Source: Opitutia bacterium
GTDB taxonomy: Bacteria; Verrucomicrobiota; Verrucomicrobiia; Opitutales; Opitutaceae
DNA length: 37,726 bases
Direction: 5' to 3'
NCBI GenBank assembly: GCA_025360615.1
Contig: JANYBX010000517.1
Coordinates: 1 to 37,726, forward strand
Part shown: positions 1 through 37,726 of the stretch, piece by piece
How the letters are laid out: each line of letters starts with the position of its first letter
Position numbering within the stretch: the first letter of the stretch is position 1
The notes under the pieces: model-generated
Told to the model about the DNA's origin: nothing
Database searches by the model: none
What the model saw: only the letters and a program-made list of their open reading frames with translations
Made by a program: the position numbers and the translations under genes

Positions 1-662
1 CCCTTCCAATGACATTGACGGAGGAGTTTTCCGAAGTCGTCGGAACTCATCACCGACGGTTTTACGAACGGGATGGTCGCTCGGTCGATTTTCTCGACGC
101 GGTTCGTCGCGAGGTAGTCCCGTTTGACGGCGAAGTTCAGCAGGACACTGAAGTTGGTGAGGAGGTTTTTCTTGGACACGTTGAACAGATGATGGTGGGT
201 CACATAGACGTAGTCGGAAATTTGCCATCGGGTGATTTCACCGATTTTGCGGTCTCCACTCGTCAAGTTGAGGAACCGCGTGAGACATTTTCTCATGTTT
301 CGTTCGTAGTTCTTGGACCGACCCACTTGGAGTTTCCCCCGAATGAACTCGTCCAACACCTCCCCCCGCATCTTTTGACCATCGGTGGTGTTTTGGTGGG
401 ACAGATAGAACGACACCACATCGGCCAAGTTCGTCCCCACGGGTCGGAGTCGTTCCAACGAGTAGAGGATTTCAGCTTTCCGTTCCCACAACTCACCGAC
501 GGGGATGGGGGTCGTGGTTTTTTCGGCGACGAACTTTTCCGCGTCCGAACGATGAACGAAGAAGCGTCGTTGTCTCCGTTGGTCTCCTTCGGTCCCGAGA
601 TAGACGGAATATCCGACGATGTTTCCGTTACGTTTTTGGGCGGAGATGGATGGCACATCCAC
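1..662 (-). CDS. Tyrosine recombinase/integrase, N-terminal part (C-terminus beyond left edge)
   Basis: A minus-strand frame stays open for 220 codons from a GTG at 662 to the window edge; a second in-frame GTG lies at 656. Residues about 8-50 look like an arm-type DNA-binding domain (GYSVYLGTEG, then basic QRRQRRFFVHRSDAEKF). Residues about 95-190 match a SAM-like core-binding domain: spaced helices with SKNYERNMRKCLTRFL, IGEITRWQISDYV and a LLNFAVKRDYLATNRVEKI segment typical just before the catalytic domain. The catalytic R...HxxR...Y part lies outside the window, so activity cannot be judged. The gene starts close to the 3' end of tRNA-Leu and reads away from it, the usual layout of a tRNA-borne island. 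Base composition is less GC-rich than the chromosome to its right, consistent with transfer. There is no ATG start or clear ribosome binding site, so the exact start is uncertain. Confidence 0.8.
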   Translation of the reverse strand, partial: MDVPSISAQKRNGNIVGYSVYLGTEGDQRRQRRFFVHRSDAEKFVAEKTTTPIPVGELWERKAEILYSLERLRPVGTNLADVVSFYLSHQNTTDGQKMRGEVLDEFIRGKLQVGRSKNYERNMRKCLTRFLNLTSGDRKIGEITRWQISDYVYVTHHHLFNVSKKNLLTNFSVLLNFAVKRDYLATNRVEKIDRATIPFVKPSVMSSDDFGKLLRQCHWK

Positions 663-710
663 TGGCCGGATTTTCCCGTCAGGGAGTCAACCGTGTCCGT
701 GCCAACCTGA

Positions 711-727
711 ACCCCATTTTCTGGGGT
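711..727. repeat. Short hairpin between integrase and tRNA
   Basis: ACCCCA, a 5-base spacer and TGGGGT form a 6-bp inverted repeat midway between the tRNA 3' end and the integrase start. It has no T-run in either direction, so it is not a standard terminator. It could be an operator or recombinase-related site for the integrase, but this is only position-based inference. Confidence 0.35.
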
Positions 728-779
728 ATTTGACGGAGGAAAATCCAACCTCAACCGACCACACTTTTACCTCTCATTT

Positions 780-864
780 TGGTGCCCGGGGTGGGGGTCG
801 AACCCACAAGACTTTCGTCGGTAGATTTTGAGTCTACTGCGTCTGCCAATTCCGCCACCCGGGC
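780..864 (-). tRNA. tRNA-Leu (anticodon CAA)
   Basis: The complete 85-nt cloverleaf can be drawn on the minus strand. It has acceptor GCCCGGG/CCCGGGC, D-stem GCG/CGC, anticodon stem GTAGA/TCTAC around loop CTCAAAA (anticodon CAA, reading UUG), a long class II variable arm GAC-GAAA-GTC, T-stem GTGGG/CCCAC with TTCGACC, discriminator A and an encoded CCA. The long variable arm and anticodon identify leucine. The 3' end faces the integrase, so the T-arm and acceptor are the likely attachment site of the neighbouring island. Confidence 0.97.
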
Positions 865-880
865 CGCACGCGAAGCCGGC

Positions 881-908
881 AACGTAGGCGCGGCCTCGCT
901 CATGTAAA
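881..908 (-). promoter_or_regulatory. Possible tRNA-Leu promoter
   Basis: On the minus strand TTTACA (908-903) and TACGTT (886-881) are separated by 16 bp, and the second hexamer ends 16 bp before the mature tRNA 5' end. Spacing suits a sigma-70-type promoter, but the hexamers are only partial matches in GC-rich DNA. Confidence 0.35.
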
Positions 909-1032
909 CGTCATTTTCGCCAAGCGCCCGCTTGAGATCGCCCCAGTATCCCGCGCCCACCCCCTCGCACCGCCCGAAACGCCCGCGTCACCTCCCCCCG
1001 CCGCCCGCCCTTCGCCCCTTCTCCCTGCCAGT

Positions 1033-1122
1033 TTGTAATATAATAAGTTACAAAATTTACGGCTTTCTCGGAGTTTCCACTGTAATCTCCCTGTTCTGTT
1101 TGTAACGTATTATATTACAAAC
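1033..1122. repeat. Pair of inverted AT-rich palindromes (copy pair 1)
   Basis: Two 21-bp near-palindromes, at 1033-1053 and 1100-1120, have arms TTGTAAYRTA around one central base. They lie in opposite orientation, with 46 bp between them and 67 bp between centres. The second is extended to 10-bp perfect outer arms (CTGTTTGTAA/TTACAAACAG, 1096-1124). They are strikingly AT-rich in a GC-rich region and sit upstream of both the leftward tRNA and the rightward terminator-ended stretch. The same motif pair with the same 46-bp gap occurs at 35418-35505. They could be repressor operators or remains of a mobile palindromic element. Confidence 0.8.
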
Positions 1123-1149
1123 AGGTGTTCTTCGTCACCTCCTTCGGGT

Positions 1150-1350
1150 CACGTAGGGAAGCGCTAAATAAAGCCCCGGGGGCAGATTTCTGAGGTGAGC
1201 GAGGGGGATTCCGGGTTTGAGATTTTTTGAACACTGCGGGGGCTGGCGCGTCTCTCACCTTGTTAGTTACCCGTTCTTTTTGGTTGTTCATAGTATTAGT
1301 TAAGTCGGCAAGGGCGCTGGACCGCGAGGTCTGGCGCCCTTTCTGTTTTT
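1150..1350 (+). ncRNA. Possible small RNA ending at a strong terminator
   Basis: No convincing protein is encoded between the palindromes and rsmE, yet a very strong intrinsic terminator stands at 1311-1350, so some rightward transcript probably ends there. The stretch contains complementary blocks: GCCCC/GGGGC (1173-1183), AGGTGAG (1192-1198) with CTCACCT (1254-1260), CGGGT (1212-1216) with ACCCG (1269-1273), and TGAACA (1228-1233) with TGTTCA (1285-1290). Some of these pairings cross. I do not recognise 6S, tmRNA, SRP or RNase P RNA. The 5' end is a guess. Confidence 0.35.
1311..1350 (+). terminator. Strong intrinsic terminator
   Basis: A 13-bp stem (1311-1323 with 1328-1340, including GU pairs) is closed by a GCGA tetraloop and followed by TTTCTGTTTTT. 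It lies 130 bp before rsmE with no annotated gene ending upstream on this strand, which suggests an unannotated transcript. Confidence 0.9.
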
Positions 1351-1478
1351 ACCCTCGACCCTCGTCCACCGCGCCCTTCGCTCACTCGAGTTTCAAATCA
1401 GTCGTGGCGAGGAATCCGGGCTGGACCGGACGACGGAACGCACCTCGCGATGACCATCGGTTTGGACTCATTAATCCC

Positions 1479-2234
1479 ATGCCCGACTTCCGCGCTTACT
1501 GCACCCCCGCCACGGCCGAGCCCGCCGAGCTCACCCTTTCGCCCGAGGAATCGCACCATCTCGTCACCGTCAATCGCGCCTCCGCCGGTGACACCGTCGT
1601 CGCCTTCGACGGCCGCGGAGCCGAATGGATTTGCGAACTCGCCGCCGCCGACAAACGCGCCGCCCGCCTCAAAGTTCGCTTCCAACAAAAAACCAAAGCC
1701 CTCCCCTTCTCCATCACGCTCGGCCAAGCCCTGCCCAAGGGCAGCTACATGGACGACATCGTCCGCAAAGCCACCGAGATTGGCGCGGTCCGCATCGTGC
1801 CCCTCGCCAGCGAACGCACCCAAGTCCACCTCGATGCCCAACGCTCCGATCGGAAAATCGAGAAATGGCAGACCGCCGCGCTCGAAGCCGCCAAGCAATG
1901 CGGCAACCCGTGGCTCCCCGAAATCGCACCCGTGCAAAACGCCACCGTCTTCATGGAGACGGCGCGCAGCTACGATTTGAAGCTCATCGCCAGCCTGCAG
2001 CCCGGCGCGAAATCGCTCAAACCCGTGCTCGCCGCCTTCGCCGCCGCCCAGGGTCGCGCGCCGAAAAACGTGCTCTGGCTCATCGGCCCCGAAGGCGATT
2101 TCACGCCGGCGGAGCTGAGCACGGCGAGCACCGCCGGCTTCGAGCCGATCACGCTCGGCCCGCTGGTGCTCCGCTGCGAAACCGCCGCCGTCTACGCGCT
2201 CAGTGTGCTGAGCTACGAGCTGCAAAACGGCTAG
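1479..2234 (+). CDS. rsmE: 16S rRNA m3U1498 methyltransferase RsmE
   Basis: RsmE is a SPOUT-family enzyme that methylates N3 of U1498 in 16S rRNA using S-adenosylmethionine. The 251-residue product has the family's usual length. The N-terminal PUA-like part carries SPEESHHLVTVNR, and the C-terminal trefoil-knot domain carries GQALPKGSYMDDIVRKATE, WLIGPEGDFTPAE and LGPLVLRCETAAVYAL, all diagnostic of RsmE. The ATG at 1479 is chosen because family homology begins with MPDFRAYC; the frame is open farther upstream, but only through the terminator. There is no clear Shine-Dalgarno site. The gene stands alone and is convergent with the M16 peptidase. Confidence 0.95.
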   Translation: MPDFRAYCTPATAEPAELTLSPEESHHLVTVNRASAGDTVVAFDGRGAEWICELAAADKRAARLKVRFQQKTKALPFSITLGQALPKGSYMDDIVRKATEIGAVRIVPLASERTQVHLDAQRSDRKIEKWQTAALEAAKQCGNPWLPEIAPVQNATVFMETARSYDLKLIASLQPGAKSLKPVLAAFAAAQGRAPKNVLWLIGPEGDFTPAELSTASTAGFEPITLGPLVLRCETAAVYALSVLSYELQNG

Positions 2235-2298
2235 GCGCTTCCCGCCCCGCTTAAAATCGCCGCATGGCTTCAGGCCGGAGCCTGCGGCCGCGCGCGGG

Positions 2299-4875
2299 TT
2301 ACGGCCGCACCACGAGTTGCGTGCGCTGCTCTTTCTTGAAATATTTTCCGGCAAACTTCGCGAGGTCGGCGATGGTCACCGCGTCGATCTTCGCGTCGTA
2401 GTTTCGCCACGCGTTCAGCGGCTGGCCTTGGAGCGTGTTCAACGTCGCCTGCAACGCACGCGATGAATTGGTCTGCATCGACTGGCGCTGGCCGGCCTTG
2501 AGCCGCGCCTGACAGCGGCGCAGCTCGATCTGCTCGACGCCGCCTGCCTGCACGCGCGCGATCTCCGCGTCGATCTCGGCGAGCACTTCGCCTTCCTTGC
2601 CCGGCTGCGTGCCGGCGAAAAAATAAAACATGCCCGTGTCGAGCCCGAGCACGCGGCCCGAGCGCACGAAATAGGCGAGGCCCTTTTCCTCGCGCACGCG
2701 CTCGAAAAGCCGCGATGCCATGCCGCTGAACAACTCGTCGGCCACTTCGCCCACGTAGTAATCCGGCGCGTGAACGCGCGTGCCGGGAAACGCCTGCAAC
2801 ACCACCGCCTGCTCGCGCGGTTGCTTTTCCACGAAGTCTCCGGGCTCCGCCGGCAGGGAGCCAGCCAGGCCGGCGAAACTGACGGCGCGGGGCGCCGCGG
2901 TTTTCGGCAGCTTCGCGAGAAACGCCTTCAGTTTCGGCACCAGTTTCTTCGCGTCGAAATCGCCCGCGACAGCGAGCACCACGTTCGGCCCGACAAAGAG
3001 CCGCCGGTGCAGCGCCCGCAGCGCGGCGGGCGTGAGCGCTTTCACCCCGGCCTCGTCGCCACTGGCGTCGAGCGCGAGGGGATGGATGCCGAAGAATTTT
3101 TTCCGCAGGAGCTTTCGGGCGAGCGTCACCACGTCGTCGTTGTCCTGCGCGAGCGCGGCGACCTGCGCGTCGCGCTCGTGGGCGAATGTCGTCGGCTTGA
3201 ACGCGGGCGCGAGCACGGCGTCGGCGATCACGGCGAGCGCGCGATCCGCATCCGGCGGGAGCACTTCGGCGGCGACGCCCAGGCTGTTGTTGCCCGCGAG
3301 GGGGTGAAACGAGCCGCCCACTTCCTCGATGAATTGCGCGACTTGCGCGGCGCTGCGTTTGCCGGCGTCTTTCGTGAGCATCGTGCTAAGCAACGACGTC
3401 GCCCCGCGGTGTCCGTTTTCCTCGAAGAGCACGCCGCCGTTGACCGCGAGTCGGAAGTGCAGGTTCGGCAGGTGCCGATCGATCTGCAGGAGGAGGCGCG
3501 CGCCGTTCGGCAGTTTGATTTCCTCGAAATCGGGCGTGGTTGTCCGGGCCTCTTCCGGCGCGATCACGGTCATCGCGGCGGCCGTGGGATTGAGTGAAAT
3601 CGAGGTGAGCCGCGCCGGCAGGAGATAAGTTTTCAACACCCGGCTCAGGCCGGCCGGAGTGACGGCGCGCAACTGTTCGAAATACGAGCGACTGTAGTCG
3701 AGATCGCCCACGACGACTTCCGCCGCACCGAGACGCGAGGCTTGGCCGCTCATCGTTTTGCGCGTGTTGATTTCGCCGACGACGACTTGGCGCAGGGCTT
3801 TTTTGAGCTGCGCGGGCGTGAAACCTTTCGTCGCGCAGCGCGCGAGCGTGCGCTCGATGGCGGCGATGGCGGCGGGGCGTTTGTCGGCATCAGCCGTGTA
3901 GCCGACGCAGAATAGGCCGCTGCTGCCGGGATTCCAACTCGACGCGTCGATGCTGTGCACGAGATCCGCTTTCTCGCGAACTTCCTGCCAGAGCACCGAG
4001 CTGTCGCCGCCGCCGAGCACGGTGGCGAGCAAGTCGAGCATCGGAGCATCGGCGTGCGTGAGGCCGGGGATCGGCCAGACGAGCGCGCCACGGGAGAGTT
4101 CGACATCCTCGAAGCGATGAAGAGCGCGCGGGGCGAGTTGCAACGGCTCGGCCGGCACGAGCACGGGGGCGAGGCGCACGCGCGGCGCAGCGCCGAAATG
4201 CGTCTCGACGGAGGCGCGCGTCGCCGCGAGGTCGATGTCGCCGACGATGACGACGACGAGGTTGTTCGGCACGTAGCGCGCGCGGTAGTAGTTGAAGAGA
4301 TCGTCACGCGTGACGGTCGAGAACACATCGCGGTGCCCGATGATCGGCTGGCGATACGGGTGCTCGCGAAACGCGGTCGAGAACAGCGCGTCCCAGAGGC
4401 GACTGTCGGGATCGTCCTTCGTCATCGCGATCTCGCGGAGGATCACATCTTTTTCCTTCGCGGCCTCGTCGGCGGGGAAAGTGGAATGCAGCACCGCGTC
4501 GGCGAGCAGGTCGATGGCGACGGCGGCGTGTTCGCTCGGCAAGTCGATGTAGTAAACCGTGCGGTCGAAGGTGGTGTAGGCGTTAATGTAGCCGCCGTGG
4601 GCCTGCACGGTCGCGGAGATGTCGCGGCCCGCGCGGCGCTCGGTGCCCTTAAAAAGCATGTGCTCGACGTAATGCGAGAGGCCCGCACCGAGGCAGCTGT
4701 CCTCGTGGATGCTGCCGGTTTTTACCCAGACTTGCACGGAGGCGAGCGCGGCGGAACGGTCGGGCTTGAGGATGAGCGTGAGGCCGTTGGACAGCACGGT
4801 GCGCTCGACGGGCTCGCGCCAAAACGGATCAAGGAGGCGGAGGTCGGCGGCGAGCGAGGCGGTGGGTTTCGGCAT
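2299..4875 (-). CDS. M16 family zinc metallopeptidase (two-domain, pitrilysin/PqqL-like)
   Basis: The 858-residue product has the duplicated M16 fold. The N-terminal half has the inverted zinc motif HYVEH (residues 68-72) and the third ligand Glu148 in ILREIAM, 76 residues later, so it should be catalytically competent. The substrate-shaping GGYINAYTTFDRTVYY segment follows the motif. The second half (from about residue 450, KLPNGARLLLQ) repeats the fold without a zinc motif, as expected for the partner domain that closes the chamber. I see no obvious signal peptide. ATG 4875 is preferred over an in-frame TTG at 4890. The gene lies 60 bp downstream of the Minf_1886 gene on the same strand, with a 7-bp hairpin between them. 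Such proteins degrade peptides; the substrate here is unknown. Confidence 0.9.
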   Translation of the reverse strand: MPKPTASLAADLRLLDPFWREPVERTVLSNGLTLILKPDRSAALASVQVWVKTGSIHEDSCLGAGLSHYVEHMLFKGTERRAGRDISATVQAHGGYINAYTTFDRTVYYIDLPSEHAAVAIDLLADAVLHSTFPADEAAKEKDVILREIAMTKDDPDSRLWDALFSTAFREHPYRQPIIGHRDVFSTVTRDDLFNYYRARYVPNNLVVVIVGDIDLAATRASVETHFGAAPRVRLAPVLVPAEPLQLAPRALHRFEDVELSRGALVWPIPGLTHADAPMLDLLATVLGGGDSSVLWQEVREKADLVHSIDASSWNPGSSGLFCVGYTADADKRPAAIAAIERTLARCATKGFTPAQLKKALRQVVVGEINTRKTMSGQASRLGAAEVVVGDLDYSRSYFEQLRAVTPAGLSRVLKTYLLPARLTSISLNPTAAAMTVIAPEEARTTTPDFEEIKLPNGARLLLQIDRHLPNLHFRLAVNGGVLFEENGHRGATSLLSTMLTKDAGKRSAAQVAQFIEEVGGSFHPLAGNNSLGVAAEVLPPDADRALAVIADAVLAPAFKPTTFAHERDAQVAALAQDNDDVVTLARKLLRKKFFGIHPLALDASGDEAGVKALTPAALRALHRRLFVGPNVVLAVAGDFDAKKLVPKLKAFLAKLPKTAAPRAVSFAGLAGSLPAEPGDFVEKQPREQAVVLQAFPGTRVHAPDYYVGEVADELFSGMASRLFERVREEKGLAYFVRSGRVLGLDTGMFYFFAGTQPGKEGEVLAEIDAEIARVQAGGVEQIELRRCQARLKAGQRQSMQTNSSRALQATLNTLQGQPLNAWRNYDAKIDAVTIADLAKFAGKYFKKEQRTQLVVRP

Positions 4876-4913
4876 GGAAAGACGGTGCAAGGGAATTCAC
4901 GGGACGCAACGGA

Positions 4914-4930
4914 GCCGGTCGGCGACCGGC
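4914..4930. repeat. Perfect hairpin between two minus-strand genes
   Basis: GCCGGTC-GGC-GACCGGC is a 7-bp perfect stem with a 3-base loop, just after the stop of the Minf_1886 gene. No T-run follows in the direction of transcription, so it could be an mRNA processing or stabilising hairpin rather than a terminator. Confidence 0.5.
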
Positions 4931-4935
4931 CCGGC

Positions 4936-5355
4936 TTACTTCTCCAGCGTGGCCGCGCGGCGCTTCGCGGGCTGGAATGGTTTCACAAACGCGTCGTCAA
5001 ACGTGTAAACGTCGGCGAAATCCTCGGGGCGGTCGCTCTCGGTTTTGGAAAACACGTTATACTCGATCAGGTTGAAAACGATGTCGCCGAAATCGCGGCA
5101 ACGCTTCACTCCCCAGGCGTTGAGCACGGTTTTCGTGAGCGGGCCGTATTGCTCGAGCGCGTGGGCGCGCAGCCCTTGGAGCAGCTCGGGACCGGATACA
5201 TGACGGGAGCGCTCGGCCCGGGCGGCCTCCTTCTTGCGAATCTCCTTCACCGTGTGGTCGAGGCCATGCCGCACAAAATCGTAGGCTTTTTTGTCGAAGC
5301 GCGCGTCTTCCTTGCAGATCAGTGAAACTATTTCGGCAAAATCCGGGTCTTGCAT
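4936..5355 (-). CDS. Minf_1886 family protein
   Basis: The 139-residue product resembles the conserved family named after Methylacidiphilum Minf_1886, which is common in Verrucomicrobiota and Planctomycetota and has no assigned function. Recognisable stretches are DARFDKKAYDFVRHGLDHT near the N-terminus, and GPLTKTVLNAWGV followed by DFGDIVFNLIEY in the C-terminal half. It has no signal peptide or membrane segment, so it is probably cytosolic. ATG 5355 is chosen because family similarity starts at MQDPDFAEIV; an upstream in-frame start at 5379 would add eight unconvincing residues. It may be cotranscribed with the M16 peptidase downstream. Its upstream side faces the Fur-like gene divergently across about 155 bp. 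Confidence 0.85.
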   Translation of the reverse strand: MQDPDFAEIVSLICKEDARFDKKAYDFVRHGLDHTVKEIRKKEAARAERSRHVSGPELLQGLRAHALEQYGPLTKTVLNAWGVKRCRDFGDIVFNLIEYNVFSKTESDRPEDFADVYTFDDAFVKPFQPAKRRAATLEK

Positions 5356-5510
5356 GTGGTGGCGGGAAAGTAGGCACACCCGTTGGCTGCGCGCAATCCT
5401 GAGGTCGCGTCCGGCCGGAATGCCAACTCTTTCCCTGAAAATCGCTGGCGCACCGGTATTGCGCTCGTAAAATTACTCTGAACCATGATTGTTACAAACA
5501 GGCTCCCTCA

Positions 5511-6044
5511 ATGATCGCTTCCACCCAAACCAATTCTCCGCTGGCCGCTGGTCAATCCACTGGTCTCAGCCCGATCGAGTCCGCTTGCATCAAACTCAAG
5601 GCCGCCGGGTTGCGCATCACCCAGCCGCGCCTCGCCATCCTCGCCGATCTGATCAAGCGAAACCAACCCACCAGCATCGAGCAGCTCCACGAGGAACTCG
5701 GCAGCGAAGCCTGCGACTTGGTGACAGTCTATCGCTGCATGGGCGCCTTTGAGGAAATCGGCCTCGTGCGCCGCAGTTTCTACCATAACGGCACCAGCCT
5801 CTACGCCATTAATTTGGGCGAGCCCACCCGCTACCACGTCGTTTCCAAAGCCACAAAGGAAGTCGAGGAACTCGATGCCGAGACCTCCGCCGAGCTACGC
5901 GGCACCCTGCACTCCATCGAGGAGAAATTGCGCGCGAAGGGCTACACGGCCGTCAGCCATATCGCCGAGTTTTTCGGCACTCCGCCCACCGCTGCCGGCA
6001 ACCGCGTGACCGCGGGCTCCGAGGCCATCCCGGCGTCGGAGTAA
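5511..6044 (+). CDS. Fur/PerR-family transcriptional regulator, metal ligands degenerate
   Basis: The 177-residue product has the Fur winged helix: LKAAGLRITQPRLAILADLI, then SIEQLHEEL and the recognition-helix region DLVTVYRCMGAFEEIGLVRR (residues about 28-90). A dimerisation-like domain follows. Where Fur, Zur and PerR have an HHHH-x2-CxxC segment, this protein reads TRYHVVSKATKEVEEL (about 106-121), with only His109. The C-terminal CxxC is absent too. SHIAEFFG (149-156) keeps the late His. It may therefore sense something other than a zinc-stabilised metal signal, or bind metal differently. The direct upstream region has TTACAAACAGG at 5492-5502, identical to the flank of the palindrome at 1100-1120, so autoregulation through that motif is conceivable. 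The N-terminal 20 residues and C-terminal 20 residues look like flexible extensions. Confidence 0.85.
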   Translation: MIASTQTNSPLAAGQSTGLSPIESACIKLKAAGLRITQPRLAILADLIKRNQPTSIEQLHEELGSEACDLVTVYRCMGAFEEIGLVRRSFYHNGTSLYAINLGEPTRYHVVSKATKEVEELDAETSAELRGTLHSIEEKLRAKGYTAVSHIAEFFGTPPTAAGNRVTAGSEAIPASE

Positions 6045-6157
6045 TTCTCGGTCGGCCGGGGATTTATTTTCGGCGGGGCGCGGCGCATCGGAGCCCGCGT
6101 CATCGGCGCGAGTTGGATTGATGCGCCAGGCACCGCACGCGAGGCTGTGGATCTCTC

Positions 6158-7663
6158 ATGCGCTTCCCTTCCCTTTGCTGCTTTGCCCTGCTGGCCGCCG
6201 GAGCGCGCGGCGACGTGCAACTCGCCCCGATTTTCACCGACCACACCGTGCTCCAACGCGGCCAGCCCCTCCCCATCTGGGGCCGCGCCGCCGCTGGCGA
6301 AACCATCAGCGTTTCGTTTCACGACCAAACCGCGCACACTACCGCCGATGCCAACGGCCGATGGAGCGTTCGACTCAAACCATTCCCCGCCCACCTCGAT
6401 CCGGCCGAGTTCACGGTGACGGGAGTTAACACGATCACGCTGCGCGACGTTCTCGTTGGCGATGTCTGGCTCGCGTCCGGCCAGTCCAACATGGAATGGC
6501 CCGTTAACCTGACGCGCGACGCCGAGAAGGAAATGGCCGCCGCGAATTTTCCGTTGATCCGCCACCTGAAAATCGAGCACGCCTCTTCGCCCACGCTCGG
6601 CGAGAGCGTCAAAACGACGGGCTGGCAACCGGCCTCACCGGAAACCGTCGGCGGATTCACGGCAGTGGGTTATTTTTTCGCCCGTGAAATTCATCAAAAA
6701 CTCGGCGTGCCCGTCGGGATTATCCACGGCTCCTGGGGTGGCACCGCCATCGAGTCATGGCTGAGCGAGCCAGCGCGAAGCTCGACCTCGCTCGCCACCA
6801 CGCTCGCGGCGCGCTGGCAAAAATCGCTGGTCGAGTGGCCGCCGGAACGCGTCGCCCGCTATCCCGCCGACATGGCCGCGTGGAAAAAAGCCGACGCGGA
6901 CGCGAAAGCGGCCCACGCCAAAAATCTGATGGTCTGGCCGCAACCACCCGCCACCGACGATTCGCCCGCGCTGCCCGGCGGACCGTTCAACGCCATGATC
7001 GCGCCGCTCCAACCCGTCGCGCTGCGCGGCGTGCTCTGGTATCAGGGCGAGTCAAACGTCGAGCGCGCCGGCGAGTATGCGGAGCTGTTCTCCACCCTGA
7101 TCCGCACCTGGCGCGCGGACTGGGAACGGCGGGAACTGCCCTTTTATTTCGTGCAGATTCCCAATTACGCCGATGGCGACGCGCACGGGCGAGCCTGGGC
7201 GCGCCTGCGCGAAGCCCAAGCCAAGGCACTCGAGCTCACCTCGACCGGCATGGCCGTCGCCATCGACTTGGGTGAAGCGGAGAACCTTCATCCGCTCAAC
7301 AAACAGGACGTCGGCCACCGTCTCGCGCTCGTCGCGCTCGCGAAAACCTACGACCGCGCCGACGAGTGGTCGGGACCGCAGTTCGGGCGCGCCGTTCGCG
7401 AAGGCGCCGCGATGCGCGTGCAGTTCCAACACTCCGAAGGCCTCATCGCGCGCGATGGCCCCGTGCAATCGCTGGAACTCGCGGGAGCCGACGAAGTTTT
7501 TTATCCGGCGAGCGGCGCGATCGAGCGCGAGACGCTGCTCGTTTCTTCGCCCGCCGTGCCCAAGCCCGTCGCCGTACGCTACGCGTGGTCCAACGCCCCC
7601 ACCGCCAATCTCACCAACCGCGCGGGGCTGCCCGCCGCGCCATTTCGCTCCGACGCGTGGTGA
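6158..7663 (+). CDS. Sialate O-acetylesterase-type SGNH hydrolase, secreted
   Basis: The 501-residue product starts with a short signal peptide (residues 1-18, LCCFALLAAGARG), then an N-terminal beta domain (FTDHTVLQRGQPLPIWGRA) typical of the SASA family. The catalytic Ser110 sits in ASGQSNMEWP, WYQGESN forms the oxyanion/Asn block, and Asp370 to His378 in DLGEAENLHP provide the rest of the triad. Family members remove O-acetyl groups from sialic acids or plant xylan-type carbohydrates; in environmental Verrucomicrobiota deacetylation of plant or algal polysaccharide is more likely than sialic acid work. Its stop is 19 bp from the stop of the convergent propeller protein. It is probably periplasmic or exported. 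There is no obvious regulatory site upstream. Confidence 0.92.
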   Translation: MRFPSLCCFALLAAGARGDVQLAPIFTDHTVLQRGQPLPIWGRAAAGETISVSFHDQTAHTTADANGRWSVRLKPFPAHLDPAEFTVTGVNTITLRDVLVGDVWLASGQSNMEWPVNLTRDAEKEMAAANFPLIRHLKIEHASSPTLGESVKTTGWQPASPETVGGFTAVGYFFAREIHQKLGVPVGIIHGSWGGTAIESWLSEPARSSTSLATTLAARWQKSLVEWPPERVARYPADMAAWKKADADAKAAHAKNLMVWPQPPATDDSPALPGGPFNAMIAPLQPVALRGVLWYQGESNVERAGEYAELFSTLIRTWRADWERRELPFYFVQIPNYADGDAHGRAWARLREAQAKALELTSTGMAVAIDLGEAENLHPLNKQDVGHRLALVALAKTYDRADEWSGPQFGRAVREGAAMRVQFQHSEGLIARDGPVQSLELAGADEVFYPASGAIERETLLVSSPAVPKPVAVRYAWSNAPTANLTNRAGLPAAPFRSDAW

Positions 7664-7682
7664 ACGGCGTCAGGCGCCGAAC

Positions 7683-10600
7683 TCAACGCGTCCGCACCGG
7701 CGAAGGAGCCGGCCGACCCGCCCCGCCGCGATTTTGAAACGCGAGCGTCGAGCCGTTATTGCGTGTCACCAAAAAATCCGGCCACCCATCGCGGTTAAAG
7801 TCGATCAGCACGACGGCCCGCGCATCACCCGGCACGATCAAACCGCTCTGGGCCGGCGGCACGGGCGTGAAGTGACCGTGGCCGTCGCCGCGCAGGAGCT
7901 GGCTCACGCCGCCATCGAATCGGCCGACGGCGGGCACGGGCGCGTAGGAATTTTGCACCGCATAAATGTCGGCGGGTCCGTCGCCGTCGAAATCGCCCAC
8001 GACCACGCCTTGCAACGGCGCGATCTGCGCAATGCGCGGCAATGCTTCGAATCGATATTTTCCGTCGAGCTGGCTCAACAGCACGCCGCTGCGCAGTTCC
8101 GTCGCCGCAAAACGCTGCGCGGCCGCGAGACGATCTTCGCCCACCAGCTCGCCCAGCGTGGCGCGCGCGTAGTCGTTGATTTTAGGAAACCGTTTTCGAA
8201 TCGAGGGCACCGCCGCCGCGAGCTGCTTGTAAGCGCGCCATGGCACCACGCGATCACCGTCGTAGTGCGCTTCGATAATCTGCGGCGTGCCGCCTTCCTT
8301 GAACTCGCCGTAGAACAGCAGCGTCGGCCGCTCCGCGCTGGCGTGATAGGGCGTGTTCAAACCGACGTTTCCGACGACATAGTCGGGCCGGCCGTCGCCG
8401 TTAAAATCTGCCGTGGCGAGCGATGTCCACCAGCCCGTGCCGGCGGACGCAAAGCCGCTCCGCTCCGTCCAATCCTCGAGCGCCTTGCCCTGGTTGTTGT
8501 GGAAATATTTCACCTGTCCCCATTCGAGCGTCAGGAGCAAGTCGGCCCAGCCGTCGCCATCGACATCGCTCCACAACGCCGCCGTCACCATGCCGACCTC
8601 GCGCAGTCCAGGCGCGATCACGTCTGTGACGTCCTCGAATTTTCCGCCGCGATTCGCCAGCAGCGCGCTGCGCGGCGCGAGCGGATATTGCCCGGGCACG
8701 ACGCGTCCTCCGAGAAAAACATCCAGCCGCCCGTCATGGTCGAAGTCCGCGGTCGTCGCCGCGCCGACACTCACGGGCCACGCGGGCAAAACTCCGGCGC
8801 GCGCGAGCTGCCAGCTGCCGTGGCCGTCGTTAAAAAAAAGCTGCGGTTGATATTCGGGCGCGCCCGCCGGCAAACTCGCGCCGCCTTTCGTCACGAGCAC
8901 GTCATTCGCGCCGTCACCATTCGCGTCGAAGATGAGCACGGGGCCGTCGTTGACGGCTTGCGTCGCCGCATTCGAAAAATTTTTCGCAGCTGCATATGCT
9001 CCAACGCCGTTGCTGAAAATCACGCGCGCCGGATCGCGCGTCGTCCCACCGATGACGATATCGTCAACGCCGTCGCCATTGAGATCGCCGACCGCGAGCG
9101 CGGGGCCGACGCGATTGTGGCGCATCGGCAGCAGGGGCTGTTGCGCCGCCTCTTCGACGTCGTCCTCGCGCGAGGCGAGCGAAAGATTCACCGCGCCGCT
9201 GACCTCGACAAACTGGCCGACGGGTGTAGTCGGGGCTTCCCGCGAAGGCGCGCTCGGTGCCGATGGTTCCGTGACCGTGAAATGCCGGTCCACCGGCAGA
9301 TCGGAAAAAATCTGGGTCTGCCCACTCGGCCACGACACCGTGAGACGCGTGATCGCCTTATCGTCGCCGAGCCCGAAGTGCAGCACCGGTTCGCTGCTCG
9401 AAAGATAGCCGCGCGCCAGCACGAGTTGGCGAACCTGCACGCCCGATTTGCTCTCAAGCCGAACGGTCGCGCCCACGCCAAAGCGATTCGAGCCCGTGCC
9501 GCGCAGCTCGAAGATCGCGCGGTGGCCCGTGTCGCTGTCGTTGCGCAGAAACGTGACGCCGCCCTGATAGTTCGCGAAAACGAGATCGAGATCGCCGTCG
9601 CCATCGAAGTCGCCGAACGCCGCGCCGAAGCTCACGCCCTTTTGATCGAGTCCCCAGTCCGCGCTCACGTTTTCAAATTTCAGGTCACCGAGATTGCGAA
9701 ACGCGAGGTTCGCCTCCGCCAGCACCGGGCTCGCGCGCATGATGCGGATGCGCTCGGCGGGACTCTCCGCGACCATCATGCGCGCGAGCAGATCGGAGTT
9801 GTGCAGCTCGCGCACCATGCCGTTCGTCACGTGTAAATCGAGCCGGCCGTCGTTGTCCAAATCCTCCAAGCGCACCGACCACGCCCAGTCGGTGGCGTCG
9901 ATGCCGGCGAGGATCGCGGCCTCCTGAAACACTCCCGTGCCCGTGTTCAGATAAAGCGCGTTGCGCAGGGATTGCGGCGCGACGCGGGGAGTGTCGCGAT
10001 CTTTCAAGTTGCCACGCGAGTCCGCCATGCCGCGCTGGTCTTTCTGGTGCGAGGTCGCGGCCATGTCGGCGACGAAGAGGTCGATCAGGCCGTCGTTGTT
10101 CACATCGCCGAGGTCCGCGCCCATCGAGGAAAACGGCGTGTGCGGCACGACTTGGTTCAACGTGTTCGTGAACGTGCCGTCGCGGTTGCTGTGATAGAGC
10201 GTGTCGGGCGCGGCAAAATCGTTCGCCACATAAAGGTCGGGCCAGCCGTCGCCATCGTAGTCCCACCACGTGGCGGAGTGGCCCTGTTTTTCGCCGGAGA
10301 TGCCGGCGCGCTCGGTGACGTCGGTGAACGTGCCGTCGCGGTTATTGTGGAAAAGATAATCCTTCTGGCCGTTCGGATGCGCCGCGGAATCCAGCAGATT
10401 CGTCTGCACGTAGACATCAAGCCAGCCGTCGCGATCGTAGTCGCAGAACGCCGCCATGCCGCTCGCATCGTTCACGGCGAGTCCGCGTTTCGCCGCCTCT
10501 TCCTTGAAGGTGCCGTCGCCTTGGTTGATGAAGAGCAAATTGGGCGCTCCGAATCGGCAGACATAAATATCCAGCCGGCCATCGTTGTTCACGTCGGCGA

Positions 10601-11045
10601 AGGTCACGCCCTGCGTCCACACGCCGGGCGTGCCGCCCACTCCGGCTTTCGCCGTCACATCCTCGAATTTCCAGCCGCCGAGATTGCGAAAGAGCCGGCA
10701 ACCCTCGGTCTTGCTCGCGATAAATAAATCCGGCCGGCCGTCGCCATCATAGTCGCCGACCGCGATGCCGGTGCCGATCGCGCCAACGGTGAACTCCTGA
10801 TAACGCTCCCACCACATCTTCGGATCGGCGTAACGGTTTTCCGTCACAACCCCGGTCGCCGCCGGGGGCATCGGAGAAAAAAGCGTGGCCCCGCGCGGTC
10901 CCGAGCGTGCGGTCAGCGGTCGCTCGATGATCGCGCCAGGCGATTCGGCGGCTCGGGCCGTCACGGCGAGAACCAAAAGAGACACTGCCAGCGGCCGCAC
11001 GCAGCGGCGGATCGTCGCGCAAAGGAAATTTTCGGCGGCGCGCAT
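7683..11045 (-). CDS. CRTAC1-like FG-GAP/VCBS propeller protein with ASPIC/UnbV domain
   Basis: The 1120-residue exported protein has an N-terminal signal segment (hydrophobic PLAVSLLVLAVTARA, about residues 18-32). Many Asp-rich FG-GAP repeats follow: the first is GDYDGDGRPDLFIA at 97-110, then VNNDGRLDIYV, YDRDGWLDVYV and others. An ASPIC/UnbV domain lies at about 505-590 (GTGSNRFGVGATVRLES, LHFGLGDDKAITRLTVSWPSG). A second series of FG-GAP repeats (GDLNGDGVDDIVIGG, DFDHDGRLDVFLGG and more) fills the C-terminal half. The repeats are predicted to fold as calcium-binding beta-propellers. Such proteins are often encoded beside TonB receptors and TPR proteins; their role is thought to be extracellular binding, but no reaction is known. 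The gene is divergent from the GT-C-like gene across 142 bp. Confidence 0.9.
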   Translation of the reverse strand: MRAAENFLCATIRRCVRPLAVSLLVLAVTARAAESPGAIIERPLTARSGPRGATLFSPMPPAATGVVTENRYADPKMWWERYQEFTVGAIGTGIAVGDYDGDGRPDLFIASKTEGCRLFRNLGGWKFEDVTAKAGVGGTPGVWTQGVTFADVNNDGRLDIYVCRFGAPNLLFINQGDGTFKEEAAKRGLAVNDASGMAAFCDYDRDGWLDVYVQTNLLDSAAHPNGQKDYLFHNNRDGTFTDVTERAGISGEKQGHSATWWDYDGDGWPDLYVANDFAAPDTLYHSNRDGTFTNTLNQVVPHTPFSSMGADLGDVNNDGLIDLFVADMAATSHQKDQRGMADSRGNLKDRDTPRVAPQSLRNALYLNTGTGVFQEAAILAGIDATDWAWSVRLEDLDNDGRLDLHVTNGMVRELHNSDLLARMMVAESPAERIRIMRASPVLAEANLAFRNLGDLKFENVSADWGLDQKGVSFGAAFGDFDGDGDLDLVFANYQGGVTFLRNDSDTGHRAIFELRGTGSNRFGVGATVRLESKSGVQVRQLVLARGYLSSSEPVLHFGLGDDKAITRLTVSWPSGQTQIFSDLPVDRHFTVTEPSAPSAPSREAPTTPVGQFVEVSGAVNLSLASREDDVEEAAQQPLLPMRHNRVGPALAVGDLNGDGVDDIVIGGTTRDPARVIFSNGVGAYAAAKNFSNAATQAVNDGPVLIFDANGDGANDVLVTKGGASLPAGAPEYQPQLFFNDGHGSWQLARAGVLPAWPVSVGAATTADFDHDGRLDVFLGGRVVPGQYPLAPRSALLANRGGKFEDVTDVIAPGLREVGMVTAALWSDVDGDGWADLLLTLEWGQVKYFHNNQGKALEDWTERSGFASAGTGWWTSLATADFNGDGRPDYVVGNVGLNTPYHASAERPTLLFYGEFKEGGTPQIIEAHYDGDRVVPWRAYKQLAAAVPSIRKRFPKINDYARATLGELVGEDRLAAAQRFAATELRSGVLLSQLDGKYRFEALPRIAQIAPLQGVVVGDFDGDGPADIYAVQNSYAPVPAVGRFDGGVSQLLRGDGHGHFTPVPPAQSGLIVPGDARAVVLIDFNRDGWPDFLVTRNNGSTLAFQNRGGAGRPAPSPVRTR

Positions 11046-11187
11046 GGTCCGAAAAAGAACGAGCCCGGTGTGCGCGAGTCAACGTCCGCCGCCCTCGCCT
11101 TTCGCGCAGGGCCGGGGTTGCTTGCGCCCGAATTTTCGATGCGCTGGGTGCCGTGCCCACCACCCCGCCACCCGCGCTGACGACCGC

Positions 11188-13611
11188 ATGAGTTCCCCTC
11201 GCCGTTTCGCGTTTCCGCCCTGGCTGCTCGGGCCCGGGTTCGCGCTGGGATTTTTAATTTGGTGCAACGTCGCGCGGGTACAGCGCGTCGAGTATGTCAC
11301 TGGCATCGCCGAGTGGTCCGTCGACGCGCCAGCGACTGATGCGGCCTCGCCGACCGGCTACACGGACGGCCAGCGGAGACTGATCGTGCCGGAGCACAAC
11401 AACGAGAGTTACCAGTGGATCGCGCAAACCCAGCGGATGCTCGCCGGCGACGGATGGCGGCTCCGGCACACCGAGGCCGACAATGCGCCGCTCGGCCGCG
11501 ATACCCACCTGCCCTCGCCCTACCGCTGGTGGCTCGCACTCGTCGCAGGACTCGACCACGTCGTCACGGGGCGCCCGCTTCCACTCGCCGTGGAGCACGC
11601 CGCGCTTTTCGCCGATCCGCTGCTGCACGCGCTGCTGCTCGCCGCGACGGCGATCTTTGTCGCGCGGCATTTCGGAGGATTTTCCGCGGCACTGCTTTCG
11701 CTCGGCCTCGTGTTGCTGTTTCCTTTCGCGACGGGTTTTCTCGCGGGCGCGCCCGACCATCACGGCTTGGCGGCGGCGTGCGCGCTGTGGAGCGTGCTGC
11801 CGCTGCTGGCGGGCTTTCGGGAGGCACCGGACGCCGCCGGCGAAGCGCGGGCCCGGCGTGGGTTTTTGCTCGCGGGCGCGGCCGGTGGTTTCGGTTTGTG
11901 GATCAGCACCGCCACGCAAGCGCCGATCCTCGGCGGCATCGCCCTCGGCGCGCTGCTCTCGGCGCGGCTCATGCGCGGCGTGGCGGGGACGCAGCCGTGG
12001 CGGAGTTGGGCGCTCGCCGGCGGCGTCACGAGCTTGGCGGGTTACGCGGCCGAATATTTTCCCGATCATCTCACGCTCCAACTCGAGGTGAACCATCCGC
12101 TCTACGCCGTCGCGTGGCTCGGCGGAGGTGAACTCCTCCATCGCGGCGTCGCGTGGATCAGGAGCGAAAAACCCGCGTGGCGCAGCGGCGATTTCGCGGT
12201 CGTCGCGCTCGCTGTGGCCGCGCTCGTCGCCACGCCCGTCGTGATCGCGCGCAGCGGCGGTCACGGCTTCCTGATCGAGGATCCGCTCGCCACGCGGCTC
12301 AGCTATCTTGGAAGCACCGTTGCAAAAAATATCGCCGACTGGATCGCGCGCGATGGCCTCACGGGCGGCGTGGTCGCGACGCTTCTGCCCCTGCTGCTCC
12401 TCGCGGTCGCACTCACGCTGATCGCGCGGGGCCCGCGCCCCCCGGCGGAGCGCGCCGCCCTCGCGCTCGGACTTGGACCCGTGGCGGTGGCGCTCGTCTT
12501 CGCGTGTTTCCAACTGCGGTGGTGCAACGTCCTCGATGCGGCGCTGCTCGCCTTGATCGCGGTCGTTTCCCCCGCGGTCGTCGCCGCGAAAAGCACCCGC
12601 CTCGTTCACGCGCTGTGGGGCGGCGCGGTCGCGGCGATGTTGCTGCCGGGATTGGTTCAACTCCTCCCGGCCAGCACCGCCGAAGCCCGCCACGCGCTCG
12701 CGGAGACCGACGTGGAAAGCATCGTCGAGCGCGACCTGGCGCACTGGGTGGCGAAGCGCACGGGTGGTGGCACGGCCGTGGCACTCGCCTCGCCCGACCT
12801 GACGACAACCATGAGCTTCCATGGCGGTTTGCGCGGGCTCGGCACGCTCGACTGGGAAAACAAAAGCGGCCTCGCTGCCGCCGTGCGCATCGCCAGCGCC
12901 ACGTCGCCCGCCGAAGCGCTCGGCTTGATCCAGCAACGCGGCGTCACCCACCTCGTGCTCCCCTCGTGGGATCCGTTTCTCGAGGAATACGCGCGCCTCG
13001 GCTCCAGCATGGCGGATCGCTCGTTCGTCGCCGCGCTGAAGCGTTGGGCACCGTTTTTCTGGCTGCGGCCCGTGGCTTACCACTTGCCGGAGATCGGCGG
13101 TTTCGAGGGGCAGTCGGTCGTGGTCTTCGAGGTGGTCGAGGAACAGGAGGAGTCCATCGCGCTGAGCGTGATGGCGGAATATTTCGTGGAGACGGGTCGG
13201 CCCGAGCAGGCGGCGGCGATGCAGGGGAAATTGCGGCGCTTCCCCGGCGACCTCGGTGCGCGCATTGCGCTCGCCCACGTCGCGGCCGGGCGCGGGGATG
13301 CCGCCGCCTTCGGCGAATCGCTCCAAGCCCTCGTCGCCACCCTCGCCGCCGGCGGCGACCGCGCGCTCCCGTGGGAGCGCCGCGTCAGCCTCGCCAGCGT
13401 GCTCGCCCAGGGAAAACGCCCCGACCTCGCTCGCGAGCAGGTGCGGCGCTGCCTCGCCGAGGCGAATGACGCGCGGCTGCGCGCGCTTTCGAGCGGCGCC
13501 CTCTTCCGGCTGCTGGCGCTGGGGAAAAAATTCGGCTTCGAGATTTCCGATCCGCAACGCCGTGGACTGGCGCTGAGCCTGCTGCCGCCCGCCTCGCGCA
13601 GCCGGTTGTAA
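11188..13611 (+). CDS. GT-C-like polytopic membrane protein with soluble C-terminal region
   Basis: The 807-residue protein has a first membrane helix at about 12-28, a short loop with NNESYQWIAQTQRML, and about ten further hydrophobic helices up to roughly residue 500. The loop sequence FLAGAPDHHGLAAA resembles the DHH-type signature found in STT3/PglB/AglB and related GT-C glycosyltransferases. The last 300 residues are soluble and helical, and may include degenerate TPR-like repeats (AEYFVETGRPEQAAAMQGKL, IALAHVAAGRGDAAAF). I infer a lipid-linked sugar-dependent transferase or related envelope function, not a proven oligosaccharyltransferase. ATG 11188 starts just before the first membrane helix; the frame is open upstream, but that part overlaps the divergent gene. 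It is convergent with the glycoside hydrolase, stops 11 bp apart. Confidence 0.7.
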   Translation: MSSPRRFAFPPWLLGPGFALGFLIWCNVARVQRVEYVTGIAEWSVDAPATDAASPTGYTDGQRRLIVPEHNNESYQWIAQTQRMLAGDGWRLRHTEADNAPLGRDTHLPSPYRWWLALVAGLDHVVTGRPLPLAVEHAALFADPLLHALLLAATAIFVARHFGGFSAALLSLGLVLLFPFATGFLAGAPDHHGLAAACALWSVLPLLAGFREAPDAAGEARARRGFLLAGAAGGFGLWISTATQAPILGGIALGALLSARLMRGVAGTQPWRSWALAGGVTSLAGYAAEYFPDHLTLQLEVNHPLYAVAWLGGGELLHRGVAWIRSEKPAWRSGDFAVVALAVAALVATPVVIARSGGHGFLIEDPLATRLSYLGSTVAKNIADWIARDGLTGGVVATLLPLLLLAVALTLIARGPRPPAERAALALGLGPVAVALVFACFQLRWCNVLDAALLALIAVVSPAVVAAKSTRLVHALWGGAVAAMLLPGLVQLLPASTAEARHALAETDVESIVERDLAHWVAKRTGGGTAVALASPDLTTTMSFHGGLRGLGTLDWENKSGLAAAVRIASATSPAEALGLIQQRGVTHLVLPSWDPFLEEYARLGSSMADRSFVAALKRWAPFFWLRPVAYHLPEIGGFEGQSVVVFEVVEEQEESIALSVMAEYFVETGRPEQAAAMQGKLRRFPGDLGARIALAHVAAGRGDAAAFGESLQALVATLAAGGDRALPWERRVSLASVLAQGKRPDLAREQVRRCLAEANDARLRALSSGALFRLLALGKKFGFEISDPQRRGLALSLLPPASRSRL

Positions 13612-13622
13612 CTCCGGCCCAA

Positions 13623-15686
13623 TTATTTTTCCCGCGTTAGCACCACCGCCGCGTGCCGGTCGATGGCGGGCGTGGGCAACCGAAGTTCGCCGCCCGCATG
13701 TTGGAGGGTCGTCGGTGTCGAAGGCACGCCCTTGAGCGTGTCCCACCAAACGATCCGCCACGAACCTGCCGGCAGATCCGCCAGCCGCAGCGTGGCGCTC
13801 GCGGCTTTCGGCGGACGAACCGCGAACACGCCGTCACGGTGCCACAGCCACAGCGCGACGAACTCCGCGTTGCGTTGCCCGGCGGCCGCGAGCACCGGCG
13901 TGTCGAGCCCCAGATCGAGTTGGGCTAGATCGAACCAGTCGGCCGTGCCCGGATTCTCCACGACGAGCGTGTGCCGGCCCGCCTCCACCGCAAAAGCAAG
14001 CTCCCCCGGTTTTTCCACCGAGGGAAGATCCGCGGCGCGGGCGGCCCAGGATTTTTCCGCGACGAGGCGGCCATCGAGGGCGATCCGGATCGCGGCGCCC
14101 GCGGGACTGACCCCGACCAGGCGCGCGCGAACGGTGGCCGCCTTCGCAAAATCGAGGTGATAGGTCGCGCGACTCGGCAGGCCCTCCGCGCGGCTCGCCG
14201 CCGAGCCCACATAGATTCGCGGGATCTCCGCCAGCTCGACCGGCTCGCGCCCGTCGAGCGACAGCGTGAGCTCGGGCGCAGGCCGCCGTTGCCAGACGTG
14301 GCCGCCCGCGAGCGTGAGCGGCCCCCGCGCGGTGCAGTCCACCAACGCCGGAGAAAAAACTTCCAGCCCTTCGCGGCGCGCCCAACCCGTGCCCGCCAAA
14401 AAGCGCGCGACCGCGCCGAGTTCGCCGAGGCGCTGCTTTTCCAGCAGCTCCGCGCCGAGCCACGGCTGCGCCGGATTGCTCCCCCGCCCCATCAGGCTCA
14501 TCCACACCGGCGGCACGATGGCCACGCCGGAATCCTTCTGCTCCCTGGCCAGCGGCATGTGATCGTCGCCAAACTCGCCGTAGAAAACAGGCCGGCCGAG
14601 TTGCGCCTGACCGGTCTCAAACTGCCGCACGCCCGCGAGAATGTTGGCAGCGTAGAGGTGCGGCTGAAAATAATCCATGTTCGCGTAACTCGGGCTGGAC
14701 AGGCGGTCGTGACTCGTCGTGACGAGGTGCCGGTAGACATCGTGCCCGCGAATGAACGCCGCCATCTCGGCGTGCCACTGCGCCACCGGGCGCTCGTCAT
14801 GAGCGGCGTGAATCGGATCGGTCCAGTGAACCTCGTTGAACAACTCCCACGCGAGCACCGCCGGCGAATAACCCCAGCGCGCGATGATGTAGCGATACTT
14901 CCTCGCGGTGAACGCGCGGGCTTCCGGCGACGTAAAAAAATCTCCCGGCGCCTTCAGGAAGCCGCCGGGTCGCGCGGCGTTCCACGGGTTGTCCGCCCAA
15001 TTCGGATTCGCGCCCGTGGAATACTGGCCGTGATGCTGGAGCACGATTTGCAGGTAAACGCGGTTCACCTCCGCCGAGGCAATGAGCTGATCCCACGTCG
15101 CGGCCACGCGAAGATCGAGCGAGCCGGGCGCAGGCGAAGGCCCGCTGTCTTGCGGCCGCCAATCGAGATTGAGCGCGCTCCAATGCGCCATCCAAACGCG
15201 CATCCAGTTCAGCCCTTCCCGTTGAAATTCCCCCAGCGCGCGCGGGTAAAACGTTTCGGGATCTCCCTTCGCCCACGCGACGTTCGCACCGAGCGGCAGG
15301 TAGATTCCCCCGTCGGCGAACACAAAGTGCGCGTGATCGGGGCCGAGGCGCACGGGCGGCAGCGCCTCGGCGGCCGCGACTTCGCGGGCGGCGGCGGCCG
15401 TTTCAAACTGCACGGCGGCGCCGCCCTCTTCCGTGACGGATTGCAGGCGATAGACCCCGGGCTCCGTGGCGCGCGCGCGAACGGCGAAACGCCCCTCGCC
15501 CGCGAAAAACGCCGGCAGTCGCAGCACGGCTTTCGACGGCGTGATAACTTCCGCCGAGAGTTCGCGCGCAAACGGGTCGCGGGCATCGGGCGGCACCGTG
15601 AAAACAAATTCCACCGGCGCGGCTGTGACCGCGACCCGCAGCAGCAGGAGCAAAGCGAGCAAACGAAACCAAGGGTGCAGTCGCAT
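13623..15686 (-). CDS. Secreted glycoside hydrolase with DUF5060-like N-terminus
   Basis: The 687-residue product starts with a signal peptide (LLALLLLLRVAVTAA). Residues about 25-85 resemble DUF5060, a beta domain often in front of (beta/alpha)8 hydrolases. The barrel spans about 115-400: GGIYLPLGANVAW, LNWMRVWMAHWS, then LAWELFNEVHW with predicted acid/base Glu285, and PVFYGEFGDD with predicted nucleophile Glu371, as in clan GH-A. A C-terminal carbohydrate-binding-like beta region (TVRARLVGVSP, GRHTLVVENPGTADWFDLAQLDL) follows. Substrate cannot be assigned. It is the third gene of a minus-strand run, 14 bp after the TPR gene, so it is likely cotranscribed with the VCBS lipoprotein and TPR protein. 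Probable location is periplasm or outside. Confidence 0.85.
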   Translation of the reverse strand: MRLHPWFRLLALLLLLRVAVTAAPVEFVFTVPPDARDPFARELSAEVITPSKAVLRLPAFFAGEGRFAVRARATEPGVYRLQSVTEEGGAAVQFETAAAAREVAAAEALPPVRLGPDHAHFVFADGGIYLPLGANVAWAKGDPETFYPRALGEFQREGLNWMRVWMAHWSALNLDWRPQDSGPSPAPGSLDLRVAATWDQLIASAEVNRVYLQIVLQHHGQYSTGANPNWADNPWNAARPGGFLKAPGDFFTSPEARAFTARKYRYIIARWGYSPAVLAWELFNEVHWTDPIHAAHDERPVAQWHAEMAAFIRGHDVYRHLVTTSHDRLSSPSYANMDYFQPHLYAANILAGVRQFETGQAQLGRPVFYGEFGDDHMPLAREQKDSGVAIVPPVWMSLMGRGSNPAQPWLGAELLEKQRLGELGAVARFLAGTGWARREGLEVFSPALVDCTARGPLTLAGGHVWQRRPAPELTLSLDGREPVELAEIPRIYVGSAASRAEGLPSRATYHLDFAKAATVRARLVGVSPAGAAIRIALDGRLVAEKSWAARAADLPSVEKPGELAFAVEAGRHTLVVENPGTADWFDLAQLDLGLDTPVLAAAGQRNAEFVALWLWHRDGVFAVRPPKAASATLRLADLPAGSWRIVWWDTLKGVPSTPTTLQHAGGELRLPTPAIDRHAAVVLTREK

Positions 15687-15700
15687 AAAAAAAGGGAAAA

Positions 15701-17131
15701 CTACGGCGGAGGCAGGCGGCCGAACTGCTGCTGGTATTCGCCGATGATGGTTTTCAGGTCGTCGGGAGCGACGCGGGGTTGCAGGCGGAGTTCGCGCAGC
15801 CAGCCGCGCGCGGCGCGTTCGTCGTGCGAGTTAATGGCGTGGCGCGCGAGCACCTCCATCGCCAGCGGATGCCCCGGCTGCGCCGCGAGCACGGCCTGGA
15901 GTTCGGCCACGGCCTCCTCGATGCGCTCATCGCGAAAATAAATCATCGCGAGGTCGATGCCGGCGTTCACTTCGTTCGGCCGGAGCGCCTGCGCGGCCTT
16001 CAGCTCCGTGATGGCTGCGGCGAAACGGCCGGCTTCGCTCAACCGGTGGCCGGCGGTGTAGTGCAGCACGGGCGACTGCGGACACTGCTTGAGGCCGTCG
16101 GCCAGCGCGCGGTTCGCCGCCGTGGTGTCACCCTGCGCGCCCAGGATCTCGACGAGGAGCGCCCAGGCATCCGAATCTCCCGGCGTCAACCGCACGGCTT
16201 GCTCCAATTGTTCGCGCGCGGGGGCAAAATCGCGCGCTTGGAAAAACAGTTTGCCGAGCTGGCGACGGTAGGTGCCGGCCGTCGCGTCGAGCGTGATCGC
16301 GCGCTCCAGCCAGCGGCGGGCCGAGGCGGCGTCTCCCGCGGCCAGCGCGGCGGCGGCGACGACGCTCAGGCGATAGGGATCGTGACAACTCGCGGAGAGT
16401 TCATCGAGCCAAGGGTCCGGGAAATCGACGAATTCGCGCTTGCCGATTTTCGCGCGGAATTCGTCGGCGGTGGCGGCTTCGCCAAAATGCTCCGCCACGG
16501 TGACCAGCAGCGAAAGCGCGCCGACGAAATCCGGCGCTCCGACGAGCGCTTGTCGCAGGCGGTCGCGCGCCTCGGGCCAGCGACCGGCGGCGAGATCGCA
16601 TTTGGCGAGGCCGAGCAGCGCGTAGCGGTTGGCCGCGTCGCGCCGGAGCACGGCGGCGTAGGTTTTTTCCGCGGCGGCGGCTTGGTTGTCCTTGAGCTGG
16701 ATGTCGCCGAGCCGCAGGGCGGCGGGGAGATAGTTCGACATCAAAGCAACCGCGCGTTCCTCGAGCGGCCGCGCCTCCTCCAGGCGGCCGAAGCCGGCGA
16801 GAATGTTCGCCTGAAGGTGGGGCCACAGGGCGTTTTTCGGCTCCAGTTTTTCCAGTCCGTCGTAGCAGGCGCCGGCTTCGGTGAAAAAACCGTTGGCGTG
16901 GTAGAGCCGGCTCAGTTCGGCCAGACCCGTGGCCGGCCGGAGGAATCCGCGCGCGGTTTCGGAGGCGCGCGCGATTTTGTCCGCGAGTTCGCCGGTGAGC
17001 GACCCGGGCGGCGGCGGGGCGGCGTGCGTGGCGATGGCGTGTTGTTCCGAGGCGCGCCAGCCGAGCCCAAGCGCGCCGATCACGAAAGTGGCGATGGCCA
17101 GGGAGAGGAGTTTGGCACGTGCATCACTCAC
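15701..17131 (-). CDS. Membrane-anchored TPR protein
   Basis: The 476-residue product has one N-terminal membrane helix (LLSLAIATFVIGALGLGW, about 8-25), then a proline-rich linker and about ten tetratricopeptide-like units up to the end, for example ARPLEERAVALMSNYLPAALR and AVAELQAVLAAQPGHPLAMEVL. TPR units bind partner proteins. The start is a GTG at 17131 that overlaps the TGA of the upstream gene as GTGA, which strongly suggests translational coupling; an ATG seven bases later is out of frame. The protein is probably periplasmic and tethered to the inner membrane, acting together with the VCBS lipoprotein encoded just upstream. Confidence 0.88.
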   Translation of the reverse strand: MSDARAKLLSLAIATFVIGALGLGWRASEQHAIATHAAPPPPGSLTGELADKIARASETARGFLRPATGLAELSRLYHANGFFTEAGACYDGLEKLEPKNALWPHLQANILAGFGRLEEARPLEERAVALMSNYLPAALRLGDIQLKDNQAAAAEKTYAAVLRRDAANRYALLGLAKCDLAAGRWPEARDRLRQALVGAPDFVGALSLLVTVAEHFGEAATADEFRAKIGKREFVDFPDPWLDELSASCHDPYRLSVVAAAALAAGDAASARRWLERAITLDATAGTYRRQLGKLFFQARDFAPAREQLEQAVRLTPGDSDAWALLVEILGAQGDTTAANRALADGLKQCPQSPVLHYTAGHRLSEAGRFAAAITELKAAQALRPNEVNAGIDLAMIYFRDERIEEAVAELQAVLAAQPGHPLAMEVLARHAINSHDERAARGWLRELRLQPRVAPDDLKTIIGEYQQQFGRLPPP

Positions 17132-18408
17132 GGTTTGGGAGGCTGGCGCCAGAGGAGCACGCGGCTCATGCGGTCGAACGGGGGATAAACGTGAAAACCG
17201 CCGGTGACGATCGACGGGCGCGCGGTGCCGTCGAGATTCGGGGCGGCGGCGCAGGTGATCAGGTGCGTGGGCGCGCGGGCGAGCACCTGCGGCGTGAAGT
17301 TCATCCGCCCGTCGTTGCGGAAGACGACGAGGGAGGCGGATTGGGGGTTGGTCCAGTCGTTGAAACCGCTGACGGCGACAACGTCCATCGCGCCGTCGCC
17401 ATCAAGGTCCACGCCGACTGGGCTGTAGGCGCCGGGCAGATCGCCGATGCGGTGGTAGCGAAATTGCGAGCCACCGAGATTTTCGAGCCACTGCACGCCG
17501 TGCCACGGGCGTTTGCCGGGCTCGGCGTAGTCGAAGCCGTCGCCGTTCGTGTAGAGAATATCCGGGCGGCCGTCGCGGTTGAGATCGCAGAGACTGATTC
17601 CGCTGCTGCCGAAATCCTGGTTCGTGGAGCCGAAGAGGCGCTTGTTGGTGAAATTGCCGTGGCCGTCGTTTTCAAAGAGGTAAATTTCCTCCCATTGCTG
17701 GGAGACGACGGCGACGATGTCGGGCGTGTGATCGCCGTTCATGTCGGCCACGCAGACGTTCACGGTGCCGGCGAGACTGAGCAAAATATGGCTCTCGAAT
17801 TGCCAATTTCCGAGGTTCCGCATCCAGCGGATTTCGCCTTGGATGTAGCCGAACTGCGCGACGGCCAGATCGAGTTTACCATCGCCGTCGAAATCGGCCG
17901 CCCGCACGTCGGTGACGCGCGCGATGTGATCGGCGATGACGTGCGGGGTGAAGCGTTGGTGGCCGTCGTTTTCGAGGATAACGATGGAACCAATCTTGTC
18001 GTTGTTCGGAAAAAGTTCGCCCATGCAGGCGACGAGGAGGTCGAGATCGCCGTCGCCGTCGATGTCCACAGCTTCGACGTGGACGGGCGCGGTGAGGCCG
18101 GTCGCAAGCACGTGTTCCTCGAATTGGCCGGGCGAGGTTTGGCGAAACCACACGATGGCCTGCAAGTGATCGTCGCACGCGAGAATGTCGGGGAGGCCGT
18201 CGCGATCGAGATCCACAAGGTTAACGTGGGAGATCCACGGTTTGCCCTCGAAGGGCGCGCCCACGGGAGTGGCGGCGAATGGCAGCGCGGCAGCGGGCGG
18301 AGGCGGTGGCGCGTGGGCGGGCTTCGGCGCCGTTTCGTCGCGGCGGCAGGCCGCGAGGCCGAGGAGCACAAAGACGGCGAGAAGCGCACGGGACGAGGGG
18401 AAATTCAT
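17128..18408 (-). CDS. FG-GAP/VCBS repeat lipoprotein
   Basis: The 426-residue protein has a lipoprotein signal: hydrophobic LLAVFVLLGLAAC with lipobox Cys21, then charged and proline-rich residues. Residues about 60-400 hold FG-GAP/VCBS repeats with calcium-type loops (DLDRDGLPDILAC, DIDGDGDLDLLVA, DFDGDGKLDLAVA, DLNRDGRPDILYT, DLDGDGAMDVVAV), predicted to form a seven-bladed beta-propeller. There is no ASPIC/UnbV domain, unlike the larger protein at 7683-11045. It is the first gene of the run that continues, through a 4-bp overlap, into the TPR protein and the glycoside hydrolase. It is probably exposed on the outer membrane or its periplasmic face. The function is likely ligand or glycan binding, by inference only. 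Confidence 0.9.
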   Translation of the reverse strand: MNFPSSRALLAVFVLLGLAACRRDETAPKPAHAPPPPPAAALPFAATPVGAPFEGKPWISHVNLVDLDRDGLPDILACDDHLQAIVWFRQTSPGQFEEHVLATGLTAPVHVEAVDIDGDGDLDLLVACMGELFPNNDKIGSIVILENDGHQRFTPHVIADHIARVTDVRAADFDGDGKLDLAVAQFGYIQGEIRWMRNLGNWQFESHILLSLAGTVNVCVADMNGDHTPDIVAVVSQQWEEIYLFENDGHGNFTNKRLFGSTNQDFGSSGISLCDLNRDGRPDILYTNGDGFDYAEPGKRPWHGVQWLENLGGSQFRYHRIGDLPGAYSPVGVDLDGDGAMDVVAVSGFNDWTNPQSASLVVFRNDGRMNFTPQVLARAPTHLITCAAAPNLDGTARPSIVTGGFHVYPPFDRMSRVLLWRQPPKP

Positions 18409-18530
18409 GGCGCAGGCAATCGGATAGGCGGCGCGAGCGGGGCGGGCAAACAGAGTTTCATGCCCAGCGTATTTTGCAGGGGGAATGGATCAGGCCGGAA
18501 AATGTGAGCGCGCGTTGACGAGCTCGGAGC

Positions 18531-18562
18531 AAAAAAAGTCCGGCGGCTTTCGCCGCCGGACT
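18531..18562 (-). terminator. Intrinsic terminator of the TonB-dependent receptor gene
   Basis: A perfect 11-bp stem, AGTCCGGCGGC (18537-18547) with GCCGCCGGACT (18552-18562), has a 4-base loop. In minus-strand reading it is followed by seven T residues. It lies 23 bp after the receptor stop and separates the receptor from the VCBS lipoprotein operon. Confidence 0.95.
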
Positions 18563-18585
18563 TTGAGGAGTGAATCGCGTTCGGA

Positions 18586-21500
18586 TTAGAACGAGAACGT
18601 GTTCGTGAGTGAAATCACGCGCGGTTCGGCGATGCGATAGGAACCGGGCGAGCCGTCGGGCTGCACGGTCACGCGGCTGAGGCTGTCGGTCGCGAAGAGG
18701 TCGCGCACATTAAGCTGCACGCGCCATTTGACCTTCGCGTTGAGCTTGTGCTCGTAGCCGACCCAGACGTCGGTCACGCCCTCGGTCGAACCCTTGTAGG
18801 GATGAGCGACATCGAAGGTAAGAGCACCGGCCGCGTTCCTGATGACTGGGAAACCGGTGGTGTTGCTCTGTTGCCAGCGATAGCTGCCACCCACGTTCAC
18901 GCCCTTAAGCGGGCTGGCGGACTGGAACGTGTAGTTGGCGACGGCATTGAAGCGCCAGGGACGGAGTTCCGGGACATTGCTATCTTGCAGCGCTTGGAAG
19001 AGGTTGTAACCGGCGATGGTCTCACGGCTATATTTGCCGCGGGCGGTTTCGCCGCCGTGCGTGGAATCAGAGGCGAAGTCGTCTTCGTTGCCCCAAAGGC
19101 GCATGTCGCCCGCCGCGCCCACGAATTGGCTCTGACGTTTCAGAATCCAATCGGTATAGCTCTTGGCGAGATTCACGCGCTTGGCGGAGGTCTTGGAGGC
19201 ATTGATCGAGACGTCGAGCCCCTTGATCGGAGTGGCGACGAGTTCGAATTCCGTGCCCTCCGAGATCGTATCTCCGGTAACGGAAAGACCTGCCGGACCG
19301 AAGTTGATCGAACCGCCGCCGGTCGCGTAATCGGTCAGACCCCACATTTGCTGAAAGTTCGCGGGAACTTGGGTGTTGAACCAGCCCTTGATCGAGGCGT
19401 CTTCGCGGGCCCAAGTCGCATCGAGCTCAGCTTGCGAATAGGTGAAGCCCGTGGCTTGGCTGCCCTTGGTCGCACCCGGCGGTTTCCACGTGACGGCTTT
19501 GCCGCCAGAGAAACCAAAGACGGTCTGGTTGCCCGGACCATCGCGGAATTTCACCGCGGCGGACTGGCCCCAGCCCTCGACGGCACCGATGAGGTATTGA
19601 CCGCCAATTTCACCGGCGACGTTGGCATTGCTGACCTTCGTCCGGTAGCGGTTGATGCGGAGAGAAACTTTTTCGTCGAGTGCGGTGATCGTGATACCGT
19701 AGTCCTTCGTCTCGCCGGAGGGAGCTTCGGCCGGGTTGCCAAAAATGTCACGGCGACTGGCGTCGGGCTCGAAGTTTTCCGATTTGTTGTAGTAAGCACT
19801 GAGGCCGAGTTGGCCGGGCAGGCTTTTCATAATCGATTTCGGCACATGGCCAACGATGCTCCAAGTCTTGGAGCTGCGGGAGATGGTGGCCCACTTGCGC
19901 TGACCTTTGTTGGTATCGAGCTCGGAGTCGGGGAGACGCCAAGTCGGATCCTGCACTTGGGCTACGCCGCGGATACTGCCCGGGCTGCCGGCGCTGCGGA
20001 ACAAATCCTTGTCCCGGCGGAGGCCGAACATGGGGACAAGATTACCGTCGAACAGATAAGCCTGCCAGATGAAGGCTCCGGTATCGACGACCTCGCGGTT
20101 CTTCACACCGTTGGTGTAGGACTTCGCGTCGTCGGATTGGAGATCGTTGTTTTGGACAATCAGCGGAACCTGCTGGAAGGTATTCGTGACGTTGTTGTAG
20201 GAATTGATCGTCGAGCTGCCCTGCGGCGTGACCGTGCTCTTGACGCCCGTGAGATGGATACCGCTGGCGTTCGTGAGGCCGGCGACACTGCCGCCGAGAT
20301 AATTATAGAAAATATCGTCACGCGAGGCCTGACCGAGCGAGTTGATGACGCCGCCGGAATCGCGCTTCACGGCGATATAATCCTCGCCGAGGAAAAAGCG
20401 GGGGCCGTTGCGCTCTTGCTTATCGGTCTTCTGCTGGGCCAAGAGACCGGTGAAAACGTGGCGACCGAGGATCTGGGCCACGGTGCTCTCTTTGCCAAGT
20501 TGGTCGGCAAAGTTAAATTCACCGTAGGCGGTGGCGCGCTTCGAATCGCGCGTTTGATCCCGCCAGAAGAGGCCGGCGCTGCCGCCGCCGGAAATCGTGA
20601 AGGGGCGGCCGACGTTCGGATTGGCGCTGCCGTCGGAGAGCGTGTTCATGATGTCCACCGTGATAACGGAGGCATCGCCGGAGAGGAAGTTGGCGTAGCC
20701 ATTTTTCGTCTGCTGGCGGTCGTAGACCAACTCGATACCGGCCTTGCCGTTGAAGAAGGTCTGCACGAGGGCGAGGTTGAGCGCGTTAAAATCGTTAAAC
20801 TCGCGCTTGTTCGGGCCCTCGAGGAGGTTGTTGCGGAAATCGAAGATGCTGGAGTCGGTCAGCGACTTCGCCTTATAGGCGCCGATCGCGCCGGCCGGGA
20901 AGGCCGCGTTGGCATATTCGTTGTAGGTGCGGATGCCGCGGAGGGTGTTGTTGCCGATGCCCGAGTTGTTGGTGTTGCCGGAGTAGTTCGGGTAGGTCGT
21001 ATATGCGGCCGGGTAGGAGATGCCTTGCGAGCCGCCGTTAAATGTCGTGATGACGCCATCGAACACGCGGCCACCGGGGGCTCCGTAGAAATTGTTCGTC
21101 GGGAGCGCGCCGATCACATCCGTCGCGGTGCGCTGGTCGAACGTGGGCTTGCCGAGATTATACCACGGCGTGATCGCGTCGAGGGGAGGCGTGCCGCGCG
21201 GGTTGTTCGAGCGGATTTCTCCCTTTTCGAAATTCGCGCGGAAAGTGGTGCGCATCGACGGCGTAACAAGGAATTTGGGATCCCACCGGAGGGCACCGAA
21301 CGCGCGCTTGTCGTTTTTGAACGCCGGATTTTGGCGATACTTGATCGCGTTATCGAGGAGCGAGACGCGAATGGCCAGCTCGTCCTTGATCAAAACCTTG
21401 TTGAAGTCCGCCGAGGCACGCGCGGAGCCGAACGTGCCGAATTGAAATTCGAGTTTATTCGCGTCCTTGTAGCCCGCCGTATTCAGGCTGCTGTTGACGA

Positions 21501-22056
21501 TACCGGCGGGCTTGCCGATGCCGAAGAGGACTGAATTTGGCCCGCGCTGCAGATCGAGACGTCCGACGTTGTAGGAATCGAACGGAATGTCGGAGACGAA
21601 GAAATCGCGGGTGTTGTCCGCTTCCGCCAAGCCGCGCACGCGAGTGATAGAGTTTGCGGACGAACGATTGGTGCCGGTCAAAACCGCGCCGTCGCCCTGA
21701 CCGAGAAAGTTACCGCCCTGACCGGCGACTTCCGTGCCCGTGGTGTAAACCAAGAGGTCTTCCACGCTCCGGGTATTGGTATCCTGCAAAAATTTGCCGG
21801 TGATAACCTGAATGGAAGAGCCGACGTCTTTCAACTGGGTGCGGAGACGGGTGCCGGCAAGGGTGTCGCGAGCCGCATAGCCCACATCGTTTTCCGTGCT
21901 CACCTCGAAGGCGGACAGGACTACGGGCGTGCTGGCGGAATCGTCGGTTGAGTTCGTTGTCGGGGTCGTAGCCTGGGCGCCGAGGCGTCCCGCGGAGGAT
22001 AGGCAGAGTGCCGAGGTAATGACCAAGGCGCCCGCTCGCGTGAGGAAGCGATTCAT
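18586..22056 (-). CDS. TonB-dependent outer membrane receptor
   Basis: The 1156-residue product has a signal peptide (ALVITSALCLSSAGRLGAQA), then a segment VVLSAFEVSTENDVGYAARD, which resembles the TonB-box region of Opitutaceae receptors. The plug domain follows, with TRLRTQLKDVGSSIQVITG and VEDLLVYTTGTEVAGQGG. The remainder is a long beta-barrel ending in the aromatic strand RVISLTNTFSF. No carboxypeptidase-regulatory or STN domain is present. ATG 22056 is chosen because the signal peptide starts at MNRFLTRAG; the frame remains open upstream, but that sequence is not signal-like. A XylR-type regulator gene lies 184 bp upstream on the same strand and a strong terminator follows, so it is a single transcription unit. 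It likely imports an oligosaccharide or another carbohydrate-linked ligand. Confidence 0.93.
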   Translation of the reverse strand: MNRFLTRAGALVITSALCLSSAGRLGAQATTPTTNSTDDSASTPVVLSAFEVSTENDVGYAARDTLAGTRLRTQLKDVGSSIQVITGKFLQDTNTRSVEDLLVYTTGTEVAGQGGNFLGQGDGAVLTGTNRSSANSITRVRGLAEADNTRDFFVSDIPFDSYNVGRLDLQRGPNSVLFGIGKPAGIVNSSLNTAGYKDANKLEFQFGTFGSARASADFNKVLIKDELAIRVSLLDNAIKYRQNPAFKNDKRAFGALRWDPKFLVTPSMRTTFRANFEKGEIRSNNPRGTPPLDAITPWYNLGKPTFDQRTATDVIGALPTNNFYGAPGGRVFDGVITTFNGGSQGISYPAAYTTYPNYSGNTNNSGIGNNTLRGIRTYNEYANAAFPAGAIGAYKAKSLTDSSIFDFRNNLLEGPNKREFNDFNALNLALVQTFFNGKAGIELVYDRQQTKNGYANFLSGDASVITVDIMNTLSDGSANPNVGRPFTISGGGSAGLFWRDQTRDSKRATAYGEFNFADQLGKESTVAQILGRHVFTGLLAQQKTDKQERNGPRFFLGEDYIAVKRDSGGVINSLGQASRDDIFYNYLGGSVAGLTNASGIHLTGVKSTVTPQGSSTINSYNNVTNTFQQVPLIVQNNDLQSDDAKSYTNGVKNREVVDTGAFIWQAYLFDGNLVPMFGLRRDKDLFRSAGSPGSIRGVAQVQDPTWRLPDSELDTNKGQRKWATISRSSKTWSIVGHVPKSIMKSLPGQLGLSAYYNKSENFEPDASRRDIFGNPAEAPSGETKDYGITITALDEKVSLRINRYRTKVSNANVAGEIGGQYLIGAVEGWGQSAAVKFRDGPGNQTVFGFSGGKAVTWKPPGATKGSQATGFTYSQAELDATWAREDASIKGWFNTQVPANFQQMWGLTDYATGGGSINFGPAGLSVTGDTISEGTEFELVATPIKGLDVSINASKTSAKRVNLAKSYTDWILKRQSQFVGAAGDMRLWGNEDDFASDSTHGGETARGKYSRETIAGYNLFQALQDSNVPELRPWRFNAVANYTFQSASPLKGVNVGGSYRWQQSNTTGFPVIRNAAGALTFDVAHPYKGSTEGVTDVWVGYEHKLNAKVKWRVQLNVRDLFATDSLSRVTVQPDGSPGSYRIAEPRVISLTNTFSF

Positions 22057-22240
22057 AGTTGTATTAGTAGGGGTCTGTGGGTGTAGCGAACCGGTCCAGA
22101 TGGGGCAGGGCCGGACTTGGGGCGGACAAAAAATCCATACCCGAGCAAGACCACTATAACCGCCGGCGCCGCCGCCGGGAATGAGTTCAGTTACCCGCCA
22201 ATTGAGATTGTTTGCGCGCGACTTGGTCGCACGCACACGG

Positions 22241-23428
22241 CTATCCGGCGACCGGGCGCGCGGCGGAATGCGGAGGATTCGTCTGGGTTTTCTTCCGGTA
22301 AATCCCCGGGGAATCGCCCATCAGCCGCTTGAAAAGCACGCACATGTATTCGACGTGTTCGAAGCCGGTGAGCTCCGCGATTTTCTTCAGCGGGAAATCC
22401 GTCTCGACGAGGAGCTGGCGGATTTTATGCACCTGCACGCGGCGGATTTCCGCCTGGGGCGAGCGCCCGAGATGCCGCCGGAATTTTTTCTCGAGCTGGC
22501 TGCGCGAGGAATAGACCTGGCGCACCACCTGATCGACCGTGATGCCGTGGCTCGCGCGCTCGCGAATAAAACTCAACGCCGCGGCGACGCTGCGGTCGTC
22601 GATCGCCAGCACGTCGGTGGACTGGCGCGCCACCACGCCCAACGGCTCCACGCGCTGGTCGTAGCTCGCGGGTTTATTTCCCGCCAGAAGATCCGCGAGC
22701 AACTCCGCGGCGCGATAACCCGATTGAAACGCATTCGGCGCCGCGCTTGAGAGCGGCGGGTAGGCGAGCTCGCAGCGGATCGGGTCGTTGTTCGCGCCCA
22801 GAATCGCCACTTCCTCGGGAATGAGAATGCCGCTCCCCTGCGCGGCGCTGATGATCTGCTGTGCGCGCAGATCCATGCACGCCATCACGCCGGCGGGTTT
22901 CGGCAGGCGCTTGAGCCAGCCGGCGAGCGTCGAAATCTGCGCCACATCCCAGACCGGCGTGAGATCGCCAGGATAAGTCACGTCGAACACATCGCAATCG
23001 CGCCCCGCGAGCTTGAGCGCCTCGACGAATCCGTCGCGGCGCTCGCACGACCACTCGTAGTTCGAGAAACCCGAGAATCCGAAGTGCCGGTGCCCACGTT
23101 CGAGAAAATGCTCCGCGCCGAGATGGCCGAGACCGACGTTGTCGGGCCGGATTTTCGGCACGCCGGGGAACAGCGGCACGTCGTTCAAATCCACCAGCGG
23201 GATTTTCAGCTCCGCGCAAACTTGCACGAGGCCCGGGGTGGTGTGGCGGCTGATGACGCCGTGCCATTTCTTGGCGCGCAACCAGTGCGGCTCAGTCTCC
23301 GTGCGAGCCTGGTCGTCGTGAAACGCCGCCCAGATCTGATGCGTGCGCTCGTAGTGCGCGATGCCCTTGAGCATCGCCATGCTTTCCTCGAAGCGGGTTA
23401 GAAAAACCAAGAGCACCTGGGGTCTCAT
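22241..23428 (-). CDS. XylR-type AraC family regulator with periplasmic-binding-protein-like sensor domain
   Basis: The 395-residue product has a LacI/GalR-like sugar-binding domain at about 1-275 (RPDNVGLGHLGAEHFLERGHRHFGFSGF, then VAILGANNDPIRCELAYPPLSS). The C-terminal AraC-type double helix-turn-helix domain spans about 285-380: ITVDQVVRQVYSSRSQLEKKF, then FPLKKIAELTGFEHVEYMCVLFKR and GDSPGIYRKK. This layout is that of XylR, which activates sugar catabolic genes upon sugar binding. The gene is immediately upstream of the TonB-dependent receptor on the same strand, so it probably controls that gene and perhaps the following operon. The inducer cannot be read from sequence. Confidence 0.92.
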   Translation of the reverse strand: MRPQVLLVFLTRFEESMAMLKGIAHYERTHQIWAAFHDDQARTETEPHWLRAKKWHGVISRHTTPGLVQVCAELKIPLVDLNDVPLFPGVPKIRPDNVGLGHLGAEHFLERGHRHFGFSGFSNYEWSCERRDGFVEALKLAGRDCDVFDVTYPGDLTPVWDVAQISTLAGWLKRLPKPAGVMACMDLRAQQIISAAQGSGILIPEEVAILGANNDPIRCELAYPPLSSAAPNAFQSGYRAAELLADLLAGNKPASYDQRVEPLGVVARQSTDVLAIDDRSVAAALSFIRERASHGITVDQVVRQVYSSRSQLEKKFRRHLGRSPQAEIRRVQVHKIRQLLVETDFPLKKIAELTGFEHVEYMCVLFKRLMGDSPGIYRKKTQTNPPHSAARPVAG

Positions 23429-23510
23429 GCCGCACCTTGCAAACCCGAACCCGCCGTTGCAAGCGCGCGCCCGTCACCCGTCCCGCCGCGCCCCACGAAA
23501 TGTTTTTTGG

Positions 23511-24065
23511 TCAAACGCGCCCCTGCCCGGTCTTTCGCACCATCCGCGCCATCGACTCTTCGGCGTTGAGTGTCGCCACGTCCGTGAGGCCCACCCACGC
23601 CAGCTCCTTCGATTCGTTTGCCGCGCGCATCAGCGCCTCCATCGGGTCCGCCTCGATCATAAACCGCAGATCGTAGTGCCAGTGCGCCGGCTCGCTTTTC
23701 CGCTCGGGAATCCAGTGCCGGTCCAAGTCGAAAATTTCCGCCACCCCCAGTCGCAGCCGCGTGAGCCCGCTCTCCTCCCGCGCCTCGCGCCACGCCACGG
23801 CCGCCAGATCGCCGTCGCCATCCGCATGGCCGCCGAGCTGCAGCCACTTGTTCAACTTCAGGTGATGCGTGAGCAGCGTCCGCTCCCGCGCCGCATCCAC
23901 CACCCACGCCGATCCCGTCAAATGCCCCGGCGCACACGACCGCAGCAGACAATCCCGCTCCGCCTCCACGAATCGCAACGTCTCCGCCACCATCGCCGCC
24001 TCATGCGCGTCAATCGCCACCGCCGAATGCGCCCGCAACAACTTCAAAACAGCCATGCGGTGCAT
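23511..24065 (-). CDS. NUDIX hydrolase
   Basis: The 184-residue product carries the Nudix box as GGHADGDGDLAAVAWREAREESGL, with the REAREESGL core intact and the first Glu of the textbook consensus replaced, as in the GGHxDGDxD subgroup. The domain hydrolyses nucleoside diphosphates linked to another moiety; the substrate is not evident. ATG 24065 (MHRMAVLKLL) is chosen; a second in-frame ATG is at 24056. Translation would begin 4 bases after the stop of the LOG gene, so the two are very likely cotranscribed and perhaps coupled. No signal peptide is present. Confidence 0.88.
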   Translation of the reverse strand: MHRMAVLKLLRAHSAVAIDAHEAAMVAETLRFVEAERDCLLRSCAPGHLTGSAWVVDAARERTLLTHHLKLNKWLQLGGHADGDGDLAAVAWREAREESGLTRLRLGVAEIFDLDRHWIPERKSEPAHWHYDLRFMIEADPMEALMRAANESKELAWVGLTDVATLNAEESMARMVRKTGQGRV

Positions 24066-24069
24066 CACT

Positions 24070-24651
24070 TCACTGCGTCTCGAACCATTTCGACTCCGTC
24101 TTCGCGCCGCGCGCCGCTTCGATCTGCGTGAAAATTTCCGGCACCGTCGCCGCGACGCGAAACAGTTCCATGTTTGACGGCTTGAAGAAATTGTCGCGCA
24201 GCATGCGTTCAAACAGCCGCAGCAGGTCGTCGTAGAAACCATCTTGGTTCAAAAACACGCACGGCTTCTTCACCACGTCGAGCTGCCGCAGCGTGAGAAT
24301 TTCCATGATTTCCTCCAGCGTGCCGAAGCCGCCCGGCAGCGTCACAAACGCATCCGCCCGCGTTTCCATGAGCAGCTTGCGCTCGCGCATCGTGATCACC
24401 GTGACGAGTTCGTCCGCCTCGTCGAAGGCCAGCTCACGGACCTTCATGAATTCGGGGATCACACCCACCACGCGCCCGCCCGCCGCTTTCGTGGCCCGCG
24501 CCACCGCGCCCATCAGGCCGGTTTTTCCCCCGCCGTAAACCAGCCCCCATCCCTCGGCGACGAGGCGTTCGCCCAATTCAGTCGCCGCGGAAAAATATTT
24601 CTGATCGAGCCGGTCACTCGACGAACAGTAAACGCAGAGCAGCTTGGGCAT
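24070..24651 (-). CDS. LOG family protein (cytokinin riboside 5'-monophosphate phosphoribohydrolase type)
   Basis: The 193-residue Rossmann-like protein has the family motifs VYGGGKTGLMGAVA (38-51), the Met-Arg-Glu-Arg-Lys stretch at 88-92 and PGGFGTLEE (106-114). LOG enzymes split ribose 5-phosphate from nucleotide monophosphates such as cytokinin ribotides or AMP; bacterial members are often annotated as putative lysine decarboxylases in error. It is cytosolic. The first gene of a two-gene unit with the NUDIX hydrolase, it is divergent from gluQ with the 10-bp-period inverted repeat in between. A nucleotide salvage or house-cleaning role for the pair is inference. Confidence 0.93.
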   Translation of the reverse strand: MPKLLCVYCSSSDRLDQKYFSAATELGERLVAEGWGLVYGGGKTGLMGAVARATKAAGGRVVGVIPEFMKVRELAFDEADELVTVITMRERKLLMETRADAFVTLPGGFGTLEEIMEILTLRQLDVVKKPCVFLNQDGFYDDLLRLFERMLRDNFFKPSNMELFRVAATVPEIFTQIEAARGAKTESKWFETQ

Positions 24652-24662
24652 GATTTCTTTGA

Positions 24663-24740
24663 ACCGCTAATCCACGCTGATTCACGCTAATTGTTTTGGC
24701 GTTTTCAAAGATTAGCGGTGATTAGCGAAGATCAGCGGTG
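24663..24740. repeat. Inverted pair of 10-bp-period repeat arrays
   Basis: The left array 24663-24692 has units CCGCTAATCC, ACGCTGATTC, ACGCTAATTG. The right array 24709-24740 has the complementary units GATTAGCGGT, GATTAGCGAA, GATCAGCGGT. Together they can form a long imperfect hairpin of about 30 bp with a T-rich loop. The last unit overlaps the GTG start of gluQ. It matches a style of short-period intergenic repeat that I recall from several GC-rich environmental bacteria; its function is unknown. Confidence 0.85.
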
Positions 24741-25592
24741 AAAAAATCTGTCTCAACTTATCGGGGTCGCCTCGCCCCCTCCCCGACCGGCCACCTCCAC
24801 CTTGGCCACGCCCGCACATTCTGGGTCGCCGCCGAGCGCGCCCGCGCCGCCGGCGGCACGCTCCTCCTGCGCAACGACGATCTCGACGCCATCCGCTTCC
24901 GACTCGATTTCGTCGCCGCCATGCTCGAAGACCTCCGCTGGCTCGGCCTCACGTGGGAGGAACCCATCATTTCCCAGAGCGAACGTCTCCCGCTCTACCG
25001 CGCCGCCCTCGCGCGACTCCACGCCACCGGCCAAATTTTTCCCTGCACGCGCACGCGCCGCGATGTGCTCGACGCCATCGGCGCTCCGCATGAAGGCGGT
25101 GAAAACGACGAGCCCGTTTACCCGCCGCAATTCCGCCCGCCCGCCGACGCGCCGCTCCCACCGCTCGACGACGCCGGCCGCGCCTTCAACTGGCGCTTCC
25201 GCGTCCCCGATGGTGAAACGCTCGCCTTCGACGATGCCGCGCTCGGCCCGCAAAGCGCCATCGCTGGCCGCGACTTCGGCGATTTCCTCGTCTGGCGAAA
25301 AGACGGCGTGCCCAGCTACCAATTCGCCTGCGCCGTCGACGACGCCGATCTCCGCATCACCGAAGTCGTCCGCGGCGCGGACCTCATAAAGTCCACCTTT
25401 CGCCAGCTCCTCCTTCTCCGCGCCCTCGGCGCGCCCGCTCCGGTTTATTACCACGCCCCGCTCATGCTCGACGCCGCCGGCGTCCGCCTCGCCAAGCGCC
25501 ACGACGCCCTCAGCCTCCGCACGCTCCGCGAGCGCGGTGCAACGCCCCTAGAAATCATCGCTCAGTTTTCGTTCTCGAATCCACCGGGTTGA
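24738..25592 (+). CDS. gluQ: Glutamyl-Q tRNA(Asp) synthetase
   Basis: GluQ-RS transfers glutamate to the queuosine base of tRNA(Asp) and is a shortened class I glutamyl-tRNA synthetase without the anticodon-binding domain. The 284-residue product fits: GRLAPSPTGHLHLGHART with HLGH at 21-24, LLRNDDLDAIR in place of RxEDLD, DFLVWRKDGVPSYQFACAVDDA, and LAKRH (251-255) as the KMSKS-like loop. The zinc site is degenerate: only Cys103 remains of the usual CxC...Y...C set. The only reasonable start is GTG 24738, which lies inside the repeat array, because homology starts ten residues later and no other start precedes the HLGH motif. The product is cytosolic. mogA follows on the same strand after another repeat array. 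Confidence 0.92.
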   Translation: MKKSVSTYRGRLAPSPTGHLHLGHARTFWVAAERARAAGGTLLLRNDDLDAIRFRLDFVAAMLEDLRWLGLTWEEPIISQSERLPLYRAALARLHATGQIFPCTRTRRDVLDAIGAPHEGGENDEPVYPPQFRPPADAPLPPLDDAGRAFNWRFRVPDGETLAFDDAALGPQSAIAGRDFGDFLVWRKDGVPSYQFACAVDDADLRITEVVRGADLIKSTFRQLLLLRALGAPAPVYYHAPLMLDAAGVRLAKRHDALSLRTLRERGATPLEIIAQFSFSNPPG

Positions 25593-25600
25593 CCGAATGT

Positions 25601-25630
25601 TTTATCCGTGTTCATCCGTGTCCATCCGTT
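25601..25630. repeat. Three tandem 10-bp repeat units
   Basis: Units TTTATCCGTG, TTCATCCGTG and TCCATCCGTT follow each other exactly, ending in a T/A-rich run before mogA. They share the 10-bp period of the array before gluQ but have a different unit. Such ATCCGTG arrays occur in many bacterial intergenic regions; they have no known function. Confidence 0.85.
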
Positions 25631-25645
25631 TTTAAAAAACCTCCG

Positions 25646-26173
25646 ATGATCGCAAAAATCGGCGTCCTCAACATCTCCGACCGCGCCAGCGCTGGCATCT
25701 ACTCCGACGAGCCCGGCCAGGCCTGCGTCGCCCTCTTGCGCGCGTGGCTCAGCACGCCCTTCGAGCTCGACTACAAAATCATTCCCGACGAGCGCCCCGT
25801 CATCGAAGCCGAGCTCCGCCGCCTCGCCGACGAAGCCGGCTGCGCCCTCGTCGTCACCACGGGTGGCACCGGTCCCGCGCCGCGCGATGTCACGCCCGAG
25901 GCCACCGTGGCCGTCTGCGAAAAACTTCTTCCGGGCTTCGGCGAACTCATGCGCGCGACCTCGCTCCGCTACGTGCCCACCGCGATTCTCTCGCGCCAGA
26001 CCGCCGGCATCCGCGGCCGCACGCTCATCGTGAATCTTCCCGGGCGGCCGAAAGCCATCCGCGAAAATCTCGAAGCCGTTTTCCCCGCGATCCCCTACTG
26101 CCTCGATCTCATCGGCGCCGCGCGCCTCGAAACACACGAGGCTGCGATGAAGATTTTTCGTCCGAAGCCGTAA
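25646..26173 (+). CDS. mogA: Molybdopterin adenylyltransferase, MogA/MoaB type
   Basis: The 175-residue product activates molybdopterin by adenylation before molybdenum insertion. It has LNISDRASAG near the N-terminus, TTGGTG at 71-76 leading into APRDVTPEAT with Asp81, then SRQTAGIRGRTLIVNLPGRPKA (LPGRPKA at 131-137). These match MogA more closely than MoaB because of the GIYSDEPG stretch, but the two are similar. ATG 25646 is chosen from homology; the frame continues upstream only through the repeat array. No other molybdenum cofactor gene is visible in the window. It is convergent with a small membrane protein across a REP-like inverted pair. Confidence 0.92.
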   Translation: MIAKIGVLNISDRASAGIYSDEPGQACVALLRAWLSTPFELDYKIIPDERPVIEAELRRLADEAGCALVVTTGGTGPAPRDVTPEATVAVCEKLLPGFGELMRATSLRYVPTAILSRQTAGIRGRTLIVNLPGRPKAIRENLEAVFPAIPYCLDLIGAARLETHEAAMKIFRPKP

Positions 26174-26198
26174 CCCACCCACCGCCCAACTTCGAACA

Positions 26199-26276
26199 GG
26201 AGGCGGGGTGCCCTCACCCCGCGAGCCATGGAAAAAGCGGAATCGGCGTCACGCGGGGTGAGGGCACCCCGCCTCC
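26199..26276. repeat. REP-like inverted pair
   Basis: Two perfect 25-bp arms (26199-26223 and 26252-26276) face each other across 28 bp. Each arm is itself a hairpin: GCGGGGTG-CCCT-CACCCCGC in the left arm. The structure lies between convergent genes, like BIME elements. It could work as a bidirectional transcript end or be a non-autonomous element mobilised by a transposase elsewhere. Confidence 0.93.
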
Positions 26277-26296
26277 GTTCGCCCGCTCGAGCCGCA

Positions 26297-26662
26297 TCAC
26301 CGATGCAAAATCGGATTGCGCCACTCGGCCGGCAACACCGACTCCGGCCCGATGATGTAGACCCGATAGTAGAGCCAGAACACGAGCGCCCCAAGTGCCA
26401 GCAGGAAGAAAATTTCCCCGAGTTCCCCTGCGCCATGGCGGCTGCCCCGCTGCAGCACGCTCACCAGTTTCCCAATCGCGGGCGCAACCACGAATCCCAC
26501 CAGCGAGCCGCCAAACAGCACCATGCCCATGATCGCCGCCGTGCGCAGCAACGGATCGCCCAGCACCTTCGCCTTGTAGCTCACCAGCTCCACGCAGAGA
26601 TTCAGCAGCAGCAGGCAACACGGCAGCACATAATAGTCGCGGACGACGGCGGTCTTTTTCAT
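26297..26662 (-). CDS. Small membrane protein of unknown function
   Basis: The 121-residue product has three or four hydrophobic segments: YYVLPCCLLLLNLCVELV (about 10-27), IMGMVLFGGSLVGFVVAPAIG (about 44-64) and GEIFFLLALGALVFWLYYRVYI (about 82-103). I do not recognise a family. The ATG at 26662 and charged termini suit a real inner-membrane protein, and base usage is like its neighbours. It is the only gene between the REP-like pair and the DUF5069 gene, and reads divergently from the latter across about 150 bp in which I see no clear site. Confidence 0.75.
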   Translation of the reverse strand: MKKTAVVRDYYVLPCCLLLLNLCVELVSYKAKVLGDPLLRTAAIMGMVLFGGSLVGFVVAPAIGKLVSVLQRGSRHGAGELGEIFFLLALGALVFWLYYRVYIIGPESVLPAEWRNPILHR

Positions 26663-26816
26663 CCCCGCAATTTTTTATCGGCCCATCCCTTGCGCGAAAG
26701 CGAATTCTCCACACCCGTTTCTGCTCCCCCCGCGGCTACCGGCCTAACCTCGTCGTTCGCCGAGCCAAAATTTTGTCCTCAACCTCAACTAAAACAAAAA
26801 AGAAAGTCTTCCTTCC

Positions 26817-27263
26817 ATGATCAACTACAGCGCTCCCGACCTCACTCAACATCCGCCGCGCAGCGTCCGCGTGCGCATCGGCGGCTATGCCCACCTCGCC
26901 CGCCTGCTCGACAAAGCCCGCGCTGAACTCGCCGGCAAGCAAGGGGCGTATCACTACAACTGCCCGCTCGATCAGCTCCTCTTCGCTTTCACCGGGATCG
27001 GCCACGAGGAGATGTTGGCCACGATCAAGACCGGCAAGAGCGACATCGAGATTCTGGAGTGGATCGGCACGCAAACAAAACGGCCGCCCCACGAAGTCGC
27101 CGCCTGGTCGGCTTGGATGGAATTACGCGGTCCCGGCGGCGCGGAAGGCCACGAGTGGATCGCCAGCGTGATCAAGGAGAACAAATCCGCGCGCGACGAC
27201 ATCCGCTCTTTCGCCGACCTGCTCGATCTCGACGACTACATCAGCTACGGTGGCAAAGCTTGA
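26817..27263 (+). CDS. DUF5069 domain-containing protein
   Basis: The 148-residue product matches DUF5069 over its whole length: PPRSVRVRIGGYAHLARLLDKARAELAGK near the start, then GAYHYNCPLDQLLFAFTGI, and EILEWIGTQTKRPPHEVAAWSAWME. The family is widespread in Verrucomicrobiota and Planctomycetota with unknown function; it has no signal peptide, so a cytosolic protein is expected. The gene stands alone and ends in a clear terminator. An A-rich, purine-rich leader precedes the ATG, with AAGAAAG about 13 bases upstream serving at best as a weak ribosome binding site. Confidence 0.9.
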   Translation: MINYSAPDLTQHPPRSVRVRIGGYAHLARLLDKARAELAGKQGAYHYNCPLDQLLFAFTGIGHEEMLATIKTGKSDIEILEWIGTQTKRPPHEVAAWSAWMELRGPGGAEGHEWIASVIKENKSARDDIRSFADLLDLDDYISYGGKA

Positions 27264-27294
27264 GCGAACACCCGAATTTCGAGTTTAAATTTCA

Positions 27295-27320
27295 GGCCGC
27301 GCGACAGCGCGGCCTTTTTT
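27295..27320 (+). terminator. Intrinsic terminator after the DUF5069 gene
   Basis: GGCCGCGC-GACA-GCGCGGCC forms a perfect 8-bp stem followed by six T residues, 31 bp after the stop codon. Confidence 0.95.
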
Positions 27321-27359
27321 GTTTTCAAGACTCCCTCGAATCCTCGTCCCAAGCCCTGC

Positions 27360-27443
27360 CATTCTGAGCGTGGCGAAACATCCCGTGCGACGACGCTGCG
27401 AGTTTCAGGGTTGCCCGCTGGATTCTTCACTTCGTTCAGAATG
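27360..27443. repeat. ATTCTGAGCG-type intergenic inverted-repeat element
   Basis: The element begins CATTCTGAGCG and ends CGTTCAGAATG, an 11-bp terminal inverted repeat with one mismatch. Its interior includes GGATTCTTCACTTCG next to the right end. This combination closely resembles the widespread intergenic sequence with ATTCTGAGCGAAGCGAAGAATCC style ends that I recall from many unrelated bacterial genomes. No open frame of note lies within. It sits between convergent genes. Confidence 0.8.
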
Positions 27444-27478
27444 ACAATCCAAGTTCGCGGCGTGCCGCCGAAATTTCC

Positions 27479-27853
27479 CTACAGCTCTGTATACTTCTCC
27501 GCGCGCCCCCGCGCTTTCTCGACCGGATATTTTTTCGCGTTCGCCGCCATCTTCGCCTCGATCGCCGCCGCCACGTCCAGCCCCGTCATGTTGGCAAACT
27601 CCAGCGCGTAGATCACCACGTCCGCGAGCTCCTCGGCGATCTTCAGCCGCTTCGCCGGATCGTTGACGACGGCGCGCGATTCTTCCGGTGTCGCCCAGAG
27701 AAAATGCTCCATCAGTTCGCCCGCCTCGGCGGCGAGGGCCATGCTCAGGTTTTTCGGCGCGTGAAACTGCTCCCAATCCCGCTCCCGCGCGAAGGCGAGC
27801 ACGCGCGTTTTCAGTTCGGCCAGAGTCGTGATGGAATCGGTGAGTGCAGCCAT
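27479..27853 (-). CDS. MazG-like nucleotide pyrophosphohydrolase
   Basis: The 124-residue all-alpha protein has the MazG/dCTPase motif: ALAAEAGELMEHFLW supplies the first pair of acidic metal ligands and KIAEELADVVIYALEFAN the second (EExxD type). It hydrolyses non-canonical or excess nucleoside triphosphates to monophosphate and pyrophosphate; RS21-C6/dCTPase-like members of this size favour dCTP analogues, but the substrate is not certain here. ATG 27853 is chosen because similarity begins at MAALTDSITTLAELK; the upstream in-frame extension is not conserved in style. Its start faces the sigma-54-type promoter of the next gene, and a dyad lies 26 bp from the start codon. Confidence 0.88.
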   Translation of the reverse strand: MAALTDSITTLAELKTRVLAFARERDWEQFHAPKNLSMALAAEAGELMEHFLWATPEESRAVVNDPAKRLKIAEELADVVIYALEFANMTGLDVAAAIEAKMAANAKKYPVEKARGRAEKYTEL

Positions 27854-27878
27854 GCCGGCGAAATTGGCCGGGCCGCTG

Positions 27879-27898
27879 CCGTCACACAATCTTGACGG
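27879..27898. promoter_or_regulatory. Inverted repeat CCGTCA-N8-TGACGG
   Basis: A perfect 6-bp dyad with 8-bp spacer lies 18 bp before the sigma-54-type element, around -55 relative to its predicted start site, and 26 bp before the start of the divergent MazG-like gene. It could bind an enhancer-binding activator or a repressor of either gene. Confidence 0.55.
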
Positions 27899-27916
27899 TT
27901 GGAAAAAAATTTCGGC

Positions 27917-27933
27917 TTGGCACGCAGCCTGCA
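27917..27933 (+). promoter_or_regulatory. Sigma-54 (RpoN) promoter
   Basis: TTGGCACGCAGCCTGCA has the invariant GG and GC separated by exactly 10 bases and differs from the classical -24/-12 consensus (TTGGCACG-N4-TTGCA) at one place. The predicted start at about 27944 leaves a leader of about 15 bases before the ATG of the 45-codon gene. Confidence 0.8.
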
Positions 27934-27958
27934 TTTATCCTTCCATCCAATTGCTCTC

Positions 27959-28096
27959 ATGACCTCGGCACAAAAACATCTCCGCAGCCACGCCGGCGCT
28001 TCGTTTACGAAGGCCGTGCAACAATGCTGCGCCCAGATGCGCCCGGTCGTCTCCCATTGGAGCCAAAAAACGACCGGCACGGGCTTCCAAGCCTAA
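27959..28096 (+). CDS. Small protein of 45 residues downstream of the sigma-54 promoter
   Basis: The reading frame MTSAQKHLRSHAGAS...TGTGFQA begins at the first ATG after the predicted sigma-54 start site and ends before the Hsp20-like gene. About three quarters of its third codon positions are G or C, as in the surrounding genes, which favours real coding. It is basic and hydrophilic, with two adjacent cysteines (Cys23-Cys24) and no membrane segment. I recognise no family. No terminator is seen in the 124-bp gap to the Hsp20-like gene, so the two probably share the transcript. An alternative is a non-coding leader. Confidence 0.5.
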   Translation: MTSAQKHLRSHAGASFTKAVQQCCAQMRPVVSHWSQKTTGTGFQA

Positions 28097-28220
28097 ACCC
28101 TCCGAACCAACGGAAGCAGTTTAGACCCACGCGAAGCCCGGAGCCCACCAGCCCCAGGAAGCCACCGCTTTATTTCCTCCCCCTCCCTTTTTCCATTTTC
28201 CGTTTTTCCCTTTTCTTCCC

Positions 28221-28628
28221 ATGCACACGATGATCCACCCGTTCAGTCCCGCCAGTCTCACTCGCCCGTCGGAAGCTGCCACCATGCACCAATTCCGTCA
28301 GCCGAACTACGACTGCCGCGACCAGCCCGACGTCGTCAAACTGGCCGTCTATGTGCCGGGTGTGGACGCGGCGGGCGTGGACATCGAGGCCCGGGGTCCC
28401 GACCTCTTCATCACCGCGCGCAAAATCCATTTCGTGCGGGTGAACTGGCAGGCTGCCCACCTTGAGGGCGCGCAGCTCGACTATCAGCTCCGGCTGCGGC
28501 TCGGCCACACCTTCGACTACGCGTCGATGCAGGCCGAGATCCACGACGGCGTGCTGACCGTGACGCTGCCGAAACGGACGCACGCTTTTGGCGAAAGTGT
28601 CTCACCCTTCAAGCGCGCTGCGGCCTGA
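28221..28628 (+). CDS. Hsp20/alpha-crystallin-like protein
   Basis: The 135-residue product has a compact alpha-crystallin/CS-like beta sandwich from about residue 28 to 125: DVVKLAVYVPGVDAAGVDIEA, DLFITARK, then LDYQLRLRLGHTFDYASMQAEI and DGVLTVTLPKR. Small heat-shock proteins hold unfolding proteins; this one is short and lacks the usual A-x-x-x-n-GvL-t-i-x-P spacing in exact form, so chaperone activity is inferred. The first ATG, 28221, is used; ATGs at 28230 and 28284 are also in frame, the last giving MHQFRQPNYDC. No independent promoter is clear, and the sigma-54 promoter upstream of the 45-codon gene may drive it. A bidirectional terminator follows. Confidence 0.8.
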   Translation: MHTMIHPFSPASLTRPSEAATMHQFRQPNYDCRDQPDVVKLAVYVPGVDAAGVDIEARGPDLFITARKIHFVRVNWQAAHLEGAQLDYQLRLRLGHTFDYASMQAEIHDGVLTVTLPKRTHAFGESVSPFKRAAA

Positions 28629-28725
28629 AAACTTTGCGTCCGGCCGACTGCGAAACGCTGAACCGGCTCGTCTGGTCTCACCACTGGCGAGCCCCTCACG
28701 TTCACCGCAGCGGCCCGGAGCCAAT

Positions 28726-28756
28726 AAAAAAGGGCGGTCTTTCGATCGGCCCTTTT
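28726..28756. terminator. Bidirectional terminator between Hsp20-like and MFS genes
   Basis: AAAAGGGC (28728-28735) pairs with GCCCTTTT (28749-28756), extended inward by GGTC/GATC. T-runs exist on both strands, which fits two convergent genes. Confidence 0.85.
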
Positions 28757-28778
28757 CGTTTTCCAAGCAAGGCGCTGC

Positions 28779-29996
28779 TCAGTGCGCCGCGGCCTGCGGC
28801 TTTTTCCGCAACACCAGCATCACCGCGAAAATCACTGCCAGAATCACGGGCAACACCGCAGCTTTGCCGAGCGTTTCCAGGCCGGCCGCAGCTTGGATTT
28901 CGATGGAAGCCTTGGCCGCTTCCACTCCGGCAGGGAGTCGCGCGGCGATACCACGGTCGTAGTATTTTCCGATCACGGGGATGAAGTAGCTGGCGCTCAA
29001 CATGCCCGCGCCGCCCATAATCGCGAGACCGAGGGCGCCGGTTTTCGGAAAGTTTTCGCTCACAAAACCGATCATCGTCGGCCAGAAGAAGCACACGCCC
29101 AGGGCGAAAATCGTCGCCGCGACGAACAGCATGGTGCCGGTCATCTGGCTCATGGCGTAGAGTCCTGCCGCACTGAGGACCGCGCTCATCAGAAGCATAC
29201 CCAGCGGCGAAAGCTTGTGCACGAAGACGCCGGCAAATTGCCGCCCTACGGCCATCAACCCGGTAATCCACACGAGCACAAGAATGCCGGATACCCCGGC
29301 GTGGCCGAGGATGCTGGGAATCCACTGCCCCGGCGCGAGCTCCGTCGCCGCCGTGAGCAACATGCAACCGACCATGAGCAAAAAGGCCGGGTTCAGGCAG
29401 GCGCCGAACATCTCACCAGTCGAGATCCCGCGCTCCACGCGCTCCGTCTTGGGAAATTTCTGCCCGATAAAGCTGAAGCCATATACCACGAGCGGCACGA
29501 GCATGGTGGCAAACTGCGCCTTCCACCCGAAACCGGCTTTGCCGAGCGCGAAGGAGAGGAGCCCGCCGATCACGATGCCACCGGGAAACCAGACGTGAAA
29601 ATGATTCAGCTTGGTCGTTTTGTCCGTGGGATAGAGCGTGGCGATGAGCGGATTACAGGCCGCCTCGACCGAGCCGTTGGCGATGCCGAAGATCAGCGTG
29701 CCCGCGTAGAGGCTCCAAAAATTCCAAGCGAAAATCGTCAGCAAAATACCGACCGCGTGGCCGAAAAAGGCCAGGCCGACGATCCGCCCCAAACCGAGCG
29801 TGTCGCACAGCGGGCCCCCAAAAACCATCGCGAGCGTGAACCCCCAAAAGGCCGCGCTGTTAATCAAGCCGACCTGTTCATTGCTGAGGGAAAACTGGCT
29901 GGCCCAGTCGCCGGCGGCCGCGCCGCGCAGCGCAAAACTCATGGCAGTAACGATCAGGGCGACACAACTGGCCGCGAACAAACGGGATGGTTTCAT
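28779..29996 (-). CDS. MFS transporter
   Basis: The 405-residue product has about twelve hydrophobic helices. Early features are GDWASQFSLSNEQVGLINSAAFWGFTLAMVFGGPLCDTLG, an MFS loop 2-3 region with GRIVGLAFFGHAVG, and HFHVWFPGGIVIGGLLSFALGKAGFGW. It resembles the FucP-like sugar/proton symporter style by eye, but the substrate cannot be assigned. ATG 29996 starts directly in front of the first helix (LFAASCVALIVTAMSFALRG); the frame is open well upstream but that part is not protein-like. It is a single gene. A perfect 14-bp palindrome lies about 93 bp upstream. Confidence 0.88.
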   Translation of the reverse strand: MKPSRLFAASCVALIVTAMSFALRGAAAGDWASQFSLSNEQVGLINSAAFWGFTLAMVFGGPLCDTLGLGRIVGLAFFGHAVGILLTIFAWNFWSLYAGTLIFGIANGSVEAACNPLIATLYPTDKTTKLNHFHVWFPGGIVIGGLLSFALGKAGFGWKAQFATMLVPLVVYGFSFIGQKFPKTERVERGISTGEMFGACLNPAFLLMVGCMLLTAATELAPGQWIPSILGHAGVSGILVLVWITGLMAVGRQFAGVFVHKLSPLGMLLMSAVLSAAGLYAMSQMTGTMLFVAATIFALGVCFFWPTMIGFVSENFPKTGALGLAIMGGAGMLSASYFIPVIGKYYDRGIAARLPAGVEAAKASIEIQAAAGLETLGKAAVLPVILAVIFAVMLVLRKKPQAAAH

Positions 29997-30088
29997 AGGA
30001 TGGGGATGAAGGGGACGCTGTGACTGCGCTGCAGATGAGCGCGGGGATTTTCTTAGGCTGACGGGTAAACCGAACGTTAATGTAGCCC

Positions 30089-30102
30089 GCTCCGCGCGGA
30101 GC
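30089..30102. promoter_or_regulatory. Perfect palindrome GCTCCGCGCGGAGC upstream of the MFS gene
   Basis: The 14-bp palindrome lies in the divergent gap between the MFS gene and a small rightward open frame. It could be an operator, but GC-rich palindromes of this size arise by chance fairly often here. Confidence 0.35.
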
Positions 30103-30191
30103 AAGGTCGCTTTTGCGTGCATGCGTACCGCGCTCCTGTTGTTTTTTTCACACCGGAAAAATATTTCATTCAGCGGGCACTTATCCCGCCG

Positions 30192-30407
30192 ATGTATGTC
30201 TTGCACCCCGCCATGCCTCTCTCCTTTGCCACTTCCCGCCCTCAGCTCCCCGCTGATAAGCCCGCCATCGTCCAGATGGTCACCCGGGAAGATGTGCTCT
30301 GGAACCGCCCCATTTTTCGCGCGCCGCCGCTCACGGTTGCGACGCCCGTGGTTGATTCGTCGGCATTCCCCTTTATCCCGCCCGCCAGCCTGACCAACCA
30401 CCGCTGA
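30192..30407 (+). CDS. Possible small protein of 71 residues
   Basis: The frame begins MYVLHPAMPLSFATS and contains IVQMVTREDVLWNRPIFRAPPL; it has GC-rich third positions like neighbouring genes. I recognise no family and see no signal peptide. An imperfect hairpin (AACCACCG/CGGTGGTT) with a short T stretch overlaps its stop. An alternative start is the ATG at 30213. The 508-bp gap between the MFS gene and the dehydrogenase small subunit would otherwise be empty. Existence as a gene is uncertain. Confidence 0.4.
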   Translation: MYVLHPAMPLSFATSRPQLPADKPAIVQMVTREDVLWNRPIFRAPPLTVATPVVDSSAFPFIPPASLTNHR

Positions 30408-30504
30408 AGTCCGGTGGTTTGAGTAGCGCGAGGCTTCAGCCCGCCCTGAAATAAAATCTGCGCTTGGCGCTCGGCCCTGCGGCGGATTCAGACAGAGGCG
30501 CGTC

Positions 30505-30945
30505 ATGCCGCCCACCCCGTCCCAACTCGCCGCGCTGCGCGCCCTGCTCGACCGGTTGATCCCCGCCGATGAATTTCCCGGCGCTCTCGCCGCCGACACG
30601 GACAACTATATCGTGCACCAGCTCACCGGCGACTGCGCTGCCGAGTCGTCCGCACTCCTGCTCGGCCTCGCGCAGCTCGACGCCGAAGCCGCCGCGCGTC
30701 ACGGAGCCGATCACAATTTCTCGACGCTCGCTTCCTCCGAACAAGATGCGCTCCTCGCCGCGCTGGAGCAAAACCGCCCAGCCACCGCGTGGCCCGCGGA
30801 GATTTCCGCCTCCGCATTTTTCAACCGCATGGTCGAGCTCGCGCACGAAGGTTTCTACGCCGATCCCGCGAACGGCGGAAATCGCGACGCCGTCTCATGG
30901 CGCATGCTCGGCTACGATCCACGCACCGGCCGCCCTTCCGCATGA
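30505..30945 (+). CDS. Gluconate 2-dehydrogenase subunit 3-like protein
   Basis: The 146-residue product matches the small subunit of membrane-type GMC dehydrogenases: LRALLDRLIPADEFPGALAADTDNYI at the start and FFNRMVELAHEGFYADPANGGN, then WRMLGYDPRTG near the end. These subunits accompany a flavoprotein large subunit and usually carry a Tat signal; here none is visible, so export may depend on another protein or the complex may be cytosolic. Its TGA overlaps the ATG of the large subunit gene (ATGA), so translation is coupled. Confidence 0.85.
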   Translation: MPPTPSQLAALRALLDRLIPADEFPGALAADTDNYIVHQLTGDCAAESSALLLGLAQLDAEAAARHGADHNFSTLASSEQDALLAALEQNRPATAWPAEISASAFFNRMVELAHEGFYADPANGGNRDAVSWRMLGYDPRTGRPSA

Positions 30946-32603
30946 GCGACTACGATGTCATCATCGTCGGCGCCGGCCTCGGTGGAGGCATCGCCGCCGG
31001 CGTCCTCGCCGAAGCTGGCCAACGCGTCCTCCTCCTCGAACGCGGCCATGATCTTTCCTACCCCGCGATCCCCGCCGATCATCTCCGCAACCACCGCCTC
31101 GCGCTCTACGGCGACAACACCACCGCCGATCCCGCCGGTCATCCGCGCGTCTTCCTCGACTCCGCGCACCCCGAGCATCCGCGCATCGTTCGCCCCCACG
31201 ACTCCGCCTACAATCTCAACGCCTTCACCGTCGGCGGCGGCGCGCGCGTCTGGGGCATGCAAGCGTGGCGGTTTCATCCCGACGATTTTCGCATGGCTTC
31301 GCGTTACGGCGTGCCCGAGGGCAGTTCGCTCGCCGACTGGCCGCTCAGCTACGACGAACTCGCCCCGTTCTACGAGCGCGCCGAGCACGAGATCGGCGTC
31401 GCCGGCGATCACGCACGCGACACCCACGCACCGCGCGCCCGCGATTTTCCGATGCCGCCCGTGCCGCTCAACGCCCAAGGCGCGTGGCTCGCCCGCGGCG
31501 CCGCCGCCCTCGGCTGGCCCGCCTTCACGCCTCCACTCGCCGTCAACACCACGCCCCACCTCGGCCGCGCCGCCTGCATCCAGTGCAACCAGTGCATCGG
31601 TTTCGCGTGTCCCACCGATTCTAAAAACGGCTCGCACAATACGCTCCTTCCCCGCGCCCTCGCCACCGGCCGCTGTGAACTCATCACGCGCGCCCACGCC
31701 GCCCGCATCCTCACCGATGCCTCCGGCCGCGCCACCGGCGTCGAATTCTTCGCTCCCGCCGCGCCCGACTCCGCCCAAATCGAGCGCCGCACCGCTCGCG
31801 CGAAAACCATCATCATCGCCAGCGGTGCCATCGAAACCGCGCGTCTCCTTCAACTCTCCGCAAGTTCGCTTCACCCGCACGGCCTCGGCAATCACTCCGG
31901 CCACCTCGGCCGTCATCTTCAGGGCCACTATTACCCCACCGCGTTCGGCATCATGCCGCGCGACGCCGTCGGCGAACGCACCCAGTTCGGCCCCGGCGTG
32001 TGCATCGGCACCACGCGTTTCAACCACGGCAATCCCGGCGTCATCGGCGGCGCGATGCTCGCGAACGATTTCGTGAAACTCCCGATCATCGCGTGGCGTT
32101 CGATGCTTCCACCCGACACTCCCCGCTGGGGCCTCGCGAACAAACACGCGCTGCGCGATCTCTACTGGCGCGTCGTCGACGTGAAAGGCCCCGTGCAGGA
32201 AATTCCCTCGCCCGACTCGCGCGTCACGCTCGATCCGACCGTGCGCGACCGCTTCGGCCTCCCGGTCGCGCGGCTCAGTGGCACCACCCATCCCGAGACC
32301 GTGCGCACCGCCGAGTTCATCCGCCACCGCGCCGAAGACTGGCTTCGCGCCAGCGGAGCCGAACGCGTCTGGAGTTGGCCGCCCGAGCTAAAACTCAGCG
32401 CCGGCCAGCACCAAGCCGGCACGTGCCGCATGAGCGCCGACCCGCGCGATGGCGTCACCGACCGCTGGGGCCGCGTTCACGGCCACGACAATGTGTTCCT
32501 CACCGATGGCTCGCTCCACGTGACCAACGGCGGCTTCAACCCCGCCCTCACAATCATGGCCCTCGCCTTCCGCACCGCCGCTCACCTCGCGGCCCCGCGC
32601 TGA
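30942..32603 (+). CDS. GMC-family FAD-dependent oxidoreductase (gluconate/sorbose dehydrogenase-like)
   Basis: The 553-residue product starts with a Rossmann FAD motif (VIIVGAGLGGG, 8-16) and has the GMC substrate-binding fold. The active-site pair is His490 in QHQAGTCRM and Asn533 in GGFNPALT. A Cys-rich segment (Cys212, 215, 218, 223; CIQCNQCIGFAC) precedes PTDSKNGSHNTLLPRA, as in the subgroup with the C-x2-C...C-P-T-D-A-K block. It probably oxidises sugar acids or polyols and passes electrons to a membrane acceptor; the actual substrate is unknown. It overlaps the small subunit gene by four bases. No cytochrome subunit gene is present downstream. Confidence 0.9.
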   Translation: MSDYDVIIVGAGLGGGIAAGVLAEAGQRVLLLERGHDLSYPAIPADHLRNHRLALYGDNTTADPAGHPRVFLDSAHPEHPRIVRPHDSAYNLNAFTVGGGARVWGMQAWRFHPDDFRMASRYGVPEGSSLADWPLSYDELAPFYERAEHEIGVAGDHARDTHAPRARDFPMPPVPLNAQGAWLARGAAALGWPAFTPPLAVNTTPHLGRAACIQCNQCIGFACPTDSKNGSHNTLLPRALATGRCELITRAHAARILTDASGRATGVEFFAPAAPDSAQIERRTARAKTIIIASGAIETARLLQLSASSLHPHGLGNHSGHLGRHLQGHYYPTAFGIMPRDAVGERTQFGPGVCIGTTRFNHGNPGVIGGAMLANDFVKLPIIAWRSMLPPDTPRWGLANKHALRDLYWRVVDVKGPVQEIPSPDSRVTLDPTVRDRFGLPVARLSGTTHPETVRTAEFIRHRAEDWLRASGAERVWSWPPELKLSAGQHQAGTCRMSADPRDGVTDRWGRVHGHDNVFLTDGSLHVTNGGFNPALTIMALAFRTAAHLAAPR

Positions 32604-32684
32604 ACGTTCTCTTATTCGGAATCAATTATCTTTTGGCGCCCGATAGCAGAACAACACCAACCTCCCATCAGAACGCCTAGCTGG

Positions 32685-32780
32685 CTCCCATCACGCTCAG
32701 TCCATTTCACGTGACACCGTTTTTGGAGGGAGGTTTTGATCAGGTCACAGAAAGGTTTGCTCGTCGCCGGGAAGATCTCC
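32685..32780 (-). pseudogene. Decayed copy of the small ribbon-helix-helix-type gene
   Basis: Reading the minus strand from 32780, GDEQTFL is followed after a two-base loss by DLIKTSLQKRCHVKWTERDG. This aligns with DEQVFLRDLIKTSRQKLHHVKWVDRDG of the intact gene at 36818-37036, roughly 19 of 25 aligned residues identical by eye. The copy loses its frame at the deletion, and the C-terminal ribbon-helix-helix part is missing. It is therefore a truncated duplicate rather than a working gene. The rest of 32604-32895 shows no other gene. Confidence 0.75.
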
Positions 32781-32857
32781 GCCGCGAGTGATTCGACCAG
32801 CGAAGCTCGGGCCGAAATCGCCAAAGCCACTTTTTTCCAAACCGGCCGTGAAACGCG

Positions 32858-32895
32858 TTGACTCCGGATAAAGTGTTCTAGTGAACTAACACACT
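32858..32895 (+). promoter_or_regulatory. Promoter and operator-like inverted repeats of the GntR operon
   Basis: TTGACT at 32858 could be a -35 element. From 32872 to 32895 lie AGTGTT and AACACACT as imperfect arms around an inner GTTC-TAGT-GAAC dyad, ending right at the ATG. This placement suits autorepression by the GntR protein encoded next. Confidence 0.55.
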
Positions 32896-33291
32896 ATGAA
32901 TTTAGTTTCCGCGCCTTGGACCGTGGAGTTTCACTCGGGCATACCGGTCTACAAACAGATCATGCACCACGTGCAGGCCGCGGTGGCCGAGGGCCGGCTC
33001 GGCGAGGGCGACCAGTTGCCCACGGTCCGCGCGCTGCACCAACAACTGAAGGTCAATCCCAACACTGTCGCCCGGGCCTATCGCGAGTTGGAGCACCTCG
33101 GCGTCATCGCCACGGAACGCGGCAGCGGGTGCTTCGTCGCCCCGGTCCCGGCGGCGGCCCGGCTCTCCGCGAAGGAGAAAGCCGCGCGGCTCAGCCGGCT
33201 GTATGCGCGACTCGCCGCCGAGGCGCGCAGTCATGGCCTTCAGCTTCAGGACGTCATCCAGCACATTAACCAAAGGAAATCCCATGTTTAG
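32896..33291 (+). CDS. GntR family regulator, YtrA subfamily
   Basis: The 131-residue product has a GntR winged helix at about 10-80: FHSGIPVYKQIMHHVQAAVAEGRL, then GDQLPTVRALHQQLKVNPNTVARAYRELEHLGVI and ATERGSGCFV. A short helical tail (AKEKAARLSRLYARLAAEARSHG) follows, as in YtrA-type members without a large effector domain. These repressors commonly control neighbouring membrane protein genes. Here it overlaps the DUF6159 gene by 8 bp and has operator-like inverted repeats at its own promoter, so it likely represses its own operon. Confidence 0.93.
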   Translation: MNLVSAPWTVEFHSGIPVYKQIMHHVQAAVAEGRLGEGDQLPTVRALHQQLKVNPNTVARAYRELEHLGVIATERGSGCFVAPVPAAARLSAKEKAARLSRLYARLAAEARSHGLQLQDVIQHINQRKSHV

Positions 33292-34207
33292 CTCGGAAAA
33301 ATTCACGCGCAGCCGCGCGTTGCTCGGTCATTCGCTGCGCGTGATCGCGAAAGATAAAAAACTGCTCGTTTTCCCGGCGCTGAGCTTGCTCAGCGGCCTG
33401 TTCGTTTTGCTGGTTTTTTTCGCGCCCGCCTTGCTTGAACCCACCGGCTTGGGCTGGAGCCAAGCCCAACATTGGTCGGCGCTCGCGCGCCGCTTGGCCG
33501 ACGCGGTGCCCTTCTCGAGCCGCCACCACGCATCGCCCCTGACGGCGATCGCAGCCGCGCGATTCGTGGTTTTTTATTTCGTCGCGATGTTCGTCACCAC
33601 CTTCGTCAACGTGGCCTTCTACCATGAAATCATGCGCGCGCTGGCGGGCGGGCGCGTCTCGGTTCGCACCGGACTGGCCTTCGCCGGCAGCCGCCTGCGC
33701 TCCATCCTCGTGTGGACCCTCTTCGCCGCCTCGGTTGGGCTTGTGCTCCAACTGCTCGCCGAGCGGCTGGGCTGGGTCGGCCGGTTTATCCTGCGGTTGG
33801 TCGGCCTGAGCTGGAGTGCGGCCGCCGTGTTCGTCATCCCCGTCATCATCCGCGAGGAAAGCCCCAACCCACTGCGGCTCCTCAAGATTTCCGCCGCCAC
33901 CGTCAAAAAATCCTGGGGCGACTCGGTCATCGGTTTCGTGGGAATCCCATTTGTCATGAGCATGATCTTGGTCCTCGCAGTTTTCGGCGTGGAGCTGGCC
34001 TTTCGGATCGCCTCGGGGTGGTCGTATTTCTTCGTCTGCGAAATGAGTGCGATCACACTCATTCTGTTGATCGGGGTGCCGCTCGTGCGCTCCGCCGACG
34101 CCATTTTCCGCTGCGCCTTGTATGTTTACGCGACCGAAGGTGTCGTTCCTGAAGCCTACACCGCTGAACTCATGGACACGGCGTGGTCCGTGAAAAAAAC
34201 CCGCTGA
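33284..34207 (+). CDS. DUF6159 family membrane protein
   Basis: The 307-residue product has a short cytosolic N-terminus with SRALLGHSLRVIAKDKKLLVFPALS and about five or six membrane helices, for example LLSGLFVLLVFFAPALL, FVVFYFVAMFVTTFVNVAFYHE and ITLILLIGVPLV. The segment ISAATVKKSWGDSVIGFVGIPFVMSMIL and the C-terminal AIFRCALYVYATEGVVPEAY match DUF6159; no function is assigned. ATG 33284 is well supported by AAAGGAAAT about 7 bases upstream, a rare clear ribosome binding site in this window. It overlaps the upstream GntR gene by 8 bp. Confidence 0.9.
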   Translation: MFSSEKFTRSRALLGHSLRVIAKDKKLLVFPALSLLSGLFVLLVFFAPALLEPTGLGWSQAQHWSALARRLADAVPFSSRHHASPLTAIAAARFVVFYFVAMFVTTFVNVAFYHEIMRALAGGRVSVRTGLAFAGSRLRSILVWTLFAASVGLVLQLLAERLGWVGRFILRLVGLSWSAAAVFVIPVIIREESPNPLRLLKISAATVKKSWGDSVIGFVGIPFVMSMILVLAVFGVELAFRIASGWSYFFVCEMSAITLILLIGVPLVRSADAIFRCALYVYATEGVVPEAYTAELMDTAWSVKKTR

Positions 34208-34268
34208 CCACACTCACCAACGCCAACGTCAACCGTCTCCTCCCTTCTCCACTATCCCGCCTCGCCCC

Positions 34269-35306
34269 ATGAACTCCTCCGCCAAAACCTTCCTCACCGC
34301 GCTCCTCGCGGTCGCGACCCTCGTCCTCGCCGTGCTGCTGTTTCAGGCGCGCCAACAGCTCGCGCTGCTTGAGCAAAAAAATACCCTCGACGCCTCTGAC
34401 CGCGAAGCTGCACTGAAGCGTGCGACCGACGCGGAGAAGCGTCTCGCCTCAGCCGACAAAAGCCGGGCCAGTGCCGAGGCTGAGCTAAAAACCCTCCGCG
34501 AAAAACCCGCGCCCTCCCCCGACGCCGCGCCCGCCCGTCGGCGCGATCCGGGCGCCGGCATGGCAGCCGGCATGGCCGCACTCGACAATCCCGCCGTGCA
34601 AAAAATGATGGCCAACTCGATGAAGGGCGGACTCGACCAGCGCTACGCCGCGCTGTTTCGGAAACTAAAACTGAGTCCGGCCGATCTCGAAAAATTCAAA
34701 AACCTGCTCGTTGAAAAACAAATGAGCGGCCTCGACGTCATGCGCGCCGCTCAAACCCAAGGCCTGAACCCCGCCACGAACGGGGCGGAACTTTCCTCCC
34801 TGATGACCAAGGCGCAGGGCGAGGTGGACGACAGCATCAAAGGCCTGCTCGGCGACCAAGGCTTCAATCAGTTTCAAGACTACAGCAAAAATATCGGCTC
34901 CTACGGCCTGCTCGACCAGATCGAACGGCGGCTGAGCTACACGAACGCGCCCCTGGACGGAACGCAGTCGGAAGCACTGCTCCGCGTGTTGAGCGAAACC
35001 GCGAAATCGTCGATGCCCGCTGGCGCCGGAAGCTCGGCCATGATGGGTTTTGTGCAAGGCATGGGGGCCACCAATCCGATGATGGCCGCGCTGACGCAGC
35101 CGCGCATCACCGATCAGACCATCGCATCCGCCCAAGGCGTGCTCGGCGCGTCGCAGATCGAAGTGTTGAAACAGCTCCAGACCGAGCAACAGAATCAGGC
35201 CAACTCCATGCAGTCTCTCCGCGGTGGAATGCCCGGGATGCCGATGCCCGCGGATGCATCCGGCGCACCTTCCCAGCCCCCTGCCCCTCGCAAGCCCGGT
35301 GGTTAA
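34269..35306 (+). CDS. Membrane-anchored coiled-coil protein, function unknown
   Basis: The 345-residue product has one N-terminal membrane helix (FLTALLAVATLVLAVLLF, 8-25), then a coiled coil at about 27-77 rich in Ala, Glu, Lys and Arg, a proline-rich linker, and a helical domain (MAALDNPAVQKMMANSMKGGL, LFRKLKLSPADLEKFKNLLVEKQ, then YSKNIGSYGLLDQIERRLSYT). The C-terminus is Met/Gly/Pro-rich. I recognise no named domain, although similar proteins appear to be common in Opitutaceae-like genomes. Most of it should face the periplasm. It is the last gene of the GntR-DUF6159 run, 61 bp from DUF6159, and ends in a probable terminator. Confidence 0.8.
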   Translation: MNSSAKTFLTALLAVATLVLAVLLFQARQQLALLEQKNTLDASDREAALKRATDAEKRLASADKSRASAEAELKTLREKPAPSPDAAPARRRDPGAGMAAGMAALDNPAVQKMMANSMKGGLDQRYAALFRKLKLSPADLEKFKNLLVEKQMSGLDVMRAAQTQGLNPATNGAELSSLMTKAQGEVDDSIKGLLGDQGFNQFQDYSKNIGSYGLLDQIERRLSYTNAPLDGTQSEALLRVLSETAKSSMPAGAGSSAMMGFVQGMGATNPMMAALTQPRITDQTIASAQGVLGASQIEVLKQLQTEQQNQANSMQSLRGGMPGMPMPADASGAPSQPPAPRKPGG

Positions 35307-35326
35307 ACTCGATCCCCCAACCCCAT

Positions 35327-35351
35327 GCGCAGCCGCTGGCGCTCGTTTTTT
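35327..35351 (+). terminator. Probable terminator of the GntR operon
   Basis: GCGCAG (35327-35332) can pair with CTG-G-CGC (35336-35342) with one bulged G, followed by six T residues at 35346-35351. The stem is short but the position, 20 bp after the stop, is right. Confidence 0.5.
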
Positions 35352-35392
35352 CCTCACGTTCTTTCCCCGGGCCTTTCCGTCGATTCACTGGA

Positions 35393-35521
35393 TATCGTCC
35401 CGCTCACCAAAATTTGCTTGTAACGTATTATATTACAAAATTCCCAGCCATCACCCCTCGTGCTGGGCCCTGCGAAAGGCATATTTGTAATATAATACGT
35501 TACAAGTTGAGAGGGACGATA
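35393..35521. mobile_element. MITE-like 129-bp palindromic element with palindrome pair 2
   Basis: The ends TATCGTCCCGCTC (35393-35405) and GAGAGGGACGATA (35509-35521) form a 13-bp terminal inverted repeat with one mismatch, flanked by TA on both sides. Inside lie two 21-bp palindromes (35418-35438, 35485-35505) in inverted orientation with 46 bp between them, and CCCAGC/GCTGGG near the centre. The whole can fold into a nested hairpin. There is no open frame, so it is non-autonomous. It lies between convergent genes. Confidence 0.7.
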
Positions 35522-35526
35522 ACGGA

Positions 35527-35654
35527 GTTTCGCAGTCCGGGTTCAGGTGGTCCGGGCCTACGGGAGCAGCCGGTCTGCAGTTAAGGCTGCATGGCGAAAC
35601 GGCCGCCGGTTTTTTCTCGATACCTCACTACCTCGCCGTCGGCGAGAGGGTGAG
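35527..35654. other. Structured non-coding stretch between convergent genes
   Basis: GTTTCGC (35527-35533) pairs with GCGAAAC (35594-35600), enclosing GCAGCC/GGCTGC (35566-35571, 35585-35590). It is followed by CCGG and six T residues (35609-35615), and then a hairpin CTCAC-TAC-CTCGCC-GTC-GGCGAG-AGG-GTGAG (35624-35654). No coding frame is convincing in 35521-35705. It may be a terminator region for the aldo/keto reductase on the other strand or a structured RNA. Confidence 0.4.
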
Positions 35655-35705
35655 TTGCGACGAAGCCGCGGCGGTGGATTCACCAAGAGATAAGCGTCTT
35701 CAGTC

Positions 35706-36734
35706 TCAGCCCAACGCTTGTTTTTGCCGCTCGAACTGCGCCTGATGCCAATAGGGATAGGGCTGCGGTTTCGCGCTCACCGCATCGAGCCGGGCCATTT
35801 GCTCAGGCGTGAGCGCCCAGCCCGCCGCCCCGAGATTTTCCCGCAGTTGCTTCTCGTCGCGTGCACCGATGATCACCGTGGCGACCGTGGGGCGCTGCAG
35901 CACCCAGTTGATTGCCACCTGCGGCAGCGTGCGGCCGGTTTCCGCGACGATCGCATCGAGCACATCGACGATGCGGTAAACCATCTCGTCCTCCACCGGC
36001 GGCAGATAGGGCTGCGTGCCGGGATCGCGCAGTCGCGTGACTTCCGGCAATGGCTGCCCGCGGCGCATCCGACCGCCGAGCCGGCCCATGCCCAACGGGC
36101 TCCACACGACTGCCCCCACTTTTTGGTCGAGCGCCAGCGGCATGAGTTCCCATTCGTAATCACGGCCGACCAGCGAATAAAACGCCTGGTGCGCCACATG
36201 CCGCGCCAGGTTGCGCCGCTCGGAAACCGCCAGGGATTTCATCAGGTGCCAGCCGGAAAAATTTGAGCATCCGATGTAGCGAACCTTGCCCGCCCGCACG
36301 AGATCGTCGAGCGTCCCGAGCGCTTCCTCGACCGGCGTCAGCGGATCGAATCCATGCAATTGGTAGAGGTCGATGTAGTCCGTGCCGAGCCGCCGCAGGC
36401 TTTCCTCGCACGCCCGGATGAGGTGATGTCGCGACGAACCCACGTCATTCGGTCCCGGCCCAAACCGGAAGGTCGCCTTCGTCGAGACGATCACGCGGTC
36501 GCGCCGCCCTTTGATCGCGCCGCCGAGCACGGTTTCAGCCTGACCATCCGAATACATGTCCGCCGAGTCGAACATCGTGAGGCCGGCCTCGAGGCAGAGA
36601 TCGATGAGCCGCGTGGCCTCCGGGATTCCCACGCTGCCCCATGCGGAAAATCGCGGGGTTCCTCCAAATGTCGCCGTGCCCAGTGCGAGCACTGGCACCT
36701 TGAATCCCGAACCGCCGAGTAGTCTGTGTTCCAT
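35706..36734 (-). CDS. Aldo/keto reductase
   Basis: The 342-residue product has the (beta/alpha)8 aldo/keto reductase fold with an intact tetrad: Asp56 and Tyr61 in FDSADMYSDG, Lys86 in VIVSTKATF and His127 in DLYQLHGFD. The NADPH site near the end includes VIIGARDEKQLRENLGA. LGTATFGGTPRFSAWGSV and WSPLGMGRLGGRMRRG resemble bacterial oxidoreductases of the YajO/Tas style. The substrate cannot be told. ATG 36734 (MEHRLLGGSG) is chosen over an in-frame GTG at 36758 because similarity starts there. It is a single gene, convergent with the GntR operon and preceded on the same strand by the small ribbon-helix-helix-like gene. Confidence 0.92.
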   Translation of the reverse strand: MEHRLLGGSGFKVPVLALGTATFGGTPRFSAWGSVGIPEATRLIDLCLEAGLTMFDSADMYSDGQAETVLGGAIKGRRDRVIVSTKATFRFGPGPNDVGSSRHHLIRACEESLRRLGTDYIDLYQLHGFDPLTPVEEALGTLDDLVRAGKVRYIGCSNFSGWHLMKSLAVSERRNLARHVAHQAFYSLVGRDYEWELMPLALDQKVGAVVWSPLGMGRLGGRMRRGQPLPEVTRLRDPGTQPYLPPVEDEMVYRIVDVLDAIVAETGRTLPQVAINWVLQRPTVATVIIGARDEKQLRENLGAAGWALTPEQMARLDAVSAKPQPYPYWHQAQFERQKQALG

Positions 36735-36817
36735 GATCGAGGAAAATTTCGCCGCCACTCACGGATTCGCCGTGCGGAAGGCAAGCGCCGCCGTCGCCGG
36801 ACACTTCGGGCCCTCCG

Positions 36818-37036
36818 CTACTTCGCCACGGAAATGTGCGCCGCCTGCCGCAGGAGTTCGCCCTTCGAAACTCCGGTGCGATGGGCGAGGGTGTTGAGGC
36901 GGACCGACTCCGTCTGCGTGAACGTCGTCACGCGATCCGTGCCATCGCGATCCACCCACTTCACGTGGTGCAGCTTTTGACGGGAGGTTTTAATCAGGTC
37001 GCGCAGGAAAACCTGCTCATCGTCGGAGAAATTCAT
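36818..37036 (-). CDS. Small ribbon-helix-helix-like protein
   Basis: The 72-residue product starts MNFSDDEQVFLRDLIKTSRQK and continues HHVKWVDRDGTDRVTTFTQTESVRLNTLAHRTGVSKGELLRQAA. The second half has a strand (RVTTFTQ) followed by two helices with TGVSKGELLRQA, which is how CopG/Arc-type DNA-binding proteins look. The first half is unlike known families to me. ATG 37036 is used; a GTG directly before it is in frame. A degraded copy of its N-terminal half lies at 32685-32780. It reads toward the aldo/keto reductase gene, 83 bp away. It could regulate that gene or be an orphan antitoxin-like protein; no toxin is visible beside it. Confidence 0.75.
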   Translation of the reverse strand: MNFSDDEQVFLRDLIKTSRQKLHHVKWVDRDGTDRVTTFTQTESVRLNTLAHRTGVSKGELLRQAAHISVAK

Positions 37037-37223
37037 CACGCGAAGCCATCACCCCGCCGCCACCATGCGTCAAGGCAGCCGATCTCGGTCCCCCGTACGC
37101 CCGGCGCCGGGGGATCGACCTCTTTCCCCATGCGCGAAACCGGGCCGCCCCCCGCACGCAAAACCCCGGCGTCGAAAAGATCGATGGGGCATGGAGCGAC
37201 GCCAACGGGTTTTCTCATTCCCC

Positions 37224-37670
37224 ATGAAGCCCCTCGCTGGTCTTGCCGCCTTCCCCACCCTGCTTCCCATGCTCCGCGCGCAAAACTCCGACTCCGCCAA
37301 ATCCGCCGAAACCATGGCCTCCCTCGTCCTACCTTGGCGGGAACTCGCCCCCAACACACCGACCAAAACCGGCCTGCGCCGCCAAGTCTTCGACGCCCCG
37401 ACCGCCACGCTCGACAAGTTTCACCTCCATGTCTCGACGCTCATCCCCGGCGAAAATACCGGCCCCCTCCATCGTCATCCGCAGGAGGAACTCGTCATCA
37501 TCAAGGAAGGCACGCTCGAGATTAACCTCGACGGCAGGAAGCAGGTCGCCGGGCCCGGCTCGGCGATTTTCTACGCAGCCAACGAAAATGAAAACATGAC
37601 CAACGTCGGCACCACTCCCGCCACGTATTACGTCATCCAGTTCTTCACCGCGCTCACGCCGAAGCAGTGA
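37224..37670 (+). CDS. Secreted cupin-domain protein
   Basis: The 148-residue product has a probable N-terminal signal peptide (LAGLAAFPTLLPMLRAQ) and a single cupin fold: LHVSTLIPGENTGPLHRHPQEELVIIKEG contains the first cupin motif with His residues and Glu, and PGSAIFYAANENENMTNVG the second, which lacks the last His. Metal binding by the His pair is plausible; function is unknown. ATG 37224 is chosen because it begins the signal peptide; the frame is open upstream. It stands alone, divergent from the ribbon-helix-helix-like gene; the 187 bp between them show nothing clear. Confidence 0.82.
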   Translation: MKPLAGLAAFPTLLPMLRAQNSDSAKSAETMASLVLPWRELAPNTPTKTGLRRQVFDAPTATLDKFHLHVSTLIPGENTGPLHRHPQEELVIIKEGTLEINLDGRKQVAGPGSAIFYAANENENMTNVGTTPATYYVIQFFTALTPKQ

Positions 37671-37683
37671 GGCCCGCGGAAAT

Positions 37684-37726
37684 TGTAGGAGCGGCTTCAT
37701 GCCGCGATGTTTAAAAAATATCGCGG
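37684..37726. repeat. REP-like repeat cut by the right edge
   Basis: GTAGGAGCGGC-TTCAT-GCCGC is a 5-bp hairpin, and CCGCGAT (37702-37708) pairs with ATCGCGG (37720-37726) at the window end. The ends suggest the first half of a longer inverted repeat, similar to REP families with GTAGGAGCGGCTT cores known from many genomes. The other half would lie outside. Confidence 0.7.

Follow-up and report, generated by a model that had tools for sequence, protein, structure and literature searches.

The window, a stretch of 37,726 nucleotides from contig JANYBX010000517.1 of an Opitutia bacterium, encodes a Fur-family protein in which the DNA-binding half is kept and all three known Fur metal sites are eroded. 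We class this protein with the Fur fold family and do not count it among the metal-sensing Furs. Taken jointly, the sequences would describe a dimeric, metal-independent repressor with a Fur fold that regulates its own gene, a reading whose chances we put at about even.

That the protein is a Fur-family regulator without the usual metal residues, as an earlier note on this DNA had proposed, was borne out. The open reading frame of 177 codons matches Pfam FUR over residues 32-126 with 45.3 bits (cut-off 23.1), the AlphaFold2 model made with 53 orthologues has a mean pLDDT of 84.6, and Foldseek and VIA-align both place Fur-family structures at the top. Both marks of the superfamily were found, i. 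e. a FUR domain by sequence and by fold, and a winged-helix recognition helix with the TVYR core. The note had also described the DNA-binding half as intact, and the core of the recognition helix is indeed invariant: in the 53 aligned orthologues no exchange occurs at V71-C76, T72-R75 included, nor at R35 and R40 ahead of the helix, and 27 columns are invariant altogether. The N-terminal peptide MIASTQTNHPL changes its codons between relatives but hardly its residues, which is unusual for the flexible arm of a DNA-binding protein. In the AlphaFold2 model the peptide is of low confidence, and its frequency among the relatives is inflated, as MIASTQTN was one of the six search patterns by which they were collected. 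The positions of all features are given in Table 1.

Table 1. Features of the regulator gene and its surroundings in the window.
Feature	Position	Strand	Remark
M16 peptidase gene	2299..4890	-	marks the conserved locus
Minf_1886 family protein, divergent neighbour	4936..5379	-	marks the conserved locus
Weak match to the leader inverted repeat	5479..5496	.	7.8 bits, one good half
Fur-family protein, 177 aa	5511..6044	+	ATG to TAA; without His-rich segment and both CxxC pairs
N-terminal peptide MIASTQTN[HS]PL	5511..5543	+	residues conserved, codons not
C68 (5712-5714) and C76 (5736-5738), nearly invariant Cys	5712..5738	+	orthologue alignment
Recognition helix of Fur by homology, residues 70-82	5718..5756	+	V71-C76 invariant in 53 orthologues
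Place of lost His cluster, residues 104-109	5820..5837	+	window keeps H109 alone
Place of lost first CxxC, residues 112-115 (SKAT)	5844..5855	+	alignment
Extended dimerization helix, residues 123-142	5877..5936	+	predicted 20-residue helix
7-residue insertion, residues 130-136	5898..5918	+	alignment placement; exact place uncertain
H150, Fur H125 by alignment	5958..5960	+
Place of lost second CxxC, residues 157-160	5979..5990	+	alignment

The 80 orthologues that were collected are 51-72% identical to the window protein and are labelled as Opitutaceae, Opitutae or other Verrucomicrobia (one as Akkermansia). Within the genus the gene was matched in 13/13 genomes, with one match partial and one containing internal stops. 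In the family the orthologue profile matches 106 of 120 genomes, a number in which canonical relatives and weak hits on other genes of the Fur family are included (loci L196-L218 were left out of the reading). Counts out of 107 refer to rows of the window type, not to species, since several organisms are present from two collections (L156 and L005, for example, have the same upstream DNA). They leave out L085 and L155, which are the window again, and L151 and L152, which are other Fur-type genes; L152 appears next to L001 and L132 in the outgroup set, and the paralogues L113 and L130 are shown apart from the 107 rows. The 44 canonical rows were taken from the class-level matches. Fast-evolving relatives without the cysteine pairs also occur in the family (L113, L130, L229, L237 and L238); the helix spacing described below is 22 in the first three of them.

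The structural site S1 of Fur consists of four cysteines (PMC5940780). The regulatory site S2 is formed by H33, E81, H88, H90 and E101, and the second site S3 by H87, D89, E108 and H125, plus Q111 through water (PMC4506495). At the places aligned with S2 the window protein has P53, A99, R107, H109 and E120. At those of S3 it has T106, Y108, S126 or A127, and H150, of which H150 is the only sure counterpart of a Fur ligand. In the neighbourhood of the Fur histidine cluster H109 stands alone (TRYHVVSKAT, aligned with HDHMVCVDT of 1mzb). The translation contains no CxxC at any position, and its three cysteines are C26, C68 and C76; site S1 is thus missing as well, as it is in some true Furs. The earlier claim that the His-rich segment and both CxxC pairs are gone is right for the window protein, and for the CxxC pairs it holds for the whole type: none of the 107 rows has either complete pair (C112 together with C115 in 0/107, the tail CxxC in 0/107), whereas each pair is kept in 43/44 canonical relatives. 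C112 alone is retained in 50 of the 80 relatives and is Ser in the window.

As leftover histidines the note had listed 60, 92, 109 and 150. All of these are present, and H134 had been left off the list. H109 (107/107 window-type rows) and H150 (104/107) are nearly invariant, yet both are ancestral, being found in 35/44 and 43/44 canonical relatives, respectively. H60 occurs in 103/107 window-type rows and is also the commonest residue at its place in canonical relatives (25/44); H92 is not conserved (66/82 rows, one row being a paralogue). By alignment H109 corresponds to Fur H90 and H150 to Fur H125, i. e. to ligands of two different metal sites, each with most of its partners gone. Because they are frequent in canonical relatives and map to two different sites, H109 and H150 look like leftovers in this alignment rather than parts of a new cage. 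A cage built from H60, H92, H109 and H150 was set aside, as H92 varies and the other three are common in canonical relatives.

It is nevertheless conceivable, if unlikely, that the protein has remained a metalloregulator with a site, rebuilt or reduced, made from H109, E120 or D122, H150, E153 and perhaps H60, in which the metal would be held weakly or with open coordination positions. The conservation of the three histidines would fit such a site, and D122 and E153 are the commonest residues at their places in every window-type group. That H109, H150, D122 and E153 are still conserved also counts against a metal-free protein, which would not require them unless they are structural. However, the same residues are common in canonical relatives, so that no new role is needed to account for them, the two histidines match ligands of two different sites, and possible partners vary among the 80 relatives (E120 in 50/80, E99 in 36/80, His107 in 10/80). 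The two proposals of the note, another signal or another metal site, fare differently. A signal different from metal is supported indirectly, by the erosion of all three sites in a gene that is otherwise strongly constrained; a different metal site finds little support.

That the gene is decaying and without function is scarcely credible. Fast-evolving copies (L113, L130 and L229) and the partial and interrupted matches in the genus would be in line with decay, but the reading frame is open in the window, the 27 columns stay invariant, the N-terminal codons vary while the residues remain, and the locus is conserved. Since a full CxxC pair of either kind is absent from all 107 rows and the core of the recognition helix does not vary, the window gene is, as judged from its relatives, not a damaged copy.

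The loss of the cysteines goes along with a change in the dimerization helix. The spacing from D122 to G144 is 22 in 107/107 window-type rows, 15 in 6/6 Cys4 orthologues, which are relatives of the same family that retain all four structural Cys, and 15-17 in 44/44 canonical relatives. Ten further Cys4 orthologues at the locus have a spacing of 15 in all cases, and eight further, diverged window-type rows have a spacing of 22 and at most one of the structural Cys. The paralogues L113 and L130 show a spacing of 22 as well and have no such cysteine pair. The added stretch is seven residues long, i. e. one heptad, and lies inside the predicted helix 123-142, where nearly all of 82 rows have hydrophobic residues at positions 129, 133, 136 and 140, with the 4-3-4 spacing of a coiled coil. 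For E. coli Fur a cofactor at the Cys site was reported to be necessary and sufficient for dimerization (PMC12538065), and this is the rationale for reading the two changes together: in the Opitutaceae, the coincidence of cysteine loss and heptad insertion suggests a helix that has taken over from the zinc clamp.

On a tree from which the trait columns were left out, cysteine loss and insertion require three changes each, and they are probably one evolutionary event. Hence there is no independent replication, and the link between them is suggestive, not proven. Of the window-type rows 35/37 fall into one group (support 96/88), outside of which lie the long-branch rows L246 and L221; a single origin of the window type is compatible with the data (p-AU 0.453). 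Next to this group stand four Cys4 orthologues with two to four His left (support of the join 91/84, unstarred). A single path of losses via the Cys4 orthologues was dropped, as the tree places these four beside the window type. The position of the window type next to His-keeping Cys4 orthologues, together with the eight changes needed for the trait of having at least two His, indicates that His erosion probably occurred more than once. The insertion is not strictly needed for life without the Cys site, since both Pseudomonas aeruginosa Fur and the protein at L141 lack the site and have no insertion. In the latter, from another family, C115 and the tail CxxC are gone together with most of the His cluster; L142 from the same genome keeps its Cys.

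The genes around the regulator are conserved to a considerable extent. Among the 80 loci and the window, the M16 peptidase cluster was present in 73/81 and the divergent Minf_1886 gene in 65/81. These counts are lower bounds, because many loci stop at contig ends, and they come from a home-made ORF picker that missed the Fur ORF itself in 3/80 loci. The Minf gene was seen in 13/15 of the window-type loci L083-L097, and in none of the nine canonical loci L104-L112 were such neighbours found within the 2-3.5 kb available there. The Cys4 orthologues number 16 (L098-L103, L239-L245, L247, L250 and L251) and have the Minf gene alongside in 16/16. All of them retain the four structural Cys and the short helix, and their histidines are lost to different degrees: the His cluster is present in L240, which has no N-terminal peptide; the peptide is found in L239 and L243, together with four and three His, respectively; L242 and L244 have three and four, and the remaining eleven have one or two. 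L239 and L240 are canonical Furs at the same locus as the window type.

Compared with known systems, the nearest relatives are the canonical Verrucomicrobiota Furs (e. g. L104, L118, L239 and L240), which have the same fold and recognition helix but keep the His cluster, the Cys4 site and the short helix. Among solved structures the best profile match is P. aeruginosa Fur (1mzb, 6h1c). It has the same fold and likewise lacks the structural Cys (CVDT; PMC12538065), but it keeps the His/Asp cluster (HDH) and has no heptad insertion. Campylobacter jejuni Fur (4ets, 6d57) regulates some genes in an apo mode, without metal in the regulatory site, but its Cys4 zinc and a metal-responsive mode are kept (PMC5940780). 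PgFur/Har of Porphyromonas gingivalis likewise lacks the regulatory His motif and is thought to be active in the apo form; in contrast to the window protein it keeps both CxxC pairs, which are needed for zinc and stability (PMC6613475, PMC4222909). Defined by the retention of both CxxC pairs and the loss of the His motif, the PgFur/Har subfamily would include the Cys4 orthologues L099, L101 and L245 and exclude the window protein. PgFur/Har is closer to the Cys4 orthologues (e. g. L098 and L245) than to the window protein.

The two studies of PgFur/Har disagree on heme binding, and a heme-responsive regulator, similar to the reported PgHar or to Irr, is very improbable in our case. PgHar, which has no regulatory site, was reported to bind hemin (PMC4222909), but in a later study no binding of heme to full-length PgFur was found (PMC6613475). 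Rhizobium Irr uses HxH for heme (PMC4222909); the window protein has neither this motif (R107-Y108-H109, with His107 in 10/80 relatives) nor a Cys-Pro motif. NCBIfam IrrA, although among the nearest models, scores 29.9 bits, far below its cut-off of 150. Literature searches, chiefly of open-access papers, found no report of a group of the window type, and we are not aware of any Fur in which all metal sites are gone and the helix carries an insertion.

Another possible input is thiol chemistry. In a redox sensor of this kind, oxidation of C76 in the recognition helix, of C68 just before it, or of both would switch DNA binding, which we consider improbable as the actual function. C68 is found in 105/107 and C76 in 106/107 window-type rows (the misses are a gap at each of the two positions plus a Gly at 68), C76 lies inside the predicted helix 70-82, and a gene for an Fe/Mn superoxide dismutase is nearby in 42/81 loci, in 39 of them directly after the regulator and convergent (counted by hand). 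However, C68 is also present in 23/44 canonical relatives and C76 in 5/6 Cys4 orthologues; thus the two cysteines did not arise with the loss of the metal sites. Position 76 is Ser in diverged relatives, L221 and L246 for instance. The dismutase gene, moreover, is convergent and is not beside the regulator in the window, where a sialic-acid esterase-like gene takes its place. The convergent arrangement itself is found in many Opitutaceae (e. g. L003:5608-6363).

The leaders of the orthologues contain an inverted repeat, TGTnAC-N6-GTnACA, with a preference for pyrimidine in the left and purine in the right half in the symmetric model. With whole protein clusters held out, at least 10 bits were reached in 22/81 leaders but only in 7/1620 shuffled and 1/81 reversed ones. 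A second hold-out split gave 26/81 leaders against 6/1600 random 80-mers from the loci, although one of its six training sets converged on another motif. A repeat score of 182.7, compared with 35-53 for shuffles, was not used, as training and test had been done on the same related sequences; the hold-outs replaced it. That its position differs between clades (about -19, -27, or -50 to -68) speaks against mere shared descent. The repeat is weak in the window (7.8 bits) and weak or missing in many orthologues, and the six Cys4 orthologues tested scored 0.1 to 4.2 bits at best. For this last reason our confidence in the joint reading was lowered slightly, to the even chances stated above. As a sequence pattern, the repeat fits self-repression by the window-type regulator but is no proof that the regulator itself binds there.

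Exact patterns of the repeat, including a stricter one, gave no site in the window's genome, and the stricter pattern was found once each in 2/19 related genomes. A looser pattern gave 17 sites in 16/120 family genomes, compared with 3 for the reversed control; none of the 16 loci examined out of these 17 had an orthologue or the marker neighbours nearby. Two of the 17 sites lie beside what we take to be phosphate genes, a Pit-type transporter (L182) and a PhoB-like regulator (L185). A Pho box was considered, but the central bases pair as an inverted and not as a direct repeat (direct identity 3-6%, 15-17% expected), a comparison that is weak because the model was forced to be symmetric. Across the 80 loci (751,423 bases), 12.5 bits or more were reached at 26 places, of which 24 lie in the 130 bases before the regulator gene; these 24 are circular, as the model was trained there, and the other two equal the number found in one shuffled copy. 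Other target genes of the repeat were not found in the own genome, the related genomes or the 80 loci. A different element, CTCGCC or CTGGCAAA, recurs about 40-50 bases before the start (e. g. in L009, L020 and L053) and may be part of an Opitutaceae promoter.

The mechanism that we consider most likely, as inferred from the anatomy of the protein, is that of a self-regulating, metal-independent repressor. Instead of Zn(Cys)4, the longer helix would hold the two subunits together. The dimer would bind its operator, the inverted repeat of the leader, without metal and repress its own gene, thereby keeping its own level low. DNA binding could be constitutive, i. e. set by the amount of protein, or it could be tuned by a non-metal signal; the first candidate for such an input would be thiol redox at C68/C76, the identity of the signal being a guess. 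More tentatively, and at less than even chances, one may see here a line of Fur proteins that gave up metal altogether within one bacterial family, exchanged the zinc clamp for exactly one added helical heptad, limits itself and responds to a new non-metal input, which could be thiol redox at C68/C76 or another ligand.

Fur proteins are usually taken as metal sensors, and annotators would be tempted to label the window protein an iron regulator. A conserved branch from which the known metal sites are gone suggests instead that the Fur fold can persist for another use. Iron control in the window's genome would then be better sought elsewhere, for example in the second Fur-like gene beside sufC. 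This gene (L001:1444-1878, contig C152) is the sole other Fur-family match in the genome and lies 47 bases upstream of sufC; its product also lacks CxxC, keeps an HxHFHDD segment and may be the iron or peroxide sensor. The graded orthologues at one locus would allow tests of how a cofactor can be lost without losing the dimer. If the reading of a metal-free lineage is true, these graded losses would make the switch replayable in the laboratory.

Follow-up and report, generated by a model that had tools for sequence, protein, structure and literature searches.

A covarying leader RNA with an open upstream reading frame lies between a sigma-54-type promoter and an Hsp20-like gene in Opitutaceae

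In E. coli the translation of the upstream ORF uof is coupled to the expression of fur (PMC11550727). Leader-peptide attenuators are known as well, among them those of whiB7/wblC and of the trp type (PMC11550727). The small heat-shock protein IbpA represses itself via the 5' UTR of ibpA (PMC10474464). Furthermore, a study on predicted sigma-54 regulons lists the IbpA-type COG0071 as a member, with a reported enrichment in Planctomycetota and Bacteroidota (PMC12316311).

Here we analyzed a leader in front of an Hsp20-like gene of the Opitutaceae. The window, i.e. the whole stretch of DNA under analysis, is 37,726 nt long. We consider it moderately probable that a sigma-54-driven hsp20 mRNA is made from this locus, in which a translated upstream ORF (uORF) within a structured leader would control hsp20 in cis. 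The unit has three parts downstream of its regulatory region:

27957-28162, plus strand: structured leader RNA, covariance model R1 with 206 positions and 46 pairs, recognized by covariation
27959-28096, plus strand: upstream ORF of 45 codons, presumed translated from its open frame and 3n lengths, start and stop within the RNA fold
28221-28628, plus strand: Hsp20-like gene (PF00011) of 135 aa, Opitutaceae subfamily starting MHTIIHP

The leader RNA is composed of the following helices, which were derived from single-sequence folds and from the alignment:

27959-27965, plus strand: 5' arm of P1, carries the start codon of the uORF; partner 28044-28050 in the alignment helices and in single-sequence folds
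28044-28050, plus strand: 3' arm of P1 (CGGTCGT), pairs with 27959-27965
27977-27988, plus strand: 5' arm of P2 (CATCT, CGCAGC), pairs with 28026-28039
28026-28039, plus strand: 3' arm of P2 (GCTGCG, AGATG), pairs with 27977-27988
27992-28019, plus strand: P3/P4 hairpin with the tip CTTCG-NNNA-CGAAG, from folds and alignment
28080-28087, plus strand: 5' arm of P6 (CGGGCTTC), last uORF codons, pairs with 28133-28140, 87.6% paired
28133-28140, plus strand: 3' arm of P6 (GAAGCCCG), pairs with 28080-28087
28093-28124, plus strand: P7 hairpin CTAAA..TCCG..CGGA..TTTAG with the uORF stop codon, from alignment helices
28156-28178, plus strand: P9 hairpin AGGAA..TTTCCT with a Shine-Dalgarno (SD)-like motif, weak in the window copy, GAGG..CCUC in relatives

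Single-sequence folds of diverged leaders followed a shared plan, namely an arm made of P1-P4 and then P6 enclosing P7. The outer stem of the P1-P4 arm begins at the start codon, and P6 joins the last uORF codons to the segment behind the stop. The leader folds had a stability of about -67 to -98 kcal/mol, and P1 and a competing pairing of the same CCGGTC segment are both candidates.

The pairing was tested on an alignment that was built without knowledge of the structure, the structure itself being taken from the single-sequence folds. In this alignment 85.5% of the cells were paired, and changes on both sides were found in 25 of the 46 pairs as compared to 12.9±1.9 in shuffles. The covariation score was 0.120 versus 0.091±0.003 for shuffled and at most 0.054 for slid partners. 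On the tree, 25.7 compensatory double changes were counted. Permuted partners gave 2.6±1.6, with a maximum of 8.3 among 200 permutations, and slid partners did not exceed 4.3. Since the structure was obtained by folding sequences that belong to the set, the proportion of paired cells is favoured, and counting events against permuted partners is a more independent test. Uncorrected mutual information was dominated by shared ancestry, and the tree-aware event count was therefore used instead. When RNAalifold was applied to a rough MAFFT alignment, hardly any consensus emerged because the P1 arms and the loop lengths shift.

Individual helices illustrate these changes. In P2, 30 sequences have A-U and 21 have G-C at one pair, and at another 48 have G-C and 7 have A-U; one pair of P7 is A-U in 64 versus G-C in 4 sequences. 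In leader L034 the tip of P3/P4 reads CTTCT-TGTA-AGAAG, with the pair retained and two amino acids altered. At P9 many relatives carry a GAGG..CCUC hairpin with changing arms, which contains the only SD-like motif; its folding z averages only -0.5, and energy alone does not establish this helix. The motif is mostly located 20-30 nt 5' of the hsp20 ATG and is missing within 30 nt in 28 of 71 leaders.

The R1 model detected the RNA in the host genome with E = 5e-56, a value to which the window copy contributes as part of the model's own alignment. No family of Rfam 15, including the ROSE and fourU thermometers, matched the window or eight relatives at permissive thresholds. The leader is a new structured-RNA family outside Rfam 15.

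The coordinates of the 45-codon ORF in the original prediction fit our results, with the ATG at 27959 and the stop at 28094-28096. Promoter, uORF and hsp20 form a unit that is conserved in Opitutaceae, as judged from 104 distinct leaders, i.e. the set after removal of duplicates. The uORF was compared in 100 of them, leaving out L041 and L050 (broken hsp20), L127 (contig end) and L051 (CTG start). Its length ranged from 43 to 50 codons. Not a single in-frame stop was present in the 4588 codons, as compared to 106 and 52 stops in frames +1 and +2, respectively. With a freely evolving segment, the tree should contain about 52 changes that create a stop; the leaves show none, and two to three occurred solely in randomly resolved inner nodes. 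Length differences in each of three uORF blocks were multiples of three in 71 of 71 sequences, while the lengths from the stop to the 3' arm of P6 were distributed over the residues 0, 1 and 2 with 22, 25 and 24 sequences. The ATG is invariant, yet its first base is paired in just 44 of 71.

A first codon test on 25 sequences had let the uORF look non-coding. The resulting candidate, in which a non-coding RNA would contain an ORF by chance, was rejected on the basis of the tests of openness and length phase on 71-100 sequences. Judged by these evolutionary criteria, the uORF is read.

The amino acids behave differently from the frame. Changes in the uORF on the tree were spread almost evenly over the three codon positions (approximately 381, 398 and 391). 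The entropy by codon position was 0.99/0.97/0.98 in 24 and 1.07/1.05/0.98 in 100 uORF sequences versus 0.81/0.64/1.25 in hsp20, where the third position varies most. In the comparison of the window with L026, which is its nearest relative, pS was 0.17 and pN 0.10 for the uORF, and 0.48 and 0.13, respectively, for hsp20. Similarity in BLOSUM units per changed codon reached 0.25 in the uORF versus 0.22 in frame +1, the hsp20 control giving 0.62 versus 0.11. Thus the synonymous excess that marks purifying selection on amino acids, which is seen in hsp20 as positive control, was absent from the uORF. Searches for homologs of the peptide in Pfam and NCBIfam returned nothing meaningful. As far as these comparisons reach, the amino-acid sequence of the uORF is mostly free of detectable selection.

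The original prediction had spoken of an unknown peptide partner and had named a lack of conservation of the peptide as a refutation. In relatives the frame is kept and the amino acids mostly are not; with no synonymous preference, a similarity signal not above that of the neighbouring frame and a strongly covarying RNA, the peptide partner was not borne out. We accordingly regard it as unlikely that the uORF encodes a functional small protein acting with Hsp20, the RNA structure being a secondary constraint. Such a protein would agree with the strictly kept frame, with an invariant Trp codon amid variable neighbours, and with a net charge of +3 to +9 in all peptides, 68 of 100 of which have no acidic residue at all. 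However, frame +1 is equally poor in acidic residues and nearly equal in similarity signal, pN is close to pS without any excess at the third position whereas hsp20 is under strong purifying selection, and compensatory pairs exchange the amino acids on both sides, e.g. Ser..Cys for Gly..Arg at the A-U/G-C pair of P2 found in 30 and 21 sequences. Since the frame is read and its amino acids are mostly free, a regulatory uORF fits better than a protein partner.

One codon of the uORF is an exception:

28058-28060, plus strand: uORF codon TGG (Trp), invariant in 100 of 100 intact uORFs, with varied neighbours

Some of the peptide may therefore be of importance. In known arrest peptides a single Trp is often required, and the uORF could be a nascent-chain sensor of this kind, in which a stall near the invariant Trp would switch P6/P7 and the expression of hsp20. 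The single invariant Trp, in phase and about 10-13 codons before the stop, would be in agreement with this, as would the stop codon embedded in P7. Nevertheless, the residues flanking the Trp vary widely and known arrest motifs are longer, which makes a sensor of this type quite unlikely in our view.

The Hsp20-like protein scored 32.2 bits against Pfam PF00011 with a cut-off of 20.8, which upholds the domain identity first proposed, and the search with it also matched solved small heat-shock proteins. By scanning 84,980 species genomes 80 further loci were found, labelled as Opitutaceae, Opitutae, genera of Opitutaceae, or merely Verrucomicrobia or 'bacterium'. Strong matches in a class-wide sample were confined to Opitutaceae, and every R1 match in a phylum-wide sample was located within this family as well. 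A nucleotide profile found the leader 5' of 133 of 138 hsp20 loci. The five misses were the distant Hsp20 genes L052-L054, L149 near a contig end, and L222 with a weak match to the RNA model. Among 200 family genomes, the covariance model detected the RNA in 134, with one strong copy per genome; a second match in one genome was marginal (E = 9.5e-4). In all 30 loci examined hsp20 adjoined the RNA. That uORF and hsp20 stand side by side in many Opitutaceae genomes answers the earlier suggestion to look for the pair in relatives, and a sigma-54-type promoter driving a unit with an Hsp20-like gene, as originally proposed, is supported.

In L041 (genome G008) and L050 (genome G010) a stop or a frameshift interrupts hsp20, and the leader ORF is likewise not intact; this is natural decay of the whole unit.

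The flanks of the unit were inspected in addition. A divergent gene for a MazG-like pyrophosphohydrolase (window 27482-27853, minus strand) could be recognised in 32 of the 61 relatives whose flanks are complete, and the neighbourhood is therefore partly conserved. A DUF5069 gene (window 26817-27263, plus strand) was found close to the unit at 48 of the 80 related loci. The convergent neighbour of the unit is an MFS transporter gene.

A trans-acting dual-function small RNA, merely situated in front of hsp20, would be expected to fold compactly from near the start site and to be conserved over its full length, as the leader does and is. Against this stand the single copy per genome with hsp20 adjacent in every case checked and the near-constant distance between the starts of uORF and hsp20 (mostly 211-233 nt across leaders). 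Furthermore, scanning the window revealed neither a terminator nor a sigma-70 promoter between uORF and hsp20, the lack of a terminator being a further argument against a separate RNA, and we judge this explanation very unlikely. Least likely of all is that Hsp20 represses translation by binding to the leader of its own mRNA, like E. coli IbpA on the ibpA 5' UTR, for which the strict co-occurrence of the Hsp20 subfamily with the leader and the IbpA precedent can be cited (PMC10474464), as IbpA control operates without a uORF (a term absent from that paper) and self-repression alone would leave the open frame unexplained.

The regulatory region in front of the leader contains three elements:

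27917-27933, plus strand: -24/-12 (sigma-54-type) promoter TTGGCACGCAGCCTGCA, recurrent in homologous leaders
27881-27896, plus strand: upstream element GTCACACAATCTTGAC (consensus GTCACNCAATCTTCAC), candidate regulator site with fixed spacing in relatives
27879-27898, no strand assigned: dyad CCGTCA-N8-TGACGG, present in the window, not kept as a dyad in relatives

In the window the promoter has the layout TTGGCACG-CAGC-CTGCA, and its gap to the ATG at 27959 is 25 bases. Transcription is predicted to start at approximately 27944, based on the GC position of the -12 element. The only exact occurrence of TTGGCACGNNNNNTGC in the host genome is this promoter. A score of at least 13 was required for acceptance and was reached at the matching position in 86 of 102 homologous leaders versus 4 of 1003 background windows used as controls; the match is therefore not due to chance. 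The consensus TTGGCACG-N4-TTGCW is satisfied, GG and GC are near-invariant across the 86 accepted sites, and with two exceptions these are located 22-29 bases 5' of the uORF ATG. Hence the nearly perfect -24/-12 promoter described earlier ahead of a tiny gene is present and recurs in relatives.

The element GTCACACAATCTTGAC stands 37 bp 5' of the TGG of the -24 element and is the only exact match in the host genome. A constant distance to -24 was found for the GTCACNCAATCTTCAC element in roughly 30 of 86 leaders, and it was absent from many other lineages among the homologous leaders compared. The second half of its close matches was TTCAC (23), TTGAC (5) or TTAAC (1). In most relatives the element resembles a direct repeat and not a dyad, and a Pho box was considered as a reading of this repeat. 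As to the dyad, which had been put forward as the site of an enhancer-binding activator, the sequence is really located at 27879-27898; its role as an activator site was not supported, since the dyad symmetry is not conserved and the site lies about 55 bases 5' of the predicted start. Enhancer sites usually sit farther from the start. The symmetry is largely an accident of the window copy, a variant of the GTCACNCAATCTTCAC element at its fixed position.

In the host bin (92.6% complete) rpoN was not found. In the relatives set, however, 50 of 57 genomes carry the gene, and an assembly gap is therefore likely. The host genome encodes six or seven enhancer-binding proteins, and the GAFTGA motif is present. 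Contigs 139 and 543 of the host genome G000 (L088 and L089) carry a pair of paralogous response regulators that contain sigma-54 activation domains, each preceding a membrane sensor with a HAMP-like region that resembles a histidine kinase. Both are candidates for the activator with no linkage to the hsp20 locus. Near the 80 related loci no gene for an enhancer-binding protein was found except in L191 of Opitutaceae bacterium EW11 (4695-5576), approximately 1.3 kb 3' of hsp20. It was not assigned as the activator, being the sole case among 80 loci and located past hsp20.

Taken together, we favour control of hsp20 by the translated leader in cis. One sigma-54-dependent mRNA would encode the Opitutaceae-specific small heat-shock protein, with a leader of approximately 200 nt that would itself be translated. 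Transcription would await an enhancer-binding protein acting on the RpoN holoenzyme. A ribosome initiating at the ATG in P1 and running to the stop in P7 would melt P1-P4 and P6, and the passage of the ribosome may be the purpose of the uORF. The melting could alter the access to the region in front of hsp20, where a small hairpin carries the sole SD-like sequence, and the output of hsp20 would depend in cis on the translational state of its leader. The distance or absence of the SD-like motif and the modest folding z of P9 speak against this last step. Since the fold and the open frame are kept while the encoded protein changes freely, it is probably the act of translating the uORF that controls the heat-shock gene. 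A broader reading is doubtful and is offered tentatively: the leader may represent a new dual-coded class in which a fold of about 46 pairs and translation in one frame are selected simultaneously in one RNA segment, with near-free amino acids except for a sensor Trp, and in which passage or stalling of the ribosome would report on translation or proteostasis and set Hsp20 on top of the sigma-54 activation.

The leader adds a new RNA family that accompanies a chaperone gene one-to-one, in bacteria that have received little study. It offers a clean natural case in which selection appears to act on being translated and not on the product, and a caution that an apparently conserved 'small protein' of 45 residues can be a conserved RNA kept open for ribosomes. 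The unit of leader and hsp20 is a defined system for the coupling of chaperone synthesis to translation under sigma-54 control.

A limited literature search yielded no paper naming both Opitutaceae and sigma-54, and in the available parts of PMC11550727, PMC10474464 and PMC12316311, the last of which treats sigma-54 chaperone promoters, no description of the leader was found; neither is a proof of novelty. With the RNA thermometers ROSE and fourU the leader shares its position as a structured 5' leader of hsp20 and an SD-like GAGG that can pair in a small hairpin. However, it matches no Rfam family, is far larger and very stable, and holds an ORF that is presumably translated. The self-repression of IbpA likewise regulates a bacterial small heat-shock protein post-transcriptionally via its leader, but in another phylum and with no uORF reported. 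Leader-peptide attenuators similarly place a translated short ORF within alternative RNA folds ahead of a gene, whereas the Opitutaceae leader has no intrinsic terminator in the window, no regulatory codon run and no conserved peptide. As in uof-fur, a short ORF lies directly 5' of the gene; there its translation sets the downstream gene, a coupling that we infer for the Opitutaceae leader. The latter differs from uof-fur by a covarying fold of approximately 200 nt over the uORF, by hsp20 as the downstream gene, and by its sigma-54-type promoter.
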